Below are positions 1-58,303 of a stretch of DNA of 58,303 nt, piece by piece; position 1 is the first letter of the stretch; each line of letters starts with the position of its first letter. A program made the position numbers and the translations under genes. Where the stretch lies: NCBI GenBank assembly GCA_903873585.1, contig CAIQOV010000055.1, positions 1 through 58,303 of the forward strand, given 5' to 3'. The notes under the pieces are model-generated. The model worked only from the letters and a program-made list of their open reading frames with translations, was not told the DNA's origin and ran no database searches. This DNA comes from an uncultured Rhodobacterales bacterium (GTDB taxonomy: Bacteria; Pseudomonadota; Alphaproteobacteria; Rhodobacterales; Rhodobacteraceae).

Positions 1-375
1 ATTGAAGACGAGCATGACGAAGAAGAAGACATCCTGTGGAAAGAGGAAAAGCCCGGTGCCTATCTGGCACAGGCCACCGCCCCCTTGGATGAATTCGAAC
101 CCGTTCTGGGTGTTGCGTTGCGCATGACCGAAGAAGACCAAGAGATCGACACTTTGGGCGGCTTGGTGATGATCCGCACAGGCCGTCTACCCGCGCGCGG
201 CGAGATTGTACCCCATGAAAGCGGGGTGGAATTCGAGGTGGTCGATGCCGACGCCCGCCGCATCAAGCGCATTCGCGTCCGCCTGCCCGGTGCCGTGGTG
301 GCCGCCGCGGCAGAGGCTTTGGCCGATGCCGCCAAAGCAGGCGCGGCCCCCAAACCCGCCCCCAAAACGCCATGA
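1..375 (+). CDS. CorC/HlyC-family transporter-associated protein, C-terminal part
   Basis: This is the 3' end of a gene that starts before the window; the frame is open from base 1 to the TGA at 373-375. The visible 124 residues begin with an acidic run (EDEHDEEED) and continue into a region resembling the CorC_HlyC transporter-associated domain, with LGGLVMIRTGRLPARGE and a closing RIKRIRVRLP strand, then an Ala/Pro-rich tail. Proteins of this family carry two CBS domains before this domain and are linked to magnesium/cobalt efflux or envelope functions; a gene of this type just upstream of lnt is a common proteobacterial arrangement. The stop overlaps the lnt start (ATGA), which suggests translational coupling. 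The CBS part cannot be seen here. Confidence 0.8.
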   Translation: MEDEHDEEEDILWKEEKPGAYLAQATAPLDEFEPVLGVALRMTEEDQEIDTLGGLVMIRTGRLPARGEIVPHESGVEFEVVDADARRIKRIRVRLPGAVVAAAAEALADAAKAGAAPKPAPKTP

Positions 376-1859
376 AACGTCAACGCCCTTTGGGCTGGCT
401 TTGGGCGATGGCTATGGTGGGCCTTGGGGCCGTGATGGCCTTGGGGCTGGAACCCTTTGGCCTGTGGCCGTTGTCGCTGCTGGCCTTTGCGCTGGTGATC
501 GCCAAAGCGGTGCGCGGCCATGCGGGGCGGGTCGGTTGGCTGGCAGGCGTGGGCTATTTCGGCGCGGGCCTCAGCTGGATCGTGGAACCCTTTCTGATTG
601 ACGCCGCCCGCTACGGCTGGATGGCCCCCTTTGCGTTGCTGTTCATGGCCTGCGGATTGGCGCTGTTTTGGGCGGCGGGATTTTGGCTGGGGGCAAAGGT
701 GCCAAACCGCCATCTGGGGCTGGTCGCGGGCCTGACTTTGGCAGAGTTCGCGCGCGGCTACGCGTTGACGGGCTTTCCTTGGGCCTTGGTCAGCCATATC
801 TGGGTGCAAACGCCCATAGCGCAGGTCGATGCGCTGGTTGGGCCTTTTGGGCTGGCGTTGCTGACAGCCTTGGTGGCGGCTTGTGCAGCTCGGCTTGATC
901 TGCGCGGCCTTGGCACTGCGGGCGCGCTTTTGGCGGCAGGCTGGGTCTATGGGCTTTACGCCCTTTCGCTGCCTGATCCCGCAGCCCCGCAGGTCACGCT
1001 GCGCCTTGTGCAACCCGATGCGGCACAAGACGCCAAATGGGATCCGGTGCACGCGCAGACCTTCTATGACAGCCTGATGACAGCCACCGCTGCCCCCGCT
1101 GGCCCCTTGGGCAAGGTTGATCTGGTGATCTGGCCGGAAACCGCCCTGCCCTATTCGGTCGAAGAATTTCCCGACCTTCCCGCGCAAATAGCCGCCCAAG
1201 CCCAAGGGGCTGCGGTGGCGGTCGGGCTACAACGCATCGCGCAGTCGGCTGAAGGCACGCGCGCGTGGAACAGCCTGAAAGTCTACGGCGCGCAAGGGCA
1301 AGAGCTGGCCGCCTATGACAAACACCATCTTGTGCCTTTTGGCGAATATATCCCCTTGGGTGATCTGGCCTATGAATGGTTCGGCCTGCGCGCCTTTGCC
1401 GCCCAAACGGGGGCGGCCTATACCGCAGGGCCGGGGCCAAAGGTGCTAGACCTTGGCGCAAAGCTGGGCAAAGTCCTACCGCTGATCTGCTATGAGGCGG
1501 TCTTTCCACAAGACCTGCGCACGCCAGAACGGGCAAGCTGGATATTGCAGATCACCAATGACGCGTGGTTTGGCACTGTCTCTGGCCCCTTCCAGCACGC
1601 AGCCCAAGCGCGGTTGCGCGCAATTGAACAGGGCCTGCCCTTGGTGCGGGTGGCCAACACAGGTGTCACCGAAGTGATCGACGCGCGTGGCCGCATCACC
1701 GCAAGCCTGCCCTTTGGCACCAGCGGCTATTTAGACGCAGCCCTGCCCGCAGCCCTATCCGCCCCGCCCTATGCACGCTGGGGCGAAATCCCTGCGCTTA
1801 TCCTGCTGGCGGGCTGCTTCCTTTGGGCCCTGCGCAAAGCCAAATCCCGCAAGGCTTGA
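372..1859 (+). CDS. lnt: Apolipoprotein N-acyltransferase
   Basis: Inner-membrane enzyme that transfers the third acyl chain onto the N-terminal cysteine of lipoproteins. The 495-residue product has the usual layout: hydrophobic membrane segments over roughly residues 1-190, then a periplasmic nitrilase-fold domain, then a last membrane helix near 470. The catalytic triad of the carbon-nitrogen hydrolase fold is visible as Glu in [11 protein letters not shown], Lys in [12 protein letters not shown] and Cys in [10 protein letters not shown]. The length is normal for the family. The start codon overlaps the stop of the upstream CorC-like gene, so the two are probably one transcription unit. The stop lies about 40 bp before the metK riboswitch. 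Confidence 0.96.
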
Positions 1860-1897
1860 CGCCCCGCCCCATTAGGTCTAGCCCTGCCAAACAAACT

Positions 1898-1943
1898 GCC
1901 ACAACGGCTTCCTGGCGTGGCAAGTATACCCAACCGGAGCACT
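1898..1943 (+). promoter_or_regulatory. SAM/SAH riboswitch upstream of metK
   Basis: The leader contains GCCACAACGGCTTCCTGGCG followed by TGGC, so that GCCAC pairs with GTGGC around a conserved loop, and then GGAGCA just before the metK start. This matches what I know of the SAM/SAH riboswitch class described from Rhodobacterales metK leaders, in which the loop pairs with the GGAG Shine-Dalgarno in a ligand-stabilised pseudoknot and blocks translation initiation. Here GGAG lies at 1936-1939, ten bases before the ATG. The class assignment rests on motif recall; no covariance search was run. Confidence 0.88.
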
Positions 1944-1948
1944 TCCCC

Positions 1949-3115
1949 ATGGCGCGTAAATCTTATGTCTTCACCTCTGAATCCGTTTCAGAGGGGCATC
2001 CCGATAAATTGTGTGACCGCGTCTCTGACGCGGTTTTGGACGCTTTTCTGAGCGTGGAAGAAAATGCCCGCGTGGCCTGCGAAACCTTTGCCACCACGGG
2101 GCGGGTGGTTGTGGGCGGCGAAGTTGGCCTTTCGAAAGAGGAAGACACCAAGGCCATGATGGACCGGATTGACGCCATCGTGCGCGATTGCGTCAAAGAC
2201 ATCGGCTATGAGCAAGACAAGTTCCACTGGAACACATTGCAAGTGCAAAACTACCTGCACGGCCAGTCAGCCCATATCGCCCAAGGCGTGAACCGCGACG
2301 GCGCGGGCGACCAAGGCATCATGTTCGGCTATGCCTGCCGCGAAACGCCCGAGCTGATGCCCGCCCCGATCCAATACGCCCACGCCATCCTGCGCCGTCT
2401 GGCCGAAGTGCGCAAATCGGGCAAAGAGCCGACCCTTGGGCCGGATGCCAAAAGCCAGCTCAGCCTGCGCTATGAAGACGGGGTTCCGGTTGAAGTCACC
2501 TCGATCGTGCTGTCGCACCAGCACGCGCTGGAAAGCCAAACGTCAGATGATATCCGCGCCATTGTCGAACCCTATATCCGCGAAGTTCTGCCCTCGGGGT
2601 GGATCACCGAAAAGACCGAATGGTGGGTGAACCCGACCGGAACCTTCGTGATCGGCGGGCCGGATGGCGACGCGGGCCTGACGGGCCGCAAGATCATCGT
2701 TGACACCTACGGCGGCGCTGCCCCCCACGGGGGCGGCGCGTTTTCGGGCAAGGATCCGACCAAGGTTGACCGTTCCGCCGCCTATGCCGCGCGCTATCTG
2801 GCAAAGAATGTGGTCGCCGCAGGCTTGGCCGACCGCTGCACCTTGCAGGTCAGCTATGCCATCGGCGTGGCCAAACCGCTGTCGATTTATGTCGACACCC
2901 ACGGCACAGGCCGTGTGGAGGAAGCCCGCATTGAACACGCGGTGGCCCATTGCATGGACCTGACACCCCTTGGGATCCGCAATAAGCTAGAGTTGAACAA
3001 ACCCATCTACGCCCGCACCTCGGCCTACGGCCACTTCGGCCGCGCACCCGAAGCGGATGGCGGGTTTTCGTGGGAAAAAACCGACCTGATCGAGGCGCTG
3101 AAGAAAGCCGTCTGA
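1949..3115 (+). CDS. metK: S-adenosylmethionine synthetase
   Basis: Makes S-adenosylmethionine from ATP and methionine in the cytoplasm. The 388-residue product shows the signature [12 protein letters not shown] near the N terminus, the [12 protein letters not shown] motif and the phosphate-binding GGGAFSGKD loop, and the length fits the family. The ATG at 1949 was chosen because it follows the riboswitch-embedded GGAG; the frame is open upstream to 1823, but that would translate the riboswitch. Expression is probably controlled by product feedback through that riboswitch. A strong hairpin follows the stop. Confidence 0.97.
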
Positions 3116-3121
3116 CGCATA

Positions 3122-3155
3122 GGGCTGGGCCAAGGGGAAACCCTCGGCCCAGCCC
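3122..3155 (+). terminator. Strong GAAA-loop hairpin after metK
   Basis: GGGCTGGGCC pairs with GGCCCAGCCC, the stem continuing to a GAAA-type loop. It lies just downstream of the metK stop and probably ends that transcript. No clear T run follows, so it may work as a 3' stabiliser or need Rho. Confidence 0.55.
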
Positions 3156-3237
3156 CCATTCGCTCAAATCCAAAGCACTTGCCCCCCGCGAGCCTCTTGA
3201 CCCCAGCGCGCAGGTCCACTATCCCCATAAGCCTTAC

Positions 3238-3311
3238 GCGGGCGTTGTGTAATGGTAAGACCTTAGCCTTCCAAGCTAAAGACACGGGTTCGATTCCCGT
3301 CGCCCGCTCCA
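3238..3311 (+). tRNA. tRNA-Gly (anticodon TCC)
   Basis: A complete tRNA folds here: acceptor GCGGGCG pairs with CGCCCGC, the D arm carries AATGGTAAGA, the anticodon stem TTAGC/GCTAA holds the loop CTTCCAA (anticodon TCC), the T arm is CGGGTTCGATTCCCG, and CCA is encoded after the discriminator T. It reads GGA and GGG/GGR glycine codons. Its 3' part from 3250 is repeated exactly at 4961-5023, marking it as the integration target of a mobile element. Confidence 0.97.
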
Positions 3312-3312
3312 A
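3250..3312 (+). repeat. Left copy of 63-bp direct repeat (attachment-site core in tRNA-Gly)
   Basis: Bases 3250-3312 are identical to 4961-5023. The repeat covers the tRNA from the D arm through CCA and one base beyond. A direct repeat made of the 3' part of a tRNA gene is the classical footprint of tyrosine-recombinase integration. At 63 bp it is longer than many minimal att cores, so the crossover point inside it cannot be fixed. Confidence 0.93.
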
Positions 3313-3367
3313 GAACTTGGAAAATGCGTTTCTTCTCAATGGTTTAACCGAATGAGAAGCGAACAAA

Positions 3368-3670
3368 ATGCACACATCAGCCACACCACAGCATACAGTG
3401 ACTCGGGCTGGACTGCTCTATTACAACCGTCGTGTTCCTTCACACGCTAAGGAAATCTTCGGTGACTTCATCCGAATGAGGATCGACTCGCCACAAGCAG
3501 CCGAAGCCATGACCAAGCGACTCGATGCGATATGGCAGGCAGAAACTGTTACGCAAGCAGTTAGCCTCAACTCGCTAAAGGATGCCACAAACACAAAGAC
3601 TGCAAAGCTGTCACACGTGGTGAAAGAATATGTCGAGGTGAAAGGCATCCAGCATACAATAGCCTGTTGA
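3368..3670 (+). pseudogene. Tyrosine-recombinase integrase, N-terminal fragment 1
   Basis: The 100-residue reading frame starts about 55 bp after the tRNA, the usual place for an integrase gene. It contains YYNRRVPSHAKEIFGDFIRM and RLDAIWQ, which resemble the N-terminal region of phage-type integrases that begin with a YYRRRVP-like strand, and continues to VKEYVEVKG, where a core-binding domain would begin. It then stops. The catalytic Arg/His/Arg/Tyr domain is absent, so this is a fragment. Family membership is inferred from pattern resemblance. Confidence 0.6.
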
Positions 3671-4120
3671 AGCGGTCCGATTGATCGCATCGACGCCTGC
3701 CCATTTAAATCGGACAGTCTCATCCAACAACTTGAATATAGAGACCCACCGTACTGGCATCATCTTTTGGTTGGAAGGCATATCGGCATCCATCGCCCAG
3801 ACGGTAGGCACTGCAACTGGACCGCAAGATTGCTGACCAAGGATCGACGCTACGTTCAGAAATGCCTTGGTCCAGCCCTGCGGATTGGGGCGTCCGCAAT
3901 TACTTATGCTGAAGCCATCGATGCTGCGTTCAAATGGTTTGCTGACTGGGACGCGAGGGGAGAAGCGGCAGAACGGGCGCCTAGGGGAAGGACTGACGGA
4001 CTCAACTTCTGCCCACTGGGTGATGATTACAGCGTGGGTCATGCTCTTCATGACTATCTGAAGTGGTCAAAGATCGCACGTTCCGTAACGCCGTGGCTCG
4101 TCAGTCTTCAATTTACATAA
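3671..4120 (+). pseudogene. Tyrosine-recombinase integrase, N-terminal fragment 2
   Basis: The frame continues after the stop at 3668-3670. From about 3731 it reads LEYRDPPYWHHLLVGRHIGI, then a WTAR strand, YAEAIDAAFKWF and YSVGHALHDYLKW. This layout (xPYWhxLxxGRxxGxR, an AQAxxxAxxWF-like helix, then YTVxxALxDYL) is what I associate with the arm and core-binding start of another integrase subfamily. It ends at 4120 without a catalytic domain. Because this and the preceding fragment both look like N-terminal regions, they are probably remains of two integrases rather than one gene with a stop. Confidence 0.55.
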
Positions 4121-4249
4121 TGAATACTTGGTTAGAGGGGGTAGGGCCAGCCCAAGGAAAGATCAATTTCTTGGCCCGAATACTGGGCTGGATTTCTTTG
4201 CGCCTGCCCCCCTTTAGGCACTCCAAGGGAGGTTAGTGTAAAAGTTTGC

Positions 4250-4576
4250 TTAACCGCAGCGTGAAACACGCTGTTCCAAGGCAATCACTTTGCCTTTCGA
4301 CGTGCCAATCTCTCCAGCAACATCGCCACCAGTCAACTTCGAAACAGGGATCAGAACCAAGAAGACCCCAATCGCATCGCCTGTCGCAGCAGCATTTTGA
4401 CGCTTTTCTAGGCCAGCCAATGTCGCCCGTTCAGTATCAAGTTGGTTTCGCGCGCTGGTACAAGACAACTGATCATAAGCGCCCGTCATTGACACTGGTG
4501 CAATGCTGTCGGGTCGCGGAGTACATGCCGCAGTGGAAATCAAAAGGCTCGCCACAACAAAAAATCTGACAGTCAT
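4250..4576 (-). CDS. Small exported protein, possible lipoprotein
   Basis: The 108-residue product starts with a hydrophobic signal ending in ISTAAC, close to a lipobox with Cys18, although the -3 residue is Thr and not the usual Leu. The mature part has two Cys (YDQLSC and the C-terminal VSRC), a possible coiled-coil stretch (LDTERATLAGLEKRQ) and a glycine-containing hydrophobic segment (GDAIGVFLVLIPVSKLTGGD). Similar small proteins occur as unknown accessory genes in Rhodobacterales. Function is unknown. It is the only apparently intact gene inside the integrative remnant and runs opposite to the integrase fragments. Confidence 0.65.
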   Translation of the reverse strand: MTVRFFVVASLLISTAACTPRPDSIAPVSMTGAYDQLSCTSARNQLDTERATLAGLEKRQNAAATGDAIGVFLVLIPVSKLTGGDVAGEIGTSKGKVIALEQRVSRCG

Positions 4577-4960
4577 CTTTCATACATCCCTTTTTGATAA
4601 CTGTTCACAAGAATTTGAAAACTAGCTTCAATTATGATCGATGCGCCCAAAGTTGAGGCTATGCAATGAAAATGCACTTTCGGGGAAGCCCTACGGCAGT
4701 GGCTACTGGCCCCGTCCGCGCAGGTCAGGGTGTAGCGGGTCTTCTAACTGAACAAGATTTTTACTCAAAATGGCTACTTCAGCCGAATATGCGTCCAGAG
4801 TTTAGTCGGACAATTTGCCCAAATCTCTGTCACACATCTTGTCACACAAAGGCTTTCTAGCTATTGGTTTGCGTGAGAAGTAACGCGGGCGTTTGGGCGC
4901 TTTGCCAGAAGCGACAAGGGAAGAAGCTGTTGTTCTGAAAGAACAATCTGCTTCGACTGC
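4577..4960. other. Gene-free stretch inside the integrative remnant
   Basis: About 380 bp between the small exported-protein gene and the right border repeat. The only open frame of note (64 codons at 4666-4860) has no recognisable domain or good ribosome binding site. The first part should contain the promoter of the minus-strand gene; otherwise I see nothing identifiable. Confidence 0.5.
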
Positions 4961-5023
4961 TAATGGTAAGACCTTAGCCTTCCAAGCTAAAGACACGGGT
5001 TCGATTCCCGTCGCCCGCTCCAA
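4961..5023 (+). repeat. Right copy of 63-bp direct repeat (tRNA-Gly 3' part)
   Basis: Identical to 3250-3312. It lacks the 5' acceptor strand and most of the D arm, so it cannot make a tRNA. It marks the right junction of the integrated DNA. Confidence 0.93.
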
Positions 5024-5050
5024 ATTCCTCAAAACTCCCCGCCGCCCCAT

Positions 5051-5077
5051 TCCGGCAGGCCCATAAGGCCCGCCGGA
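5051..5077 (-). terminator. Hairpin downstream of nrdJ
   Basis: TCCGGCAGGCCC and GGCCCGCCGGA form a GC-rich stem around ATAA, with one mismatch, 14 bp past the nrdJ stop on its strand. There is no U run, so its role as a terminator is a guess. Confidence 0.4.
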
Positions 5078-5090
5078 CGTGCAGCCTAAA

Positions 5091-7364
5091 TCACCCGCAC
5101 TTCGAATGCCCGCAATCGTTGCAGGTCATGCAGCCTTCTTTCATCTGCACCGCAAAGCTGCCGCAGCTTGGGCAGGCGGCTCCTTTGGGGGTTGCACCCA
5201 CCATTTGCTCGGCGTGCGGGTCGCTTTTCAGGCCCAGCCCCTCGCCTTCGATGAAGCCGATGGCGATCAGGTGGCGTTCGATCACGCCGCCAATCGCGGC
5301 CAAGATCGAGGGCACGTAGCGCCCTTCCATCCATGCCCCACCGCGCGGGTCAAACACGGCTTTCAGCTCTTCCACCACGAACGAGATATCCCCGCCGCGC
5401 CGGAACACCGCGCTGATCATCCGCGTCAGCGCCACGGTCCAAGCGAAATGCTCCATGTTCTTGGAGTTGATGAACACTTCAAACGGGCGGCGGTGGCCTG
5501 AAATGATGATGTCGTTGACCGTGATATACAGCGCATGTTCGCTGCCCGGCCATTTGACCTTATAGGTGTTGCCTTCCAGCGCTGCGGGGCGGCTAAGCGG
5601 TTCGGCCAAATACACCACTTCGGCGTCCTGATCGGCGACAGGGGTTTGGGCGGCGGGTGCGGGGGCCGCTTCGCTAACGGTCAGAACCGACCCTGTCACA
5701 GCATTCGGGCGATAGGTGGTGCAGCCTTTGCAACCCTGATCCCACGCCGCCATATAGACCTCTTGGAAAGCGTCAAAGCTGATGTCTTCGGGGCAGTTGA
5801 TGGTTTTTGAAATCGAGGAATCGATCCACTTCTGTGCTGCCGCTTGCATGCGCACATGGTCAAGCGGGGGCAGGGTTTGGGCGTTGACGAAATAGTCGGG
5901 CAAGGGCGCATCGCCGTGGGTTTCACGCCACAGCCGCACGGCATAGTCGACCACCTCTTCTTGCGTGCGCGACCCGTCTTTTTGCAGCACCTTGCGGGTG
6001 TAAGCATAGGCAAAGACCGGCTCGATCCCCGACGACACGTTGCCCGCATACAGGCTGATCGTGCCAGTGGGGGCAACCGATGTGAGCAGCGCGTTGCGAA
6101 TGCCGTGTTTTGCGATCAAAGCGCGCACATCGGCGTCCATGCCCGCCATCGTGCCCGATGCCAGATAGGCGTCAGCGTCAAACAGCGGGAATGCCCCCTT
6201 TTCGCGCGCCAGATCAACCGAAGCCAGATAGGCCGCGCGCGCAATCGCGTGCATCCAAGCCTCGGTCTGCGCCGCAGCTTCAACCGAGCCGTAGCGCAGC
6301 CCCACCATCAGCAACGCATCGGCAAGCCCCGTCACGCCCAGCCCGATCCGGCGCTTGGCGCGCGCCTCGGCCTCTTGCTGGGGCAAGGGGAAGCGGCTGG
6401 CGTCAACGGTGTTGTCCATCATCCGCACGGCCATGCGCACAAGGTCGTCAAGCGCTGCTACATCCAGCTTAGCCCCTGTCTGAAACGCGCCCGATACCAG
6501 CGTGGGCAGGTTGATAGACCCCAACAGGCACGCGCCATAGGGCGGCAGGGGCTGCTCGCCACAGGGGTTGGTGGCGGCGATTTGTTCGACATAGCCCAGA
6601 TTGTTCGCCGCATTGATCCGGTCGATAAAGATCACGCCGGGTTCGGCAAAATCATAGGTGTTGCGCATGATCCGGTTCCACAGATCGCGCGCGGGCAGGG
6701 TTTTGTAAACGCGCCCGCCAAAGACCAGCGCCCACGGGCCATCGGCTTTCACAGCGGCCATAAACGGGTCGGTGATCAACACCGAAAGGTTGAACATCCG
6801 CAAACGCGCGGCGTCTTTCTTGGCTTCGATAAAGGCTTCAATATCAGGATGATCGCAGCGCATCGTGGCCATCATGGCCCCACGCCTGCTGCCCGCCGAC
6901 ATGATCGTGCGGCACATCGCATCCCAGACATCCATAAAGCTTAGCGGGCCAGAGGCATCTGCCGCAACACCCTTCACCTCTGCCCCGCGCGGGCGGATGG
7001 TGGAAAAGTCATAACCGATCCCGCCGCCCTGCTGCATGGTCAGCGCGGCTTCTTTCAGCGCTTCAAAGATGCCTGCCATGGTGTCGGGAATTGTGCCCAT
7101 GACAAAGCAGTTGAACAGCGTAACCGCCCGCCCCGTGCCGGCACCTGCCGTGATGCGGCCTGCGGGCAGAAACTTGAACCCTTCAAGGGCGGCGTAGAAT
7201 CGCTCTTCCCACAAGGCGGGTTCGGCTTCAACCACCGCCAAAGCCCGCGCAATGCGCCGCCATGTATCTTCAACCGAGGTGTCAATCGGCGTGCCATCCG
7301 CCTCTTTCAGGCGATATTTCATGTCCCAAATCTGTTCGGCAATGGGCGCGTGGAAACGGGACAT
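5091..7364 (-). CDS. nrdJ: Adenosylcobalamin-dependent (class II) ribonucleotide reductase
   Basis: Reduces ribonucleotides to deoxyribonucleotides using coenzyme B12, so it works with or without oxygen. The 757-residue product has NPCGEQPLPPYGACLLGSIN, with the active-site cysteine after the NPCGE motif, then SVAPTGTISLYAGNVSSGIE, and ends in a Cys-rich tail (CPSCG, CMTCNDCG) typical of the redox or zinc-binding end of this class. The ATG at 7364 was chosen because AAAGG precedes it by seven bases and MSRFHAPIAEQIW is the expected start; the open frame extends 25 codons further. It stands alone, between the integrative remnant and a divergent DUF1489 gene. I saw no cobalamin riboswitch or clear NrdR box upstream. 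Confidence 0.95.
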   Translation of the reverse strand: MSRFHAPIAEQIWDMKYRLKEADGTPIDTSVEDTWRRIARALAVVEAEPALWEERFYAALEGFKFLPAGRITAGAGTGRAVTLFNCFVMGTIPDTMAGIFEALKEAALTMQQGGGIGYDFSTIRPRGAEVKGVAADASGPLSFMDVWDAMCRTIMSAGSRRGAMMATMRCDHPDIEAFIEAKKDAARLRMFNLSVLITDPFMAAVKADGPWALVFGGRVYKTLPARDLWNRIMRNTYDFAEPGVIFIDRINAANNLGYVEQIAATNPCGEQPLPPYGACLLGSINLPTLVSGAFQTGAKLDVAALDDLVRMAVRMMDNTVDASRFPLPQQEAEARAKRRIGLGVTGLADALLMVGLRYGSVEAAAQTEAWMHAIARAAYLASVDLAREKGAFPLFDADAYLASGTMAGMDADVRALIAKHGIRNALLTSVAPTGTISLYAGNVSSGIEPVFAYAYTRKVLQKDGSRTQEEVVDYAVRLWRETHGDAPLPDYFVNAQTLPPLDHVRMQAAAQKWIDSSISKTINCPEDISFDAFQEVYMAAWDQGCKGCTTYRPNAVTGSVLTVSEAAPAPAAQTPVADQDAEVVYLAEPLSRPAALEGNTYKVKWPGSEHALYITVNDIIISGHRRPFEVFINSKNMEHFAWTVALTRMISAVFRRGGDISFVVEELKAVFDPRGGAWMEGRYVPSILAAIGGVIERHLIAIGFIEGEGLGLKSDPHAEQMVGATPKGAACPSCGSFAVQMKEGCMTCNDCGHSKCG

Positions 7365-7508
7365 GGGCAGACCTTTATCAATTTGTGGGGGATTTTCACA
7401 ACGAACCCACAAGATACGCGATGGGGCGGGCGCAGGCAAGCACCCACAAGCCGCTTTCTTTCATCCACCAACCCTTGAGGATGCAGCCATCCCCGCTATG
7501 ATAGGTCC

Positions 7509-7934
7509 ATGGCACTGAATATCCTTAAACTTTGCGTGGGCGCGGACAGCGTCGAAGATCTGCTTCAATGGCAGGCCCAACATCGCGGCCATTGGCCTGC
7601 GGGCACGGCGGAGCATATCACCCGCATGTGGCCCAAGCGCGCGGCCGAGGTGCTGGATGGCGGCTCGCTTTATTGGGTGATCAAGGGCCAAGTTTTGGCC
7701 CGCCAGCGCATCTTGGGGCTGGAACCGCGCCAAGGCGCTGACGGTATCTCGCGTTGCGCTTTGGTGCTGGATGTCGAGGTGATCCGCACCGAAGCCGCCG
7801 CGCGCCGCCCCTTTCAAGGCTGGCGCTATCTTGAGCCGTCTGAAAGCCCGCGCGATCTGCCCAAAGGCCGCGCCTTGGAAACCGCGCTGCCGGCAAGCTT
7901 GGCGCAGGCCTTGGCCGAAATCGGCCTGCATTGA
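7509..7934 (+). CDS. DUF1489 family protein
   Basis: The 141-residue soluble protein matches my memory of DUF1489 (COG5458), a family found almost only in alphaproteobacteria: it begins MALNILKLCVGADSVEDL, continues with HITRMWPKR and SLYWVIKG, and has the LGLEPRQGADGI stretch. The function is unknown. It is transcribed divergently from nrdJ, and the EamA transporter gene begins 37 bp downstream on the same strand, so the two may share a transcript. Confidence 0.85.
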   Translation: MALNILKLCVGADSVEDLLQWQAQHRGHWPAGTAEHITRMWPKRAAEVLDGGSLYWVIKGQVLARQRILGLEPRQGADGISRCALVLDVEVIRTEAAARRPFQGWRYLEPSESPRDLPKGRALETALPASLAQALAEIGLH

Positions 7935-7971
7935 CTTGCCCTAAGCTTCCAGCGCTGCCAAACAGGGCCGC

Positions 7972-8841
7972 ATGAAACGCCCCCTTTGGCTGATGGCCGC
8001 CCCTGTGATCTTCTTGCTCTTATGGTCCGCCGGCTTCGGTGTGGCCAAACTGGGCCTGCAACACGCTCAACCCTTAACACTTTTGGCGCTGCGCTATATC
8101 GCGGTGCTGGTGGTGCTGATCCCTATCGCCCTAGTGCTGCGGCCACCCCTGCCCAAAACGTGGCGGGCAGCAGGAGATATCGCGCTGGTGGGGTTCCTTA
8201 TTCAGGTCGCCTATTTTGGCCTGTGCTATGTCGCCTTCAAATCCGGCGTCTCAGCGGGGGCAGTGTCAATCATCGTGTGTTTGCAACCCATCCTCGTTGC
8301 CCTTGCCGCCCCCGCACTGGTCGGCGAAAAGGTCAGCCGCCTTGGTTGGGCTGGCCTTGCCCTTGGCCTCGCAGGGGCGGCTGTGGTGATCTTGGCCCGC
8401 GCCGAGGTGGCTGCCGAAAATCCCTTTGGGCTTTTGTGCACCTTCGCTGCCCTGTTCGGCATCACTGGCGGCACGCTTTATGAAAAGAAATTCGGCGTCT
8501 CACACCACCCTGTCACGTCTAACTTGATCCAATACGCCGTCGGCGCGGCCTTCACCCTGCCCTTGGCCTTGGCGAGCGAAAGCCTAAAGGTTGAATGGAA
8601 CGGTCAGTTCGTCTGGATCCTTGCCTATCTGGTGCTGGGCAACTCCATCCTAGCCATGACCCTTCTTTTGGCCATGATCCGCGCCGGCGCTGTCAGCCGC
8701 GTCTCGGCGCTGTTTTACCTTGTCCCACCCCTTGCAGCCCTTTTCGCGTGGCCCCTGCTTGGCGAAGTTATGCCGCCCTTAGGCTGGCTCGGCATGGCCC
8801 TCGCAGCCACGGGCGTGGCCCTCGCCAGCCGCAAAACCTAA
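7972..8841 (+). CDS. EamA/DMT-family membrane exporter
   Basis: A 289-residue inner-membrane protein made of ten hydrophobic segments in two repeated halves, as in the drug/metabolite transporter superfamily. The first half starts FLLLWSAGFGVAKLGLQ; the second begins around residue 148 (GLLCTFAALFGITGGTLYEK) and ends ALAATGVALASRK. Substrates in this family range from amino acids to nucleobases and drugs and cannot be predicted here. A block-hairpin repeat follows four bases after the stop. Confidence 0.9.
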   Translation: MKRPLWLMAAPVIFLLLWSAGFGVAKLGLQHAQPLTLLALRYIAVLVVLIPIALVLRPPLPKTWRAAGDIALVGFLIQVAYFGLCYVAFKSGVSAGAVSIIVCLQPILVALAAPALVGEKVSRLGWAGLALGLAGAAVVILARAEVAAENPFGLLCTFAALFGITGGTLYEKKFGVSHHPVTSNLIQYAVGAAFTLPLALASESLKVEWNGQFVWILAYLVLGNSILAMTLLLAMIRAGAVSRVSALFYLVPPLAALFAWPLLGEVMPPLGWLGMALAATGVALASRKT

Positions 8842-8844
8842 CCC

Positions 8845-8896
8845 CTTTCATATGTGCTCAAATATCCTCGGGGGTCCGGGGGCAGACGGCCCCCGG
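8845..8896 (+). repeat. Block-hairpin intergenic repeat, copy 1
   Basis: CTTTCATATGTGCTCAAATA and TCCTCGGG form the conserved block, followed by a perfect 8-bp hairpin CCGGGGGC-AGACG-GCCCCCGG. It sits between the convergent EamA and hisG genes, block side towards EamA. It probably also acts as a transcription stop for one or both genes. Other copies are at 12232-12294, 12515-12569, 16740-16838 and 34330-34384. Confidence 0.85.
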
Positions 8897-8898
8897 CT

Positions 8899-9582
8899 TT
8901 AGGGCCGCAGCCCGATCTTCGCCAGCAAAGCGCCAACGTCAGGGCCAGTTGCCAAAGCCGATTGATACAACATCGCCTGCGAGCGCAAAATCACCGCATC
9001 GCTCAACACCTTCAAATGGTTCGCCCGAAGGGTTTCCCCGCTAGAGGTGATGTCAGCAATCGCCTCGGCGGTCAGGTTTTTCACCGTGCCTTCGGTCGCC
9101 CCTTGGCTGTCGACCAGTTGATAATCCGCCACCCCCTGCGCTGTCAGATAGTCGCGCACAAGGCGGTGGTATTTGGTCGCAATCCGCAAGCGAAATCCGT
9201 GGCGTATTCGAAAGGCGGCGGCGACGGCGTCGAGATCGTCAAGCGTGTCGACATCAATCCACGCGGCGGGAACGGCGATGATCAGATCGGCTTGGCCAAA
9301 GCCCAAAGCCGCCACTTCGCGCACCTGACGGTCCCAATCGGCCAGCTTGTCACGCACCAGATCGGTGCCCGTGACGCCCAGATCAATCCGCCCCGCTGCC
9401 AGTTCTCGCGGCACTTCGGATGCCGAAAGCATCACCAGTTCCACCCCTGCCACGCCTTCCACCACACCAGCATATTCGCGGTCAGACCCGGTTTTCGCCA
9501 TGCGCAGCCCGCGCGCGCCGAACCATTCAAAGGTCTTTTCCATCAGCCGCCCCTTTGACGGCACCCCGATCTTGACCATCAC
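8899..9582 (-). CDS. hisG: ATP phosphoribosyltransferase, short form catalytic subunit
   Basis: First enzyme of histidine synthesis: condenses ATP with PRPP. At 227 residues it is the short form, lacking the C-terminal regulatory domain, and therefore needs HisZ. It starts VKIGVPSKGRLMEKT, contains the DLGVTGTDLVRDKL segment and the PRPP-binding SQGATEGTVKNL loop. The gene overlaps hisZ by four bases (ATGA) as the last gene of hisS-hisZ-hisG. A block-hairpin repeat lies just past the stop. Confidence 0.95.
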   Translation of the reverse strand: MMVKIGVPSKGRLMEKTFEWFGARGLRMAKTGSDREYAGVVEGVAGVELVMLSASEVPRELAAGRIDLGVTGTDLVRDKLADWDRQVREVAALGFGQADLIIAVPAAWIDVDTLDDLDAVAAAFRIRHGFRLRIATKYHRLVRDYLTAQGVADYQLVDSQGATEGTVKNLTAEAIADITSSGETLRANHLKVLSDAVILRSQAMLYQSALATGPDVGALLAKIGLRP

Positions 9583-10670
9583 GCAGCCCCCCGCAGCGCT
9601 GCCACCAGATGCGGGCGGATGATCCCCCCAACCGCCGGAATCGAACGCCCCTGCCCAAGAACCGCCGTCAAAGCATCGTACCTGCCGCCCGAGGCGACAA
9701 CGTCTTCACCGCTTACAAAACTAAACACAAAGCCATCATAATATTCCATCGCCGTGCGGCCATGGCTTGCTTCAAAGGCCAGCGTGTCCACGTCCACCCC
9801 TTGCGCGCGCAACGCCTCAAGCCGGGCCGCAAAGCGATCAACCGCAGGCAAGATAGCGGGCAAATGCAGCGCTATGCCGCGCAAATGGGTCAGGGCAGCG
9901 GGGGCTGGGGCCTGCAATTGCAGCAAGTCATACAGCATCGCCGCTTCCAGCGCCGAAATCGGCGCGGCCTTGGCATCTTCCAGCAGGGTTTGCGCCCGCG
10001 CCGCGATTTCGTCCACCTCGCGCAGGCCGATCAGCGGGCCAGAGGCCGCGATCAGATCGGCAGGTTGCCCCGCAGCCAATCGCGCCAGCAAAGCGGCCCG
10101 CGCAGCAGGCATGGGCGCGCGGCCCGAAAACCGGTCGAGCAAAGCGCGAAACCGCTGGGGCCGCCAGATATGCCGCAGCAGCGCCGCCTTGCGCTTGTCT
10201 GACGCAGATATACCGCGCACAGCCGCCATCAAAATGCCAATGTCGCCCGTAACAGCGCGCAGATTCAAACCCGCCAGCAGGCCGCCAAACAGCGCAAACA
10301 CCTCGGCATCGGCGCGCTCGGGGGCTTGGCGGTCAAACACCTCGAACCCCACTTGCAGGCTTTCACGCGCCTGCGCCCCCAGATGGTCTTGCGCGCGAAA
10401 CACCTCGCCCCTGTAGCAATAGCGCGCAGGGTCTGCGCCGTGGGCCATGTGGGCTTGCACGACGGGCACGGTAAAGTCGGGGCGCAGCATCATCTCGCCC
10501 TGCACGGGGTCGGTGGTGACATAGGCCTTGGCGCGAATGTCTTCGCCGTACAGGTCAAGCAGAGTTTCAGCGGGCAGCAAAATGTCGGCATCGACAGGCA
10601 CGGCCCCGGCCGCCTGAAAGGCGGCAAACAAGCGGTCGGCTTCTGCCCGAATGGCCGCCTTTGGCGTCAT
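9579..10670 (-). CDS. hisZ: ATP phosphoribosyltransferase regulatory subunit
   Basis: HisZ is a catalytically inactive relative of histidyl-tRNA synthetase that forms the hetero-octamer with short HisG and confers histidine feedback. The 363-residue product has the class II synthetase fold marks: motif 2-like [10 protein letters not shown], and the late [18 protein letters not shown] region followed by [11 protein letters not shown]. It lacks the anticodon-binding domain of HisS. It overlaps both neighbours by four bases, indicating translational coupling and fixed stoichiometry. Confidence 0.94.
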
Positions 10671-12154
10671 TGCGCCAGCATCCGGCGCACCGCCGCCACC
10701 AGATCAGCGCGGGGCACTTCGACCTGCGCGGGGAGGTCTTTCCATTCTTCCAAGGTAGCACTTTGGGCAATCTTTGCGCCAAGGATGAGGTCTTTAAGGA
10801 TCACAACCCCCGCCTCCGCCTCGTTCCCGCCTTGGATCACGGCTATGGGAGAGGCCCGTTTGTCAGCGTATTTCAACTGGTTGCCAAAGTTCTTGGGGTT
10901 GCCCAAATAGACCTCGGCCCGAATGCCCGCTGCGCGCAACTCGCCCACCATGGCCATGTAATCAGCCATCCGGTCACGGTCCATCACGGTCACAACCACA
11001 GGGCCTGCGGTGTCGACAGCCCCCCGCCCCTTGGCGCGCAGGGCGGCAAGAAGGCGGTCAACGCCGATAGAAACGCCCGTGGCTGGCACGGCTTGGCCGG
11101 TGAAGCGCTTGACCAAGTCGTCATAACGCCCGCCCCCCGCGACCGAGCCAAACTGCCGCTTGCGGCCCTTTTCGTCCAAGATTTCAAAGGTCAACTCGGC
11201 CTCATAGACCGGGCCAGTGTAATAGCCCAAACCCCGCACCACGCCGGGGTCGAGCACGATGCGGTCAGATCCGTAACCTTGGCTGTCCAGCAGATCGGCC
11301 ATCATCTCAAGCTCGGCCACACCCTCGCGCCCGATGACTGAAGGGCCGACCAATTCCGCCAACCGTGCAACCGTCTCCATCCCCGTCGCCCGCTTGGCCG
11401 AAGTAAAGCCCATCACAACTTCGACCTGTTCGGCCGATAGGCCAGCGCCCTTGGTGAAATCGCCGCTGTCATCGCGCCGACCCGCACCCAGCAAAGCGCG
11501 CACACCCTCGTCGCCTAGGCGGTCCATCTTGTCGATGGCGCGCAAAACGATGCCGCGTTCGGCTTCAAAGCGGGTGGGATCGGATGGGTCAAGCACCCCC
11601 GCCACCTCCATCACGCCGTTCAGCACTTTGCGGTTGTTAACTTTCACAACATAATCGCCGCGCGGGATGCCCACGGTTTCCAAAGCATCCGACAGCATGG
11701 CGCAAATCTCGGCATCCGCCGCAACCGAGGGCGCGCCCACCGTGTCGGCGTCGCATTGGTAGAACTGGCGAAACCGCCCCGGTCCGGGCTTTTCATTGCG
11801 CCACACGGGGCCCATCGCATAGCGGCGATAGGGTGAGGGCAGATCGTTGCGAAACTGCGCCGCCACCCGCGCCAAAGGGGCGGTTAAGTCATAGCGCAGC
11901 GCCAGCCAATCGGCATCTTCGTCTTGCCAGCCAAAGACACCCTCATTCGGGCGGTCGACATCGGGCAGGAACTTGCCCAGCGCCTCGACCGTCTCAACCG
12001 CGCTGGTTTCCAGCGGGTCAAAGCCGTAAAGATGATAAACCGCTGCCACCTTATCCAGCATCTGCTTGCGTTCGGTGACTTCCGCGCCGAAATAGTCGCG
12101 AAAGCCCTTGGGCGTTTCGGCGCGCGGGCGGCGGGCGGGTTTGTCCTGTGCCAT
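10667..12154 (-). CDS. hisS: Histidyl-tRNA synthetase
   Basis: Charges tRNA-His. The 495-residue product has the class II motifs: [14 protein letters not shown], motif 2 in [20 protein letters not shown], the histidine-specific [10 protein letters not shown] segment and motif 3 in [15 protein letters not shown], then an anticodon-binding domain starting GPVVVTVMD. The ATG at 12154 was chosen because AAGGGG precedes it by five bases; the frame stays open 114 codons further, but that would run across the slyX gene on the other strand. It is first in the hisS-hisZ-hisG operon. Confidence 0.95.
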
Positions 12155-12231
12155 GATAGCCCCTTGGTTGGTTGGCCGATCCATAGCCGAGGCGGGGGGG
12201 CGCTTCAAGGACTGCAGGCGCGCTTGGGGCA

Positions 12232-12294
12232 GGCCCCCGGAGGGTTTCACACGCTCCGGACCTCCCGTGGGATATTTGGGCACGTATGAAAGGG
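12232..12294 (-). repeat. Block-hairpin intergenic repeat, copy 2 (reverse)
   Basis: Read on the minus strand it starts CTTTCATACGTGCCCAAATA then TCCCACGGG, followed by a hairpin CCGGAGCGT-GTGA-AACCCTCCGG with a mismatch. It separates divergent hisS and slyX; the block end lies eight bases before the slyX ATG, so this copy may contribute the slyX ribosome-binding region (AAAGGG). Confidence 0.8.
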
Positions 12295-12301
12295 TAAAGG
12301 G

Positions 12302-12502
12302 ATGACTATTGAAGCGCTGGAAGAGAAAATCGCCCATCTGACACGGATGGGCGAGGATCTGTCGGACATGGTCGCAAAGCAAGGCCGCGAGATCGACCGC
12401 TTGACCCGCATCGTGGGCCTTTTGGCCGAACGCGAGGCGGCGCGCGAGAGCGAGGGGGGCAATTCGATCCCCCTGGCCGACCAGAAACCGCCGCATTGGT
12501 AG
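12302..12502 (+). CDS. slyX: SlyX family protein
   Basis: A 66-residue acidic, coiled-coil-like protein: [20 protein letters not shown] followed by heptads [18 protein letters not shown], and a tail ending KPPHW. This is the SlyX layout; SlyX is a small cytoplasmic protein of unknown function. It is bracketed by inverted copies of the block-hairpin repeat, eight bases before its start and thirteen after its stop, so it looks like an isolated single-gene unit. Confidence 0.85.
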
Positions 12503-12514
12503 GGGCTTTTTACG

Positions 12515-12569
12515 CTTTCATATGTGCCCAAATATCCTCGGGGGTCCGGGGGCAGAAGGCCCCCGGGGG
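12515..12569 (+). repeat. Block-hairpin intergenic repeat, copy 3
   Basis: The block CTTTCATATGTGCCCAAATA then TCCTCGGG is followed by CCGGGGGC-AGAAG-GCCCCCGG, differing from copy 1 at few positions. It lies between the convergent slyX and dnaE genes and probably ends transcription there. Confidence 0.85.
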
Positions 12570-12606
12570 CACAGGGCGGGGTGCATTGGGGCTTAAGCGG
12601 GTCGGC

Positions 12607-15600
12607 TCAAACCTCCTCCACCAACACCACGCCACTCATCGCCTTGATCGCCCCACGGATTTGCCGCGTCAGCGGGTAGGGGTCGGGCAAGGTCAGGTCA
12701 ATCTCGCGGCCCTGATCGTCGGGCACGCACAGGGTGATCTGCGCCTTGGTGCGGCCTTCGACCTTGGCCAGCAGGGCTGCGAGCGAGGGGATCGCCTCGA
12801 CCCTGTTCAGATGCACGCGGATCGCTGCCGCGCCGGCATCCGCCGCCACTTGGTCAATCGGTTGCGCGGCACGTGCCAGCAGTTTGAGCGTATCGCCTTC
12901 CAGATTGGCTTCCACCGTCAAAACCACGTTTTTGCCCGGTTCCAGCAGATCGCGCGCCGCTTCCAGCGTGTCGGAAAACACCGTGACTTCATACAGGCCC
13001 GTCGGGTCTGACAGGCTGACAAAGGCGAACCGGTTGCCCTTGGCCGATTTGCGCTCCTGCTTGGCCGAGACGGATCCGGCAATCTTGGCCACCAGCGGGC
13101 CGCGTTCGGCCAAAACGGTGATCTCGGTCAGGGTTTTGACATCTTTGCGTTTCAGCGCTGACATATAATCATCCAGCGGATGGCCTGACAGATAAAAGCC
13201 GATCGCTTGGTGCTCTTGGGTCAGCCGTTCCACAGGCAGCCAATCGTCGCGGAAGGGCAGGCGCGGTTCGGGCAAATCGCCACCGCTGTCACCAAAGAGC
13301 GAGACTTGGGTTGACGCTTTCGCTTCGTGCACAGCCGCCGAATAGGCCACCAGCGCATCCAGCGCTTCGAACACGCGCGCACGGTTGGGGTCAAGCACGT
13401 CAAACGCCCCCGCGCGCGCCAGCATTTCCAAGGGGCGCTTGCCGACCCGTTTCATATCCACACGCCGCGCAAAATCGAACAGCGTGGCAAAGACTTTGTC
13501 GCCCCGCGCATCCACGATCAGGGCCATCGCCTCGACGCCCACGCCCTTTAGCGCGCCCAGCGCATAGACCACGCGCCCCTCGCGCACGGTGAATTTGGCC
13601 AGCGAGTCGTTGACCGAAGGGGCCACGGTCACAATCCCCAGCTTGTCGACCTCGCGCTTATAAACCGCCAGCTTGTCGGTCAGATGCAAATCGCAGTTCA
13701 TCACGGCGGCCATGAATTCGACGGGGTAATTCGCTTTCAGATAGGCCGTTTGATACGACACCACCGCATAGGCCGCCGCGTGCGATTTGTTGAAGCCGTA
13801 GTTGGCGAACTTCTCCAGCAGGTCAAAGACCTCGCCCGCTTTTTCCTTGGCCACGTTATGGGTGGCCAAAGCGCCTTCGATGAACTTGGGGCGTTCCTTG
13901 GCCATTTCTTCTGCAATCTTCTTACCCATGGCACGGCGCAACAGGTCGGCCCCGCCCAGCGAATAGCCTGCCATAACTTGAGCAATCTGCATCACCTGTT
14001 CTTGATAAACGATGATGCCTTGGGTTTCTTTCAGGATATGGTCGATCGTCGGATGGATCGATTCCAAATCGCGCAGGCCGTTCTTGACCTCGCAATAGGT
14101 CGGGATGTTTTCCATCGGGCCGGGGCGATATAGTGCCACCAGCGCCACAATATCCTCGATGCAGGTGGGCTTCATGCGCCGCAGCGCATCCATCATGCCG
14201 CTGCTTTCCACCTGAAACACCGCAACCGTTTTGGCGCTGGCGTACAGGTCGTAAGATGGCTTGTCGTCGAGCGGGATCAGGTTGATGTCGAACGACACGC
14301 CCCGCAGCGCCAGCAGTTCCATGCAGTTTTGAATGACGGTCAGGGTCTTTAGCCCCAGAAAGTCAAACTTCACCAACCCTGCCGCTTCGACCCATTTCAT
14401 GTTGAACTGGGTTGCGGGCATATCGGACCTAGGGTCTTGGTACAAAGGCACCAGCTCGTCCAAGGGCCTGTCGCCAATCACCACACCAGCGGCATGGGTG
14501 GAGGCGTTGCGATACAGCCCCTCAATCTGCTGGGCAAAGCCCAAAAGGCGGCCCACGACCTCTTCTTTGGCGGCTTCGCGCAAACGGGGTTCGTCGGCCA
14601 AAGCCTTGGTGATGCTGACGGGTTTCACCCCTTCCAAGGGAATCATCTTCGACAGGCGGTCGACCTGTCCATAAGGCAGTTGCAGCACCCGCCCCACATC
14701 GCGCACCGCAGCTTTAGACAGCAACGCGCCGAAGGTGATGATCTGGGCCACTTTCTCGCGCCCGTACTTCTCTTGCACATAGCGGATCACCTCTTCGCGG
14801 CGGTCCATGCAAAAGTCGATGTCGAAGTCGGGCATCGAAACCCGTTCCGGGTTCAAGAACCGCTCGAACAGCAGCGCATAACGCAACGGGTCAAGGTCCG
14901 TGATAGTCAGCGCATAGGCCACAAGTGAGCCCGCCCCCGATCCACGGCCCGGACCGACTGGAATGCCCTGATCCTTGGCCCATTTGATGAAATCGGCCAC
15001 GATCAGGAAGTAGCCGGGGAACCCCATCTTTTCGATGACGTCCAATTCGAAATCCAGCCGCGCCTGATACTCGGCGGGGGTAACAGAATGCGGAATAATC
15101 GCCAGCCGCGCTTTCAGCCCCGCATTGGCCTGACGGCGCAGTTCTTGCACCTCGTCATCGGCGAACTTGGGCAGGATGGGCTTGCGCTTATAGGCGGCAA
15201 AGGCGCAGCGGCGGGCGATTTCGACCGTGTTGTCCAAGGCTTCGGGCAGGTCGGCAAACAGGGTGGCCATCTCGGCCTCGGTCTTGAAATAATGCTGGGC
15301 GGTCAGGCGACGGCGCGGTTGGCTTTGGTCAACATAGGCGCCCTCGGCGATGCAGATCATGGCGTCATGGGCCAGATACATCTCGGCTTTGGGGAAATAG
15401 ACATCGTTGGTGGCGACCAAGGGCAGGCCCAGATCATAGGCCAGATCCACCATGGCGGCTTCGGTCGCAGCCTCGCCTTCAGGCAGCGCCCCGCCTTCAC
15501 CGGGGTGGCGTTGCAGTTCGACATACAAACGGTCAGGATAGGCCGCCGCCAACCGCTGCACCAAAGCCCGCGCTTTGGGCAAGTGCCCCGCCAAGATCAT

Positions 15601-16035
15601 GCGCCCCAAGGGCCCGTCAGATCCGCCCGTCAGGCAGATCACGCCCGCGCTAAACCGCTCGACCTCTTCCAGCGTCACCTGCGGCAAAGCGCCGCCCTTG
15701 TCGATGTATAGGCAAGAGTTCAGCTTCATCAGGTTCAAATACCCCGCCTCGTTTTGCGCCAGCAAAACAAGGGGGGCGGCGGGCTTTGCCTTTTCACCGG
15801 GGCCGGGCACGTCGTAAGCGACTGACACCTGACAGCCCACAATCGGCTGCACCCCGTCGCCCAAGGCCGTTACGGAAAATTCCAACGCGGCAAACATATT
15901 GTTGGTGTCGGTCACAGCCACAGCAGGCATTTCGGCCGCCTTGGCCAGTTTGATGAGGCTTTTGACCGGAACCGCCCCTTCCAGCAGGGAATGTTCGGTG
16001 TGCACGCGCAAATGGATGAATCGGGCTTGGGTCAT
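12607..16035 (-). CDS. dnaE: DNA polymerase III alpha subunit
   Basis: The replicative polymerase subunit. The 1142-residue protein has, in order, the PHP domain (FIHLRVHTEHSLLEGA), the polymerase core with GPGRGSGAGSLVAYAL and the catalytic aspartates in MPDFDIDFCMDRR, the NKSHAAAYAVVSYQTAYLKA segment, the HhH/beta-clamp region, and an OB fold near residue 990 (LVAKIAGSVSAKQERKSAKG, then FVSLSDPTG). Length and layout match DnaE1-type enzymes. It is a single-gene unit ending in a region shared with a block-hairpin repeat. No intein or frameshift was seen. Confidence 0.97.
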   Translation of the reverse strand: MTQARFIHLRVHTEHSLLEGAVPVKSLIKLAKAAEMPAVAVTDTNNMFAALEFSVTALGDGVQPIVGCQVSVAYDVPGPGEKAKPAAPLVLLAQNEAGYLNLMKLNSCLYIDKGGALPQVTLEEVERFSAGVICLTGGSDGPLGRMILAGHLPKARALVQRLAAAYPDRLYVELQRHPGEGGALPEGEAATEAAMVDLAYDLGLPLVATNDVYFPKAEMYLAHDAMICIAEGAYVDQSQPRRRLTAQHYFKTEAEMATLFADLPEALDNTVEIARRCAFAAYKRKPILPKFADDEVQELRRQANAGLKARLAIIPHSVTPAEYQARLDFELDVIEKMGFPGYFLIVADFIKWAKDQGIPVGPGRGSGAGSLVAYALTITDLDPLRYALLFERFLNPERVSMPDFDIDFCMDRREEVIRYVQEKYGREKVAQIITFGALLSKAAVRDVGRVLQLPYGQVDRLSKMIPLEGVKPVSITKALADEPRLREAAKEEVVGRLLGFAQQIEGLYRNASTHAAGVVIGDRPLDELVPLYQDPRSDMPATQFNMKWVEAAGLVKFDFLGLKTLTVIQNCMELLALRGVSFDINLIPLDDKPSYDLYASAKTVAVFQVESSGMMDALRRMKPTCIEDIVALVALYRPGPMENIPTYCEVKNGLRDLESIHPTIDHILKETQGIIVYQEQVMQIAQVMAGYSLGGADLLRRAMGKKIAEEMAKERPKFIEGALATHNVAKEKAGEVFDLLEKFANYGFNKSHAAAYAVVSYQTAYLKANYPVEFMAAVMNCDLHLTDKLAVYKREVDKLGIVTVAPSVNDSLAKFTVREGRVVYALGALKGVGVEAMALIVDARGDKVFATLFDFARRVDMKRVGKRPLEMLARAGAFDVLDPNRARVFEALDALVAYSAAVHEAKASTQVSLFGDSGGDLPEPRLPFRDDWLPVERLTQEHQAIGFYLSGHPLDDYMSALKRKDVKTLTEITVLAERGPLVAKIAGSVSAKQERKSAKGNRFAFVSLSDPTGLYEVTVFSDTLEAARDLLEPGKNVVLTVEANLEGDTLKLLARAAQPIDQVAADAGAAAIRVHLNRVEAIPSLAALLAKVEGRTKAQITLCVPDDQGREIDLTLPDPYPLTRQIRGAIKAMSGVVLVEEV

Positions 16036-16249
16036 GCAGGGCAGCCTAGCCCAAGGCGCGGCAAAGGGAAACGGGCCGCTTCAGCCCAATTTCGCGCCAT
16101 TCTTGCCCATATAGCGAAAGAGCTTTCGCCCAAATCCCAAAGGAAGGGCTGGACATGCGCGCCCTTGTCCCGTTCAATTCGATCTAGCTTGCCCCTTTCC
16201 GCCGCATCGGGGGGCAAAGCTTGGTCAAAAGACCGCGGCAGGACCGATC

Positions 16250-17683
16250 ATGACGCAGGTGACGTTTTTACTGAACGGAGCCCCCGTTTGCGTTACGCCC
16301 GCAAACCCCAGCCAAACCCTGCTCGATTACCTGCGCGAAACCGCAGGGCTTAAGGGCACAAAAGAGGGCTGCAACGAAGGCGATTGCGGCGCTTGCACCG
16401 TGATGGTGACAGATGCGCAAGGCGCGCGCGCTCTCAATGCCTGCATCCTGTTCCTGCCGCAATTGCAAGGCAAAGCCATTCGCACGGTCGAAGGGCTTAC
16501 CGGCCCGAACGGCGAAGCCCACCCCGTGCAAACCGCGATGATAGCCCACCACGGCAGCCAATGCGGCTTTTGCACACCGGGTTTTGTGATGTCGATGGCC
16601 ACAGCGCAGCTGAACGGTGACGCCGACCACGACACCACGCTTGCTGGCAACCTGTGCCGCTGCACCGGCTATGCCCCCATCATCCGCGCCGCCCAAGCCG
16701 CACAAACGCAACCTGTGCCCGACTGGCTGAACGATGCGTCTTTCATACGGGCTCAAATATCCTCGGGGGATCCCAAGGGGGCAGAAAGCCCCCTTGGCGC
16801 GGGGGGGTTCGGGGGGGCGAGCAGCCCCCCCGTGTTCCGGCCTGCCAGCAGCGATGCGCTTGCAGACTGGTATCTGGCCAACCCACTCGCGACCCTGATC
16901 GCAGGCGCTACCGATGTCGGCCTTTGGGTCACCAAACAGTTGCGCGATCTTGGCCCCGTGGCATTTTTGAACGGTGTAACCGATCTGCAACAGATCGAAC
17001 GCCAAGGCGCTTTGGTCCACATCGGTGCCGGTGTGACGGTCGAAGCCCTGCGCAAAGCCCTGCTGCCTTTGCACCCCTCTTTCGCCGCCATGCTGCAACG
17101 CTACGGCTCCACCCAAGTGCGCAACGCCGCCACCATCGGCGGCAATATCGCCAATGGCTCGCCCATAGGCGATGGCCCGCCCGCGCTGATCGCTTTGGGG
17201 GCCACGCTGCACCTGCGGCGCGGGGGTGATATGCGCTCGATCCCACTGGAATCGTTCTTTCTAGATTACCGCAAGCAAGACCGCCGCGCGGGCGAGTTCG
17301 TGGCAGGCATTTCCATCCCAGCCCAAGCCCCTGCCCTGCGCTGCTACAAAATCTCCAAACGTTTCGATCAAGACATCTCGGCCCTGTGCGGCTGTTTCAA
17401 CGTGACGGTTGACGCAGGCCAAGTCACCGCCGCCCGCATCGCCTTTGGCGGCATGGCGGGCATTTCCAAGCGCGCGGCCCATGTGGAAGCGGCACTGGTA
17501 GGACAGCCGTGGTCCCTACAAACCCTAAAGGCCGCAACTGCTGCCTTTGCCCAAGATTTCCAACCCCTCAGCGATATGCGCGCCTCGGCCGACTACCGGC
17601 TTCTCACCGCGCAAAACCTGCTGACGCGGTATTTCCATGACCTGTCGGGTCAACCCGTATCCGTCCAACAGGTGCACGCATGA
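16250..17683 (+). CDS. xdhA: Xanthine dehydrogenase small subunit (Fe-S and FAD), with repeat-derived insert
   Basis: Carries electrons from the molybdenum subunit to NAD in the oxidation of hypoxanthine and xanthine to urate. The 477-residue product shows the plant-type [2Fe-2S] cysteines (CNEGDCGAC) and the second cluster (CGFCTPGF and CRCTGY) in residues 1-150, then the FAD domain with [11 protein letters not shown] and [18 protein letters not shown]. Between the domains, residues 164-196 are encoded by a block-hairpin repeat ([19 protein letters not shown] and a Gly-rich run) that stays in frame; normal sequence resumes at [12 protein letters not shown]. The stop overlaps xdhB by four bases. 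An interdomain linker insert of this size should be tolerated, but this is not certain. Confidence 0.95.
16740..16838 (+). repeat. Block-hairpin repeat, copy 4, inside xdhA
   Basis: The block reads CTTTCATACGGGCTCAAATA then TCCTCGGG, followed by a perfect 10-bp hairpin CCAAGGGGGC-AGAAA-GCCCCCTTGG and by a second hairpin GGGGGGGC-GAGCA-GCCCCCCC. It is the only copy in a coding region. The inserted length is close to 99 bp, a multiple of three, and has no in-frame stop in the xdhA frame. Confidence 0.88.
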
Positions 17684-19959
17684 CCATTGGAGCCTCTCTT
17701 CCCCACGACAGCGCGCCCCTGCACGTCACCGGCCAAGCCCGCTATGTCGATGATGTGCCCTTGCCCGAAGGGGCCTTGCATCTGGCCTTTGGCCTATCCA
17801 CCGAAGCGCATGCCGACATCACAGCGCTTGATTTAACCCAAGTGCGCGCGGCCCCCGGTGTAGTCGCAGTGTTTTCGGCCCAAAACCTGCCCGATATGCC
17901 CGATGTCTCGCCCACGGTGCATGACGAACCCCTGCTGGCGGTGGGCAAAGTGCACTACGCGGGCCAACCGGTGTTTTTGATTGTGGCGCAAAGCCACCTT
18001 CAGGCCCGCAAAGCTGCCCGTTTGGCCAAGATCACCTACGCCCCCCTGCCCGCGCTTTTGACAGTGGAACAGGCGCTTGCCGCCAATTCCCGCTTTGAAC
18101 AAGGCCCGATCATTTGGAGCCGTGGCGATGTGGCCGACATGGCCAAGGCCGCGGTGGTGGTTGAGGGCGAGTTTGAAGTGGGCGGCCAAGAGCATTTCTA
18201 CCTAGAAGGCCAAATTGCCGCCGCCATCCCGCAAGAAGACGGCATGCACATCATCGCCTCGACCCAGCATCCCACCGAAATTCAGCACAAAGTGGCCCAT
18301 GCCCTGCATCTGCCCATGTCGGCGGTGCGGGTAGAGATGCGGCGCATGGGTGGGGGCTTTGGCGGCAAGGAAAGCCAAGGCAACGCTTTGGCCGTGGCCT
18401 GCGCGGTTGCGGCCCATGCCACGGGCAAGCCGTGCAAAATGCGCTACGACCGCGACGATGATATGGTGATCACCGGCAAGCGCCACGATCTGAAAATCCG
18501 CTACAAGGCGGGGGCTGATGCCGAAGGCCGGTTGATCGCGGTCGATTTCACCCATCTTGTGCGCTGCGGCTATAGCCAAGACTTATCACTTGCCGTGGCC
18601 GACCGCGCCATGCTGCACGCCGACAATTGCTATTGGATCCCCAATATCCGCATCGAAAGCCACCGGTTGAAAACCAACACCCAATCGGCCACCGCCTACC
18701 GTGGCTTTGGCGGGCCGCAGGGGATTGTGGGGATCGAACGGGTGATCGACCATCTGGCGCACCACTTGCACCTTGATCCTGTCACCGTCATGCAGCGCAA
18801 CCTTTACGCCCCTATGGGCAGCGCCCCGCAAACCACGCCTTACGGGATGGAGGTGGACGATTCCATCACCGACCAAATCCTTGATCGCCTAATGGCAACC
18901 TCTGACTACCAAGCGCGCCGCAAAGCGGTTGCGGCGTTTAACGCCACAAGCCCGATCCTGAAAAAGGGCATCGCGCTGACGCCGGTGAAGTTTGGCATTT
19001 CGTTTACGCTGACCTTCCTGAACCAAGCCGGTGCTTTGGTGCATGTGTATCAAGACGGCTCTGTCATCGTGAACCACGGCGGCACCGAAATGGGCCAAGG
19101 GCTGAACCAAAAGGTCGCCCAAGTGACAGCGCAAGTCTTTGGGCTGACATCCGTGCAGGTCAAGATCACCGCTGCTGATACGGGCAAAGTGCCCAACACC
19201 TCGGCCACGGCGGCTTCATCCGGGTCAGACTTGAACGGCAAGGCGGCCGAGAATGCGGCCCTTGCGATCCGCGACAGGCTTTCGGCCTTTATCGCCGACA
19301 AGCATGGGGTCGAACCACAAACGGTGCGGTTCAAAGACGGGCAAGTGCGCGTCGGGGGTGAGGTTTACGACTTCGCCCGTGTCATCGCTTGGGCCTATCA
19401 AGCGCGGGTGTCGCTGTCGTCAACCGGCTTTTACGCCACCCCCAAGATCAACTGGGACAGGGTCAAGGGCCAAGGCCGCCCGTTCCTATATTTCGCCTAC
19501 GGCGCATCGGTGACAGAGGTGGTGATTGATACGCTCACCGGCGAAAACCGAATCTTGCGCTGTGATATTCTGCATGACACGGGCACTTCGCTCAACCCCG
19601 TGCTCGATATTGGCCAAGTCGAAGGGGCCTATGTGCAAGGCGCTGGCTGGCTGACCACGGAAGAGCTGGTGTGGAACGCCAAGGGCCACCTAACCACCCA
19701 TGCCCCCAGCACCTACAAAATCCCCGCCGTGTCCGACCGCCCGCCAATCTTCAACGTCGATCTGTGGACAGTGCCCAACGCCGAAGACACCGTGGGCAAA
19801 TCGAAAGCCGTGGGCGAGCCGCCGTTTAACCTTGGGATTTCGGCCTTTATGGCGATCTCACACGCGATTTCGGCCTGTGGGCCAGCCTATCCGGCGCTAA
19901 ACGCGCCTGCCACGGCAGAGCGGGTCTTGATGGCCGTGCAGCGGGTGCAAGATGTTTGA
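17680..19959 (+). CDS. xdhB: Xanthine dehydrogenase molybdopterin-binding subunit
   Basis: Catalytic molybdenum subunit. The 759-residue protein has the cofactor-binding motifs of the family: [11 protein letters not shown] near residue 223, [10 protein letters not shown] near 344, [11 protein letters not shown] near 467 and [13 protein letters not shown] near 710, whose Glu is the catalytic base. It overlaps xdhA by four bases and xdhC by eight, so the three are co-translated. No signal peptide, as expected for a cytoplasmic XdhAB enzyme. Confidence 0.96.
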
Positions 19960-20893
19960 CCTGCCCGCTTTGACTGCGGCAGTTCACCAACACGGGCGCG
20001 TGGCGCGGGTGGTGATCGCGGCGCATGACGGGTCATCGCCACGCGAAACGGGCGCTTCGATGCTGGTTTGGGCAAGTGGCCAATCTGGCACAATCGGCGG
20101 CGGGGCGTTGGAGTACCAAGCCACCCTCGCCGCGCGCGCCCAGACCCAAGCCTGCACTTTGGCCCGCATTCCTCTTGGCCCCGCCTTGGGCCAATGCTGC
20201 GGCGGGGCTGTGACCTTGGTGACCGAGGTTTTCACTAAAAGCACCCTGCCACAAGGCCCCATCGTTGCGCGCAGTGTCGACGGGTCGCCCATGCCTTTGG
20301 CAGTGCAGCGCCTGCTGACCCAAGCGCGCGGCCAAGGCGCGCAACCTGTCACGCAAGTGCTGCAAGGTTGGCTGATCGAGCCCGTCTTAACCCCCAAACG
20401 CCAGCTTTGGCTGTGGGGTGCTGGCCATGTGGGGCGGGCTATTGCCGCCGTGATGGCCCCTTTGCCCGACCTGTCGATCACTTGGATTGATGTCGCCCTT
20501 GACCGCTTCCCCGATGCCATCCCCTTGGGCCTCACCGCCCTGCCAGCACCTGACCTAGCACAAGCCATGGCCCTTGCGCCGCGCGATGCAGAGCATCTTA
20601 TCTTGACCTTTTCGCACCTTTTAGACCTTGATATCTGCCACCGCGCCCTTCATCATGGCTTTTTACGATGCGGCCTGATTGGCAGCGCCACCAAATGGGT
20701 ACGGTTTCAAAAGCGGCTGGCAGAACTGGGTCATAGCCCGATTGAGATTGCCAAGATCACCTGCCCCATCGGCCAACCCGCCTTGGGCAAACACCCCCAA
20801 GCCATTGCCCTTGGCGTTGCCACCGACTTCCTGCTTCAAGCCCAAAGCCCCGTACAGGCGGCAAACCCCAAAGAGGCCCCATGTTCGATCTGA
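19952..20893 (+). CDS. xdhC: Xanthine dehydrogenase accessory protein
   Basis: XdhC binds the molybdenum cofactor, helps its sulfuration, and delivers it to XdhB. The 313-residue product has the N-terminal XdhC/CoxI-like segment (VVIAAHDGSSPRETGASMLV, GTIGGGALEYQA, GQCCGGAVTLV) and the C-terminal Rossmann domain with LWLWGAGHVGRAI at about residue 151. It overlaps xdhB by eight bases and the downstream amidohydrolase by 13. Confidence 0.94.
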   Translation: MFDLPALTAAVHQHGRVARVVIAAHDGSSPRETGASMLVWASGQSGTIGGGALEYQATLAARAQTQACTLARIPLGPALGQCCGGAVTLVTEVFTKSTLPQGPIVARSVDGSPMPLAVQRLLTQARGQGAQPVTQVLQGWLIEPVLTPKRQLWLWGAGHVGRAIAAVMAPLPDLSITWIDVALDRFPDAIPLGLTALPAPDLAQAMALAPRDAEHLILTFSHLLDLDICHRALHHGFLRCGLIGSATKWVRFQKRLAELGHSPIEIAKITCPIGQPALGKHPQAIALGVATDFLLQAQSPVQAANPKEAPCSI

Positions 20894-22170
20894 TCCTGCG
20901 CCAAGCCAACCTGCCCGATGGGCGCAAGGGCCATGACATTGCCATTCAGGGCGGCAAAATCGCCGAAGTGGCCCCGCATATCGCCGCCGAGGCACGTGAA
21001 GAGATCGACGCCATAGGCCGCCTTGTCACGCCGCCCTTTATCGACCCGCATTTCCACATGGACGCGACCCTGTCGCTGGGCCTGCCACGGATGAACCGGT
21101 CGGGCACTTTGCTGGAAGGCATTGCCCTATGGGGCGAATTGCGCCCTACCCTGACAGTTGACGCGCTGGTGGACCGCGCGCTGCGCTACTGCGATCTGGC
21201 CGTGACCCAAGGGCTTTTGGCCGTGCGCACCCATGTCGATACCTCCGACCCGCGCCTTGTGACCGTGGAAGCCATGCTAGAGGTCAAGCGCCGTGTTGCG
21301 CCCTATCTTGATCTGCAAGTCGTGGCCTTTCCGCAAGACGGTTACTACCGCGCTAAGGACGGTGTCGCCTCGTTGACGCGGGCCTTGGATATGGGGGCCG
21401 ATATTGTCGGCGGCATCCCGCATTTTGAACGCACGATGGAGGAGGGGCGCGCCTCGGTTGAGGCTTTGTGCCGCTTGGCCGCTGACCGTGGCCTGCCCGT
21501 CGATATGCACTGCGATGAAAGCGATGACCCCCTGTCGCGCCATGTCGAAACCCTAGCCGCGCAGACGGTGCGCTTTGGCTTGCAAGGGCGGGTGGCTGGG
21601 TCGCACCTGACCTCGATGCATTCGATGGACAATTACTTTGTGTCTAAGCTTATTCCGCTGATGGTCGAAGCGCAGATGAATGTTATTCCCAACCCGTTGA
21701 TTAACATCATGCTGCAAGGCCGCCATGACACCTATCCCAAACGCCGTGGCATGACGCGGGTGCGCGAATTGATGGCGGCGGGGTTAAATGTGTCGTTCGG
21801 CCATGACTGTGTGATGGACCCTTGGTATGCGATGGGGTCTGGCGATATGCTGGAAGTGGGGCATATGGCCATTCACGTCGCACAAATGGGCAGTTTAGAG
21901 GAAAAGTCAGCGATATTTCAGGCGCTGACGACCAATTCCGCCCGCACGATGGGTCTGCAAGGGTACGGCTTGGACAAAGGCTGCAACGCCGATTTGGTCG
22001 TGCTGCAAGCCCGCGATCCGGCCGAGGCTTTGCGGCTAAAAGCCGTGAAGCTGGCCGTTATTCGGCGCGGGCGGGTGATTGCCCGCACACCAGCGCGTGT
22101 TGGCGAATTGCTGATTGACGGGCGGCGGGGGTTGGTTGATGCGTCAATAGGGTTTGCGCCGGATTATTAA
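20881..22170 (+). CDS. Cytosine-deaminase-family amidohydrolase
   Basis: A 429-residue metal-dependent amidohydrolase of the CodA type. Metal and catalytic motifs are DPHFHMDATL near residue 58, VDMHCDESDDP near 205, GSHLTSMHSMDNYF near 240 and SFGHDCVMDPWYAMGSGDM near 303, the last being characteristic of cytosine deaminase-like enzymes. The reaction is probably hydrolytic removal of an amino group from cytosine or a related base; members of this family also act on isoguanine, creatinine or other cyclic ureas, so the substrate is uncertain. It overlaps xdhC, so it belongs to the purine operon. Confidence 0.85.
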   Translation: MFDLILRQANLPDGRKGHDIAIQGGKIAEVAPHIAAEAREEIDAIGRLVTPPFIDPHFHMDATLSLGLPRMNRSGTLLEGIALWGELRPTLTVDALVDRALRYCDLAVTQGLLAVRTHVDTSDPRLVTVEAMLEVKRRVAPYLDLQVVAFPQDGYYRAKDGVASLTRALDMGADIVGGIPHFERTMEEGRASVEALCRLAADRGLPVDMHCDESDDPLSRHVETLAAQTVRFGLQGRVAGSHLTSMHSMDNYFVSKLIPLMVEAQMNVIPNPLINIMLQGRHDTYPKRRGMTRVRELMAAGLNVSFGHDCVMDPWYAMGSGDMLEVGHMAIHVAQMGSLEEKSAIFQALTTNSARTMGLQGYGLDKGCNADLVVLQARDPAEALRLKAVKLAVIRRGRVIARTPARVGELLIDGRRGLVDASIGFAPDY

Positions 22171-22312
22171 AGGCCGCACAGGTATTCGCGCCCATCACGG
22201 GCTTGTCAGAATCGGGGCACTGGGGCAGATTTGCGTTTGACCGTTTAACGGGACAGGCGATATCTTTGTCCTATCCCAGTCCCTTCACACTGAATTCTTT
22301 TAAGGAACGCCC

Positions 22313-23830
22313 ATGAAATCGAACGTTACCCGACGCAGCGGAATTTTGCTGCACCCCACCTCCTTTCCCGGAGATTGGGGCATTGGCGACCTTGGCGCTG
22401 CCGCGCGGGCCTTTTTAGACTTTCTAGGCCAAACCCATCAACAAATCTGGCAAGTGCTTCCCCTAGGCCCCACAGCGGAAGACGGCTCACCTTATGCGTC
22501 ATTTTCAGCCAATGCGGGCAATCCTTTGCTGATCAGCATTGAAGATTTGATCGCTGACGGTGTGGATATGGTGGCCAATCCGCCCGGCAAAACGGTGTCG
22601 ATTGCCAAAGATTTGCAAGCGGTGAAAGAGGTTAAGTTTGCAGCCCTTGCCCAAGCGGCCAAGGCTTTTCGCAGCAATGCCAAACTATCCGCAGCCTATG
22701 AAACCTTTTGCGCCGAGCAGGCAGACTGGCTGGAAGATTACGCCCTGTTTATGGCGCTAAAAGACAGCCACCCGAAGAAACCATGGAACCAATGGCCGCC
22801 CACTTTGGCCAAGCGTGACCCTTCCGCGATAGATCACGCCCGTGCGAAGATGGGCGAGGCGGTTGATTTCTACAAGTTCGTGCAATTCGCCTTCTTCCGC
22901 CAATGGGGCGCTTTGCGTGACTATGCCCACCAGCGCGGCATCCGCATCGTGGGCGATATTCCGTTTTATGTAGCTTTCGACAGCGTTGATGTCTGGGCCA
23001 ATCCGTCGAACTTTGAACTGATTCCCGAAACGCTGGAACCCAAACTGATGGCCGGCGTGCCGCCCGATTACTTTAGCGCCACGGGCCAACTTTGGGGCAA
23101 TCCAGTTTACAATTGGAAACACCTAGAAAGCACGGGCTTTGACTGGTGGATCAAGCGCTTCAAACGGTTGACCCAGCATGTCGATGTCATACGCATCGAC
23201 CATTTCCGTGGCTTTGAAGCCTATTGGCAAGTGCCGCACGGCGAGAAAACCGCCATAAACGGCACTTGGGCCAAATGCCCCGGCGATGCGTTTTTTCATA
23301 CGCTGGAACATGAACTGGGCCATTTGCCGGTTTGGGCCGAAGATTTGGGCCTTGTGACGGCGCAAGTGGCGCAATTGCGCGATACGTTCGATTTTCCCGG
23401 CATGAAGGTGTTGCAATTCGCCTTTGATGATAAAGGGGCCGAAAACCCCTATCTGCCCTTTAACTTTGAACCCAACTTCGTTTGCTACACCGGCACGCAT
23501 GACAATGACACGGTGGTGGGCTGGTGGAATGGGTTGACGCAAAAGCAACAGCAACAGGTGCTGGATTATACCGGCCCCGTGCTTGAACAAGACATCCACT
23601 GGGCCATGATCCGCCTTGCCATGGGGTCAATCGCCGACACCGTTGTGGTGCCGCTGCAAGACCTTTTGGGCCTTGGCACCGATGCGCGCACCAATGTGCC
23701 GGGGCGCGCCAAGGGGAACTGGTCTTGGCGCTATGAACTTGGGGCGATCACCAAAGACGTAGCCCAAAAGCTGAAAGCCACGACAACAACCTTTGGCCGT
23801 GGCCGCAGGCATCGGCCAAAGAAGGTTTAA
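22313..23830 (+). CDS. malQ: 4-alpha-glucanotransferase
   Basis: Amylomaltase that disproportionates malto-oligosaccharides in glycogen or maltose metabolism. The 505-residue GH77 protein starts with RRSGILLHPTSFPGDWGIGD and contains RIDHFRGFEAYWQVP, with the nucleophile Asp, the acid/base region VWAEDLGLVT and GTHDNDTVVGWW. AAGGAA lies six bases before the ATG. No other glycogen gene is nearby; it sits between the xdh operon and the deaminase/transporter genes, with 142 bp upstream that should hold its own promoter. Confidence 0.94.
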   Translation: MKSNVTRRSGILLHPTSFPGDWGIGDLGAAARAFLDFLGQTHQQIWQVLPLGPTAEDGSPYASFSANAGNPLLISIEDLIADGVDMVANPPGKTVSIAKDLQAVKEVKFAALAQAAKAFRSNAKLSAAYETFCAEQADWLEDYALFMALKDSHPKKPWNQWPPTLAKRDPSAIDHARAKMGEAVDFYKFVQFAFFRQWGALRDYAHQRGIRIVGDIPFYVAFDSVDVWANPSNFELIPETLEPKLMAGVPPDYFSATGQLWGNPVYNWKHLESTGFDWWIKRFKRLTQHVDVIRIDHFRGFEAYWQVPHGEKTAINGTWAKCPGDAFFHTLEHELGHLPVWAEDLGLVTAQVAQLRDTFDFPGMKVLQFAFDDKGAENPYLPFNFEPNFVCYTGTHDNDTVVGWWNGLTQKQQQQVLDYTGPVLEQDIHWAMIRLAMGSIADTVVVPLQDLLGLGTDARTNVPGRAKGNWSWRYELGAITKDVAQKLKATTTTFGRGRRHRPKKV

Positions 23831-23836
23831 ACCCTC

Positions 23837-23865
23837 AAGGGGCGGCGAATGCGCGCCCCTTTCTT
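23837..23865. terminator. Bidirectional terminator between malQ and the deaminase gene
   Basis: AAGGGGCG and CGCCCCTT form a stem around GCGAATGCG-type loop sequence, followed by TTCTT on the plus strand and preceded by A/T-poor sequence on the other. It lies between convergent genes and overlaps the last bases of the deaminase stop. Confidence 0.6.
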
Positions 23866-24337
23866 ACCCCCAAGCCCCTTCGTGCACTGCTGCCGCTTCG
23901 GCCTCTAGCATCGGGCCGATCACTTCGACTTGACGCTGGCCTGCGGCAAAGACGATGTGGCAGGGCAAATCCAGCGTGGGGTTTTCGGGGTGATCGCCGG
24001 TGATGGCTTTCAAATCCTTTTCCGTCAGCCCAAACACCACGCGCTTCAGCCCCGTCCAGTAAATCGCCCCCGCGCACATCGCACAGGGTTCGGCCGAGGT
24101 GTAGATGGTGCAGTCTTTCAGCAGCTCTTTGGGCAGCGTGGTGGAAGCGCGGGTCATCAGCACCCGCTCGGCGTGGCCGGTCATGTCGTGATCGGGCATA
24201 TAGGCGTTGTGCTGGGTCATCAGCACGGTGCCATCAGGGCCAACAAGAATGCAAGCGAAGGGATGGTTGCCCGCCTCGCGCGCTTTGCGGGATTCGTCGA
24301 TGGCGCGGCGCAGCAGGGCTTCGTGGTTCAGGGGCAT
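23864..24337 (-). CDS. Nucleoside/guanine deaminase of the CDA fold
   Basis: A 157-residue zinc deaminase: HAE in MTGHAERVLM supplies the zinc His and the proton-shuttle Glu, and SAEPCAMCAGAIYWTGLKRV supplies the two zinc cysteines (PCxxC). The length and the EPCAMC motif fit the guanine deaminase / tRNA-adenosine deaminase group; the position beside xdh genes and a nucleoside importer favours guanine deamination to xanthine over tRNA editing. The ATG at 24337 has GAGGA in front; the frame is open 52 codons further without support. Confidence 0.82.
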   Translation of the reverse strand: MPLNHEALLRRAIDESRKAREAGNHPFACILVGPDGTVLMTQHNAYMPDHDMTGHAERVLMTRASTTLPKELLKDCTIYTSAEPCAMCAGAIYWTGLKRVVFGLTEKDLKAITGDHPENPTLDLPCHIVFAAGQRQVEVIGPMLEAEAAAVHEGAWG

Positions 24338-24670
24338 CACAGTCCTCGGGTAAAATTTTGTTCTAGCATGGCACGAAAGCAGTGGCTGGCAAGAGCCCAG
24401 AGTTTGGCAGATACGCCCAAAGTGCAGGCAAAAGACGCAGAATTGGGCAAAGCCGCTGCCTAAGTGCGCAAATCCCTTGTGACGGGGGGGCAAGTCGGGC
24501 TAGCGTTGCTTAAGAAATCATCCGCGCAGACGGGTGAACTTGGGGGATGGTTTGGCAGTTTTTTCGGTTTTATGTCAGAAATGCGAAGCTGCTTCAAATT
24601 GCGGCGGCATATACAAACCCCAAGCCAATCCGCATCACTCATCCTGCCTGCCCTGAAGAAAGTAGCCCGA
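24338..24670. other. Divergent intergenic region between deaminase and importer genes
   Basis: About 330 bp that must hold promoters for the deaminase and the importer operon. I looked for a purine-riboswitch-like three-way junction and saw none. The frame of the ATPase gene is open through part of it, but no similarity to the family appears before the ATG at 24671. Confidence 0.4.
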
Positions 24671-26197
24671 ATGGCCAGCCCAGCCCGCCTTGAACTGACC
24701 GGCATCACCAAGCGGTTCCCCGGCGTTTTGGCCAATGACAATGTGGGCTTTTCGGTCAAGCCCGGTGAAATTCACGCGTTGCTGGGTGAAAATGGCGCGG
24801 GCAAATCAACGCTGGTCAAGATGATTTACGGCATCATGCAGCCCGATGCGGGCGAGATTCGCTGGGATGGCCAGCGCATCAATGTGGCAAACCCCAAAGC
24901 GGCGCGCAAATTGGGCATCGGGATGGTGTTTCAGCACTTCTCCCTGTTCGAGGCGATGACGGTTTTAGAAAACATCGCCCTTGGCATGGATGCCAAAATC
25001 CCCGCCCGTGATCTTGAAAGCCGCATTCTGGCGGTGATGGGCCAATACGGGCTGAAACTGGAACCGCACCGGATTGTGTCTACCCTGTCTGTCGGCGAAC
25101 GCCAGCGGATCGAGATTGTTCGCGCGTTGCTGCTGAACCCCAAGTTGTTGATTATGGATGAACCGACATCCGTTCTGACCCCGCAAGAGGTAGAGCAGTT
25201 GTTCACCGTTCTGCGCAAATTGGCGCAAGAGGGGTGCTCGATCCTGTATATCAGCCACAAACTGCATGAGATTAAAGCGCTGTGCGACACGGCCACGATC
25301 CTGCGCGGGGGCAAGTTGGTGGATACCTGCGATCCGGCGGTGGAAACCAGCCGCTCGATGGCCGAAAAGATGATCGGCAGCAGTTTGAAAGACATATCGC
25401 GGGTGGCGGGGCGGGCGTTTGGGGCGACCAAACTGGCCGTTCAGGCGCTGTCGCTGGCGGCGGATGGCCCCTTTGGCACGGCGCTCAGCGACATCAGTTT
25501 CAACGTGCGCGCGGGTGAGCTTTTTGGTGTGGCGGGGGTGGCGGGCAACGGCCAAAACGCCCTGCTGTTGGCCCTATCGGGAGAGGCAACCAATGCTGAC
25601 CCTGCCAGTGTCACGGTTGACGGTGTGGCGGTAGGCCATATGCAGGCCCGCGCACGGCGGGGGCACGGCGTGGCTTCGGTTCCCGAGGAACGCAACGGCC
25701 ATGCGGCAGTGCCGATCTTTACGCTTGCCGACAATGCGGTGCTGACGGCGCGCGACCGTCTGGGCATGGTGCGCGCTGGTCTGATCGACGCCAAGGCTGC
25801 ACGCACCTATGCGGGCGAGGTGATTGAGGCGTTTGCTGTCAAGGCCACCGGCCCAAGTGCTATGGCCGAAAGCCTTTCTGGCGGGAATTTGCAGAAATAC
25901 ATCATGGGCCGTGAAATCCTGCAAAAGCCGCAGGTTCTGGTTGTAAGCCAGCCCACATGGGGCGTGGATGCAGGGGCTGCGGCGGCGATTCATCAGGCTT
26001 TGGTTGATCTGGCAGCGACGGGGTCGGCGATTGTGGTGATCAGCCAAGATCTGGATGAACTTCTGTCGCTGTGTGACACAATGGCCGTGATCAACGGCGG
26101 GCGTCTGTCGCGCCCCATGGCCGTGGCCGAGGCGAAGATTGACGAGATTGGCCTGTTGATGGGCGGCATTCACGGAGAAGCGGCCCATGCGCATTAA
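24671..26197 (+). CDS. Nucleoside-type ABC importer, duplicated ATPase
   Basis: A 508-residue ATPase with two ABC domains, the form used with BMP-family binding proteins and nucleosides. Domain 1 has Walker A GENGAGKST, signature LSVGERQR and LIMDEPTSVLTPQE. Domain 2 (from about residue 260) has a degenerate Walker A (GVAGNGQNAL), signature LSGGNLQK and VVSQPTWGVDAGA, as is normal in this family. The ATG at 24671 begins MASPARLELTGITKRFPGV; a GAAAG-like site lies nine bases before. It overlaps the first permease gene by 11 bases. Confidence 0.9.
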   Translation: MASPARLELTGITKRFPGVLANDNVGFSVKPGEIHALLGENGAGKSTLVKMIYGIMQPDAGEIRWDGQRINVANPKAARKLGIGMVFQHFSLFEAMTVLENIALGMDAKIPARDLESRILAVMGQYGLKLEPHRIVSTLSVGERQRIEIVRALLLNPKLLIMDEPTSVLTPQEVEQLFTVLRKLAQEGCSILYISHKLHEIKALCDTATILRGGKLVDTCDPAVETSRSMAEKMIGSSLKDISRVAGRAFGATKLAVQALSLAADGPFGTALSDISFNVRAGELFGVAGVAGNGQNALLLALSGEATNADPASVTVDGVAVGHMQARARRGHGVASVPEERNGHAAVPIFTLADNAVLTARDRLGMVRAGLIDAKAARTYAGEVIEAFAVKATGPSAMAESLSGGNLQKYIMGREILQKPQVLVVSQPTWGVDAGAAAAIHQALVDLAATGSAIVVISQDLDELLSLCDTMAVINGGRLSRPMAVAEAKIDEIGLLMGGIHGEAAHAH

Positions 26198-27263
26198 GCT
26201 GGAAAAACGGCGCGAACCAAGCCTTGCGATGCTGGTGGCAACGCCCATCGCCTCGGTTTTGTTGACCATGCTGATTGGCATCGTGGTGTTTGATCTGATC
26301 GGGATCAAAGGCTTTAAGGCCGTGGTCGATATTTTCCTGTCACCGCTGCTTGCCAGCTATAAATGGCAAGATGTGGCGCTGAAAGCCGCGCCCTTGGTGA
26401 TCATCGCCTTGGGCCTGTCGATGGGCAACCGCGCGCAGGTGTGGAACATCGGGGCGGAAGGGCAATATGTCATCGGCGCTTTGTGCAGCGCAGGGGTTGG
26501 CATTGCCTTTGGCCAAACGGGCGGTTTTTTCGTGGTGCTGCTGATGATCGCCGCAGGTGTTGCAGGCGGTGGGCTTTGGGCGGCGGTGCCGGCTTGGTTG
26601 CGCACAAGATTTAACGTGAACGAGATTCTGTCCAGCCTGATGCTGACCTATATCTCGTTCCAAGTGCTGGGCTATTTGGTGGGCGGGCCGTGGAAAGACC
26701 CCAACGGGCGCAACTTTCCCGCAACTGCCCCTTTGGCGGATAGCCAAACCCTGCCCGTCTGGCCCGATTCAACGGTGCACTTGGGCGTGTTGATTGCGCT
26801 GATCTTGCCCTTTGTTTTTTGGGTGATCATGGCGCGGTCGGAGTTTGGCTATCAGGTGCGGGTGGTTGGTTCCTCTGCCACAGCGGCACGGCATGGCGGG
26901 TTTGATTCCAAGCGCACCATTTGGGCCACGCTGATCATCGGCGGGGCCATGGCAGGGCTGGCGGGCGCTTTTGAGTTTACAGGCGTTCTGCACAAGATCG
27001 ACCTAGGCTTTGCATCAGGCTATGGCTTCACCGCCATCATCGTGGCCTTCTTGGGGCGGTTGAACCCCTTTGGCTGCTTGATTGCGGGGATTGTTTTAGC
27101 CGTGACCTATGTGGGCGGGCAAATGGCGCAAACCTCGGTACATATTCCCAATTCGACCGCTGGGATCTTTCAGGCGATGATGCTGTTCTTCATTCTGGCA
27201 AGTGACATTCTGGTGCGCTACCGCATCCGTGTGATCCCTACGGCCAAAGCGGCGGGGGTGTAA
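26187..27263 (+). CDS. Nucleoside-type ABC importer permease 1
   Basis: A 358-residue membrane protein of the BPD_transp_2 (RbsC/BmpC-like) family. Hydrophobic segments cover residues 20-340, with the LGLSMGNRAQVWNIGAEGQY motif typical of permeases paired with BMP proteins, and FNVNEILSSLMLTY. It overlaps the ATPase gene by 11 bases and precedes the second permease by one base. It should form the heterodimeric channel with that permease. Confidence 0.9.
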   Translation: MRIKLEKRREPSLAMLVATPIASVLLTMLIGIVVFDLIGIKGFKAVVDIFLSPLLASYKWQDVALKAAPLVIIALGLSMGNRAQVWNIGAEGQYVIGALCSAGVGIAFGQTGGFFVVLLMIAAGVAGGGLWAAVPAWLRTRFNVNEILSSLMLTYISFQVLGYLVGGPWKDPNGRNFPATAPLADSQTLPVWPDSTVHLGVLIALILPFVFWVIMARSEFGYQVRVVGSSATAARHGGFDSKRTIWATLIIGGAMAGLAGAFEFTGVLHKIDLGFASGYGFTAIIVAFLGRLNPFGCLIAGIVLAVTYVGGQMAQTSVHIPNSTAGIFQAMMLFFILASDILVRYRIRVIPTAKAAGV

Positions 27264-27264
27264 G

Positions 27265-28188
27265 ATGGGCATTGATTTCATCATTGCGGCAATCATCACG
27301 GTGGTGGGCCTAACCACGCCCATTCTTCTGGCAGGCTTGGGCGAATTGGTGGTGGAAAAGTCGGGCGTGCTGAACCTTGGCGTCGAAGGCATGATGCTGA
27401 TGGGCGCGATTTCGGGCTTTGCTGTCACGGTCTTCACCTTCAACCCGTGGTTTGGCGTTTTGGGCGCTGCGGCGGGCGGGGCCTTGGCGAGTTTGCTGTT
27501 TGCCGTGCTGGTCTTGCAGTTGAACTCCAACCAAGTGGCGACCGGATTGGCGCTGACGATTTTTGGCACGGGCCTGTCTTCGCTGATGGGATTGTCTTTC
27601 ACGGGGCGCATCGTGGTGCCCTTTCTAAGCGTGTTCCCCGATTCCTTGGCCAAGCATGAATATCTGCAACTGATCTTTGGCTATTCGCCCATCGTGTACT
27701 TTGCGCTGATCATGGTGCCTTTGACGACGTGGTTCTTAAAATCCACCCGCGCGGGGCTGATTTTGCGTGCTGTGGGCGAAAATGATCTGTCGGCCCATTC
27801 CATCGGCTATTCGGTGATCAAGGTGCGCTACGCCGCCATCGCCTTTGGCGGGGCCATGGCGGGCATTGGCGGGTGCTATTTCAGCATGGTGATCACCCCC
27901 ATGTGGGCCGAGAAGATGACCGCCGGTCGCGGCTGGATCGCCCTAGCTTTGGTGGTCTTTGCCGGATGGCGCACCGGACGGCTTTTGGCCGGTGCCTATT
28001 TTTTCGGCATTTTGATGGCGCTAGAGCTTTATGCGAAAGCCAGCGGGTTCTCGTTCTTGCCCAGCCAGTTCTGGGCGGCTATGCCCTATGCCATGACAGT
28101 GGTTGCCTTATCTTTCATCTCTTCGCGTGGCACGGCGGGCGCAAATGCACCCGCTTGCCTTGGCAAACCCTTCCTTCCTTCAACCTGA
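27265..28188 (+). CDS. Nucleoside-type ABC importer permease 2
   Basis: A 307-residue permease of the same family with TTPILLAGLGELVVEKSGVL and NLGVEGMMLMGA near the N terminus, the signature of the second (YufQ/NupC-like) subunit. About eight membrane segments are visible. The binding-protein gene follows 24 bp downstream. The ligand is probably a nucleoside or purine base, judging from family and the xdh/deaminase neighbours. Confidence 0.9.
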   Translation: MGIDFIIAAIITVVGLTTPILLAGLGELVVEKSGVLNLGVEGMMLMGAISGFAVTVFTFNPWFGVLGAAAGGALASLLFAVLVLQLNSNQVATGLALTIFGTGLSSLMGLSFTGRIVVPFLSVFPDSLAKHEYLQLIFGYSPIVYFALIMVPLTTWFLKSTRAGLILRAVGENDLSAHSIGYSVIKVRYAAIAFGGAMAGIGGCYFSMVITPMWAEKMTAGRGWIALALVVFAGWRTGRLLAGAYFFGILMALELYAKASGFSFLPSQFWAAMPYAMTVVALSFISSRGTAGANAPACLGKPFLPST

Positions 28189-28212
28189 ACACCAACCCAA
28201 CAGGAGTGTCTG

Positions 28213-29292
28213 ATGACCATGATTTCCCGCCGCACGCTGTTTAAAGGCGCAGGGGCTGCAACGCTTGCAACCCTCGCCTCGCCCGCTTTGGCAGAAGACA
28301 AAGTCAAAGTCGGCTTTATCTTCCTTGGCCCGATTGGCGACTATGGCTGGACTTGGGCCCATAACTAAGGCCGTGAAGCGATTGACGCCGAACTGGGCGA
28401 CAAGGTCGAAACGATCTATGTCGAGAACGTGGCCGAAGACGCCAGCGCCATTCCGGTTCTGCGCGATCTGGCCCAGCAGGGCTGCAAGCTGATCTTCACA
28501 ACCTCTTATGGGTACATGGACCAGACCCTGCAAGTCGCAGGCGAGTTCCCCGATGTGAAGTTTGAACACTGCACCGGCTTCAAGCGGGCTGACAACGTGT
28601 CGACCTACAACTCAAAATTCCACGAAGGCCGCGCCGTTTTGGGCACCATCGCGGGCAAAATGTCGACCTCGGGCGTTCTGGGCTACCTTGGCTCGTACAA
28701 AGTGCCGGAAGTTGTCTTGGGCGTGAACGCTTTCGCGCTGGCAGCGCAAAAGCAAAATCCGGCGGCGACCGTGAAACTGGTGCTGATCGACAGCTGGTTT
28801 GACCCGCCAAAAGAAGCTGCTGCGACCGAAACGCTGATCAACTTGGGCTGTGACATTGTCACCACCCACACCGACAGCCCCGGACCGCTGCAAATTCTGG
28901 AACAAAAGGGCCTGCACGGCTTTGGCCAAGGCGCTGACATGTCGGCCTTTGCCCCCAACGCGCACCTGACCGCCATCGAAGACATCTGGGGCCCCTATTA
29001 TGTGGAACGCACCAAGGCGCTTTTGGACGGGTCTTGGGCTTCGACCGACACTTGGGATGGCTTCAAAGAAGGCACCGTCGTGATTGCCCCCTACTCCAAG
29101 GACGTGCCCGCTGATGTGGCCGCTTTGGCTGACGGCGTGCAAGCCGGCTACAAAGACGGCTCTTATGACATCTTCACCGGCCCGATCTATGATCAAGACG
29201 GCAATCTGAAGGTGAAAGAGGGCGAAGTGATGGCTTTGGGTGACTTGGCCGTTATGGATTGGTTCGTCAAAGGCGTTGAAAGCGCGTCGTGA
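28213..29292 (+). pseudogene. BMP-family nucleoside-binding protein with in-frame stop
   Basis: The reading frame starts at ATG 28213 after a good AGGAG and encodes a Tat-like signal (SRRTLFKGAGAATLATLA then SPALA) and the mature start DKVKVGFIFLGPIGDYGWTW. At 28366-28368 the frame has TAA after AHN, and the same frame then continues without break (GREAIDAELGDKVETIYVEN) to 29292, giving a normal 359-codon length. In relatives this position is usually Gln or another residue before GR, so one base change explains it. A restart at GTG 28429 would lack the signal. Either the importer has lost its binding protein or this is a sequencing error; the rest of the frame shows no decay. Confidence 0.85.
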
Positions 29293-29310
29293 TCTGACCC
29301 TTTCGTTTGG

Positions 29311-29339
29311 AAAAGGCCCGCAGCACTGCGGGCCTTTTT
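29311..29339 (+). terminator. Rho-independent terminator of the importer operon
   Basis: GGCCCGCA-GCAC-TGCGGGCC is a perfect 8-bp stem extended by A/T pairs (AAAA before, TTTTT after). It lies 19 bp after the binding-protein stop and is the clearest intrinsic terminator in the window. Confidence 0.93.
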
Positions 29340-29436
29340 CGGTTTCAGGCCCACCGTCTGCCCACCGTCTGCCCTGCGCCTTGGCCTTGTGCCTTAAGGC
29401 AATCCGTGGAAAACCTGTGCCAAAATGGAGGCTTTG

Positions 29437-30516
29437 ATGGACGCGGATTTCCTGATCATTGGCGGTGGAATTGCAGGGGTTTCGGCCTCAGCCCGCTTGG
29501 CACCGCATGGCAAGGTCGTGCTGGTAGAGGCGGAAAAGGCGCTGGCGCATCATGCCTCGGGCCGATCAGCGGCGCTTTACGAACCGCGCTATGGATTGCC
29601 GCCGGTGGTTGGCCTGTCGATGGCATCAGGCGCGTACTTTCGCGCGACAGATGGCATCTTAAGCCCGCGCGGCTTGATGGTTCTGGCGCGGGCCGATCAG
29701 GCCGACCAGTTTGCCCATGAGGCGGGTGATTTGGGGGTGGAACAGATTTCCTTTGCCCAAGCGCAGGCCATCGTGCCGATCTTGAACCCCGAAAAAGTGG
29801 CGCTGGCCGCTTGGGCCGAACACGCGTGGGATATTGACACCGACCTTTTGCTGCAAGGCTTTGCCAAAACCGCGCGGGCCCATGGCGCGGTTTATCACTT
29901 GGGCGCGCAGGTCACCGCGATTGCCAAAATCTCCGGTGGTTGGCGGGTCACGGCAGGCGGCCAAGACATCACCGCCCGCCTGCTGATCAACGCCGCAGGC
30001 GCTTGGGTGGATGAGGTGGCCAAGTTGGCAGGCGTGGCACCTTTGGGCTTTCAGCCCAACCGCCGGTCGATGGCGCGTATTCCGGCACCGGGGGGGCATG
30101 ATGTGTCAAAATGGCCGATGATCTTTGGCTGTGGTGAAACGTGGTATGCCAAACCCGATGCGGGGGCGCTGATTGTGTCGCCCGCCGAAGAACACCCGAT
30201 GCCGCCGCATGATGCTTGGGCTGATGACATGGTGCTGGCCGAAGGGTTGGCGCGGTATGAAGAGATGGTGACAGAACCTGTCACACGGCTGATCACCTCA
30301 TGGGCGGGCTTGCGCACCTTTTCACCCGACCGCTCTTTGGTGATCGGGCGGGATGTGGGTGCGCCTGATTTTGTCTGGCTGGCGGGGCAAGGCGGGTATG
30401 GGTTCCAAACCTCGCCCGCAGCCAGCCAGTTGGTGACGGACTTGATCACGGGGGCCGCACCCACGTTGGACGCAAGCTTGGTCGCCGACCTTTCGCCGCG
30501 CAGGTTTGCCCCTTAA
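29437..30516 (+). CDS. FAD-dependent oxidoreductase, DAO family
   Basis: A 359-residue amine/amino-acid oxidase-like flavoprotein. It begins with the dinucleotide-binding motif (DFLIIGGGIAGVSASARLAP), has ASGRSAALYEPRYG, and ends with SLVIGRDVGAPDFVWLAGQG then GYGFQTSPA, the FAD-closing segment of the DAO family. Likely reaction: oxidation of a D-amino acid, glycine derivative or other secondary amine; the substrate cannot be told. GGAGG lies five bases before ATG 29437; an ATG at 29425 overlaps that site and is less likely. It is preceded by a terminator and stands alone. Confidence 0.85.
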   Translation: MDADFLIIGGGIAGVSASARLAPHGKVVLVEAEKALAHHASGRSAALYEPRYGLPPVVGLSMASGAYFRATDGILSPRGLMVLARADQADQFAHEAGDLGVEQISFAQAQAIVPILNPEKVALAAWAEHAWDIDTDLLLQGFAKTARAHGAVYHLGAQVTAIAKISGGWRVTAGGQDITARLLINAAGAWVDEVAKLAGVAPLGFQPNRRSMARIPAPGGHDVSKWPMIFGCGETWYAKPDAGALIVSPAEEHPMPPHDAWADDMVLAEGLARYEEMVTEPVTRLITSWAGLRTFSPDRSLVIGRDVGAPDFVWLAGQGGYGFQTSPAASQLVTDLITGAAPTLDASLVADLSPRRFAP

Positions 30517-30529
30517 GCGCCCTAGGCCC

Positions 30530-30550
30530 ACGGGGGTTTCACACCCCCGT
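30530..30550. terminator. Palindromic hairpin after the DAO-family gene
   Basis: ACGGGGGT-TTCAC-ACCCCCGT is a perfect 8-bp stem 14 bp after the stop. The loop and stem resemble the hairpin half of block-hairpin repeat copy 5 in reverse, but the conserved block is missing, so it may be a partial copy or simply a terminator. Confidence 0.6.
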
Positions 30551-30662
30551 TAAGGAGGTGTGCCTTCGGTGAATCGGTTTGGATTTTTCAATGTTTTTCG
30601 GTCGCAATCGCTTTGCGTTACCGCTAGCTTAAGGCCGAAGCGGGGCATTTCGGGGGGACACG

Positions 30663-31652
30663 ATGCATCTGTCGCAACTAAGCGTGGCCAAGGGCGTGCA
30701 GGTCGTCGCGCGCGAGGGCGCTGTGGCGCGCGCGGTTTTGGGGGCTGGGTCGGTTTACGATCTGGCTTTGGCCGCCGTGGTGGCTGGGCGCAGCTTGGCG
30801 CAAGAAGTGGCGCTGCGCGGTTTGGGCGATGTGGTAGATTTGGCGGCAGCGGCGCGTGAAGGCCGATTGCTGCTGCCCGTGACCCATCCCGATCCGGCCC
30901 ATTTGCATATGACAGGCACGGGGCTGACACATCTTGGATCAGCCTCGGCCCGCGATGCGATGCATGCCAAGTTGGGGCAAGCCGAAACGCTGACCGACTC
31001 TATGAGGATGTTTCGCATGGGGCTAGAAGGCGGGCGACCCGCAGCGGGCGCGGTAGGCGCGCAGCCGGAATGGTTTTACAAAGGCAACGGCCACGCCGCT
31101 GTTGCCCCGGGCGCAGCCCTTCTGGCCCCCGGCTTTGCCGAAGATGGCGGCGAAGAGCCTGAGGTGGCTGGCGTTTACATTGCAGGCCCTGACGGGCGCG
31201 TACACCGCATCGGTTGGGCCTTGGGCAATGAGTTTTCCGATCATGTGACCGAGCGGGTCAATTACCTGTGGCTGGCCCATTCCAAGCTGCGCGTGGCCTC
31301 TTACGGCCCAGAAATCCTTGTGGGCGACCTGCCCGCCGACATTCGCGGCACCAGCCGCATCCGCCGCGATGGTGCTGTGATCTGGGAGAAGCCCTTCCTG
31401 TCGGGCGAAGCGAATATGTCGCACACCATCGCCAATCTGGAACACCATCATTTCAAATACGACATCTTCCGCCAATCCGGCGATCTGCACGTGCATTTCT
31501 TTGGCACCGCGACCCTTTCGGTGGCAGATGGCATCAAAACCCAAGCAGGCGATGTGTTCGAGATTGACTCGCCCACCTTCGGCCTGCCCCTGATCAACCC
31601 CCTCGCCTTTGCGCCAGCGCAAGACGGGGCCCAAACCGTGACAGCTTTGTGA
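30663..31652 (+). CDS. FAH-family dehydratase/hydrolase (GguC/AraD1-like)
   Basis: A 329-residue protein of the fumarylacetoacetate-hydrolase superfamily, resembling the group annotated as GguC or AraD1. The fold's metal-site region appears as GWALGNEFSDHVTERVNYLW near residue 182, followed by LAHSKLR, LVGDLPADIRGTSRI and the late FFGTATLSVADG. The Caulobacter 2-keto-3-deoxy-D-xylonate dehydratase XylX belongs to this superfamily, and the three genes downstream supply the other steps of such a pathway. I infer that it dehydrates a 2-keto-3-deoxypentonate to 2-oxoglutarate semialdehyde. It is first in the operon, 7 bp before the IlvD/Edd gene. Confidence 0.8.
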   Translation: MHLSQLSVAKGVQVVAREGAVARAVLGAGSVYDLALAAVVAGRSLAQEVALRGLGDVVDLAAAAREGRLLLPVTHPDPAHLHMTGTGLTHLGSASARDAMHAKLGQAETLTDSMRMFRMGLEGGRPAAGAVGAQPEWFYKGNGHAAVAPGAALLAPGFAEDGGEEPEVAGVYIAGPDGRVHRIGWALGNEFSDHVTERVNYLWLAHSKLRVASYGPEILVGDLPADIRGTSRIRRDGAVIWEKPFLSGEANMSHTIANLEHHHFKYDIFRQSGDLHVHFFGTATLSVADGIKTQAGDVFEIDSPTFGLPLINPLAFAPAQDGAQTVTAL

Positions 31653-31659
31653 GGATAGC

Positions 31660-33402
31660 ATGACCTTTAAACCCGCCGCATGGCCCCGCAAACTGCGCTC
31701 GCAAACTTGGTTTGGCGGCACGTCGAAAGACAATATCTACCACCGCGGCTGGATGAAGAACCAAGGCTTCCCGCCTGATCTGTTCGATGGCCGCCCCGTG
31801 ATTGGCATCTTGAACACGTGGTCAGAACTGACGCCGTGCAACGCGCATCTGAACGACCTCGCCCAGCGCGTGAAGCACGGCATTTACGAGGCGGGCGGCT
31901 TTCCTGTCGAAGTGCCAGTCTTTTCCACCAGCGAAAGCGCGTTTCGCCCCACGGCGATGATGTTTCGCAACCTTGCCTCTATGGCGGTGGAAGAGCAGAT
32001 GCGCGGCCAGCCGATGGATGGCTGCGTGCTGCTTGTGGGCTGTGATAAGACCACTCCCTCGCTGCTGATGGCTGCGGCCTCGACCGACTTGCCGTCGATC
32101 ATCGTGACAGGCGGGCCGATGCTGAACGGCTATTATAAGAACGAACGGGTCGGGTCGGGAACCCACCTTTGGAAATTCTCGGAAGCGGTCAAGGCCGGCA
32201 CCATGACCAAGGAAGAGTTTGTTGAAGCTGAAGCCTCGATGAGCCGCTCGCCCGGATCGTGCAACACGATGGGCACGGCATCTACCATGGCATCCATGGC
32301 GGAAGCTTTGGGCATGGCGCTGTCAGGCAATGCGGCAATTCCCGCAGTGGACAGCCGCCGCAGGGTGATGGCGCAGCTCACAGGGCGGCGGATTGTGCAG
32401 ATGGTGAAGGATGACCTGAAGCCGTCTGACATCTTGAAGAAAGAGGCGTTTGAAAACGCCATCCGCACCAATGCCGCCATTGGCGGGTCAACCAATGCCG
32501 TGATCCACTTGCTGGCCATCGCCGGCCGCGCGGGCATTGACCTGACGCTGGAAGATTGGGACCGTTGCGGCCGCGATGTGCCCACGATTGTGAACCTGAT
32601 GCCTTCGGGCAAATACCTGATGGAAGAGTTCTTCTATGCCGGCGGCTTGCCCGTGGTGATCCAACGGCTTGGCGAGGCGGGGTTGTTGCACAAAGATGCG
32701 CTGACCGTATCGGGCGAAACGATGTGGGATCAGGTCAAAGACGTGGTCAACCACAACGCCGATGTGATCCTGCCCGCTGACAAAGCGCTGACGCAATCGG
32801 GCGGCGTGGTGGTGGTAAAGGGCAATCTGGCCCCCAAGGGCGCTGTGCTCAAACCCTCTGCCGCAACCCCCGCCCTGATGACACACCGTGGCCGCGCCGT
32901 GGTGTTCGAAGACATTGACGATTACAAAGCCAAGATCAACGACGAGGCGCTGGATATCGACGAGACCTGCGTCATGGTGCTGAAAAACTGCGGCCCCAAG
33001 GGTTATCCCGGCATGGCCGAGGTCGGCAATATGGGCCTGCCGCCCAAGGTGCTGCGCAAAGGGATCACCGATATGGTGCGCATTTCCGATGCGCGCATGT
33101 CGGGCACGGCTTTTGGTACGGTGGTGCTGCACACCTCGCCAGAGGCGGCTGCAGGCGGGCCGCTGGCTGTGGTGCAAAACGGCGACATGATCACGCTGGA
33201 CGTGCCCAACCGCAGCTTGCATCTGGAAGTGTCGGATGAGGAACTGGCCGCCCGCTTGGCCAAATGGCAAAGCCGGATCGTGCCGCCACCTTCGGGCTAT
33301 GCACTGCTGCACCATCTGCACGTGCAAGGGGCCGATACGGGAGCAGACCTTGATTTCCTGAATGGTGGCCGGGGCAATCCGGTGGGCAAAGACTCGCACT
33401 AA
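31660..33402 (+). CDS. IlvD/Edd-family sugar-acid dehydratase
   Basis: A 580-residue Fe-S dehydratase of the IlvD/Edd family. Cluster-ligand cysteines are visible in LLVGCDKTTPS near residue 127 and SPGSCNTMGTAS near 196, and the C-terminal half has DETCVMVLKNCGPKGYPGM and MSGTAFGT. The starting RSQTWFGGTSKDNIYHRGWM is typical of the pentonate dehydratases (arabinonate/xylonate) and not of dihydroxyacid dehydratase. It would convert an aldonate such as L-arabinonate or D-xylonate into the 2-keto-3-deoxy acid used by the FAH-family neighbour. Confidence 0.87.
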   Translation: MTFKPAAWPRKLRSQTWFGGTSKDNIYHRGWMKNQGFPPDLFDGRPVIGILNTWSELTPCNAHLNDLAQRVKHGIYEAGGFPVEVPVFSTSESAFRPTAMMFRNLASMAVEEQMRGQPMDGCVLLVGCDKTTPSLLMAAASTDLPSIIVTGGPMLNGYYKNERVGSGTHLWKFSEAVKAGTMTKEEFVEAEASMSRSPGSCNTMGTASTMASMAEALGMALSGNAAIPAVDSRRRVMAQLTGRRIVQMVKDDLKPSDILKKEAFENAIRTNAAIGGSTNAVIHLLAIAGRAGIDLTLEDWDRCGRDVPTIVNLMPSGKYLMEEFFYAGGLPVVIQRLGEAGLLHKDALTVSGETMWDQVKDVVNHNADVILPADKALTQSGGVVVVKGNLAPKGAVLKPSAATPALMTHRGRAVVFEDIDDYKAKINDEALDIDETCVMVLKNCGPKGYPGMAEVGNMGLPPKVLRKGITDMVRISDARMSGTAFGTVVLHTSPEAAAGGPLAVVQNGDMITLDVPNRSLHLEVSDEELAARLAKWQSRIVPPPSGYALLHHLHVQGADTGADLDFLNGGRGNPVGKDSH

Positions 33403-33414
33403 GGGGCACATTTC

Positions 33415-34326
33415 ATGAAAATCGCCTTGGTGGGCATTGGCAAAATCGCCCTAGATCAGCACGTGCCCGCCATCGCGGCCTCGCCCGAGTGGGAACTGGC
33501 CGCCACCGTCAGCCGCAGCGGGCGGGTTGAGGGGGTGCCAGCCTTTACCGACTTTGACACCTTTCTGGCCGAGCGCCCCGATGTGACTGTCGTCTCGCTG
33601 TGTATGCCCCCCGTGCCGCGCTATGCCTATGCGGCGGCAGCCTTGCAGGCGGGGCGGCACGTGATGCTGGAAAAGCCGCCGGGCGCCACCTTGGCCGAGG
33701 TGTATGATCTGCAAGCCATGGCCGCAGCAACAGGCTTAACGCTTTACACCACATGGCACAGCCGCATGGCCCATGGCGTGGCTGCGGCCAAGGCGTGGCT
33801 GGCCGATACCACCGTCACAAGCGCCCACATCACATGGCGTGAAGATGTGCGCAAATGGCATCCGGGGCAGGATTGGGTCTTTGAACCGGGCGGCATGGGG
33901 GTCTTTGATCCGGGCAGCAACGCCCTGTCGATCCTTACCCATGTCTTGCCAAAGCCCGTCCACCTTACGGCAGCAACGCTCGACTTTCCCGCTAACCGCC
34001 AAACCCCCATCGCGGCCCAGATGACCTTTTCCGGCGGTGTCACTGCCGATTTTGACTGGCGCCAAACCGGCCCACAAACTTGGGACATCACCTTTGAAAC
34101 CCCCAAAGGCGCACTCGCCCTGCGCATGGGTGGCAATGTGCTGGAGATCGGTGGCAAGCCTGCGGGCGGGCAAAACACCATCATGGGCGAATACCCCGCC
34201 CTTTACGCCCGCATGGCCGATCTTGTGCGCCTCAAACACTCCGAGGTCGACCTTGCCCCGATGATCCATGTGGCCGACGCCCTCACCCTCGGCGCGCGGC
34301 GCGAGGTAGACGCCTTCCACTTCTAA
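33415..34326 (+). CDS. Gfo/Idh/MocA sugar 1-dehydrogenase
   Basis: A 303-residue NAD(P)-dependent oxidoreductase with the N-terminal Rossmann motif (KIALVGIGKIALDQHVPAI), the EKPP motif (HVMLEKPPGATLAE) and WREDVRKWHPGQDW in the catalytic half. This pattern resembles the galactose/arabinose 1-dehydrogenases of the family, which oxidise the sugar to its lactone. It would give the first step of the operon's pentose pathway; the lactonase is not encoded here. A block-hairpin repeat begins 3 bp after the stop. Confidence 0.83.
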   Translation: MKIALVGIGKIALDQHVPAIAASPEWELAATVSRSGRVEGVPAFTDFDTFLAERPDVTVVSLCMPPVPRYAYAAAALQAGRHVMLEKPPGATLAEVYDLQAMAAATGLTLYTTWHSRMAHGVAAAKAWLADTTVTSAHITWREDVRKWHPGQDWVFEPGGMGVFDPGSNALSILTHVLPKPVHLTAATLDFPANRQTPIAAQMTFSGGVTADFDWRQTGPQTWDITFETPKGALALRMGGNVLEIGGKPAGGQNTIMGEYPALYARMADLVRLKHSEVDLAPMIHVADALTLGARREVDAFHF

Positions 34327-34329
34327 CCC

Positions 34330-34384
34330 CTTTCATACTTGCCCAAATATCCCACGGGGGTGCGGGGGTGTGAAACCCCCGCGG
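34330..34384 (+). repeat. Block-hairpin intergenic repeat, copy 5
   Basis: CTTTCATACTTGCCCAAATA then TCCCACGGG, followed by GCGGGGGT-GTGAA-ACCCCCGC. It lies inside the pentose operon between two co-oriented genes, so if it terminates transcription the aldehyde dehydrogenase gene would need its own promoter or read-through. Confidence 0.83.
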
Positions 34385-34425
34385 CAACGCCAGCCCCAAG
34401 GCCCAACGCTGACAGGAGACGACAG

Positions 34426-35934
34426 ATGCTGACCGGACACCACCTTATTGCAGGCCATTGGGTTGCAGGCGACACCACCTTCGCGTCCTCTCCGGCCACG
34501 GGCCCTGCCCTCGCCTACGCCGTGGGCACTCCGGCGCATATCCATACCGCCGTGCAAGCGGCCGAGGCGGCTTATCCCAGCTTCTCCGCCCTGCCCCGCG
34601 CCACCCGCGCGGCGTTTTTAGACCGCATCGCGGATGAGATCGAAGCGCGCGGGGCCGAGATCACCGCGATTGGCACCGCCGAAACCGGCCTGCCCACAGC
34701 GCGCCTTGAAGGCGAGCGTGGCCGCACCACCGGCCAGTTGCGCTTGTTTGCCAGCCATATTCGCGCGGGCGACTATCTCGATCGCCGCCATGATGCCTCC
34801 CAACCCGACCGTAAGCCTGCACCCCGCCCCGATATCAAAATGGTGCAACGCCCCATCGGCCCCGTGGCGGTGTTTGGCGCGTCAAACTTCCCCTTGGCCT
34901 TTTCCACGGCGGGGGGGGACACCGCCTCGGCCCTAGCTGCGGGCTGTCCTGTGGTGGTCAAGGGCCACTCTGCCCATCCCGGCACAGCCGAAATTGTGGC
35001 CCAAGCGATCCATGCCGCGATCACGGCGATGGGGCTGCATCCGGGGGTGTTTTCCTTGGTGCAGGGCGGCAAGCGCGATGTGGGCGAAAGCTTGGTGCAA
35101 CACCCGCTGATCAAGGCCGTGGGCTTCACAGGTTCGCTTGGCGGCGGGCGGGCCTTGTTTGACCTATGCGCGCAAAGGCCCGAACCCATCCCCTTCTTTG
35201 GCGAACTTGGGTCGGTCAACCCGATGTTCCTGCTGCCCGCAGCCCTTGACGCGCGCGGTGACGCCATCGCCAAAGGCTGGGCCGCGTCGCTGACGATGGG
35301 CGCAGGCCAGTTCTGCACCAACCCCGGCATCGCCGTGGTGATCGACGGGTCAGCCGCGCAAGCATTCATCACCGCCGCCCACGACGCTTTGGCGCAAACC
35401 GCCAGCCAAACCATGCTGACCGACGGCATCGCCGCCGCTTACCGCGCGGGCCGCGACCGCGTTGCCGCACAAACCGGCGTGCGCGCAGTGCTGACCTCGG
35501 TCTGCGATATGCGTCAGGCGACACCCTATCTGTTCGAAGTGTCGGGCGACGATTGGCTGGGCAACCACGCCTTGTCCGAGGAAGTCTTCGGCCCCCTTGG
35601 CCTGATCGTGCGCGTGCGCGATGTGGCCCAAATGCTGGCGGTGGCGCAAAGCCTTGAGGGCCAGTTGACCTGCACCCTGCACCTTGACGATGCTGACACA
35701 GACCTTGGTCAAACCCTGCTGCCGATCTTGGAACGCAAAGCTGGCCGCATTCTGGCAAACGGCTTTCCCACCGGCGTCGAAGTGGTCGATGCCCAAGTGC
35801 ACGGCGGCCCCTATCCGGCCAGCACCAACTTTGGCGCAACCTCGGTCGGCACGCTGTCGATCCGCCGCTGGCTGCGCCCGGTCGCCTACCAAAACCTGCC
35901 CGACGCCCTGCTGCCCGCCGACCTGCGGGGATAA
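34426..35934 (+). CDS. 2,5-dioxovalerate (2-oxoglutarate semialdehyde) dehydrogenase
   Basis: A 502-residue aldehyde dehydrogenase. The NAD(P)-binding segment has FGASNFPLAFS and GFTGSLGGGRALF; the catalytic Glu is in FFGELGSVNPMF and the catalytic Cys in MGAGQFCTNPG. These features, notably FGELGSVNP and QFCTNPG, match the NADP-type ketoglutarate semialdehyde dehydrogenases, which form 2-oxoglutarate as the last step of Weimberg-type pentose or sugar-acid routes. The ATG at 34426 has AGGAG seven bases before; the frame is open 29 codons further into the repeat. Confidence 0.87.
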   Translation: MLTGHHLIAGHWVAGDTTFASSPATGPALAYAVGTPAHIHTAVQAAEAAYPSFSALPRATRAAFLDRIADEIEARGAEITAIGTAETGLPTARLEGERGRTTGQLRLFASHIRAGDYLDRRHDASQPDRKPAPRPDIKMVQRPIGPVAVFGASNFPLAFSTAGGDTASALAAGCPVVVKGHSAHPGTAEIVAQAIHAAITAMGLHPGVFSLVQGGKRDVGESLVQHPLIKAVGFTGSLGGGRALFDLCAQRPEPIPFFGELGSVNPMFLLPAALDARGDAIAKGWAASLTMGAGQFCTNPGIAVVIDGSAAQAFITAAHDALAQTASQTMLTDGIAAAYRAGRDRVAAQTGVRAVLTSVCDMRQATPYLFEVSGDDWLGNHALSEEVFGPLGLIVRVRDVAQMLAVAQSLEGQLTCTLHLDDADTDLGQTLLPILERKAGRILANGFPTGVEVVDAQVHGGPYPASTNFGATSVGTLSIRRWLRPVAYQNLPDALLPADLRG

Positions 35935-35944
35935 AATGTAAAAA

Positions 35945-36029
35945 GGAAACGCCAGATATCTGCCAGCCCACTTGATACCGCTCTTGCCGCTGCAAGGGCG
36001 ATCCTCTGAGAGGCAGGCTTGGCGTTTCC
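35945..36029 (+). other. Long inverted-repeat structure after the pentose operon
   Basis: GGAAACGCCA at 35945-35954 pairs perfectly with TGGCGTTTCC at 36020-36029. Inside, CTGCC pairs with GGCAG and CTTGC with GCAAG around a short loop, so the 85 nt can fold into one long interrupted hairpin. It begins 10 bp after the aldehyde dehydrogenase stop. It may be a terminator or processing site, a small RNA, or a miniature inverted-repeat element; I do not recognise it. Confidence 0.6.
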
Positions 36030-36194
36030 ATCCTATAAAGGCGTTAAAACCTTTTCCTCAAGCTGTCTATTTCCCAAGAACGGGCTGTGGTTTGTAGCGT
36101 CGGTGAATTCCGGCACGCCCTAGCCAGTTTTTACCGACCAAGTCCCTGTCACGCAGTTCGAGCGCCACGAACGCCCAAACACTGCGTTTCGCAT

Positions 36195-36818
36195 TTACGA
36201 ATGCGCGTTATAAAACGGGCCAATGTGGTCTTCCAGCAGCCCTATCGCCAAGGTTTTTTCCTCGGCGTAATCTGGGCGCCCTGAATAGCACCAACGCAGC
36301 CAAAGACCGTCGAGCAATGCGAAGAACAGTTTTGCCACCTCGGCGGGAAGAGCAGTCTTGCCGCGCAGGGTGCAAATTATACCAAGAACGCTCTCCATTT
36401 CGCGGACATCTTCTTCGTCGCGCTGCATGACGCCGGTGCGCATTTCTACATCTTGAATTGCAAGTTCAAAAATCGGCAGCCAAACCAGCAGATTATCGCG
36501 GCTATAATAACTGGGGTGAAAATTTCGGTCCACAATATTGCAAAGGGCAACAAGGGCGGTTTCCAGCGTTTCGGGCACCTCTGTCTGGGTGCCTTTTTTT
36601 GCAGCGACAACGCTATGCAGTAAAGCTTTGATCAGCCCGTCGATGCCGCCGAAATGGTGGCCAATAAGCCCAATAGCCACGCCAGCTTCTTTAGCCACAA
36701 CAGCAAGACCAAACCCGCGCAATCCCCCTTTGACCAAGGCAGCCCGTGCGGAAGCAATAATCCGCTCTCGACGTTCAGGAACTGGAAGCCTTCTCTTTGT
36801 GTCTTCTGCGCCGGTCAT
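36195..36818 (-). CDS. TetR-family transcriptional regulator (BetI-like)
   Basis: A 207-residue regulator with an N-terminal helix-turn-helix: RRERIIASARAALVKGGLRG is helix 1, followed by GLAVVAKEAGVAIGLIGHHF, whose end (HHFGG) is the recognition helix. The C-terminal all-helical part resembles BetI-type ligand domains (NLLVWLPIFELAIQD, FFALLDGLWLRW). Ligand and targets are unknown. It faces away from the enzymes downstream at 37.3 kb and towards the pentose operon's 3' end, so it has no obvious partner. Confidence 0.85.
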   Translation of the reverse strand: MTGAEDTKRRLPVPERRERIIASARAALVKGGLRGFGLAVVAKEAGVAIGLIGHHFGGIDGLIKALLHSVVAAKKGTQTEVPETLETALVALCNIVDRNFHPSYYSRDNLLVWLPIFELAIQDVEMRTGVMQRDEEDVREMESVLGIICTLRGKTALPAEVAKLFFALLDGLWLRWCYSGRPDYAEEKTLAIGLLEDHIGPFYNAHS

Positions 36819-37323
36819 CTGATATCAATCTTAGGGGGTAAGGGCAGGCTATACCCCAGACGCAAAGCAATTCAACCTTTACCGATCATTTTATAACCGA
36901 CATTTGCGACGTGCTGCGGATCGTTTCAAGGCGTGGATTGCGGATGCACTCGGCGGAATCGACCCTTCTTGGCAAAAACCCCAACGTTTTTTACTGGCAA
37001 AGGGGGGAAAGCGCCGCGCTATGGGCGGCGACCACGGGAAAGCACGAGTGTAGCCCTTCGTCCAGCGCAGACCCCACAAGATACGGCAAAGCGGGCCTTG
37101 GCTTTCACCACCGCCGCAGTGTGGAATTTGACTTCTAAGCAACCCAAGCGGCAAAGATGCCAACGCCTTGGCCATCGCCAATCGCCGATCCTGCCAAAGG
37201 ATCGGTGCTTGGCGATGACAGTCGCTTGTGGCATGTCTTGCACAGGGCCGCGACCTGCGTCGCTTCCTTCTTGCATTTGATCTGGGCCCATTCAAAGAAT
37301 GCGCCACCAACCGGAGTGTTCTT
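36819..37323. other. Gene-free region between tetR and the isomerase gene
   Basis: About 500 bp. The first 75 bases should carry the tetR promoter. From about 36895 to 37140 several frames are open on both strands (up to 156 codons on the minus strand), but none shows a domain, codon bias or ribosome site that I trust. GATCC-TGCCAAA-GGATC near 37190 is a small hairpin. The region reads like a decayed insertion or non-coding repeat. Confidence 0.4.
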
Positions 37324-38289
37324 TTGACCCGCACAGATGCCGCGCAACTGATTGATCGCATTGGCGAAGTGCGCCTTTTCGCCCACGCCTATTCGTGGCA
37401 CCTGAATTTTCGGTTTGGCGATGCCACGCCCGCTGATTTCCTGCGATTTGCCGATTTTCATCAGATGGCAGGCGTCAAGATTCATGTCGAAGACGGCGAA
37501 GAGCGGTCGTTGCTGCACGCGCCACAAAGCCGCGCTGCCTTTGGCTTGCTGGCAGACGTTCTTGATCTTGACGTGCATATCGAGACATCGGCCACCGACG
37601 AAGCCACGTTGCGCGCGGCTATACAGGTCGCGCATGATACCGGTGCCACCTCGGTGCGCTGCTATCCGCGCTATGCGGGGCCTGTGTCGCAGATCATTGC
37701 GCAGACGATTCATGATCTGCGCTTGCTGCCCCAGCTTGATCCCGATGGGCGGTTGGATTTTCTGTTAGAGCAACACGAAGATCTAAAGTCGGATGAACTG
37801 GTGCAAATCGTGCAGGCCGTGCAGAACCCCCGCCTGACATTGCTGTTCGATTTTGCCAATATGATCAACGCCTTCGAGACGCCAGAAGCGGCCTTGGCCA
37901 AAATGGCGCCCTATGTGACCGATGTTCACATCAAAGATGCCAAGATCGTGCCGGATCGCGGCGGTTTTGCCCATATGGCCTGCCGTTCGGGTGAAGGTGA
38001 TATTGATTTCAAGGGCCTTTTGACCACGCTTTTGCTGCTTGGCGATGAACCCCAAGTGCGCGCTTTCGGCTGCGAGGAAGAAAACGAGATGTTTGCGCCT
38101 GCTTACCGCTTTCCCACCGATCCCGCCGACCCGATCATTCCGATGCGCGACGCTTCAACTACTCCACTCACCGCTGGTGAAGATCTACCCGCCCGACTTG
38201 ACCGCGAAAAGGCTGAAGCTGCAGCCCAGATCGCCTATATTCGCGCAATCCTTTCTGACATCAGCACCCAAGCGTTTGAGGCTCTTTGA
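37324..38289 (+). CDS. Sugar phosphate isomerase/epimerase-like TIM-barrel protein
   Basis: A 321-residue protein of the AP-endonuclease-2-type TIM-barrel family. Visible barrel segments include VRLFAHAYSWHLNFRFGD, MAGVKIHVEDGEER, LDVHIETSA, LLPQLDPDGRLDFLLEQHED (metal-ligand Glu), TLLFDFANMI and VTDVHIKDAKIV (His, Asp). These are the metal ligands of xylose-isomerase-like enzymes. I chose the TTG at 37324 because GGAG precedes it by seven bases; an ATG 32 codons upstream is open but shows no family resemblance. The stop overlaps the next ATG (ATGA), coupling it to the ureohydrolase. The substrate is unknown. Confidence 0.72.
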   Translation: MTRTDAAQLIDRIGEVRLFAHAYSWHLNFRFGDATPADFLRFADFHQMAGVKIHVEDGEERSLLHAPQSRAAFGLLADVLDLDVHIETSATDEATLRAAIQVAHDTGATSVRCYPRYAGPVSQIIAQTIHDLRLLPQLDPDGRLDFLLEQHEDLKSDELVQIVQAVQNPRLTLLFDFANMINAFETPEAALAKMAPYVTDVHIKDAKIVPDRGGFAHMACRSGEGDIDFKGLLTTLLLLGDEPQVRAFGCEEENEMFAPAYRFPTDPADPIIPMRDASTTPLTAGEDLPARLDREKAEAAAQIAYIRAILSDISTQAFEAL

Positions 38290-39218
38290 TGACATATTGG
38301 CCCGCCTCTTCTTCAACCACGCCGCGCTATGCTGGCCCTGTCAGCTTCTTTCGCCTGCCCACGCTGTCAAATCCGGCGGATGCAGATATTGCGCTGATCG
38401 GTCTGCCCTATGACGGCGGAACGACGAACCGATCCGGCACCCGCCACGGCCCGCGCGAGATGCGCGCGATGAGCATGTTCATCCGCCCGTTTCATCACGT
38501 CACCAAAACCTCGCCCTACACGACGCATCGGGTTGCCGATTTCGGCGACTGCCCGATGAACCCGATCGACATCAGCGAAAGCCTGTCGATGATCACGGGG
38601 TTTTATGAAACCTTCCGCTCTGCCGGGACAAAACCGCTGACAGCGGGTGGCGATCATCTGATCACGCTGCCGATCCTGCGCGCCTTGGCCAAGGATGGGC
38701 CGGTTGGGTTGATTCAGTTTGATGCGCATTCAGACACCAACGATTCCTACTTTGGCGGTCACAAATACACCCACGGCACCCATGTGCGGCGCGCAATTGA
38801 AGAAGGCTTGGTCGATCCGCACCGCTGCGTGCAAATCGGCATTCGGGGCACCCGTTACGCCCCTGATGGCAATGATTTTGCCGAAAACGCCGGTGTGACG
38901 ACTTTGTATATCGAGGACGTCTATCGTCTGGGCATCGCAGGCGTGATTGCAAAGGCGCGTGACATCGTTGGCGACCAACCAACCTATCTGACCTTCGATA
39001 TCGACGGCATTGATCCAGCCTATACTCCCGGAACCGGCACACCCGAAGCGGGCGGCTACACCGTGTTTGAGGCGCAGCAGATGGTGCGCGGCTTGAAGGG
39101 GCTGAACCTGATCGGCGCGGATGTTGTGGAAGTGTCGCCTCCGTTCGATCCAAGCGGCAACACGGCTTTGGTCGCGGCCACCATGATGTTCGAAATTCTT
39201 TGCAATCTGGCGACTTGA
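38289..39218 (+). CDS. Agmatinase-family ureohydrolase
   Basis: A 309-residue manganese enzyme of the arginase/agmatinase fold. Metal ligands are seen in TAGGDHLITLP near residue 118, QFDAHSDTND near 140 and TFDIDGIDPAYTPGTGTPEA near 236. The family hydrolyses agmatine, guanidinobutyrate, guanidinopropionate or arginine to urea plus an amine; the exact substrate cannot be fixed. It is translationally coupled to the TIM-barrel gene, which is unusual for polyamine synthesis and suggests catabolism of a guanidino compound. Confidence 0.85.
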   Translation: MTYWPASSSTTPRYAGPVSFFRLPTLSNPADADIALIGLPYDGGTTNRSGTRHGPREMRAMSMFIRPFHHVTKTSPYTTHRVADFGDCPMNPIDISESLSMITGFYETFRSAGTKPLTAGGDHLITLPILRALAKDGPVGLIQFDAHSDTNDSYFGGHKYTHGTHVRRAIEEGLVDPHRCVQIGIRGTRYAPDGNDFAENAGVTTLYIEDVYRLGIAGVIAKARDIVGDQPTYLTFDIDGIDPAYTPGTGTPEAGGYTVFEAQQMVRGLKGLNLIGADVVEVSPPFDPSGNTALVAATMMFEILCNLAT

Positions 39219-39455
39219 CGGGTGTACACCGTCACGTCTTTTACGTCTGGCAAGGTTTGACGGCTTGGCCTGCAAGCCACCACCCAACCTATGCGTCCTT
39301 GCGGTAAATCTTGCGGCTGACTTGCCCGATTGATTAAGATTTATCGGTTAGATACGAAAAGGCAGCGCAAGCGCGGTTATCTTGGGATCTATCCCCTTTC
39401 TCATAGCGCAAAGACCCTGTAAGCAAGCCAATCTTTGCAGATTTGGGACAAAAAC

Positions 39456-40001
39456 ATGGCGCAAAATGCCACCATTTACAAAGTCGAGCTTTCTGTCAGC
39501 GACATGGACCGAAACTATTATGAAACCCACAAGCTGACCGTTGCCAAGCATCCGTCAGAAACAGATGAACGCATGATGGTGCGCCTTCTTGCCTTTGCGC
39601 TGAATGCGCATGAAAGCTTGGAAATGACCAAGGGCCTTTCCACCGATGACGAGCCCGACATTTGGCAAAAAAGCCTGAGCGGCGAGTTGGATGTTTGGGT
39701 GGCCCTTGGATTGCCAAGCGAAAAGGTTATGCGCCAATCCTGTGGCAAAGCCCGCAAAGTGGTGGTCTATCCCTATGGTGGCAAACCGGCCGAGATTTGG
39801 TGGGACAAGATCAAAAACAGCGTGGCGCGTTTTGAAAATCTGCAAGTGGTGAATTTGTCCGAAACCGACACCGCAGCGCTGGCAAAACTGGCAAGCCGCG
39901 CGATGAAGTTGCAGGTCAATATTCAAGAAGGCGACGTCATGGTCAGCCTTGGCGAAACCATCGTTTACGTCACGCCGATGACATGGAAGGCTGCGGCGTA
40001 A
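39456..40001 (+). CDS. yaeQ: YaeQ family protein
   Basis: A 181-residue protein matching the YaeQ family: starts MAQNATIYKVELSVSDMDRN then YYETHKLTVAKHPSETDERMM, continues with LSGELDVWVALGLPS and the strand AEIWWDKIKNSVARFENLQV, and ends GETIVYVTPMTWK. YaeQ has a nuclease-like (PD-(D/E)XK-type) fold; its role is unclear. The ATG at 39456 was preferred over one seven codons upstream because the family begins there. It is a single gene; a small GC hairpin (GGGCGC/GCGCCC) follows the stop near 40014-40029. Confidence 0.87.
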   Translation: MAQNATIYKVELSVSDMDRNYYETHKLTVAKHPSETDERMMVRLLAFALNAHESLEMTKGLSTDDEPDIWQKSLSGELDVWVALGLPSEKVMRQSCGKARKVVVYPYGGKPAEIWWDKIKNSVARFENLQVVNLSETDTAALAKLASRAMKLQVNIQEGDVMVSLGETIVYVTPMTWKAAA

Positions 40002-40031
40002 CACGCTTGAGGCGGGCGCAAAGCCGCGCCC

Positions 40032-41333
40032 CTAAGCCACGACCAATGCGGCGCGCTGCAAGACAACCGCAAAGAACCCGTCGGTTTCATGGCGCGCGGG
40101 GGTGAGGGCAAGGTGGTCGCCCTTGGGTTCAATCGGCAGGTGCAAAGCCGCTTCGCGCAACGGCACGCTGTGAAAACTTGGATGCGCGGCCAGAAAAGCC
40201 GCCACCTGCTCTTCATTCTCTTCGCAAAGGACCGAGCAGGTTGCATAAACCAGCCGCCCGCCAGGCTTTACAAGGCGCGCCGCACTCGCAAGAATACGCG
40301 CCTGCAAAGCCACTAGGGCGGGCAGGCCCAATTCGGGCGCACGCCAGCGCGCATCGGGATTGCGCCGCCAAGTGCCGGTGCCGCTGCACGGCGCATCCAC
40401 CAGAACGCGGTCAAAACCACCCTTGTGGCGCTTGACCCACTGGTCGGTTTCGCTGGAAAGCACCCGCGTTTCCACATTGTGCAACCCCGCGCGGCGCACC
40501 CGTTCGGCACAGCGCTTCAGGCGGGCTTGGTTGATATCGCAGGCGATGACATGGCCCTTGTTCTGCATCTGGGCGGCGATGGCCAAGGTTTTGCCACCCG
40601 CCCCGGCGCAGAAATCGACAACCCGATCGCCGGGCTTGGTATCCAGCAAATGGGCGACAAGTTGCGAACCTTCGTCCTGAATCTCGATCTCGCCGGTTTT
40701 CAGCCCCGCCAACCGTACCAGCGAAAGGCGTTCGCGCAGGCGGATGCCATGTGGCGCAAGCTTGGTTGCCTCGGCGCGCAAACCCATCGCTTTCAAACCG
40801 CGCAGCACGCTGTCGCGCGTTGATTTGACCGGATTAACGCGCAGGTCAAGCGGCGGCGGCACCAAAGTCGCCGCCATCTCGACGCCAAAATCAGGCCCAA
40901 AACGCCGCTGCAAGGGGGCAACTGCCCACGGCGGACATTCAAGGCGCACCTCTTCGGGCATATCGGCATGGGTCAGCGTGCCACCGCGCAATTCGACAAG
41001 CAGCGCATATTCGGGGCCCGTGATCGCCGCTGGCGCGCGTTTTGCCCCGTCAAACAGGCGCTTGATCTGGTCAGGGGTCTTGCCTTGCCCAAGCGCCAGC
41101 CACGCCAGAAGGCGGTTGCGCGGGGTATCGGTCTTTCCAAGCCGCGCCAGCCACCACCCAAGCCGCGCGCGATGGCGCAGCAAGGTATACAGCAGGTCTA
41201 AGATCGCCCCTCGGTCGCTGTCGGAAAAATGCCGACGGGCGCGAAACCAGCCAGACGTGACCGCATCCGCCGGACGCGGATCGCTTTCGGCGGCACACAA
41301 AAGATCAAGGGCGGCTTGAAGATTAGGGATCAC
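40032..41333 (-). CDS. RsmB-like rRNA cytosine-C5 methyltransferase
   Basis: A protein of about 433 residues that methylates cytosine in rRNA using SAM. The N-terminal part is a NusB-like helical domain; the methyltransferase domain has the SAM motif FCAGAGGKTLAIAA, VDAPCSGTGTWRRNPDARW with one conserved Cys, and LVYATCSVLCEENE with the catalytic Cys. The start is uncertain: GTG at 41333 gives VIPNLQAALDLL, as in relatives, but without a clear ribosome site; the frame is open 45 codons further. It stands alone on the minus strand. Confidence 0.85.
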   Translation of the reverse strand: MIPNLQAALDLLCAAESDPRPADAVTSGWFRARRHFSDSDRGAILDLLYTLLRHRARLGWWLARLGKTDTPRNRLLAWLALGQGKTPDQIKRLFDGAKRAPAAITGPEYALLVELRGGTLTHADMPEEVRLECPPWAVAPLQRRFGPDFGVEMAATLVPPPLDLRVNPVKSTRDSVLRGLKAMGLRAEATKLAPHGIRLRERLSLVRLAGLKTGEIEIQDEGSQLVAHLLDTKPGDRVVDFCAGAGGKTLAIAAQMQNKGHVIACDINQARLKRCAERVRRAGLHNVETRVLSSETDQWVKRHKGGFDRVLVDAPCSGTGTWRRNPDARWRAPELGLPALVALQARILASAARLVKPGGRLVYATCSVLCEENEEQVAAFLAAHPSFHSVPLREAALHLPIEPKGDHLALTPARHETDGFFAVVLQRAALVVA

Positions 41334-41600
41334 GATCAGACAGTCAGGTTGAAGCAATATACAGCGCAGCGACAGGGGCCATTGGGCGCACCCATAGGCC
41401 CGCCAACAGCAGCCTTGCGCCACTGGTGGGGTGTTTATCGGCAACGCTTGGGTCTTGCAAACCGGCATTCATGACATTCGCGGCAAATCTTAAGCCGTGA
41501 CGCAAATGCCCACAGCAACCAGCCGAACCCTTCGTTCTTGCGATAACAAGGGGCGCCCCTTAGATAACGGGATGTCCAAAACCAAGGATTTTTCCCGCCC

Positions 41601-41981
41601 ATGCCCCAGTCGCATCTCACGATTCTTAATCGCTACAGCTTAAAGGGAACGTCTGCACAGTTTCGCGCTGCGATTGCAGTTCTGGCCGACCGCGTTCGGG
41701 CAGAGGGGCATCGCGGTATTCTATCCTACCAATTCTACGTGAACAGCGACGAACTATCTGCCCGCGCCGTGATCGACTATGAAAATGCGCAGGCTTGGAT
41801 CGGTCATCATGACAGTGCGATGGCTTGGCCAGAAATGCGTGGCCTTCATGCTGTGGCAGCGCTGGTTGAGGTGACTTTTCTGGGGCAAATGACGCCTGAC
41901 ATTCAACACTGGATCGACCGCTCGACCCTGACCGCAAGGCTGAACATCGGGAATGAATTTGCGGCCGGTTTCCGGCGGTAG
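41601..41981 (+). CDS. Small protein with antibiotic-monooxygenase-like fold
   Basis: A 126-residue soluble protein. The first 90 residues (LTILNRYSLK, then RVRAEGHRGILSYQFYVN, ARAVIDYENAQAWIGHHDS, VAALVEVTFLG) resemble the dimeric alpha-beta barrel of the ABM superfamily by pattern, where the function ranges from quinol oxidation to haem degradation. No specific function can be assigned. The gene is preceded by 267 bp without other features and followed by an SRPBCC gene on the same strand. Confidence 0.65.
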   Translation: MPQSHLTILNRYSLKGTSAQFRAAIAVLADRVRAEGHRGILSYQFYVNSDELSARAVIDYENAQAWIGHHDSAMAWPEMRGLHAVAALVEVTFLGQMTPDIQHWIDRSTLTARLNIGNEFAAGFRR

Positions 41982-42100
41982 GTTGGTTGAACTTTCCGTC
42001 ACCTCGCAACGGGGTCGCTCAAACCGCCCTCCCCCGCCGCCTGAAATGTTGTTCTGGCCTGAGCTTGGGGTTATAGACAGCGCTTAAAAGGAGTTGTCAG

Positions 42101-42508
42101 ATGAAAATCACCGTCGAAAGCGTTGTCCACGCCCCCCTCGCCAAGGTTTGGAAAGCGTATACAACGCCCGAAGACATCATCCATTGGAACGCCGCATCCG
42201 ATGATTGGCACACAACCAAAGCCACGGTCGATTTGCGCGCAGGCGGTGAATTCTCATCGCGGATGGAAGCCAAAGATGGCAGCTTCGGCTTTGATTTTGC
42301 CGGTGTTTACACCAAAATCATTCCGCAAGCTTTGATTGAATACGCGTTTGGCGACCGCACCTGCACCGTCGAATTCATGTCTGTGTCAAATGCCGTGACA
42401 GTGCGCGTCACCTTTGACCCAGAGACGCAACACCCTGTCGAACGTCAGCGTGAGGGATGGCTGGCTATCTTGACCAACTTCGCAAAATACGTCGAAAATT
42501 TGCGCTAA
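42101..42508 (+). CDS. SRPBCC (AHSA1-like) family protein
   Basis: A 135-residue START/Bet-v-1-like protein: begins MKITVESVVHAPLAKVWKAY, then TPEDIIHWNAASDDWHTT, a GGEFSSRMEAKDGSFGFDF strand pair, and ends REGWLAILTNFAKYVENL, the long C-terminal helix of the fold. This group is usually annotated as an activator of Hsp90 ATPase homologue, but most bacterial members are of unknown function. AAGGAG lies seven bases before the ATG. Confidence 0.85.
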   Translation: MKITVESVVHAPLAKVWKAYTTPEDIIHWNAASDDWHTTKATVDLRAGGEFSSRMEAKDGSFGFDFAGVYTKIIPQALIEYAFGDRTCTVEFMSVSNAVTVRVTFDPETQHPVERQREGWLAILTNFAKYVENLR

Positions 42509-42562
42509 GGTTGGTTAAAGCTGAAGTCATTTGCGTGGCGATGGTCCCTGAATAGGGTCGTG

Positions 42563-42920
42563 TCAGCCGCAGATTGACCCAACAGCCATCTGCGATGCAG
42601 GCGCGGGGTGAAGCGCCACCTTTTGCGCAAAAAGGCGCATCGACCTTGGCTCTTGCGCCAAAGTGGGCAAACGCTGCAGGCCCAGCGCACCCACCAGTTC
42701 GCCCATGATCGGCTGCATCTGCGGCCGGAACCAAGAAGGGCCAAGGTCAAAACCGTCTTCGGCCAGCGCGCCCTTTGCATCGACCGTCAGGATACGCCCA
42801 CCCGCGCGGTCACGCGCTTCAAACAGGTGAAAATCCACGCCAGCGTTGTGCAACAGGCGGGCTGCGTTCAAACCGGCAAGACCTGCCCCGATGATGGCAA
42901 AGGTGGTGTCGGTAAAGTCT
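42563..42920 (-). pseudogene. FAD-dependent amine oxidase, N-terminal fragment
   Basis: Read on the minus strand the segment encodes FAIIGAGLAGLNAARLLHNA, VDFHLFEARDRAGGRI and DGFDLGPSWFRP, which is the FAD-binding start of flavin amine oxidases, including the GRI motif. It then ends after about 120 residues, while full proteins have 400 or more. Upstream, the matching N-terminal peptide appears to continue in another frame (VFRVLRDDILTRQITTGLLQ around 43000), so a frameshift is also likely. This is a decayed remnant. Confidence 0.75.
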
Positions 42921-43083
42921 TGGCCCCTTTGTGTAAGGCGGCATCTGTTGGCTTTGGCTGTCTTGCAAGGCTGACAGCTTGAAGCAGACCGGTTGTGATC
43001 TGTCGCGTCAAAATGTCATCCCGCAAAACCCTGAAAACCCGCGCCTGCGGCCTTGTGGTCGGGCGCGTTGTGCCCAAAGTTTG

Positions 43084-44070
43084 TCAGCGTTCGCTTGGAT
43101 AGATCAAGCCGATCTGGCGGCGCACTTCATCAAGGGTTGCCATAATCGCAACCGTTTGTGACGGCGGCAGTATGTCGCCTGCCGTCAGGCCGTTTGCGAT
43201 AAGGCGCTCGGCCTCGATCGCTTGAAACTGCATCCCACGCCCCTGAACAGCGTGGTCAAAGGTTTCAATCACGGTGTTGTCGTTGTCATAGACGCGAAAG
43301 CTGGTTGGGGCGTACCACACACGGTCAATCTCTATCCGGCCCTTGGTGCCGACAACGACAGCACGGTTTGGCCCCGCGCTGTCGCTAGACGACAGCGTGG
43401 TGGCAATCGCGCCGCTAGCGTAGTGAAAGATCGTCGCCACTTGGGCATCTGCGCCGGTTTGGCGAAAGGTGGCGACGGCTTGGATGGACTGTGGCTTGCC
43501 CAAAATGTCCCATGTGAACGAAATCGGGTAGATGCCAAGATCTAGCAAGGCACCACCCCCCAATTCCAACGCATTCAGCCGATGTTTGGGGTCATCGGGC
43601 AGTTTTTGGCGATGATCGGCAGAGATAGAGCGCACGTCACCAATGGTGCCCGCGTCAATAATCGCATGAATACGGCGCATGTGGGGTAAAAAGCGGGTCC
43701 ACATCGCTTCCAATGCGACAAGACCCTTGGCTTGGGCAAGGTGAACGATCTGGGCCGCTTCGGCGGCGTTAAGGGTGAAGGCTTTTTCCACCAGAATATG
43801 CTTGCCAGCGTTCAGCGCCAACTTGGCTGCGTCAACATGTTGGGGATGCGGGGTGGCGATGTAGATGATGTCAACATGCGGGTCAGCCACCAGTGCGGCG
43901 TAGCTGCCATGTGCGGTGGCGATGCCGTGTGTCTGGGCAAAACGGTCGGCACTTGTCTGGCTGCGCGAGCCGACTGCGACCACCTCATGCCCGCTCAACA
44001 GCAGGTCCTTGACGAACAGATCAGCGATCCAGCCGGTTGCAAGGATGCCCCAGCGAATTTTCTGTGCCAT
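43084..44070 (-). CDS. Gfo/Idh/MocA family oxidoreductase
   Basis: A 328-residue NAD(P)-dependent dehydrogenase: IRWGILATGWIADLFVKDLL at the N terminus, IYIATPHPQHVDAAKLALNA then GKHILVEKAFTLNA, where VEK carries the catalytic lysine, and the C-terminal sheet domain with GGGALLDLGIYPISF. Members act on sugars, inositols or dihydrodiols. It follows the TolB-like gene by 77 bp on the same strand, so the two may be cotranscribed in carbohydrate metabolism; the substrate is unknown. Confidence 0.88.
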   Translation of the reverse strand: MAQKIRWGILATGWIADLFVKDLLLSGHEVVAVGSRSQTSADRFAQTHGIATAHGSYAALVADPHVDIIYIATPHPQHVDAAKLALNAGKHILVEKAFTLNAAEAAQIVHLAQAKGLVALEAMWTRFLPHMRRIHAIIDAGTIGDVRSISADHRQKLPDDPKHRLNALELGGGALLDLGIYPISFTWDILGKPQSIQAVATFRQTGADAQVATIFHYASGAIATTLSSSDSAGPNRAVVVGTKGRIEIDRVWYAPTSFRVYDNDNTVIETFDHAVQGRGMQFQAIEAERLIANGLTAGDILPPSQTVAIMATLDEVRRQIGLIYPSER

Positions 44071-44147
44071 CTGACTTGTCCTTACATCGTCTTGCCCGAC
44101 AGCGGGCGTTTTATATCACTGAATTCGATTGGATGTTTGGGGCAAGC

Positions 44148-44966
44148 TTACCCCAGCGGATAGGTGACATAGGCAAACTGGCGGCTGTCGGGCGACCAAC
44201 TGTTCACGTTGATCGTGCCCTGCCCGCCAAACAGATGCGCAACACAGGTGGCCCCCGCCCAATCACCGCCCCGCACCAGTTTCAGGTCAACCCAAAGATC
44301 CGCCGGATGACCCTGCGTGCCGGGCGGATAGGCTAGATGCACAGCAAGCTGGCCGTCGGGGGATATGTGGGGGAACCAGTCTACGGTCGGTTCATCGGTT
44401 AAGCGGGTCATTTCAGACCCATCGGGGCGCATGCGCGCAATCTGGGCATGGCCGCAAAACGCTTCGGTGTTGAAATACAGCCAGTGCCCATCGGGGCTGT
44501 ATTCCGGCCCATCGGACAATGCGCCGCCAGAGGTGATCTGCGCAAACCCGTGTCCGTCAGCACCGATGGTGCAAATCTCGGCCGTTATAAAGCGAAAACT
44601 GGTCGCGGTGATCTCGGCCTGCACACCGACAAAGGCCAACTGCTGCCCGTCTGGCGAAACGCCGTGCAGAAAGTGCAACATTCCGGCAGGCCCCTCTTTG
44701 CCCGAAATCTGAACAGCGTCCCCGCCTGCCAAAGGGGCCTTGTAAAGCTGCCAGTCATCATAGGACGACACAAAGATATGGGCCCCGTCGGGATCAAGCA
44801 CATGGTCATTGTTCAGGGGCGGCACACCGTTGATCACAATCGGATGCAAGTGCGCCGCCCCCAGCGCAAGACGCCAAAGCGTGCCGTTGCCGTTCAAGAT
44901 CAGCGCATCGCCCTGAAGCGCCCAATTGGGGGCTTCTAGCAACAGATCAGAGGTTTCAAAAATCAT
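44148..44966 (-). CDS. TolB-like beta-propeller protein
   Basis: A 272-residue protein built from repeated PD40-type blades: LDPDGAHIFVSSYDDWQLYK, GVSPDGQQLAFVGVQAEI, YSPDGHWLYFNTEAFCGHAQ, ISPDGQLAVHLAYPPG, WSPDSRQFAYVTYPLG. There is no signal peptide, so unlike TolB it is cytoplasmic. Such proteins are often annotated as TolB-like or as oligogalacturonate-lyase relatives, but the catalytic residues of the latter are not evident. It lies upstream of, and probably in one operon with, the Gfo/Idh/MocA gene. Confidence 0.8.
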   Translation of the reverse strand: MIFETSDLLLEAPNWALQGDALILNGNGTLWRLALGAAHLHPIVINGVPPLNNDHVLDPDGAHIFVSSYDDWQLYKAPLAGGDAVQISGKEGPAGMLHFLHGVSPDGQQLAFVGVQAEITATSFRFITAEICTIGADGHGFAQITSGGALSDGPEYSPDGHWLYFNTEAFCGHAQIARMRPDGSEMTRLTDEPTVDWFPHISPDGQLAVHLAYPPGTQGHPADLWVDLKLVRGGDWAGATCVAHLFGGQGTINVNSWSPDSRQFAYVTYPLG

Positions 44967-45201
44967 CCGGTTCTCGCCGCGCTCTACGTCATGAAGCCAG
45001 ACTTGGCAGCGTTATTTTTCGCCAATGTGCGCGGTGGGACTTTCATCGCAATCTGTTTCCTTGGATCTTGCTCAGACATAAACCAAAGGCTGCATCCCGC
45101 GAACTGTCAAGCCATCGGCGTGCAGCGATTGCTGGCCACACTGGCACGCAAGACCTGCGGCCATCCTAGCCCTTGGCCGCGGGTGTGCTTGGTTGAGCAG
45201 C

Positions 45202-45522
45202 CTAACAGATGTCTTGCGAAACCCGCCCCGTTTGGCCACGCGGTTCTTGTGCCCAAGGCCGGTTTGATGCGGCAAGCGAGGGAAAGATCATGGCAAGCGC
45301 TGCTTCCAACATCGCCAAGGTTGGTTCTTGGGCGCAAGCGATGGGCGTGACAGTACAGCCGGTGTCGCGCAAAGCATCAACAAGCCAAGCGGCGCGCATT
45401 GGGGTTGCGCCGTGCACCACAACGCCCTGATCGCCAAAAGCGCGGATCAAGGCCACGGCCTTGGCGGCCTCACCACGCCCAAACAGAATGCGCGGCGGGA
45501 CTTGCAAAGCGAAAGGGGTCAT
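45202..45522 (-). pseudogene. Truncated iron-containing alcohol dehydrogenase
   Basis: The reading frame starts ATG 45522, overlapping the glpK stop by four bases, and reads [40 protein letters not shown] and TLAMLEAALA. This is the N-terminal nucleotide-binding part of Fe-ADH family enzymes, which need about 380 residues. After about residue 75 the sequence turns into unrelated residues (MIFPSLAASNRPWAQEPRG) and stops at residue 106. The 235 bp after it, to the next gene at 44966, show no remaining part of the enzyme. The break looks like a deletion. Overlap with glpK suggests the intact gene was part of the glycerol operon. Confidence 0.8.
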
Positions 45523-46997
45523 ACCGACAGCGTTGCAGCCACGGCCCTGCCCCATCGCGCGTATTTTGCGGCGCGGATATCGGCCGCCATAGCCGGAGCA
45601 AAGCGGCGTTCGCGCACCCAAGTTTCGGCAAAGCGCGCCGGTTCAGGGCACAGGCCGCTTTGCAATCCCGCCAGATAGGCAGCCCCCAAAGCGGTGGTTT
45701 CTGTCACCACGGGCCGGTCAACCGGTGCGCCCAGAATATCGGCCAGAAACTGCATGGCCCAATCGCTGGCGACCATGCCGCCATCGACCCGCAAGACCCC
45801 CTCGGCCATTTTGCCCCAATCGGCGCGCATGGCTTCCAGCAGGTCGCGGGTTTGGTACCCCACACTTTCCAGCGCCGCCTTGGCCAGTTCCGGCGCGCCC
45901 GTGCTGCGCGTGACACCATAGATCGCCCCGCGACACTCTGGCCGCCAATAGGGTGCGCCAAAGCCGGTGAAGGCGGGCACCAAAACCACGTCTTGGCCGC
46001 TGTCGGCCTGATCGGCCAAGCCTTGGGTTTGCGCCGCGGTGGCGATGATCTTCAGCCCATCGCGCAGCCATTGCACGGCAGCGCCTGCGACAAAGATCGA
46101 CCCTTCCAAGGCATAGGTGGGTGTACCGTTGAGTTGATAGGCGATGGTTGTCAGCAAGCGGTTCTTTGACAAGACCATATCAGAGCCGGTGTTGAGCAGC
46201 GCAAAACACCCCGTTCCATAGGTCGATTTCATCATGCCGGGTTGAAAACAAGCTTGGCCTACGGTCGCAGCCTGCTGATCGCCCGCCACGCCGCGAATGG
46301 GAATGGCGCGGCCAAAGATTGCGGGATCGGTTGACCCAAACTCGGCAGCGCTGTCTTTGACCTGCGGCAACAAAGACATGGGAATGCCCAGCAAAGCGCA
46401 AATCTCGGGGTCCCAAGCGCCGGTTTTGATGTTGTAAATCAGCGTGCGCGCGGCGTTGGTGGCGTCGGTTGCGTGAACACGCCCGCCTGTCAGGTGCCAG
46501 ATCAGGTAAGTGTCGACCGTGCCAAAGGCCAGTTTGCCCGCCTCTGCCTTAGCGCGGGCATCGGGGATCGTGTCGAGCAGCCATTTGATCTTGGTGCCGC
46601 TGAAATAGGGGTCAAGCAGCAAGCCCGTGCGGGCGTTTACCATAGGCTCGTGGCCCGCCTGTTTTAGGGCGGCGCAGATGTCGGCACTGCGGCGGTCTTG
46701 CCAGACGATGGCATTCGCGATGGGCGCGCCAGTTTCACGGTCCCACAGCAGGGTGGTTTCGCGCTGGTTGGTGATGCCAATGGCCGCGACCTTGGCAAGG
46801 TCGGTGCGCGCCAGAACCGCGCGGGCGGTGGATAATGTGGTGCGCCACAGATCGGCGGGATCATGCTCGACCCAACCGGAATTTGGAAAATGCTGCGCAA
46901 ACTCTTCTTGGGCCTGCGTGATGGGCCGCAGATCCTGCGAAAACAGGATAGAACGGGTCGAGGTGGTGCCCTGATCAATGGCAAGAATTTGGGTCAT
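45519..46997 (-). CDS. glpK: Glycerol kinase
   Basis: Phosphorylates glycerol to sn-glycerol 3-phosphate with ATP. The 492-residue FGGY-family protein starts [19 protein letters not shown] and contains [60 protein letters not shown] and [20 protein letters not shown] 46997 follows directly after another ATG at 47000; either may be used. It is the last intact gene of the glp operon, separated from glpV by a hairpin that may lower its expression. Confidence 0.95.
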
Positions 46998-47036
46998 CAT
47001 GGGGCCTACTTTAGAAAACATCGACGCAAATAGCAA

Positions 47037-47063
47037 AGGGGCGAGGGCCAAAGCCCCCGCCCC
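47037..47063 (-). terminator. Hairpin between glpV and glpK
   Basis: On the minus strand GGGGCGGGGGC-TTTG-GCCCTCGCCCC forms a strong stem with one G-T pair, followed by TTTGCTATTTG. Its position inside the operon suggests partial termination or mRNA end protection after the highly expressed binding-protein gene, as in many ABC operons. Confidence 0.65.
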
Positions 47064-47078
47064 CCTGTTGGTCAGATC

Positions 47079-48800
47079 TTACTTCTGCCAGGACTTGATC
47101 AGCTCGTCATAGGCAATCGTCTCACCCTGCGGCTTTTCGTTGTCCAGCTTGGCGACCGGCGAACCGGGTTCATCCAGCCAGAACTGCGGATCTTTCTCTT
47201 CGTTCATGACCGGGCCCAGATCGCCCTGAGCGCCAGATTTCTCTAGACGGATCATGACTTTCTCTTGCTCGGCGCACAGGCTGTCCAAAGCCTCTTGCGG
47301 GGTTTTTGCACCCGACATGGCGTCGCCGATGTTCTGCCACCACAGTTGTGCCAGCTTGGGATAGTCAGGCACGTTGGTGCCAGTGGGCGACCACTGAACG
47401 CGCGCGGGCGAACGGTAGAATTCGATCAGGCCGCCCAGTTTGGGCGCACGATCGGTGAAGTGTTGGCTGTCGATGGTGGATTGACGGATAAAGGTCAGGC
47501 CAACGTCAGACTTCTTCACGTCCACAGTTTTGGACACAACGAACTGCGCATAAAGCCAAGCGGCTTGGGCGCGGTCAACGGGGGTGGATTGCATCAAGGT
47601 CCACGAACCGGCGTCTTGGTAGCCGATCTTGGTGCCTTCAGACCAGTAAGCACCGTGGGGCGAGGGGGCCATGCGCCACTTGGGCGTGCCGTCTTCGTTC
47701 ATCACGGGTGTGCCCGGGGCAACCGAAGCTGCTGTAAAGGCGGTGTACCAGAACATCTGCTGAGCCACGGCACCTTGTGCGGGAACCGGGCCTGCTTCGC
47801 CAAAGGTCATGCCCGCGGCTTCCGGCGGCGAGTACTTTTGCAGCCATTCGATGGCCTTGGTCACAGCGTAGACAGCGGCTGCGTCGTTGGTGGCACCGCC
47901 ACGCGCAACGCACGAACCAACCGGCTGCGACTTTTCGTTGACGCGGATGCCCCATTCGTCGACCGGCAGGCCGTTGGGTTCACCCTTGTCGCCCATACCG
48001 GCCATCGACATCCACGCGTCGGTGTAACGCCAGCCCAAGGACGGGTCTTTCTTACCATAGTCCATGTTGCCAAAGACCGAGGTCGGCCCGCCCATATAGG
48101 ACATATCGCGACCGGTGAAGAATTCAGCGATGTCTTCATAGGCCGACCAGTTGACCGGAACGCCCAGATCATAGCCATATTTGGCTTTGAAATCGTCTTT
48201 GGTTTTCTGGTCGTTGAACCAGTCGTAGCGGAACCAGTACAGGTTCGCGAACTGCTGGTCGGGCAGTTGGTACAGTTTGCCATCCGGACCGGTGGTGAAG
48301 GACGTGCCGATAAAGTCGGCAATATCAAGACCGGGGTTGGTGACCGATGCGCCTTCGCCTGCCATCCAGTCGGTCAGGTTGCGGGCCTGCTGATAGCGCC
48401 AGTGGGTGCCGATCAGGTCAGAGTCGTTGATATAGGCGTCATAGATGTTTTCGCCCGACTGCATTTGCGTTTGCAGCTTTTCAACAACGTCGCCTTCACC
48501 GATCAGATCGTGGGTGATCTTGATGCCGGTGATGGCGGTGAAGGCCGGAGCCAGCACTTTGGATTCGTATTCATGCGTGCCGATGGTTTCCGAGACGACC
48601 TTGATTTCCATGCCTGCATAGGGCTTGGCGGCATCGACGAACCATTGCATTTCGGCTTCTTGATCCGCGCGGCTGAGCGTGGACAGGTCGCCGATTTCGG
48701 TATCCAAGAACGCCTTGGCTGCATCCATGTCGGCGAAAGCCGGCATGCCGCAGGCGATCAGCGCAAGCGCCATCGCGGTTGTGGTGTGTCTTAGTCTCAC
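47079..48800 (-). CDS. glpV: Glycerol ABC transporter substrate-binding protein
   Basis: A 573-residue periplasmic binding protein: RLRHTTTAMALALIACGMPA is a signal peptide ending in AFA, followed by a large extracellular solute-binding domain (VVSETIGTHEYESKVLAPAF, GEGDVVEKLQTQMQSGENIY). The size and context match GlpV of the rhizobial glycerol importer GlpSTPQUV. I chose the GTG at 48800 because GGGAGGA precedes it by six A residues and gives a signal peptide; the frame is open 22 codons further. It follows glpU by 90 bp and precedes the hairpin and glpK. Confidence 0.9.
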   Translation of the reverse strand: MRLRHTTTAMALALIACGMPAFADMDAAKAFLDTEIGDLSTLSRADQEAEMQWFVDAAKPYAGMEIKVVSETIGTHEYESKVLAPAFTAITGIKITHDLIGEGDVVEKLQTQMQSGENIYDAYINDSDLIGTHWRYQQARNLTDWMAGEGASVTNPGLDIADFIGTSFTTGPDGKLYQLPDQQFANLYWFRYDWFNDQKTKDDFKAKYGYDLGVPVNWSAYEDIAEFFTGRDMSYMGGPTSVFGNMDYGKKDPSLGWRYTDAWMSMAGMGDKGEPNGLPVDEWGIRVNEKSQPVGSCVARGGATNDAAAVYAVTKAIEWLQKYSPPEAAGMTFGEAGPVPAQGAVAQQMFWYTAFTAASVAPGTPVMNEDGTPKWRMAPSPHGAYWSEGTKIGYQDAGSWTLMQSTPVDRAQAAWLYAQFVVSKTVDVKKSDVGLTFIRQSTIDSQHFTDRAPKLGGLIEFYRSPARVQWSPTGTNVPDYPKLAQLWWQNIGDAMSGAKTPQEALDSLCAEQEKVMIRLEKSGAQGDLGPVMNEEKDPQFWLDEPGSPVAKLDNEKPQGETIAYDELIKSWQK

Positions 48801-48890
48801 TTTTTTCCTCCCAGAAGTTGATGAGTCTTGGTCTTGCCGTCTTGCCTTGGGGTAGGCATTGCCCACCCGTCCGGCGTCGTTCGTCCTGTT

Positions 48891-49292
48891 TTACACCCAG
48901 CGAAACACCGCTGTGGCATAAAGCAGGCTTAGGATCAGCGGCCATGTCAGCGGCGCACCGAAGAAAAAGAGCCAGACCAGATTGATATAGGCCGAGCCCA
49001 AGAGCGTGATGAACAACCGGTCGCCGCGCGTGGTTTCAATGCGCAAGATGCCGCGACGGGGTGTTTCGGGAAAGCGAATGGCCAGCAGGGTGAAGATGAT
49101 CAGCAAGCTGGCGATAAGATAGAAGAACAAGGCCACCGGAAAGGTCCAAGCCATCCAGCCGCCGGGGATCATCGGGTCATACCACAACATCCCGCTGTCA
49201 TCGCGCGGCACAGACCACACAAGAAACGCAAGGATCGCGGCCATCAAGACCCCAAGGCCAAGGTATAGGCTGTTCCAGCGGGCAGCGGTCAT
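48891..49292 (-). CDS. glpU: Small membrane protein of the glycerol transporter (DUF2160)
   Basis: A 133-residue integral membrane protein with four hydrophobic stretches (YLGLGVLMAAILAFLVW, WTFPVALFFYLIASLLIIFT, LFITLLGSAYINLVWLFFFG, LILSLLYATAVFRWV). It resembles DUF2160, the small accessory membrane component encoded between the permeases and the binding protein in glpSTPQUV operons. Its exact role in transport is not known. The start overlaps the glpQ stop by one base (TGATG). Confidence 0.83.
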   Translation of the reverse strand: MTAARWNSLYLGLGVLMAAILAFLVWSVPRDDSGMLWYDPMIPGGWMAWTFPVALFFYLIASLLIIFTLLAIRFPETPRRGILRIETTRGDRLFITLLGSAYINLVWLFFFGAPLTWPLILSLLYATAVFRWV

Positions 49293-50098
49293 CACACCCT
49301 CCCCAGGGCAAAGCCCTTGGCTATGTAGTTGCGCACAAAGTAGATCACCAAAGCGCCGGGGATAATCGTCAACACCCCTGCCGCCGCCAGAACCCCCCAA
49401 TCCATCCCGCTGGCCGAAACCGTGCGTGTCATGGTTGACGCGATGGATTTGGCATAGACCGAGGTCAGCGTGCGCGACAAAAGCAGTTCCACCCACGAGA
49501 ACATGAAGCAAAAGAACGCCGCCACCCCGATGCCGCTGGCGATCAGCGGCATGAAGATGCGGATGAAGAAGCGGCCGAACCCGTAGCCGTCGATATAGGC
49601 CGTCTCGTCAATCTCTTTGGGCACGCCGCGCATGAAACCTTCCAAGATCCACACCGCCAAGGGCACGTTGAACAGGCAATGCGCCAAGGCCACGGCGATA
49701 TGCGTGTCAAACAGGCCCACGCTGGAATAAAGCTGGAAGAAGGGCAGCGCAAAGACGGCTGGCGGTGACATGCGGTTGGTCAACAGCCAAAAGAACAGGT
49801 GCTTGTCGCCCATAAAGCTGTAGCGCGAAAAGGCATAGGCCGCAGGCAGCGCCACGGTGATCGAGATCAGCGTGTTCAGCACGACATAAATCAGCGAGTT
49901 GACATAGCCCATATACCACGACGGGTCGGTCAGGATCGTGACATAATTGGCAAAAGTCAGGGTCGCGGGAATAAGGGTGAAGGTGGATGTGATCTCGGTG
50001 TTGGTCTTTAAGCTCATGTTGATCAGCCAATAGATCGGGATCAGCAAGAACAGCAGATACAAGGTCATGACGATGGCAGAAGAGCGAACGCGCATCAT
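49292..50098 (-). CDS. glpQ: Glycerol ABC transporter permease, MalG type
   Basis: A 268-residue membrane protein of the BPD_transp_1 family with six helices and the cytoplasmic EAA loop (EIDETAYIDGYGFGRFFIRI), which docks on the ATPases. YWLINMSLKTNTEIT near the N terminus is typical of the MalG-like subunit. The ATG at 50098 overlaps the glpP stop in an ATGA. A related gene lies at 56693-57487 beyond glpR. Confidence 0.92.
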   Translation of the reverse strand: MMRVRSSAIVMTLYLLFLLIPIYWLINMSLKTNTEITSTFTLIPATLTFANYVTILTDPSWYMGYVNSLIYVVLNTLISITVALPAAYAFSRYSFMGDKHLFFWLLTNRMSPPAVFALPFFQLYSSVGLFDTHIAVALAHCLFNVPLAVWILEGFMRGVPKEIDETAYIDGYGFGRFFIRIFMPLIASGIGVAAFFCFMFSWVELLLSRTLTSVYAKSIASTMTRTVSASGMDWGVLAAAGVLTIIPGALVIYFVRNYIAKGFALGRV

Positions 50099-50967
50099 TT
50101 CGTCTCCGCGTTATCAAGGGTGGTCATGACGGTGTAAAACACCCAAGACACCAGCAAGATCACCAAGAAATACATGATCGAGAAGGCCGCCGCAGGCCCA
50201 AGGTCAAACTGCCCCACCGCCATCTTCACCAGATCAATCGACAAGAAGGTGGTCGAATTGCCCGGCCCGCCGCCCGTCACAACAAAAGGCTCGGTGTAGA
50301 TCATGAAGCTGTCCATAAAGCGCAACAGCACCGCGATCAGCAAGACCCCCGACATCTTGGGCAGCTCGATAAAGCGAAACACACTCCACCGGCTGGCTTG
50401 GTCGATCCGTGCGGCTTGGTAATAGGCCTGCGGGATAGATTGCAAACCGGCATAGCACAGCAAGGCCACAAGCGAGGTCCAGTGCCACACATCCATCACG
50501 ATGATCGTGATCCAAGCATCCAGCGCATCACTGGTGTAGTTGTAATCAACCCCCAAGCTGGCCAAACCGTGGCCCAAAAGGCCAATGTCGACACGGCCAA
50601 AAATCTGCCAGATCGTGCCAACCACGTTGAACGGGATCAGCAAGGGCAGCGCCATCAGCACCAAACAGAAACTGGCCCAAAAGCCTTTCTTGGGCATGTT
50701 CAGCGCGATGAAGATGCCCAAGGGCACCTCTATCGCCAAGATAATCGCCGAAAACAGCACCTGCCGCCCCAAGGCGCTGTGCATCCGGTCAGAGGCGATC
50801 ATGTCTTCAAACCAGCCAAGACCGTTCCAGAAAAACTCGTTCTCGCCAAAGGTGTCGTTGACCGAATAGTTGACCACGGTCATCAGCGGTATCACGGCGG
50901 AAAAGGCCACGATCACCAAGACCGGCAACACCAAGAACCACGCTTTGTTGTTTTGGGTCTTATCCAT
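50095..50967 (-). CDS. glpP: Glycerol ABC transporter permease, MalF type
   Basis: A 290-residue permease with the EAA loop YYQAARIDQASRWSVFRFIE and about six membrane helices (WFLVLPVLVIVAFSAVIPLM first, FSIMYFLVILLVSWVFYTVM last). ATG 50967 has AAGGGG seven bases before; a GTG at 50970 is the alternative. It overlaps glpT by one base and glpQ by four. The closest relative in the window is the gene at 55824-56696. Confidence 0.92.
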   Translation of the reverse strand: MDKTQNNKAWFLVLPVLVIVAFSAVIPLMTVVNYSVNDTFGENEFFWNGLGWFEDMIASDRMHSALGRQVLFSAIILAIEVPLGIFIALNMPKKGFWASFCLVLMALPLLIPFNVVGTIWQIFGRVDIGLLGHGLASLGVDYNYTSDALDAWITIIVMDVWHWTSLVALLCYAGLQSIPQAYYQAARIDQASRWSVFRFIELPKMSGVLLIAVLLRFMDSFMIYTEPFVVTGGGPGNSTTFLSIDLVKMAVGQFDLGPAAAFSIMYFLVILLVSWVFYTVMTTLDNAETK

Positions 50968-52046
50968 CACACGGCCCCTTGGGCTGCAACGCGCCAGTCA
51001 TCGGCAAAGACGTTGATCTTGTCAGGCGCAAAGACGACGCGCGTCATATCGGCGTCAATCGCCATGCCCTCGGGCGCGATCAGGTTGAAGGCTTGGCCGA
51101 ACAGCTCAGCGCGGATGATGCGGTGGCGGCCCACGTCTTCGACACGGCGCAGCGTAACGGGCAGGCCCGCGCCGCTGGTCAGGCTGCAATATTCGGGACG
51201 AATGCCGATTTGGCTGCGCCCAGAAGGCGGCGCATAGCTGGCACCTAGCGCCACTTCGCAGCCATGCAGATGGGCGCGGTTGCCGGTGACAGTCGCCTCT
51301 AGCAGGTTCATACCCGGAGAGCCGATGAAATAGCCCACAAAGGTATGGGCGGGGGTTTCAAACAGCTCTTCTGGCGTGCCCATTTGCACCACACGGCCGT
51401 CATACATGACAACCACTTTGTCGGCGAAGGTCAGCGCCTCGGTCTGGTCATGCGTCACATAAATCATGGTATGGCCAAGCTGGCGGTGCAGTTGCTTAAG
51501 CTGGGTGCGCAACTCCCATTTCATATGCGGGTCGATCACGGTGAGGGGTTCGTCAAACAAAATGGCGTTGACGTCTTCGCGCACCATGCCGCGCCCAAGG
51601 CTGATCTTTTGCTTGGCATCTGCCGTAAGCCCGCGCGCCTTGCGGTTAAGGCGATCTTCCATGCCGATCATCTGCGCAATATGGCCCACCCGCGCCGCGA
51701 TATAGGCCGCGTCCATGCCACGGTTGCGCAAGGGGAAGGCAAGATTTTCGCGCACGGTCATCGTGTCATAGACCACGGGAAATTGGAAAACTTGCGCGAT
51801 GTTACGCGCAGCGGTTTCTTGGTCGGTCACATCGCGGTCGCCAAACAGCACGCGGCCATGGCTGGGCCGCACTATGCCCGAGATGATGTTGAGCAAGGTC
51901 GTCTTGCCACAGCCCGACGACCCAAGCAGGGCATAGGCCCCGCCGTCTTGCCAGACATGGTCCATTTCCTTCAGGGCAAAGTCCGCTTCACCCTTGGGGT
52001 TGGGCAGGTAGCTGTGGGCAAGGTTTTTCAGCGTAATCTGTGCCAT
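50967..52046 (-). CDS. glpT: Glycerol ABC transporter ATPase with degenerate signature motif
   Basis: A 359-residue ATPase. Walker A is GSSGCGKT (42-49), Walker B AILFDEP (161-167), and the switch histidine is H199 in YVTHDQTEAL, all canonical. The ABC signature, normally LSGGQ, reads LTADAKQK (140-147) before ISLGRGMV. The C-terminal TOBE-like domain (from about 240) has RSQIGIRPEYCSL. It pairs with GlpS, which has a full LSGGQ but no switch His, so the dimer should have one complete and one degenerate ATP site. The start lies three bases from the glpS stop. Confidence 0.93.
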   Translation of the reverse strand: MAQITLKNLAHSYLPNPKGEADFALKEMDHVWQDGGAYALLGSSGCGKTTLLNIISGIVRPSHGRVLFGDRDVTDQETAARNIAQVFQFPVVYDTMTVRENLAFPLRNRGMDAAYIAARVGHIAQMIGMEDRLNRKARGLTADAKQKISLGRGMVREDVNAILFDEPLTVIDPHMKWELRTQLKQLHRQLGHTMIYVTHDQTEALTFADKVVVMYDGRVVQMGTPEELFETPAHTFVGYFIGSPGMNLLEATVTGNRAHLHGCEVALGASYAPPSGRSQIGIRPEYCSLTSGAGLPVTLRRVEDVGRHRIIRAELFGQAFNLIAPEGMAIDADMTRVVFAPDKINVFADDWRVAAQGAV

Positions 52047-52049
52047 CGT

Positions 52050-53138
52050 TCAGCCCCCCACCGCATAGGCCGCAGGGGCAGCAAGGCGGCCCGCAGGATC
52101 AAAGAAATAGACATGGGTCGGGTCTAGCCACAGTTCGACACTTTGCCCCGTTGCCAGCGCATGCACGCCGTGCACCAGCCCGACCCAGCGGTTGTCGCCG
52201 TGGCTGGCGTGCAAGAAAGTTTCCGAACCGGTGATTTCTGTTGCCGTAACGTCGCAGGCGAAAGACACCGAATGGCCGGAATGCGCGTTCAAATGGAGAT
52301 GATTGGCGCGAAAACCGGCGGTATAGGCGCCATCGGGCAGGCCCGCCAAATGCCCATCGGCGGGGGCGTGGGTATCAGCCCCGAAATGGATCTGGTGGCC
52401 CGCCTTTACACAAGCCACAAAGTTCATCGGCGGTTCGCTGAACAGGCGCGCGGTGATGGCGTCGGCGGGTTGGCGGTAGACCTGCGGGGTCGGGCCGAAT
52501 TGCGTGATCCGCCCTTCCCACATCGTGGCGGTGTTGCCGCCCAGCAAAAGGGCTTCTTCGGGTTCGGTGGTGGCATAGACAAAAATCGCACCAGACTCTT
52601 CGAAAATGCGCGGGATTTCGGCGCGCAACTCCTCGCGCAGTTTGTAGTCAAGGTTGGCCAAAGGTTCATCAAGCAAGACCAGCCCAGCGCCTTTCACCAA
52701 AGCCCGCGCCAAGGCGCAGCGCTGTTGCTGGCCGCCTGACAATTCCAAAGGTTTGCGCTGCAACAGGGGGGTCAGTTTCAGCATTTCGGCGGTGGATCTG
52801 ACGGCCCTGTCAACCTCGGCCGCAGATTTGCCCATCAACCGCATCGGTGAGGCGATGTTATCATAAACCGACATGGCGGGGTAATTGATGAACTGCTGAT
52901 AGACCATCGCCACTTTGCGATCTTGCACGCGCTGGCCAGTGACATCTGCCCCGTGCCAGTAAATGCTGCCCGAGCTGGGCACATCCAGCCCCGCCATCAG
53001 CCGCATGAGCGAGGTTTTGCCCGACAAGGTTGGCCCCAAAAGCACATTCATCGTGCCTTTTTCCAGCACCAGATCGGTGGGCTGGATATAGACCTGCCCT
53101 TTGACAATCCGGCTTGCAGCTTTCAACTCAAGCGCCAT
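52050..53138 (-). CDS. glpS: Glycerol ABC transporter ATPase lacking the switch histidine
   Basis: A 362-residue ATPase with Walker A GPTLSGKT (35-42), signature LSGGQQQR (133-140) and Walker B LVLLDEP (153-159). The H-loop position reads VYATTEPEEAL, with Thr191 where His is expected. A C-terminal TOBE-like domain follows. ATG 53138 was chosen because GAGGG lies seven bases before it and MALELKAASRI fits the domain start; the frame is open ten codons further. It overlaps the glpD stop by 11 bases, so glpD and the transporter genes form one operon. Confidence 0.93.
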   Translation of the reverse strand: MALELKAASRIVKGQVYIQPTDLVLEKGTMNVLLGPTLSGKTSLMRLMAGLDVPSSGSIYWHGADVTGQRVQDRKVAMVYQQFINYPAMSVYDNIASPMRLMGKSAAEVDRAVRSTAEMLKLTPLLQRKPLELSGGQQQRCALARALVKGAGLVLLDEPLANLDYKLREELRAEIPRIFEESGAIFVYATTEPEEALLLGGNTATMWEGRITQFGPTPQVYRQPADAITARLFSEPPMNFVACVKAGHQIHFGADTHAPADGHLAGLPDGAYTAGFRANHLHLNAHSGHSVSFACDVTATEITGSETFLHASHGDNRWVGLVHGVHALATGQSVELWLDPTHVYFFDPAGRLAAPAAYAVGG

Positions 53139-54744
53139 GCGATACCCTCTTTTCAGAGCGCGGTGCACCCGCTTGGGGGCTTAGGTCTTGCGCCATGAAG
53201 TCCTCTAACTGTGCAATTTGCGCGGGCGTCATGCGAAGCCCCAATTTTGTGCGCCGCCAAACCACATCGGCGGCAGCGCGGGCGAATTCATGGGTCATCA
53301 GCCAGCGCACTTCGGCTTGTGTCAAGGTTGCGCCAAAATCACGGCCCAAATCGGCAGCGCTGCGCGCCCCTTGCAGCATCACGGCCGCTTCGACCCCGTA
53401 CGCGCGAATAAGGCGGGCGGCCCAGTAGTCGGTCAAGAACGGGTAGCTTTGGCGCAATTCAGCCGTCAAACGCCCCACATCGCCCACAGCAAAATTGCCG
53501 CCCGGTAGCGGCACGCGCGCCGTCCACGCGGCTTTGGCCTTGGGGAAATAGGGGGCGAGTTTGGCAAGCGCGCCTTCGGCCAAGCGGCGATAGGTGGTGA
53601 TCTTGCCACCGAACACGTTCAGCAAGGGCGCACCGTTTTCATCAAGGCTCAGCACATAATCGCGCGTGGCCGCCGTGGCCGATTTGGCCCCGTCATTATA
53701 CAGCGGGCGCACTCCAGAATAGGTCCAGACCACATCGGCGGCGGTGACGGGCTTGGCGAAATACTGGCTGGCAAAGGCGCACAGGTAATCACGCTCTTCA
53801 TCGGTGCAATGCGGATCGCCGGGGGGGCCTTGGTGGTCTTTGTCGGTCGTGCCGATCAGGGTGAAATCCTGTTCATAAGGAATGGCAAAGATGATGCGGC
53901 CATCTTCGCCTTGGAAGAAATAGCAACGGTCATGGTCATACAGCTTTTTGGTGACGATGTGCGACCCGCGCACCAAGCGCACCCCTTCGGTCGAATTGAT
54001 CCGCGCCACATTGCGGATGATGTCTTCAACCCAAGGCCCGCCCACATTGACCAAGGCCCGCGCGTGGTGGGTTTGCGGGCCATCCACACCCTGCGTCACA
54101 ATCTGCCACAGATCGCCGTGCCGTTCAGCGCTGACCACACGGGTGCGCGTCAGGATAACCGCGCCCTTTTCTGCCGCATCGCGGGCGTTGAGCGACACAA
54201 GCTTTGAATCTTCGATCCAGCAATCGGAATATTCGTAAGCCCGCGCAAAGCGCGTTTTCAGCGGCTTTCCGGCCGGATCGGCACGCAGATCAAGCGTGCG
54301 GGTGGCGGGCAATATTTTGCGGCCCCCCATCGTGTCATACATAAACAACCCAAGGCGGATTAACCAAGCCGGCCTGCGCCCCTTCATCCAAGGCATAAAG
54401 GCGGCAATCAATCGGCCCGTGGGGGTATCGCCTTCAAAGCGCATATCGGCATGATAGGGCAGAACAAAGCGCATTGGCCAAGAGATGTGGGGCATGGCCG
54501 CAAGCAAGGTTTCGCGCTCTTCCAGCGCTTCGCGCACCAAGCGAAACTCAAAATACTCAAGATAGCGCAAGCCGCCGTGAAACAGTTTGGTCGAAGCCGA
54601 AGAGGTTGCCTGCGCCAGATCGCCCTGCTCGGCCAGAACGACAGACAGACCGCGGCCCACCGCATCGCGTGCGATTCCGCAGCCGTTGATGCCGCCGCCG
54701 ATAATGAAAAGATCAGCCACATTGGGCTGGTCTGGACTGGCCAT
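53128..54744 (-). CDS. glpD: Aerobic glycerol-3-phosphate dehydrogenase
   Basis: A 538-residue membrane-associated FAD enzyme that oxidises glycerol 3-phosphate to dihydroxyacetone phosphate and feeds the quinone pool. It begins with the FAD motif DLFIIGGGINGCGIARDAVG, followed by ATSSASTKLFHGGLRYLEYF, the GlpD signature, and VWTYSGVRPLYNDG. The C-terminal helical domain is present. GGGAGGA lies six bases before ATG 54744; the open frame extends far upstream but crosses the promoter region. It is the first gene of the operon, divergent from glpR. Confidence 0.95.
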   Translation of the reverse strand: MASPDQPNVADLFIIGGGINGCGIARDAVGRGLSVVLAEQGDLAQATSSASTKLFHGGLRYLEYFEFRLVREALEERETLLAAMPHISWPMRFVLPYHADMRFEGDTPTGRLIAAFMPWMKGRRPAWLIRLGLFMYDTMGGRKILPATRTLDLRADPAGKPLKTRFARAYEYSDCWIEDSKLVSLNARDAAEKGAVILTRTRVVSAERHGDLWQIVTQGVDGPQTHHARALVNVGGPWVEDIIRNVARINSTEGVRLVRGSHIVTKKLYDHDRCYFFQGEDGRIIFAIPYEQDFTLIGTTDKDHQGPPGDPHCTDEERDYLCAFASQYFAKPVTAADVVWTYSGVRPLYNDGAKSATAATRDYVLSLDENGAPLLNVFGGKITTYRRLAEGALAKLAPYFPKAKAAWTARVPLPGGNFAVGDVGRLTAELRQSYPFLTDYWAARLIRAYGVEAAVMLQGARSAADLGRDFGATLTQAEVRWLMTHEFARAAADVVWRRTKLGLRMTPAQIAQLEDFMAQDLSPQAGAPRSEKRVSHGA

Positions 54745-54800
54745 GCAAAGTCCTCCCGAACCTGCACCAAAAGTCCTTACTCCTGCGTCCCTGTCAACTA

Positions 54801-54866
54801 TTTTCTTCGCATTTTTGCCAATATGCGCAAAGCGAACATTTATGCGCATTTGCAGCATTTTCAGCC
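54801..54866. promoter_or_regulatory. Candidate GlpR operator in the glpD-glpR intergenic region
   Basis: The 283-bp divergent region contains ATGCGCA at 54823-54829 and again at 54842-54848 in the same orientation, 19 bp apart, about two helical turns, with a related TTCGCAT at 54806-54812. This A/T-rich patch with TGCGCA elements lies 60-125 bp before glpD. A DeoR-type repressor bound here could control glpD and itself. The link to GlpR is inferred from position. Confidence 0.5.
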
Positions 54867-55027
54867 TAGTGATGGCATGTTGTTGCGAAGGCGGGCAAAA
54901 ACCGCGCTGCGGCGCAGAAATATCCAGAAATAGGGCGATTTTCGGCCCGCACAGCAAAAGGGCTTGATCAATTCAGCAAGCTGATGGAACATCGTCCAGG
55001 CGCTGTAAACGCAAAAAGGAACATGAA

Positions 55028-55786
55028 ATGGCGCTAAGTTTTCGGCAAAGCGAAATTTTGGATATCGCCAAAACCGAAGGCCGTGTGGTGGTTGAAGACC
55101 TTGCACAGCGCTTTGATGTCACCTTGCAAACCATCCGCCGCGACCTGACCGAACTGGCCGACACGGGTTATCTGGACAGGGTGCACGGCGGCGCTGTGCC
55201 GCGCACGGGTGTGGCCAATCTGGGCTATGACGAGCGCCGCCGCCTGAACGAGGGGGCTAAGGCAGCGATTGCGCGCGCCTGCGCGGCGGCGATTCCCGAC
55301 AATTGTTCGATCATCATTAACCTTGGCACCTCGACCGAAGCTGTGGCGCGCGAGTTGCTGCACCACCGCAATCTAACGGTCATCACGAACAACATGAACG
55401 TGGCCAATATTCTCGCCGCCAACCCCGGCTGCGATGTTATGGTGGCAGGCGGGGCGCTGCGCCGGTCGGATGGCGGCTTGGTGGGCGAGTTGACCACGCA
55501 TTTCTTTGAACAATTCAAGGTTGATGTTGCCATCATCGGCGCATCGGCCTTGGATGCCGAGGGGGAGCTGTTAGATTATGACTTGGCAGAGGTGCGCGTG
55601 GCGAAAGCCATCATCCGCCAAGCGCGGCGCACCTTTCTGGTTTGCGATCACTCTAAACTGGCGCGTTCAGCTCCGGTGCGCTTGGCCTCGCTGCGCGAGA
55701 TTTCAGAGGTGTTTACCGACCTGCCCCTGCCCGACGATTTAACCCAGCGCTGCCGCGAATGGCAAACCAAGATCAACCTGCCATGA
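55028..55786 (+). CDS. glpR: DeoR-family glycerol repressor
   Basis: A 252-residue regulator: N-terminal winged helix (FRQSEILDIAKTEGRVVVED, LAQRFDVTLQTIRRDLTEL, GYLDRVHGGA) and a C-terminal DeoRC sugar-phosphate domain (NCSIIINLGTSTEAVARELL, VITNNMNVANIL, VDVAIIGASALDAEGELLDY, LVCDHSKLARSAPVR). This is the GlpR layout, with glycerol 3-phosphate the probable inducer. AAAGGA lies seven bases before the ATG. It is divergent from glpD and followed 37 bp later by two permease genes. Confidence 0.9.
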   Translation: MALSFRQSEILDIAKTEGRVVVEDLAQRFDVTLQTIRRDLTELADTGYLDRVHGGAVPRTGVANLGYDERRRLNEGAKAAIARACAAAIPDNCSIIINLGTSTEAVARELLHHRNLTVITNNMNVANILAANPGCDVMVAGGALRRSDGGLVGELTTHFFEQFKVDVAIIGASALDAEGELLDYDLAEVRVAKAIIRQARRTFLVCDHSKLARSAPVRLASLREISEVFTDLPLPDDLTQRCREWQTKINLP

Positions 55787-55823
55787 GCGCTGTGCCGCAG
55801 CCTTTCAAATCGACAGGTTTGGC

Positions 55824-56696
55824 ATGAAACCGCATAACAATGCCGCTTGGGCGCTGTTGCTGCCTGCCGCATGCGTGATGATCTTTGTCGCCGTTTTGCC
55901 ACTGTTGGCTGTGCTGAACTATTCGTTTCATGACATTTTCAGTTTGAACAAGGTGTTTTGGGTTGGAACGGATTGGTACGCCATGATCGTATCAACCCCG
56001 CGCTTTTGGTTCAGCCTTGGGCGTAGCGCGTTATTTTCAACGTTGGCGCTTACCATTCAACTGCCTTTGGGCATCGCCATTGCCTTGATGCTGCGCAAAA
56101 TTGGGCCGCGTGGGGCAAGCCTGATGCTGATGTGCTTGGCTATTCCTTTGGTGGTGCCCACCAATATGATTGCCGGTCTTTGGCTGGCCTTAATCCGCCC
56201 CGAGGGGTTGGGCGGCCAAGCCCTAAGCGCCTTTCATTTGACGCTGGATTACAAATTCAACCCGCTGCACACTTGGGCGCTGATCTTGCTGGTGGATACA
56301 TGGCATTGGCTTGGACTGGTGGTGGTTTTGGCCTATGCGGGCTTGTCATCCATTCAACCGGCCTATTATCAGGCGGCGGCGGTCGATAGCGCCTCACGGT
56401 GGGGGGTGTTTCGCTGGATCGAATTGCCGCAAATATCGGGTGCATTGTGGATCGTATTGCTGCTGCGGCTGGTCGACAGTTTCATGATCTACACCGAGGT
56501 GATGACGATCAACGCCGGTGGCCCGAATGATGCGACAACCTTTCTTTCGCTAGAATTGGGTGAAGACATAAAGGCTTACAGCTACGGCACCGCCGCCGCC
56601 CGCGCGATGGTGGATTTTGTGTTTGTGCTGACGCTGGTGTGGGTCTTTGTCAAACTTCGGCAAACGGGTGATCCGGAAGGGGCGCAACCGCAATGA
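55824..56696 (+). CDS. Second MalF-type permease, GlpP-like
   Basis: A 290-residue permease clearly related to GlpP (50095-50967): both share YYQAAxxDxASRWxVFRxIELP in the EAA loop region (here YYQAAAVDSASRWGVFRWIE) and VDSFMIYTE. About six membrane helices are visible. No ATPase or binding protein is encoded beside it. It overlaps the next permease by four bases (ATGA). It may be the remains of a second glycerol or polyol transporter, or may share the GlpS/GlpT ATPases. Confidence 0.9.
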   Translation: MKPHNNAAWALLLPAACVMIFVAVLPLLAVLNYSFHDIFSLNKVFWVGTDWYAMIVSTPRFWFSLGRSALFSTLALTIQLPLGIAIALMLRKIGPRGASLMLMCLAIPLVVPTNMIAGLWLALIRPEGLGGQALSAFHLTLDYKFNPLHTWALILLVDTWHWLGLVVVLAYAGLSSIQPAYYQAAAVDSASRWGVFRWIELPQISGALWIVLLLRLVDSFMIYTEVMTINAGGPNDATTFLSLELGEDIKAYSYGTAAARAMVDFVFVLTLVWVFVKLRQTGDPEGAQPQ

Positions 56697-57487
56697 ACCA
56701 TGCCGGCGTCCTGCGCCTTGTTGCCTGCATTGTCTTGGCGAGTTTTGTACTTTTGCCTTTGGGCCAAGCCATCGTTTTAAGCTTTACCGCAACACTTGAA
56801 GCCGACGGCGTGCCGATGGGATCGGTCGGTTTTCATAATTACCTTAACATCCTGCGCACACCAGAATTGCGGGCATCCGTAGGTAATTCTGTAACTTATG
56901 TGCTGTTAAACGTGGCCTTTTGCTTGATTGCGGGCCTACCCGCTGCTTATGGCTTGGCACGGTATAGTTTTATCGGCGACAGGCATTTCTTGATGTTCCT
57001 TCTCGCCTTTCGCGTAACGCCGCCGGTCGTGCTTTCACTGCCAATTTTTATTTTGTTCGCCCGCGCTGGGCTGGTCAATTCACCCATCGGCATCGCGCTT
57101 GTGCACTGCGTTTTCAACCTGCCGATTGCGATCTGGATTTTGGAAAGCTTCATCGCAGCCATACCAAGATCATTCGACGAGATGGCCTTCTTAGACGGGC
57201 ACAGTCGCACTGGTTTTTTCGTGCGCTTTCTGATACCCGCCATTGCACCCGGCATCGCGGTAGCGGCTTTTTTCTGTTTTATATTCTCTTGGGTTGAGGT
57301 GGTTTTCGCCCGCATCTTGACGGTAACAGCCGGAAAACCGATCACCCAAGCCATCACCGCCTTATTCACGTTTCGCACCGATTGGGGCCTTGTCATGGCT
57401 ATGACGGTGTTTTCATTGATACCGGGCGTTTTGATGATTTTCTTAGTTCGCAACCAAATCGCGCGGGGATTTGTGATAAGAACTTAG
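56693..57487 (+). CDS. Second MalG-type permease, GlpQ-like
   Basis: A 264-residue permease related to GlpQ (49292-50098): shared segments include NLPIAIWILESFIAAIPRSF, VAAFFCFIFSWVEVVFARIL and a C-terminal IPGVLMIFLVRNQIARGF. The EAA-type loop is IPRSFDEMAFLDGHSRTGFF. It ends 3 bp before the edge of the IS3-family sequence, so any downstream ATPase or binding-protein genes of this cluster may have been separated or lost by that insertion. Confidence 0.9.
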   Translation: MNHAGVLRLVACIVLASFVLLPLGQAIVLSFTATLEADGVPMGSVGFHNYLNILRTPELRASVGNSVTYVLLNVAFCLIAGLPAAYGLARYSFIGDRHFLMFLLAFRVTPPVVLSLPIFILFARAGLVNSPIGIALVHCVFNLPIAIWILESFIAAIPRSFDEMAFLDGHSRTGFFVRFLIPAIAPGIAVAAFFCFIFSWVEVVFARILTVTAGKPITQAITALFTFRTDWGLVMAMTVFSLIPGVLMIFLVRNQIARGFVIRT

Positions 57488-57562
57488 GTGGGGGTACCCC
57501 CCCCGACAGTAAGGGGCTGCATAAGTAGAATTTTCTCGGCAAGATGCATGAGGAGATTTCGC

Positions 57563-57885
57563 ATGAAGACAAGCAGATACACTGAGGCGCAGATCATCGC
57601 GATCTTGCGACAAGCTGAAGGCGGCGTGCCGGTGGCTGAGCTTTGCCGAGAACATGGCATGAGCAGCGCCTCTTTTTACAAGTGGCGATCGAAGTATGGC
57701 GGCATGGATGCATCCTTGATCAGCCAGATGAAAGCGATGAAAGTTTGAGCCGGATCAGAAAACGATCTGGGAGATCGTTTTTCCGGCGAATGGAACCGTC
57801 GCCTGAAGCGGATGTATGCTGACCTGAGCATGCAGGCCGATTTGCTAAGGGAGGCGCTTGGAAAAAGGTGCTGGGCCATCTCAAC
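57563..57885 (+). pseudogene. IS3-family transposase OrfA, disrupted
   Basis: ATG 57563 with AGGAG before it encodes MKTSRYTEAQIIAILRQAEG and the helix-turn-helix (VAELCREHGMSSASFYKW), then DASLISQMKAM. The frame meets a TGA at 57746-57748, just as a palindromic insert begins, and afterwards the same frame again gives the expected OrfA end and OrfB start: NRRLKRMYADLSMQADLLRE, ALGK. Similarity stops near 57885. The insert therefore breaks an otherwise recognisable gene. Confidence 0.78.
57749..57787. repeat. Palindromic insert within OrfA
   Basis: AAAACGATCT-GGG-AGATCGTTTT is a perfect 10-bp stem (57759-57781) enclosed by an outer GCCGG/CCGGC pair. It interrupts the OrfA frame and brings in a stop next to its left edge. 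It looks like a small palindromic repeat of the REP/MITE kind. Confidence 0.72.
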
Positions 57886-57962
57886 GCAGCGAGATAGGCG
57901 CCCACGCCTACACGACATTGCTCCTGAAACAGATCCAAGAAACAGCTAAGAATTTCACGATC

Positions 57963-58157
57963 TGGATGGCCCTTCACGTTGCGCAAATGTAGAAAACACA
58001 GGCCAAACCCCCAAGTTTTGCGGGCATCCGTCAGGCCTGTCAGAAGATCGCCAATCTGCTCATTCGGCGCCCGTAACTTTGGGCCACAGCGATAGCACGT
58101 CTCGCTGACCCCAAAGGCCCGGCAAGCCAGCGCAATGCGGACACCTCGTTGTTGCAC
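57963..58157 (-). pseudogene. IS3-family transposase OrfB, N-terminal fragment (inverted)
   Basis: On the minus strand the frame from 58157 reads MQQRGVRIALACRAFGVSET, EQIGDLLTGLTDARKTWGFG and LCFLHLRNVKGHP, matching the start of the OrfB proteins that go with this OrfA. After VKGHP it leaves the family pattern. The DDE catalytic domain is absent. Its orientation is opposite to OrfA, which shows an inversion or a second insertion. Confidence 0.75.
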
Positions 58158-58216
58158 CGCGACTGCGGCTATCTGCGCCCCCTGAAACGTAAACCTACGC
58201 CGAGGGCCGTCTGGAC

Positions 58217-58303
58217 TTAACGGTTTTTCTCGTCGGCCATTATGCGTTGGATGAGGTCGGGGTCACACTCTTCGTCGCGCAGGAACTGGATGATGCCGCC
58301 AGG
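58217..58303 (-). CDS. C-terminal end of an unidentified gene
   Basis: The minus strand has an open frame from the window edge to TAA at 58217-58219, encoding a charged end, LRDEECDPDLIQRIMADEKN and a final Arg. It looks protein-like but I do not recognise it. It lies 60 bp from the scrambled IS fragment. Confidence 0.35.
   Translation of the reverse strand, partial: PGGIIQFLRDEECDPDLIQRIMADEKNR

Follow-up and report, generated by a model that had tools for sequence, protein, structure and literature searches.

In-frame copies of a dispersed palindromic repeat in the xanthine dehydrogenase genes of Rhodobacterales

The window, a stretch of 58,303 nucleotides on contig CAIQOV010000055.1 of an uncultured Rhodobacterales bacterium, contains the xanthine dehydrogenase (XDH) small-subunit gene xdhA (16250..17683, + strand), which was identified from the ORF list and from the TIGR02963 model (580 bits over residues 4–463, passing the curated cut-off of 467 over the full length). 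It is followed by xdhB (17680..19959, + strand) and by an XdhC-type gene starting at 19952. XdhA consists of a 2Fe-2S domain and an FAD domain, and the segment between Fer2_2 (residues 79–149) and FAD_binding_5 (from residue 195) contains an in-frame copy of a dispersed repeat (16740..16838, + strand) that forms residues 164–196, their codons occupying nt 16739–16837 and being free of stops. The copy is composed of a head, CTTTCATACGGGCTCAAATATCC (16740..16762, + strand), which is the conserved unit of the repeat family, and two hairpins, the first (16773..16797, + strand) with a 10-bp stem (16773–16782/16788–16797) and a 5-nt loop, and the second (16811..16831, + strand) with an 8-bp stem (16811–16818/16824–16831) and a 5-nt loop. 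The predicted minimum free energy was −54.8 kcal/mol (z −2.44), a value equalled by 5 of 200 shuffled sequences. An earlier note had described an insert of about 99 bp, in frame, with no stop and with two hairpins, at the linker between the iron-sulfur and FAD domains; sequence, ORF, folding and domain borders agree with this description.

Both flanks of the element are coding-like (0.30 bits per codon before and 0.31 after; 0.32 and 0.35 in a repeat scoring). In an AlphaFold2 model based on a shallow alignment of 31 sequences (mean pLDDT 76.9), residues 164–193 fell below a pLDDT of 50 and formed the longest of six such stretches. The xdhB gene of the window is free of the repeat; in many relatives it holds a second in-frame site, in the opposite orientation.

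Further copies were found elsewhere in the window. One copy outside the called ORFs (8845..8896, + strand) has its head 3 nt beyond the upstream ORF and 32 nt short of where a convergent ORF ends, and another lies 3' of dnaE (12515..12566, + strand). The head of a further copy (12271..12292, − strand) is overlain by an ORF whose upstream part scored −0.07 bits per codon, and we read this ORF as having an over-extended start. A copy between two same-strand genes (34330..34372, + strand) has its head overlapped by the drawn start of the downstream ORF. Two features of other kinds were also observed. The 3' part of a tRNA-Gly gene (3238–3311) recurs 1.7 kb away as an identical copy of 63 bp (4961–5023). 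Few coding-like ORFs lie in between, one of them of 100 aa (3368–3670), and the two repeats (3238–3312 and 4961–5023) look like the attachment repeats that would flank a small integrated element or what is left of one. A SAM/SAH riboswitch (RF01727, 56.9 bits) lies at 1893–1941.

To characterize the repeat family, we searched the genome to which the window belongs. BLAST with the 121-nt stretch around the xdhA copy returned 16 further matches, with E-values from 1.7e-14 (over 91 nt) to 6.1e-4. The head pattern CTTTCATA-N6-CAAATATC, allowing up to three mismatches, occurred at 124 sites in the 3.2-Mb genome, as compared with 6 for the reversed pattern. The stretches around 100 listed places of these 124 were examined, and exact heads, including that of the xdhA copy, were counted by eye at 73 of the 100. 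Two copies outside ORFs (L002, and L203, the latter with one head mismatch) likewise consisted of a head followed by two hairpins over approximately 95 nt. The consensus of 99 own-genome copies, in which the head is partly fixed by the search patterns, was conserved at positions outside those fixed (1.9 bits at position 6, 1.9–2.0 at positions 10 and 11, and 2.0 at position 22) and fell to 0.7 bits or less from position 30 onward. The family has a conserved head of approximately 22 nt, behind which comes a G-rich stem region that forms one or two hairpins. These matches bear out the claim that a repeat known between genes sits inside xdhA, and they supply the genome-wide match to intergenic copies on which the note had made its claim depend. 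The element had no Rfam match at the gathering threshold.

Few copies of the family are coding. Among 102 own-genome sites examined, 17 lay in drawn ORFs and 85 outside. Both neighbors were contained in the stretch for 82 of the non-ORF sites, and these neighbors were convergent at 28, tandem at 50 and divergent at 4. Fourteen of the 17 ORF-overlapping sites were rejected as coding copies and assigned to over-extended starts, because the upstream parts scored −1.51 to 0.08 bits per codon. Coding-like flanks deep in a gene were found only for xdhA and L024, and the latter was rejected as a chance three-mismatch match. A stricter call with a codon model designated 2 of 87 scorable own-genome sites as coding-through, namely xdhA and L181 (upstream score only 0.13); the second site changed with the model, being L202 and then L181, and we took both as spurious. 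This call recovered all 70 of 70 known XDH copies and, when random positions were taken from window genes that had been held out, 255 of 260; a model trained on XDH genes recovered 236 of 250 positions in non-XDH window genes. These figures describe the recovery of true coding positions rather than false positives. The xdhA copy is therefore an exception in its own genome, since the remaining copies are not convincingly coding deep in genes; with regard to the search for other coding copies that the note had proposed, xdhA was the sole convincing case among the 87. At another of the 17 sites (L010, around 1479–1522), an ORF takes its final residues, up to the stop, from a repeat copy, which forms a C-terminal tail.

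We then extended the classification to other genomes. Gene calling trained on long ORFs yielded false coding copies from antisense frames in G+C-rich genomes and was replaced by a codon model built from known genes, with controls. With this model, for which XDH genes served as the training set in all genomes but our own, we detected coding-through copies at 3 of 33 sites in Kandeliimicrobium (G331; xdhA, xdhB and the doubtful L273), 2 of 19 in Epibacterium (G333; xdhA and xdhB) and 2 of 23 in Tranquillimonas (G334; xdhA and xdhB). In two sets that are biased by the choice of loci, the counts were 1 of 15 in Gemmobacter (G332, partly chosen; xdhA) and 2 of 6 in G109/G278 (chosen; xdhA and xdhB). 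BLAST of plasmid records gave 103 places in 47 records. Considering the best place of each, 45 were without an annotated gene, in a gene table that is incomplete, one lay in a hypothetical protein of 60 residues and one in a photolyase. The last is a DNA photolyase on plasmid pORIO5 of Cereibacter azotoformans (L315, 1940–3307), in which the in-frame copy is oriented as in xdhB (PPEDIFARMK). XDH is accordingly the main coding host seen, though not the sole one.

Next, we compared xdhA and xdhB among relatives, using 16 genomes of the genus and the best 80 of 563 loci from named genomes. The genus genomes contained 17 matches, all free of stop codons. In named Rhodobacterales, the element was identified by DNA criteria in 34 of 78 scored xdhA linkers (L119 and L122 were left unscored because of a linker too short) and in 40 of 77 scored xdhB loops (L074, L081 and L083 unscored). 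Cultured carriers include Rhodovulum kholense (L093) and Roseovarius tolerans (L102). Of the 75 genomes scored for both genes, 19 had both elements and 19 had neither element nor hairpin. The xdhB site, a loop before TTPYG, appeared as a group of minus-strand matches in a both-strand scan of the 80 loci; the counts of that scan, 106 against 8 hits, overstate the excess because many of the 106 arose by chance, with three mismatches, in conserved codons of dnaE and xdhB. Orientation differed between the genes and was nearly invariant within each: all 34 xdhA copies were in the coding orientation and none in the opposite one, and 40 xdhB copies were in the opposite orientation, with one weak match in the coding orientation (L125). 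The core lay in a single phase in 30 of 33 xdhA and 37 of 37 xdhB copies, and a clade of three (L094, L105 and L114) had the xdhA core in another phase. In a sample of the class, none of 22 parsed XdhA linkers, 21 of them from other families, carried the element by the same criterion, and 5 of 27 were unparsed; L324 of this sample is a distant XdhA of our own family, and L320 contains the core word but lacks a hairpin. The earlier note had envisaged a single captured copy whose segment would be absent from related XdhA. Capture is real, and some relatives do lack the segment; however, many have a repeat copy of their own at the same place, and a second site exists in xdhB.

At the protein level, many linkers contain translated repeat copies such as FILAQISSG followed by GADSPP or GQTAP, and linker length varies widely in the family. 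One linker, from a genome of the genus (L051 in G002), spans 148 residues between its Fe-S and FAD motifs, with the hairpin-2 part expanded into tandem GASSPPGPGTTA-like units. The hypervariable XdhB loop that can hold the element also shows further recurrent blocks (DLTSRGA, YGGAHSP and variants of each) in L066–L068, L084, L094, L100, L110, L113 and others. The XdhA of R. capsulatus aligns at the linker through AQLSSG and RGQTAP, an agreement at the protein level only, and a closely similar peptide in L045/L063 is encoded by element-like DNA. The structure of R. capsulatus XDH has been solved, with entries 1JRO and 2W3R; because the enzyme has this copy-like peptide, existing structures may already show a copy.

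Variable length and the R. capsulatus alignment would be expected if the linker were a native protein segment whose likeness to the repeat arose by chance or by convergence. We regard such an origin as barely credible, because the match is at the DNA level to copies outside genes (the E-value of 1.7e-14 above), because the heads follow the genome, as described below, and because codon usage in the linkers is aberrant. In rows chosen by the core word, as were those of the synonymous-recoding and head-agreement comparisons, GGG accounted for 89 of 146 Gly codons in element-bearing linkers and 179 of 1304 in the remainder of these genes. The corresponding counts of ATA among Ile codons were 32 of 58 and 13 of 715, an excess that is partly by construction. 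The repeat family, the coding flanks, the domain borders and the low-confidence model stretch together back the view that a non-coding repeat has become protein sequence in the manner of the Rickettsia palindromic element (RPE).

The strong hairpins and the location of other copies near gene ends raise the question of a function at the RNA level, with the xdhA hairpins pacing translation or terminating transcription between the domains. Folding of the element-bearing linkers exceeded that of synonymous recodings slightly (median z −0.80), as compared with control windows in the same genes (median z −0.35) and linkers without the core (median z 0.15). Values below −2 were obtained for 4 of 33 element-bearing linkers, yet also for 7 of 99 control windows, and for 1 of 46 linkers without the core. 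The T run of an intrinsic terminator is absent behind the hairpins of the window copy, where GTGTTCC follows, and many relatives manage without the element. Since the comparison with synonymous recodings yielded little, we claim no RNA role, and the proposal that the hairpins slow translation found no clear support; we consider an RNA-level function very improbable.

The distribution of the element bears on how it reached these sites. On a FastTree tree of 85 rows computed without the repeat-bearing loops (3 of 88 rows were dropped as too gappy or incomplete, and a few near-identical pairs such as L041/L056 and L045/L063 are included), at least 17 changes are needed for xdhA and at least 18 for xdhB, so that one gain implies many losses. 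Such patchiness suits a hot spot, at which a still-mobile repeat would have entered one permissive place in xdhA and one in xdhB in many independent events. The copy 3' of dnaE at 12515 fits this as well, being present in one sister genome (G014), decayed in a second (G007) and absent from a third (G001), with the alignment interrupted there in G012; the family is hence labile. Repeated insertion is less easily reconciled with an orientation and phase nearly fixed per gene, given that non-coding copies lie both ways beside genes, or with degenerate xdhA linkers (L040/L055, L046, L062 and L076) that look like old copies. We treat it as the main rival to an old insertion followed by gene conversion, and as possible though on balance unlikely.

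To examine how coding copies relate to the other copies of the same genome, we compared head versions. The pattern TTTCWT-N8-AAATATCC occurred in 129 of 292 genomes of the order, and the reversed control in 0; the N8 part varied by genome among the matches listed, and it varied likewise among the genomes of the genus. In 16 genomes, the xdhA and xdhB heads agreed at 9.62 of 12 variable positions within genomes and 6.92 between genomes, and none of 100,000 permutations, which ignore kinship, reached this level. When compared with all other xdhA heads, the xdhA head was closer to its own xdhB in 6 of the 16, tied in 4 and less close in 6, and the two heads were plainly unlike in L064, L079 and L092. 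Compared with the non-XDH heads of several genomes, XDH heads lay nearest to those of the genome that carries them in 6 of 6 cases for xdhA and 4 of 4 for xdhB, with small margins for xdhB of G333 and G334 and with head pools partly shaped by selection: those of our own genome and of G003 (the first 29 listed) came from version-bound patterns, and most G332 loci beyond the first seven were hand-picked for one head version. In G331, where a nearly version-free pattern was used, 29 of 32 sites read CCATCTTTGCTT, with variable hairpins behind. The commonest head of G333, AAATATCTCGGGG, is present in both XDH copies, and its XdhA consequently reads ISRG where many others read ISSG. In Gemmobacter nectariphilus DSM 15620 (G332, L133), the search pattern matched 121 sites. 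This single genome contains at least three versions of the head (CTTTCGCCTTGATC, CTTTCATCTGTCC and CCTTTGCCTTTT), and its XDH copies have the third, CCTTTGCCTTTT.

Heads that match the local family would follow from recent insertion at a hot spot. They would also be expected if the coding copies were working DNA sites, maintained by selection, for a trans-acting factor that reads the head (a recombinase, a nucleoid protein or an uptake protein) and with which the versions drift; the constancy of the G331 head in front of variable hairpins, and versions that differ by genome and are common to coding and non-coding copies, agree with this. The frequent losses from xdhA, however, imply that a site there is not needed, and the shared inner stems described below are explained by exchange alone. 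As an account of the coding copies, selection as factor sites appears improbable. The broader proposition that the head is the site of a putative order-wide factor of drifting specificity, with the xdhA and xdhB copies still live sites, is doubtful, if somewhat less so; were it true, linker residues of a conserved enzyme would be set by a non-coding DNA dialect instead of by protein function.

Evidence of exchange came from the inner hairpins. The xdhA and xdhB copies of L106 have identical inner hairpins, and a genome-wide search allowing three mismatches placed this hairpin at those two sites only; in L093 it likewise occurs at two places, in xdhA and xdhB only, with two loop bases differing. 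The two sites are approximately 2.1 kb apart and inverted. Gene conversion between xdhA and xdhB, or one-way copying from gene to gene, explains these shared stems best, and inner stems common to the two genes only argue against independent insertions at a hot spot. Common inner stems also connect some non-coding copies of G331, for example two within L275, and L257, L265 and L274. The head match suggests that XDH and non-coding copies may have been exchanged as well.

Taking these data together, we consider it somewhat more probable than even that an old in-frame insertion at each site has persisted as a tolerated loop, its sequence being rewritten through gene conversion. According to this scenario, a repeat copy would have entered the interdomain linker of xdhA early in the sampled lineages, and another copy, in the opposite orientation, would have entered the xdhB loop, likewise early. 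Both insertions would have been open in the right frame and tolerated because they lengthened flexible loops, probably with little effect on the enzyme. Many copies would later have been lost or have decayed, and in those kept, gene conversion with other copies from within the genome would have replaced the sequence, as a result of which the linker peptide would follow the head version of the genome.

We compared the element with known repeat systems, for which the literature covered was that of open-licence PMC papers; in these we found no earlier description of the repeat in Rhodobacterales or in xdhA. In-frame insertion of RPE is reportedly credited to papers by Ogata from 2000, 2002 and 2005. 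The element resembles REP sequences in that its hairpin repeats adjoin gene ends and are mostly non-genic. In the parts of the sources available to us, REP and RAYT-linked palindromes are described as hairpin-forming repeats located close to gene ends and rarely overlapping with genes (PMC12306157), with the tags GTAG and CGTC (PMC3733652). By contrast, our own-genome consensus, CCCTTTCATACgTGCcCAAATATCCC, contains neither tag, and a search of the own genome (assembly 95% complete) for a mobilising enzyme with the Y1 transposase (RAYT) model PF01797 gave no match; matches at E up to 0.001 were obtained in 7 of 41 genomes searched. Enterobacterial RU and ERIC sequences and other MITEs are, as far as the portions seen describe them, small intergenic repeats with open frames that have been fused into genes (PMC2759123, PMC2229807), from which our element differs in its head-plus-hairpin architecture. 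The DNA uptake sequence dialects of Neisseriaceae, in the excerpts consulted, are genome-specific versions of a short repeated word that also occurs within genes, in thousands of copies (PMC3630211). Genome-specific versions of a short word, also in genes, are found here too, whereas the head sites number 124 and hairpins are part of the unit.

The closest counterparts are RPE and the protein-coding palindromic repeats of Wolbachia, which the accessible parts of two reports describe as dispersed, both intergenic and in frame in conserved enzymes, and tolerated there (PMC2229807, PMC10969869); in R. conorii, 44 occurrences of RPE in genes unrelated to one another are reported (PMC10969869). The repeat studied here is likewise a palindrome found both between genes and in frame within genes. 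It differs in that a single convincing coding copy was found among 87 scorable own-genome sites, rather than many in unrelated host genes, and in that the coding copies found are dominated by xdhA and xdhB, plus one photolyase, at fixed positions, in many Rhodobacterales and with genome-specific heads. Thus, these elements are close in kind to RPE as protein-coding palindromic repeats, but are order-wide and concentrated in one enzyme. They present the same enzyme site filled, decayed or empty across dozens of lineages beyond Rickettsia and Wolbachia, and with two sites in one operon and genome-specific versions, the tolerance of an enzyme for palindromes becomes testable, as do continued exchange between coding and non-coding copies and spread where no REP-type transposase was found.
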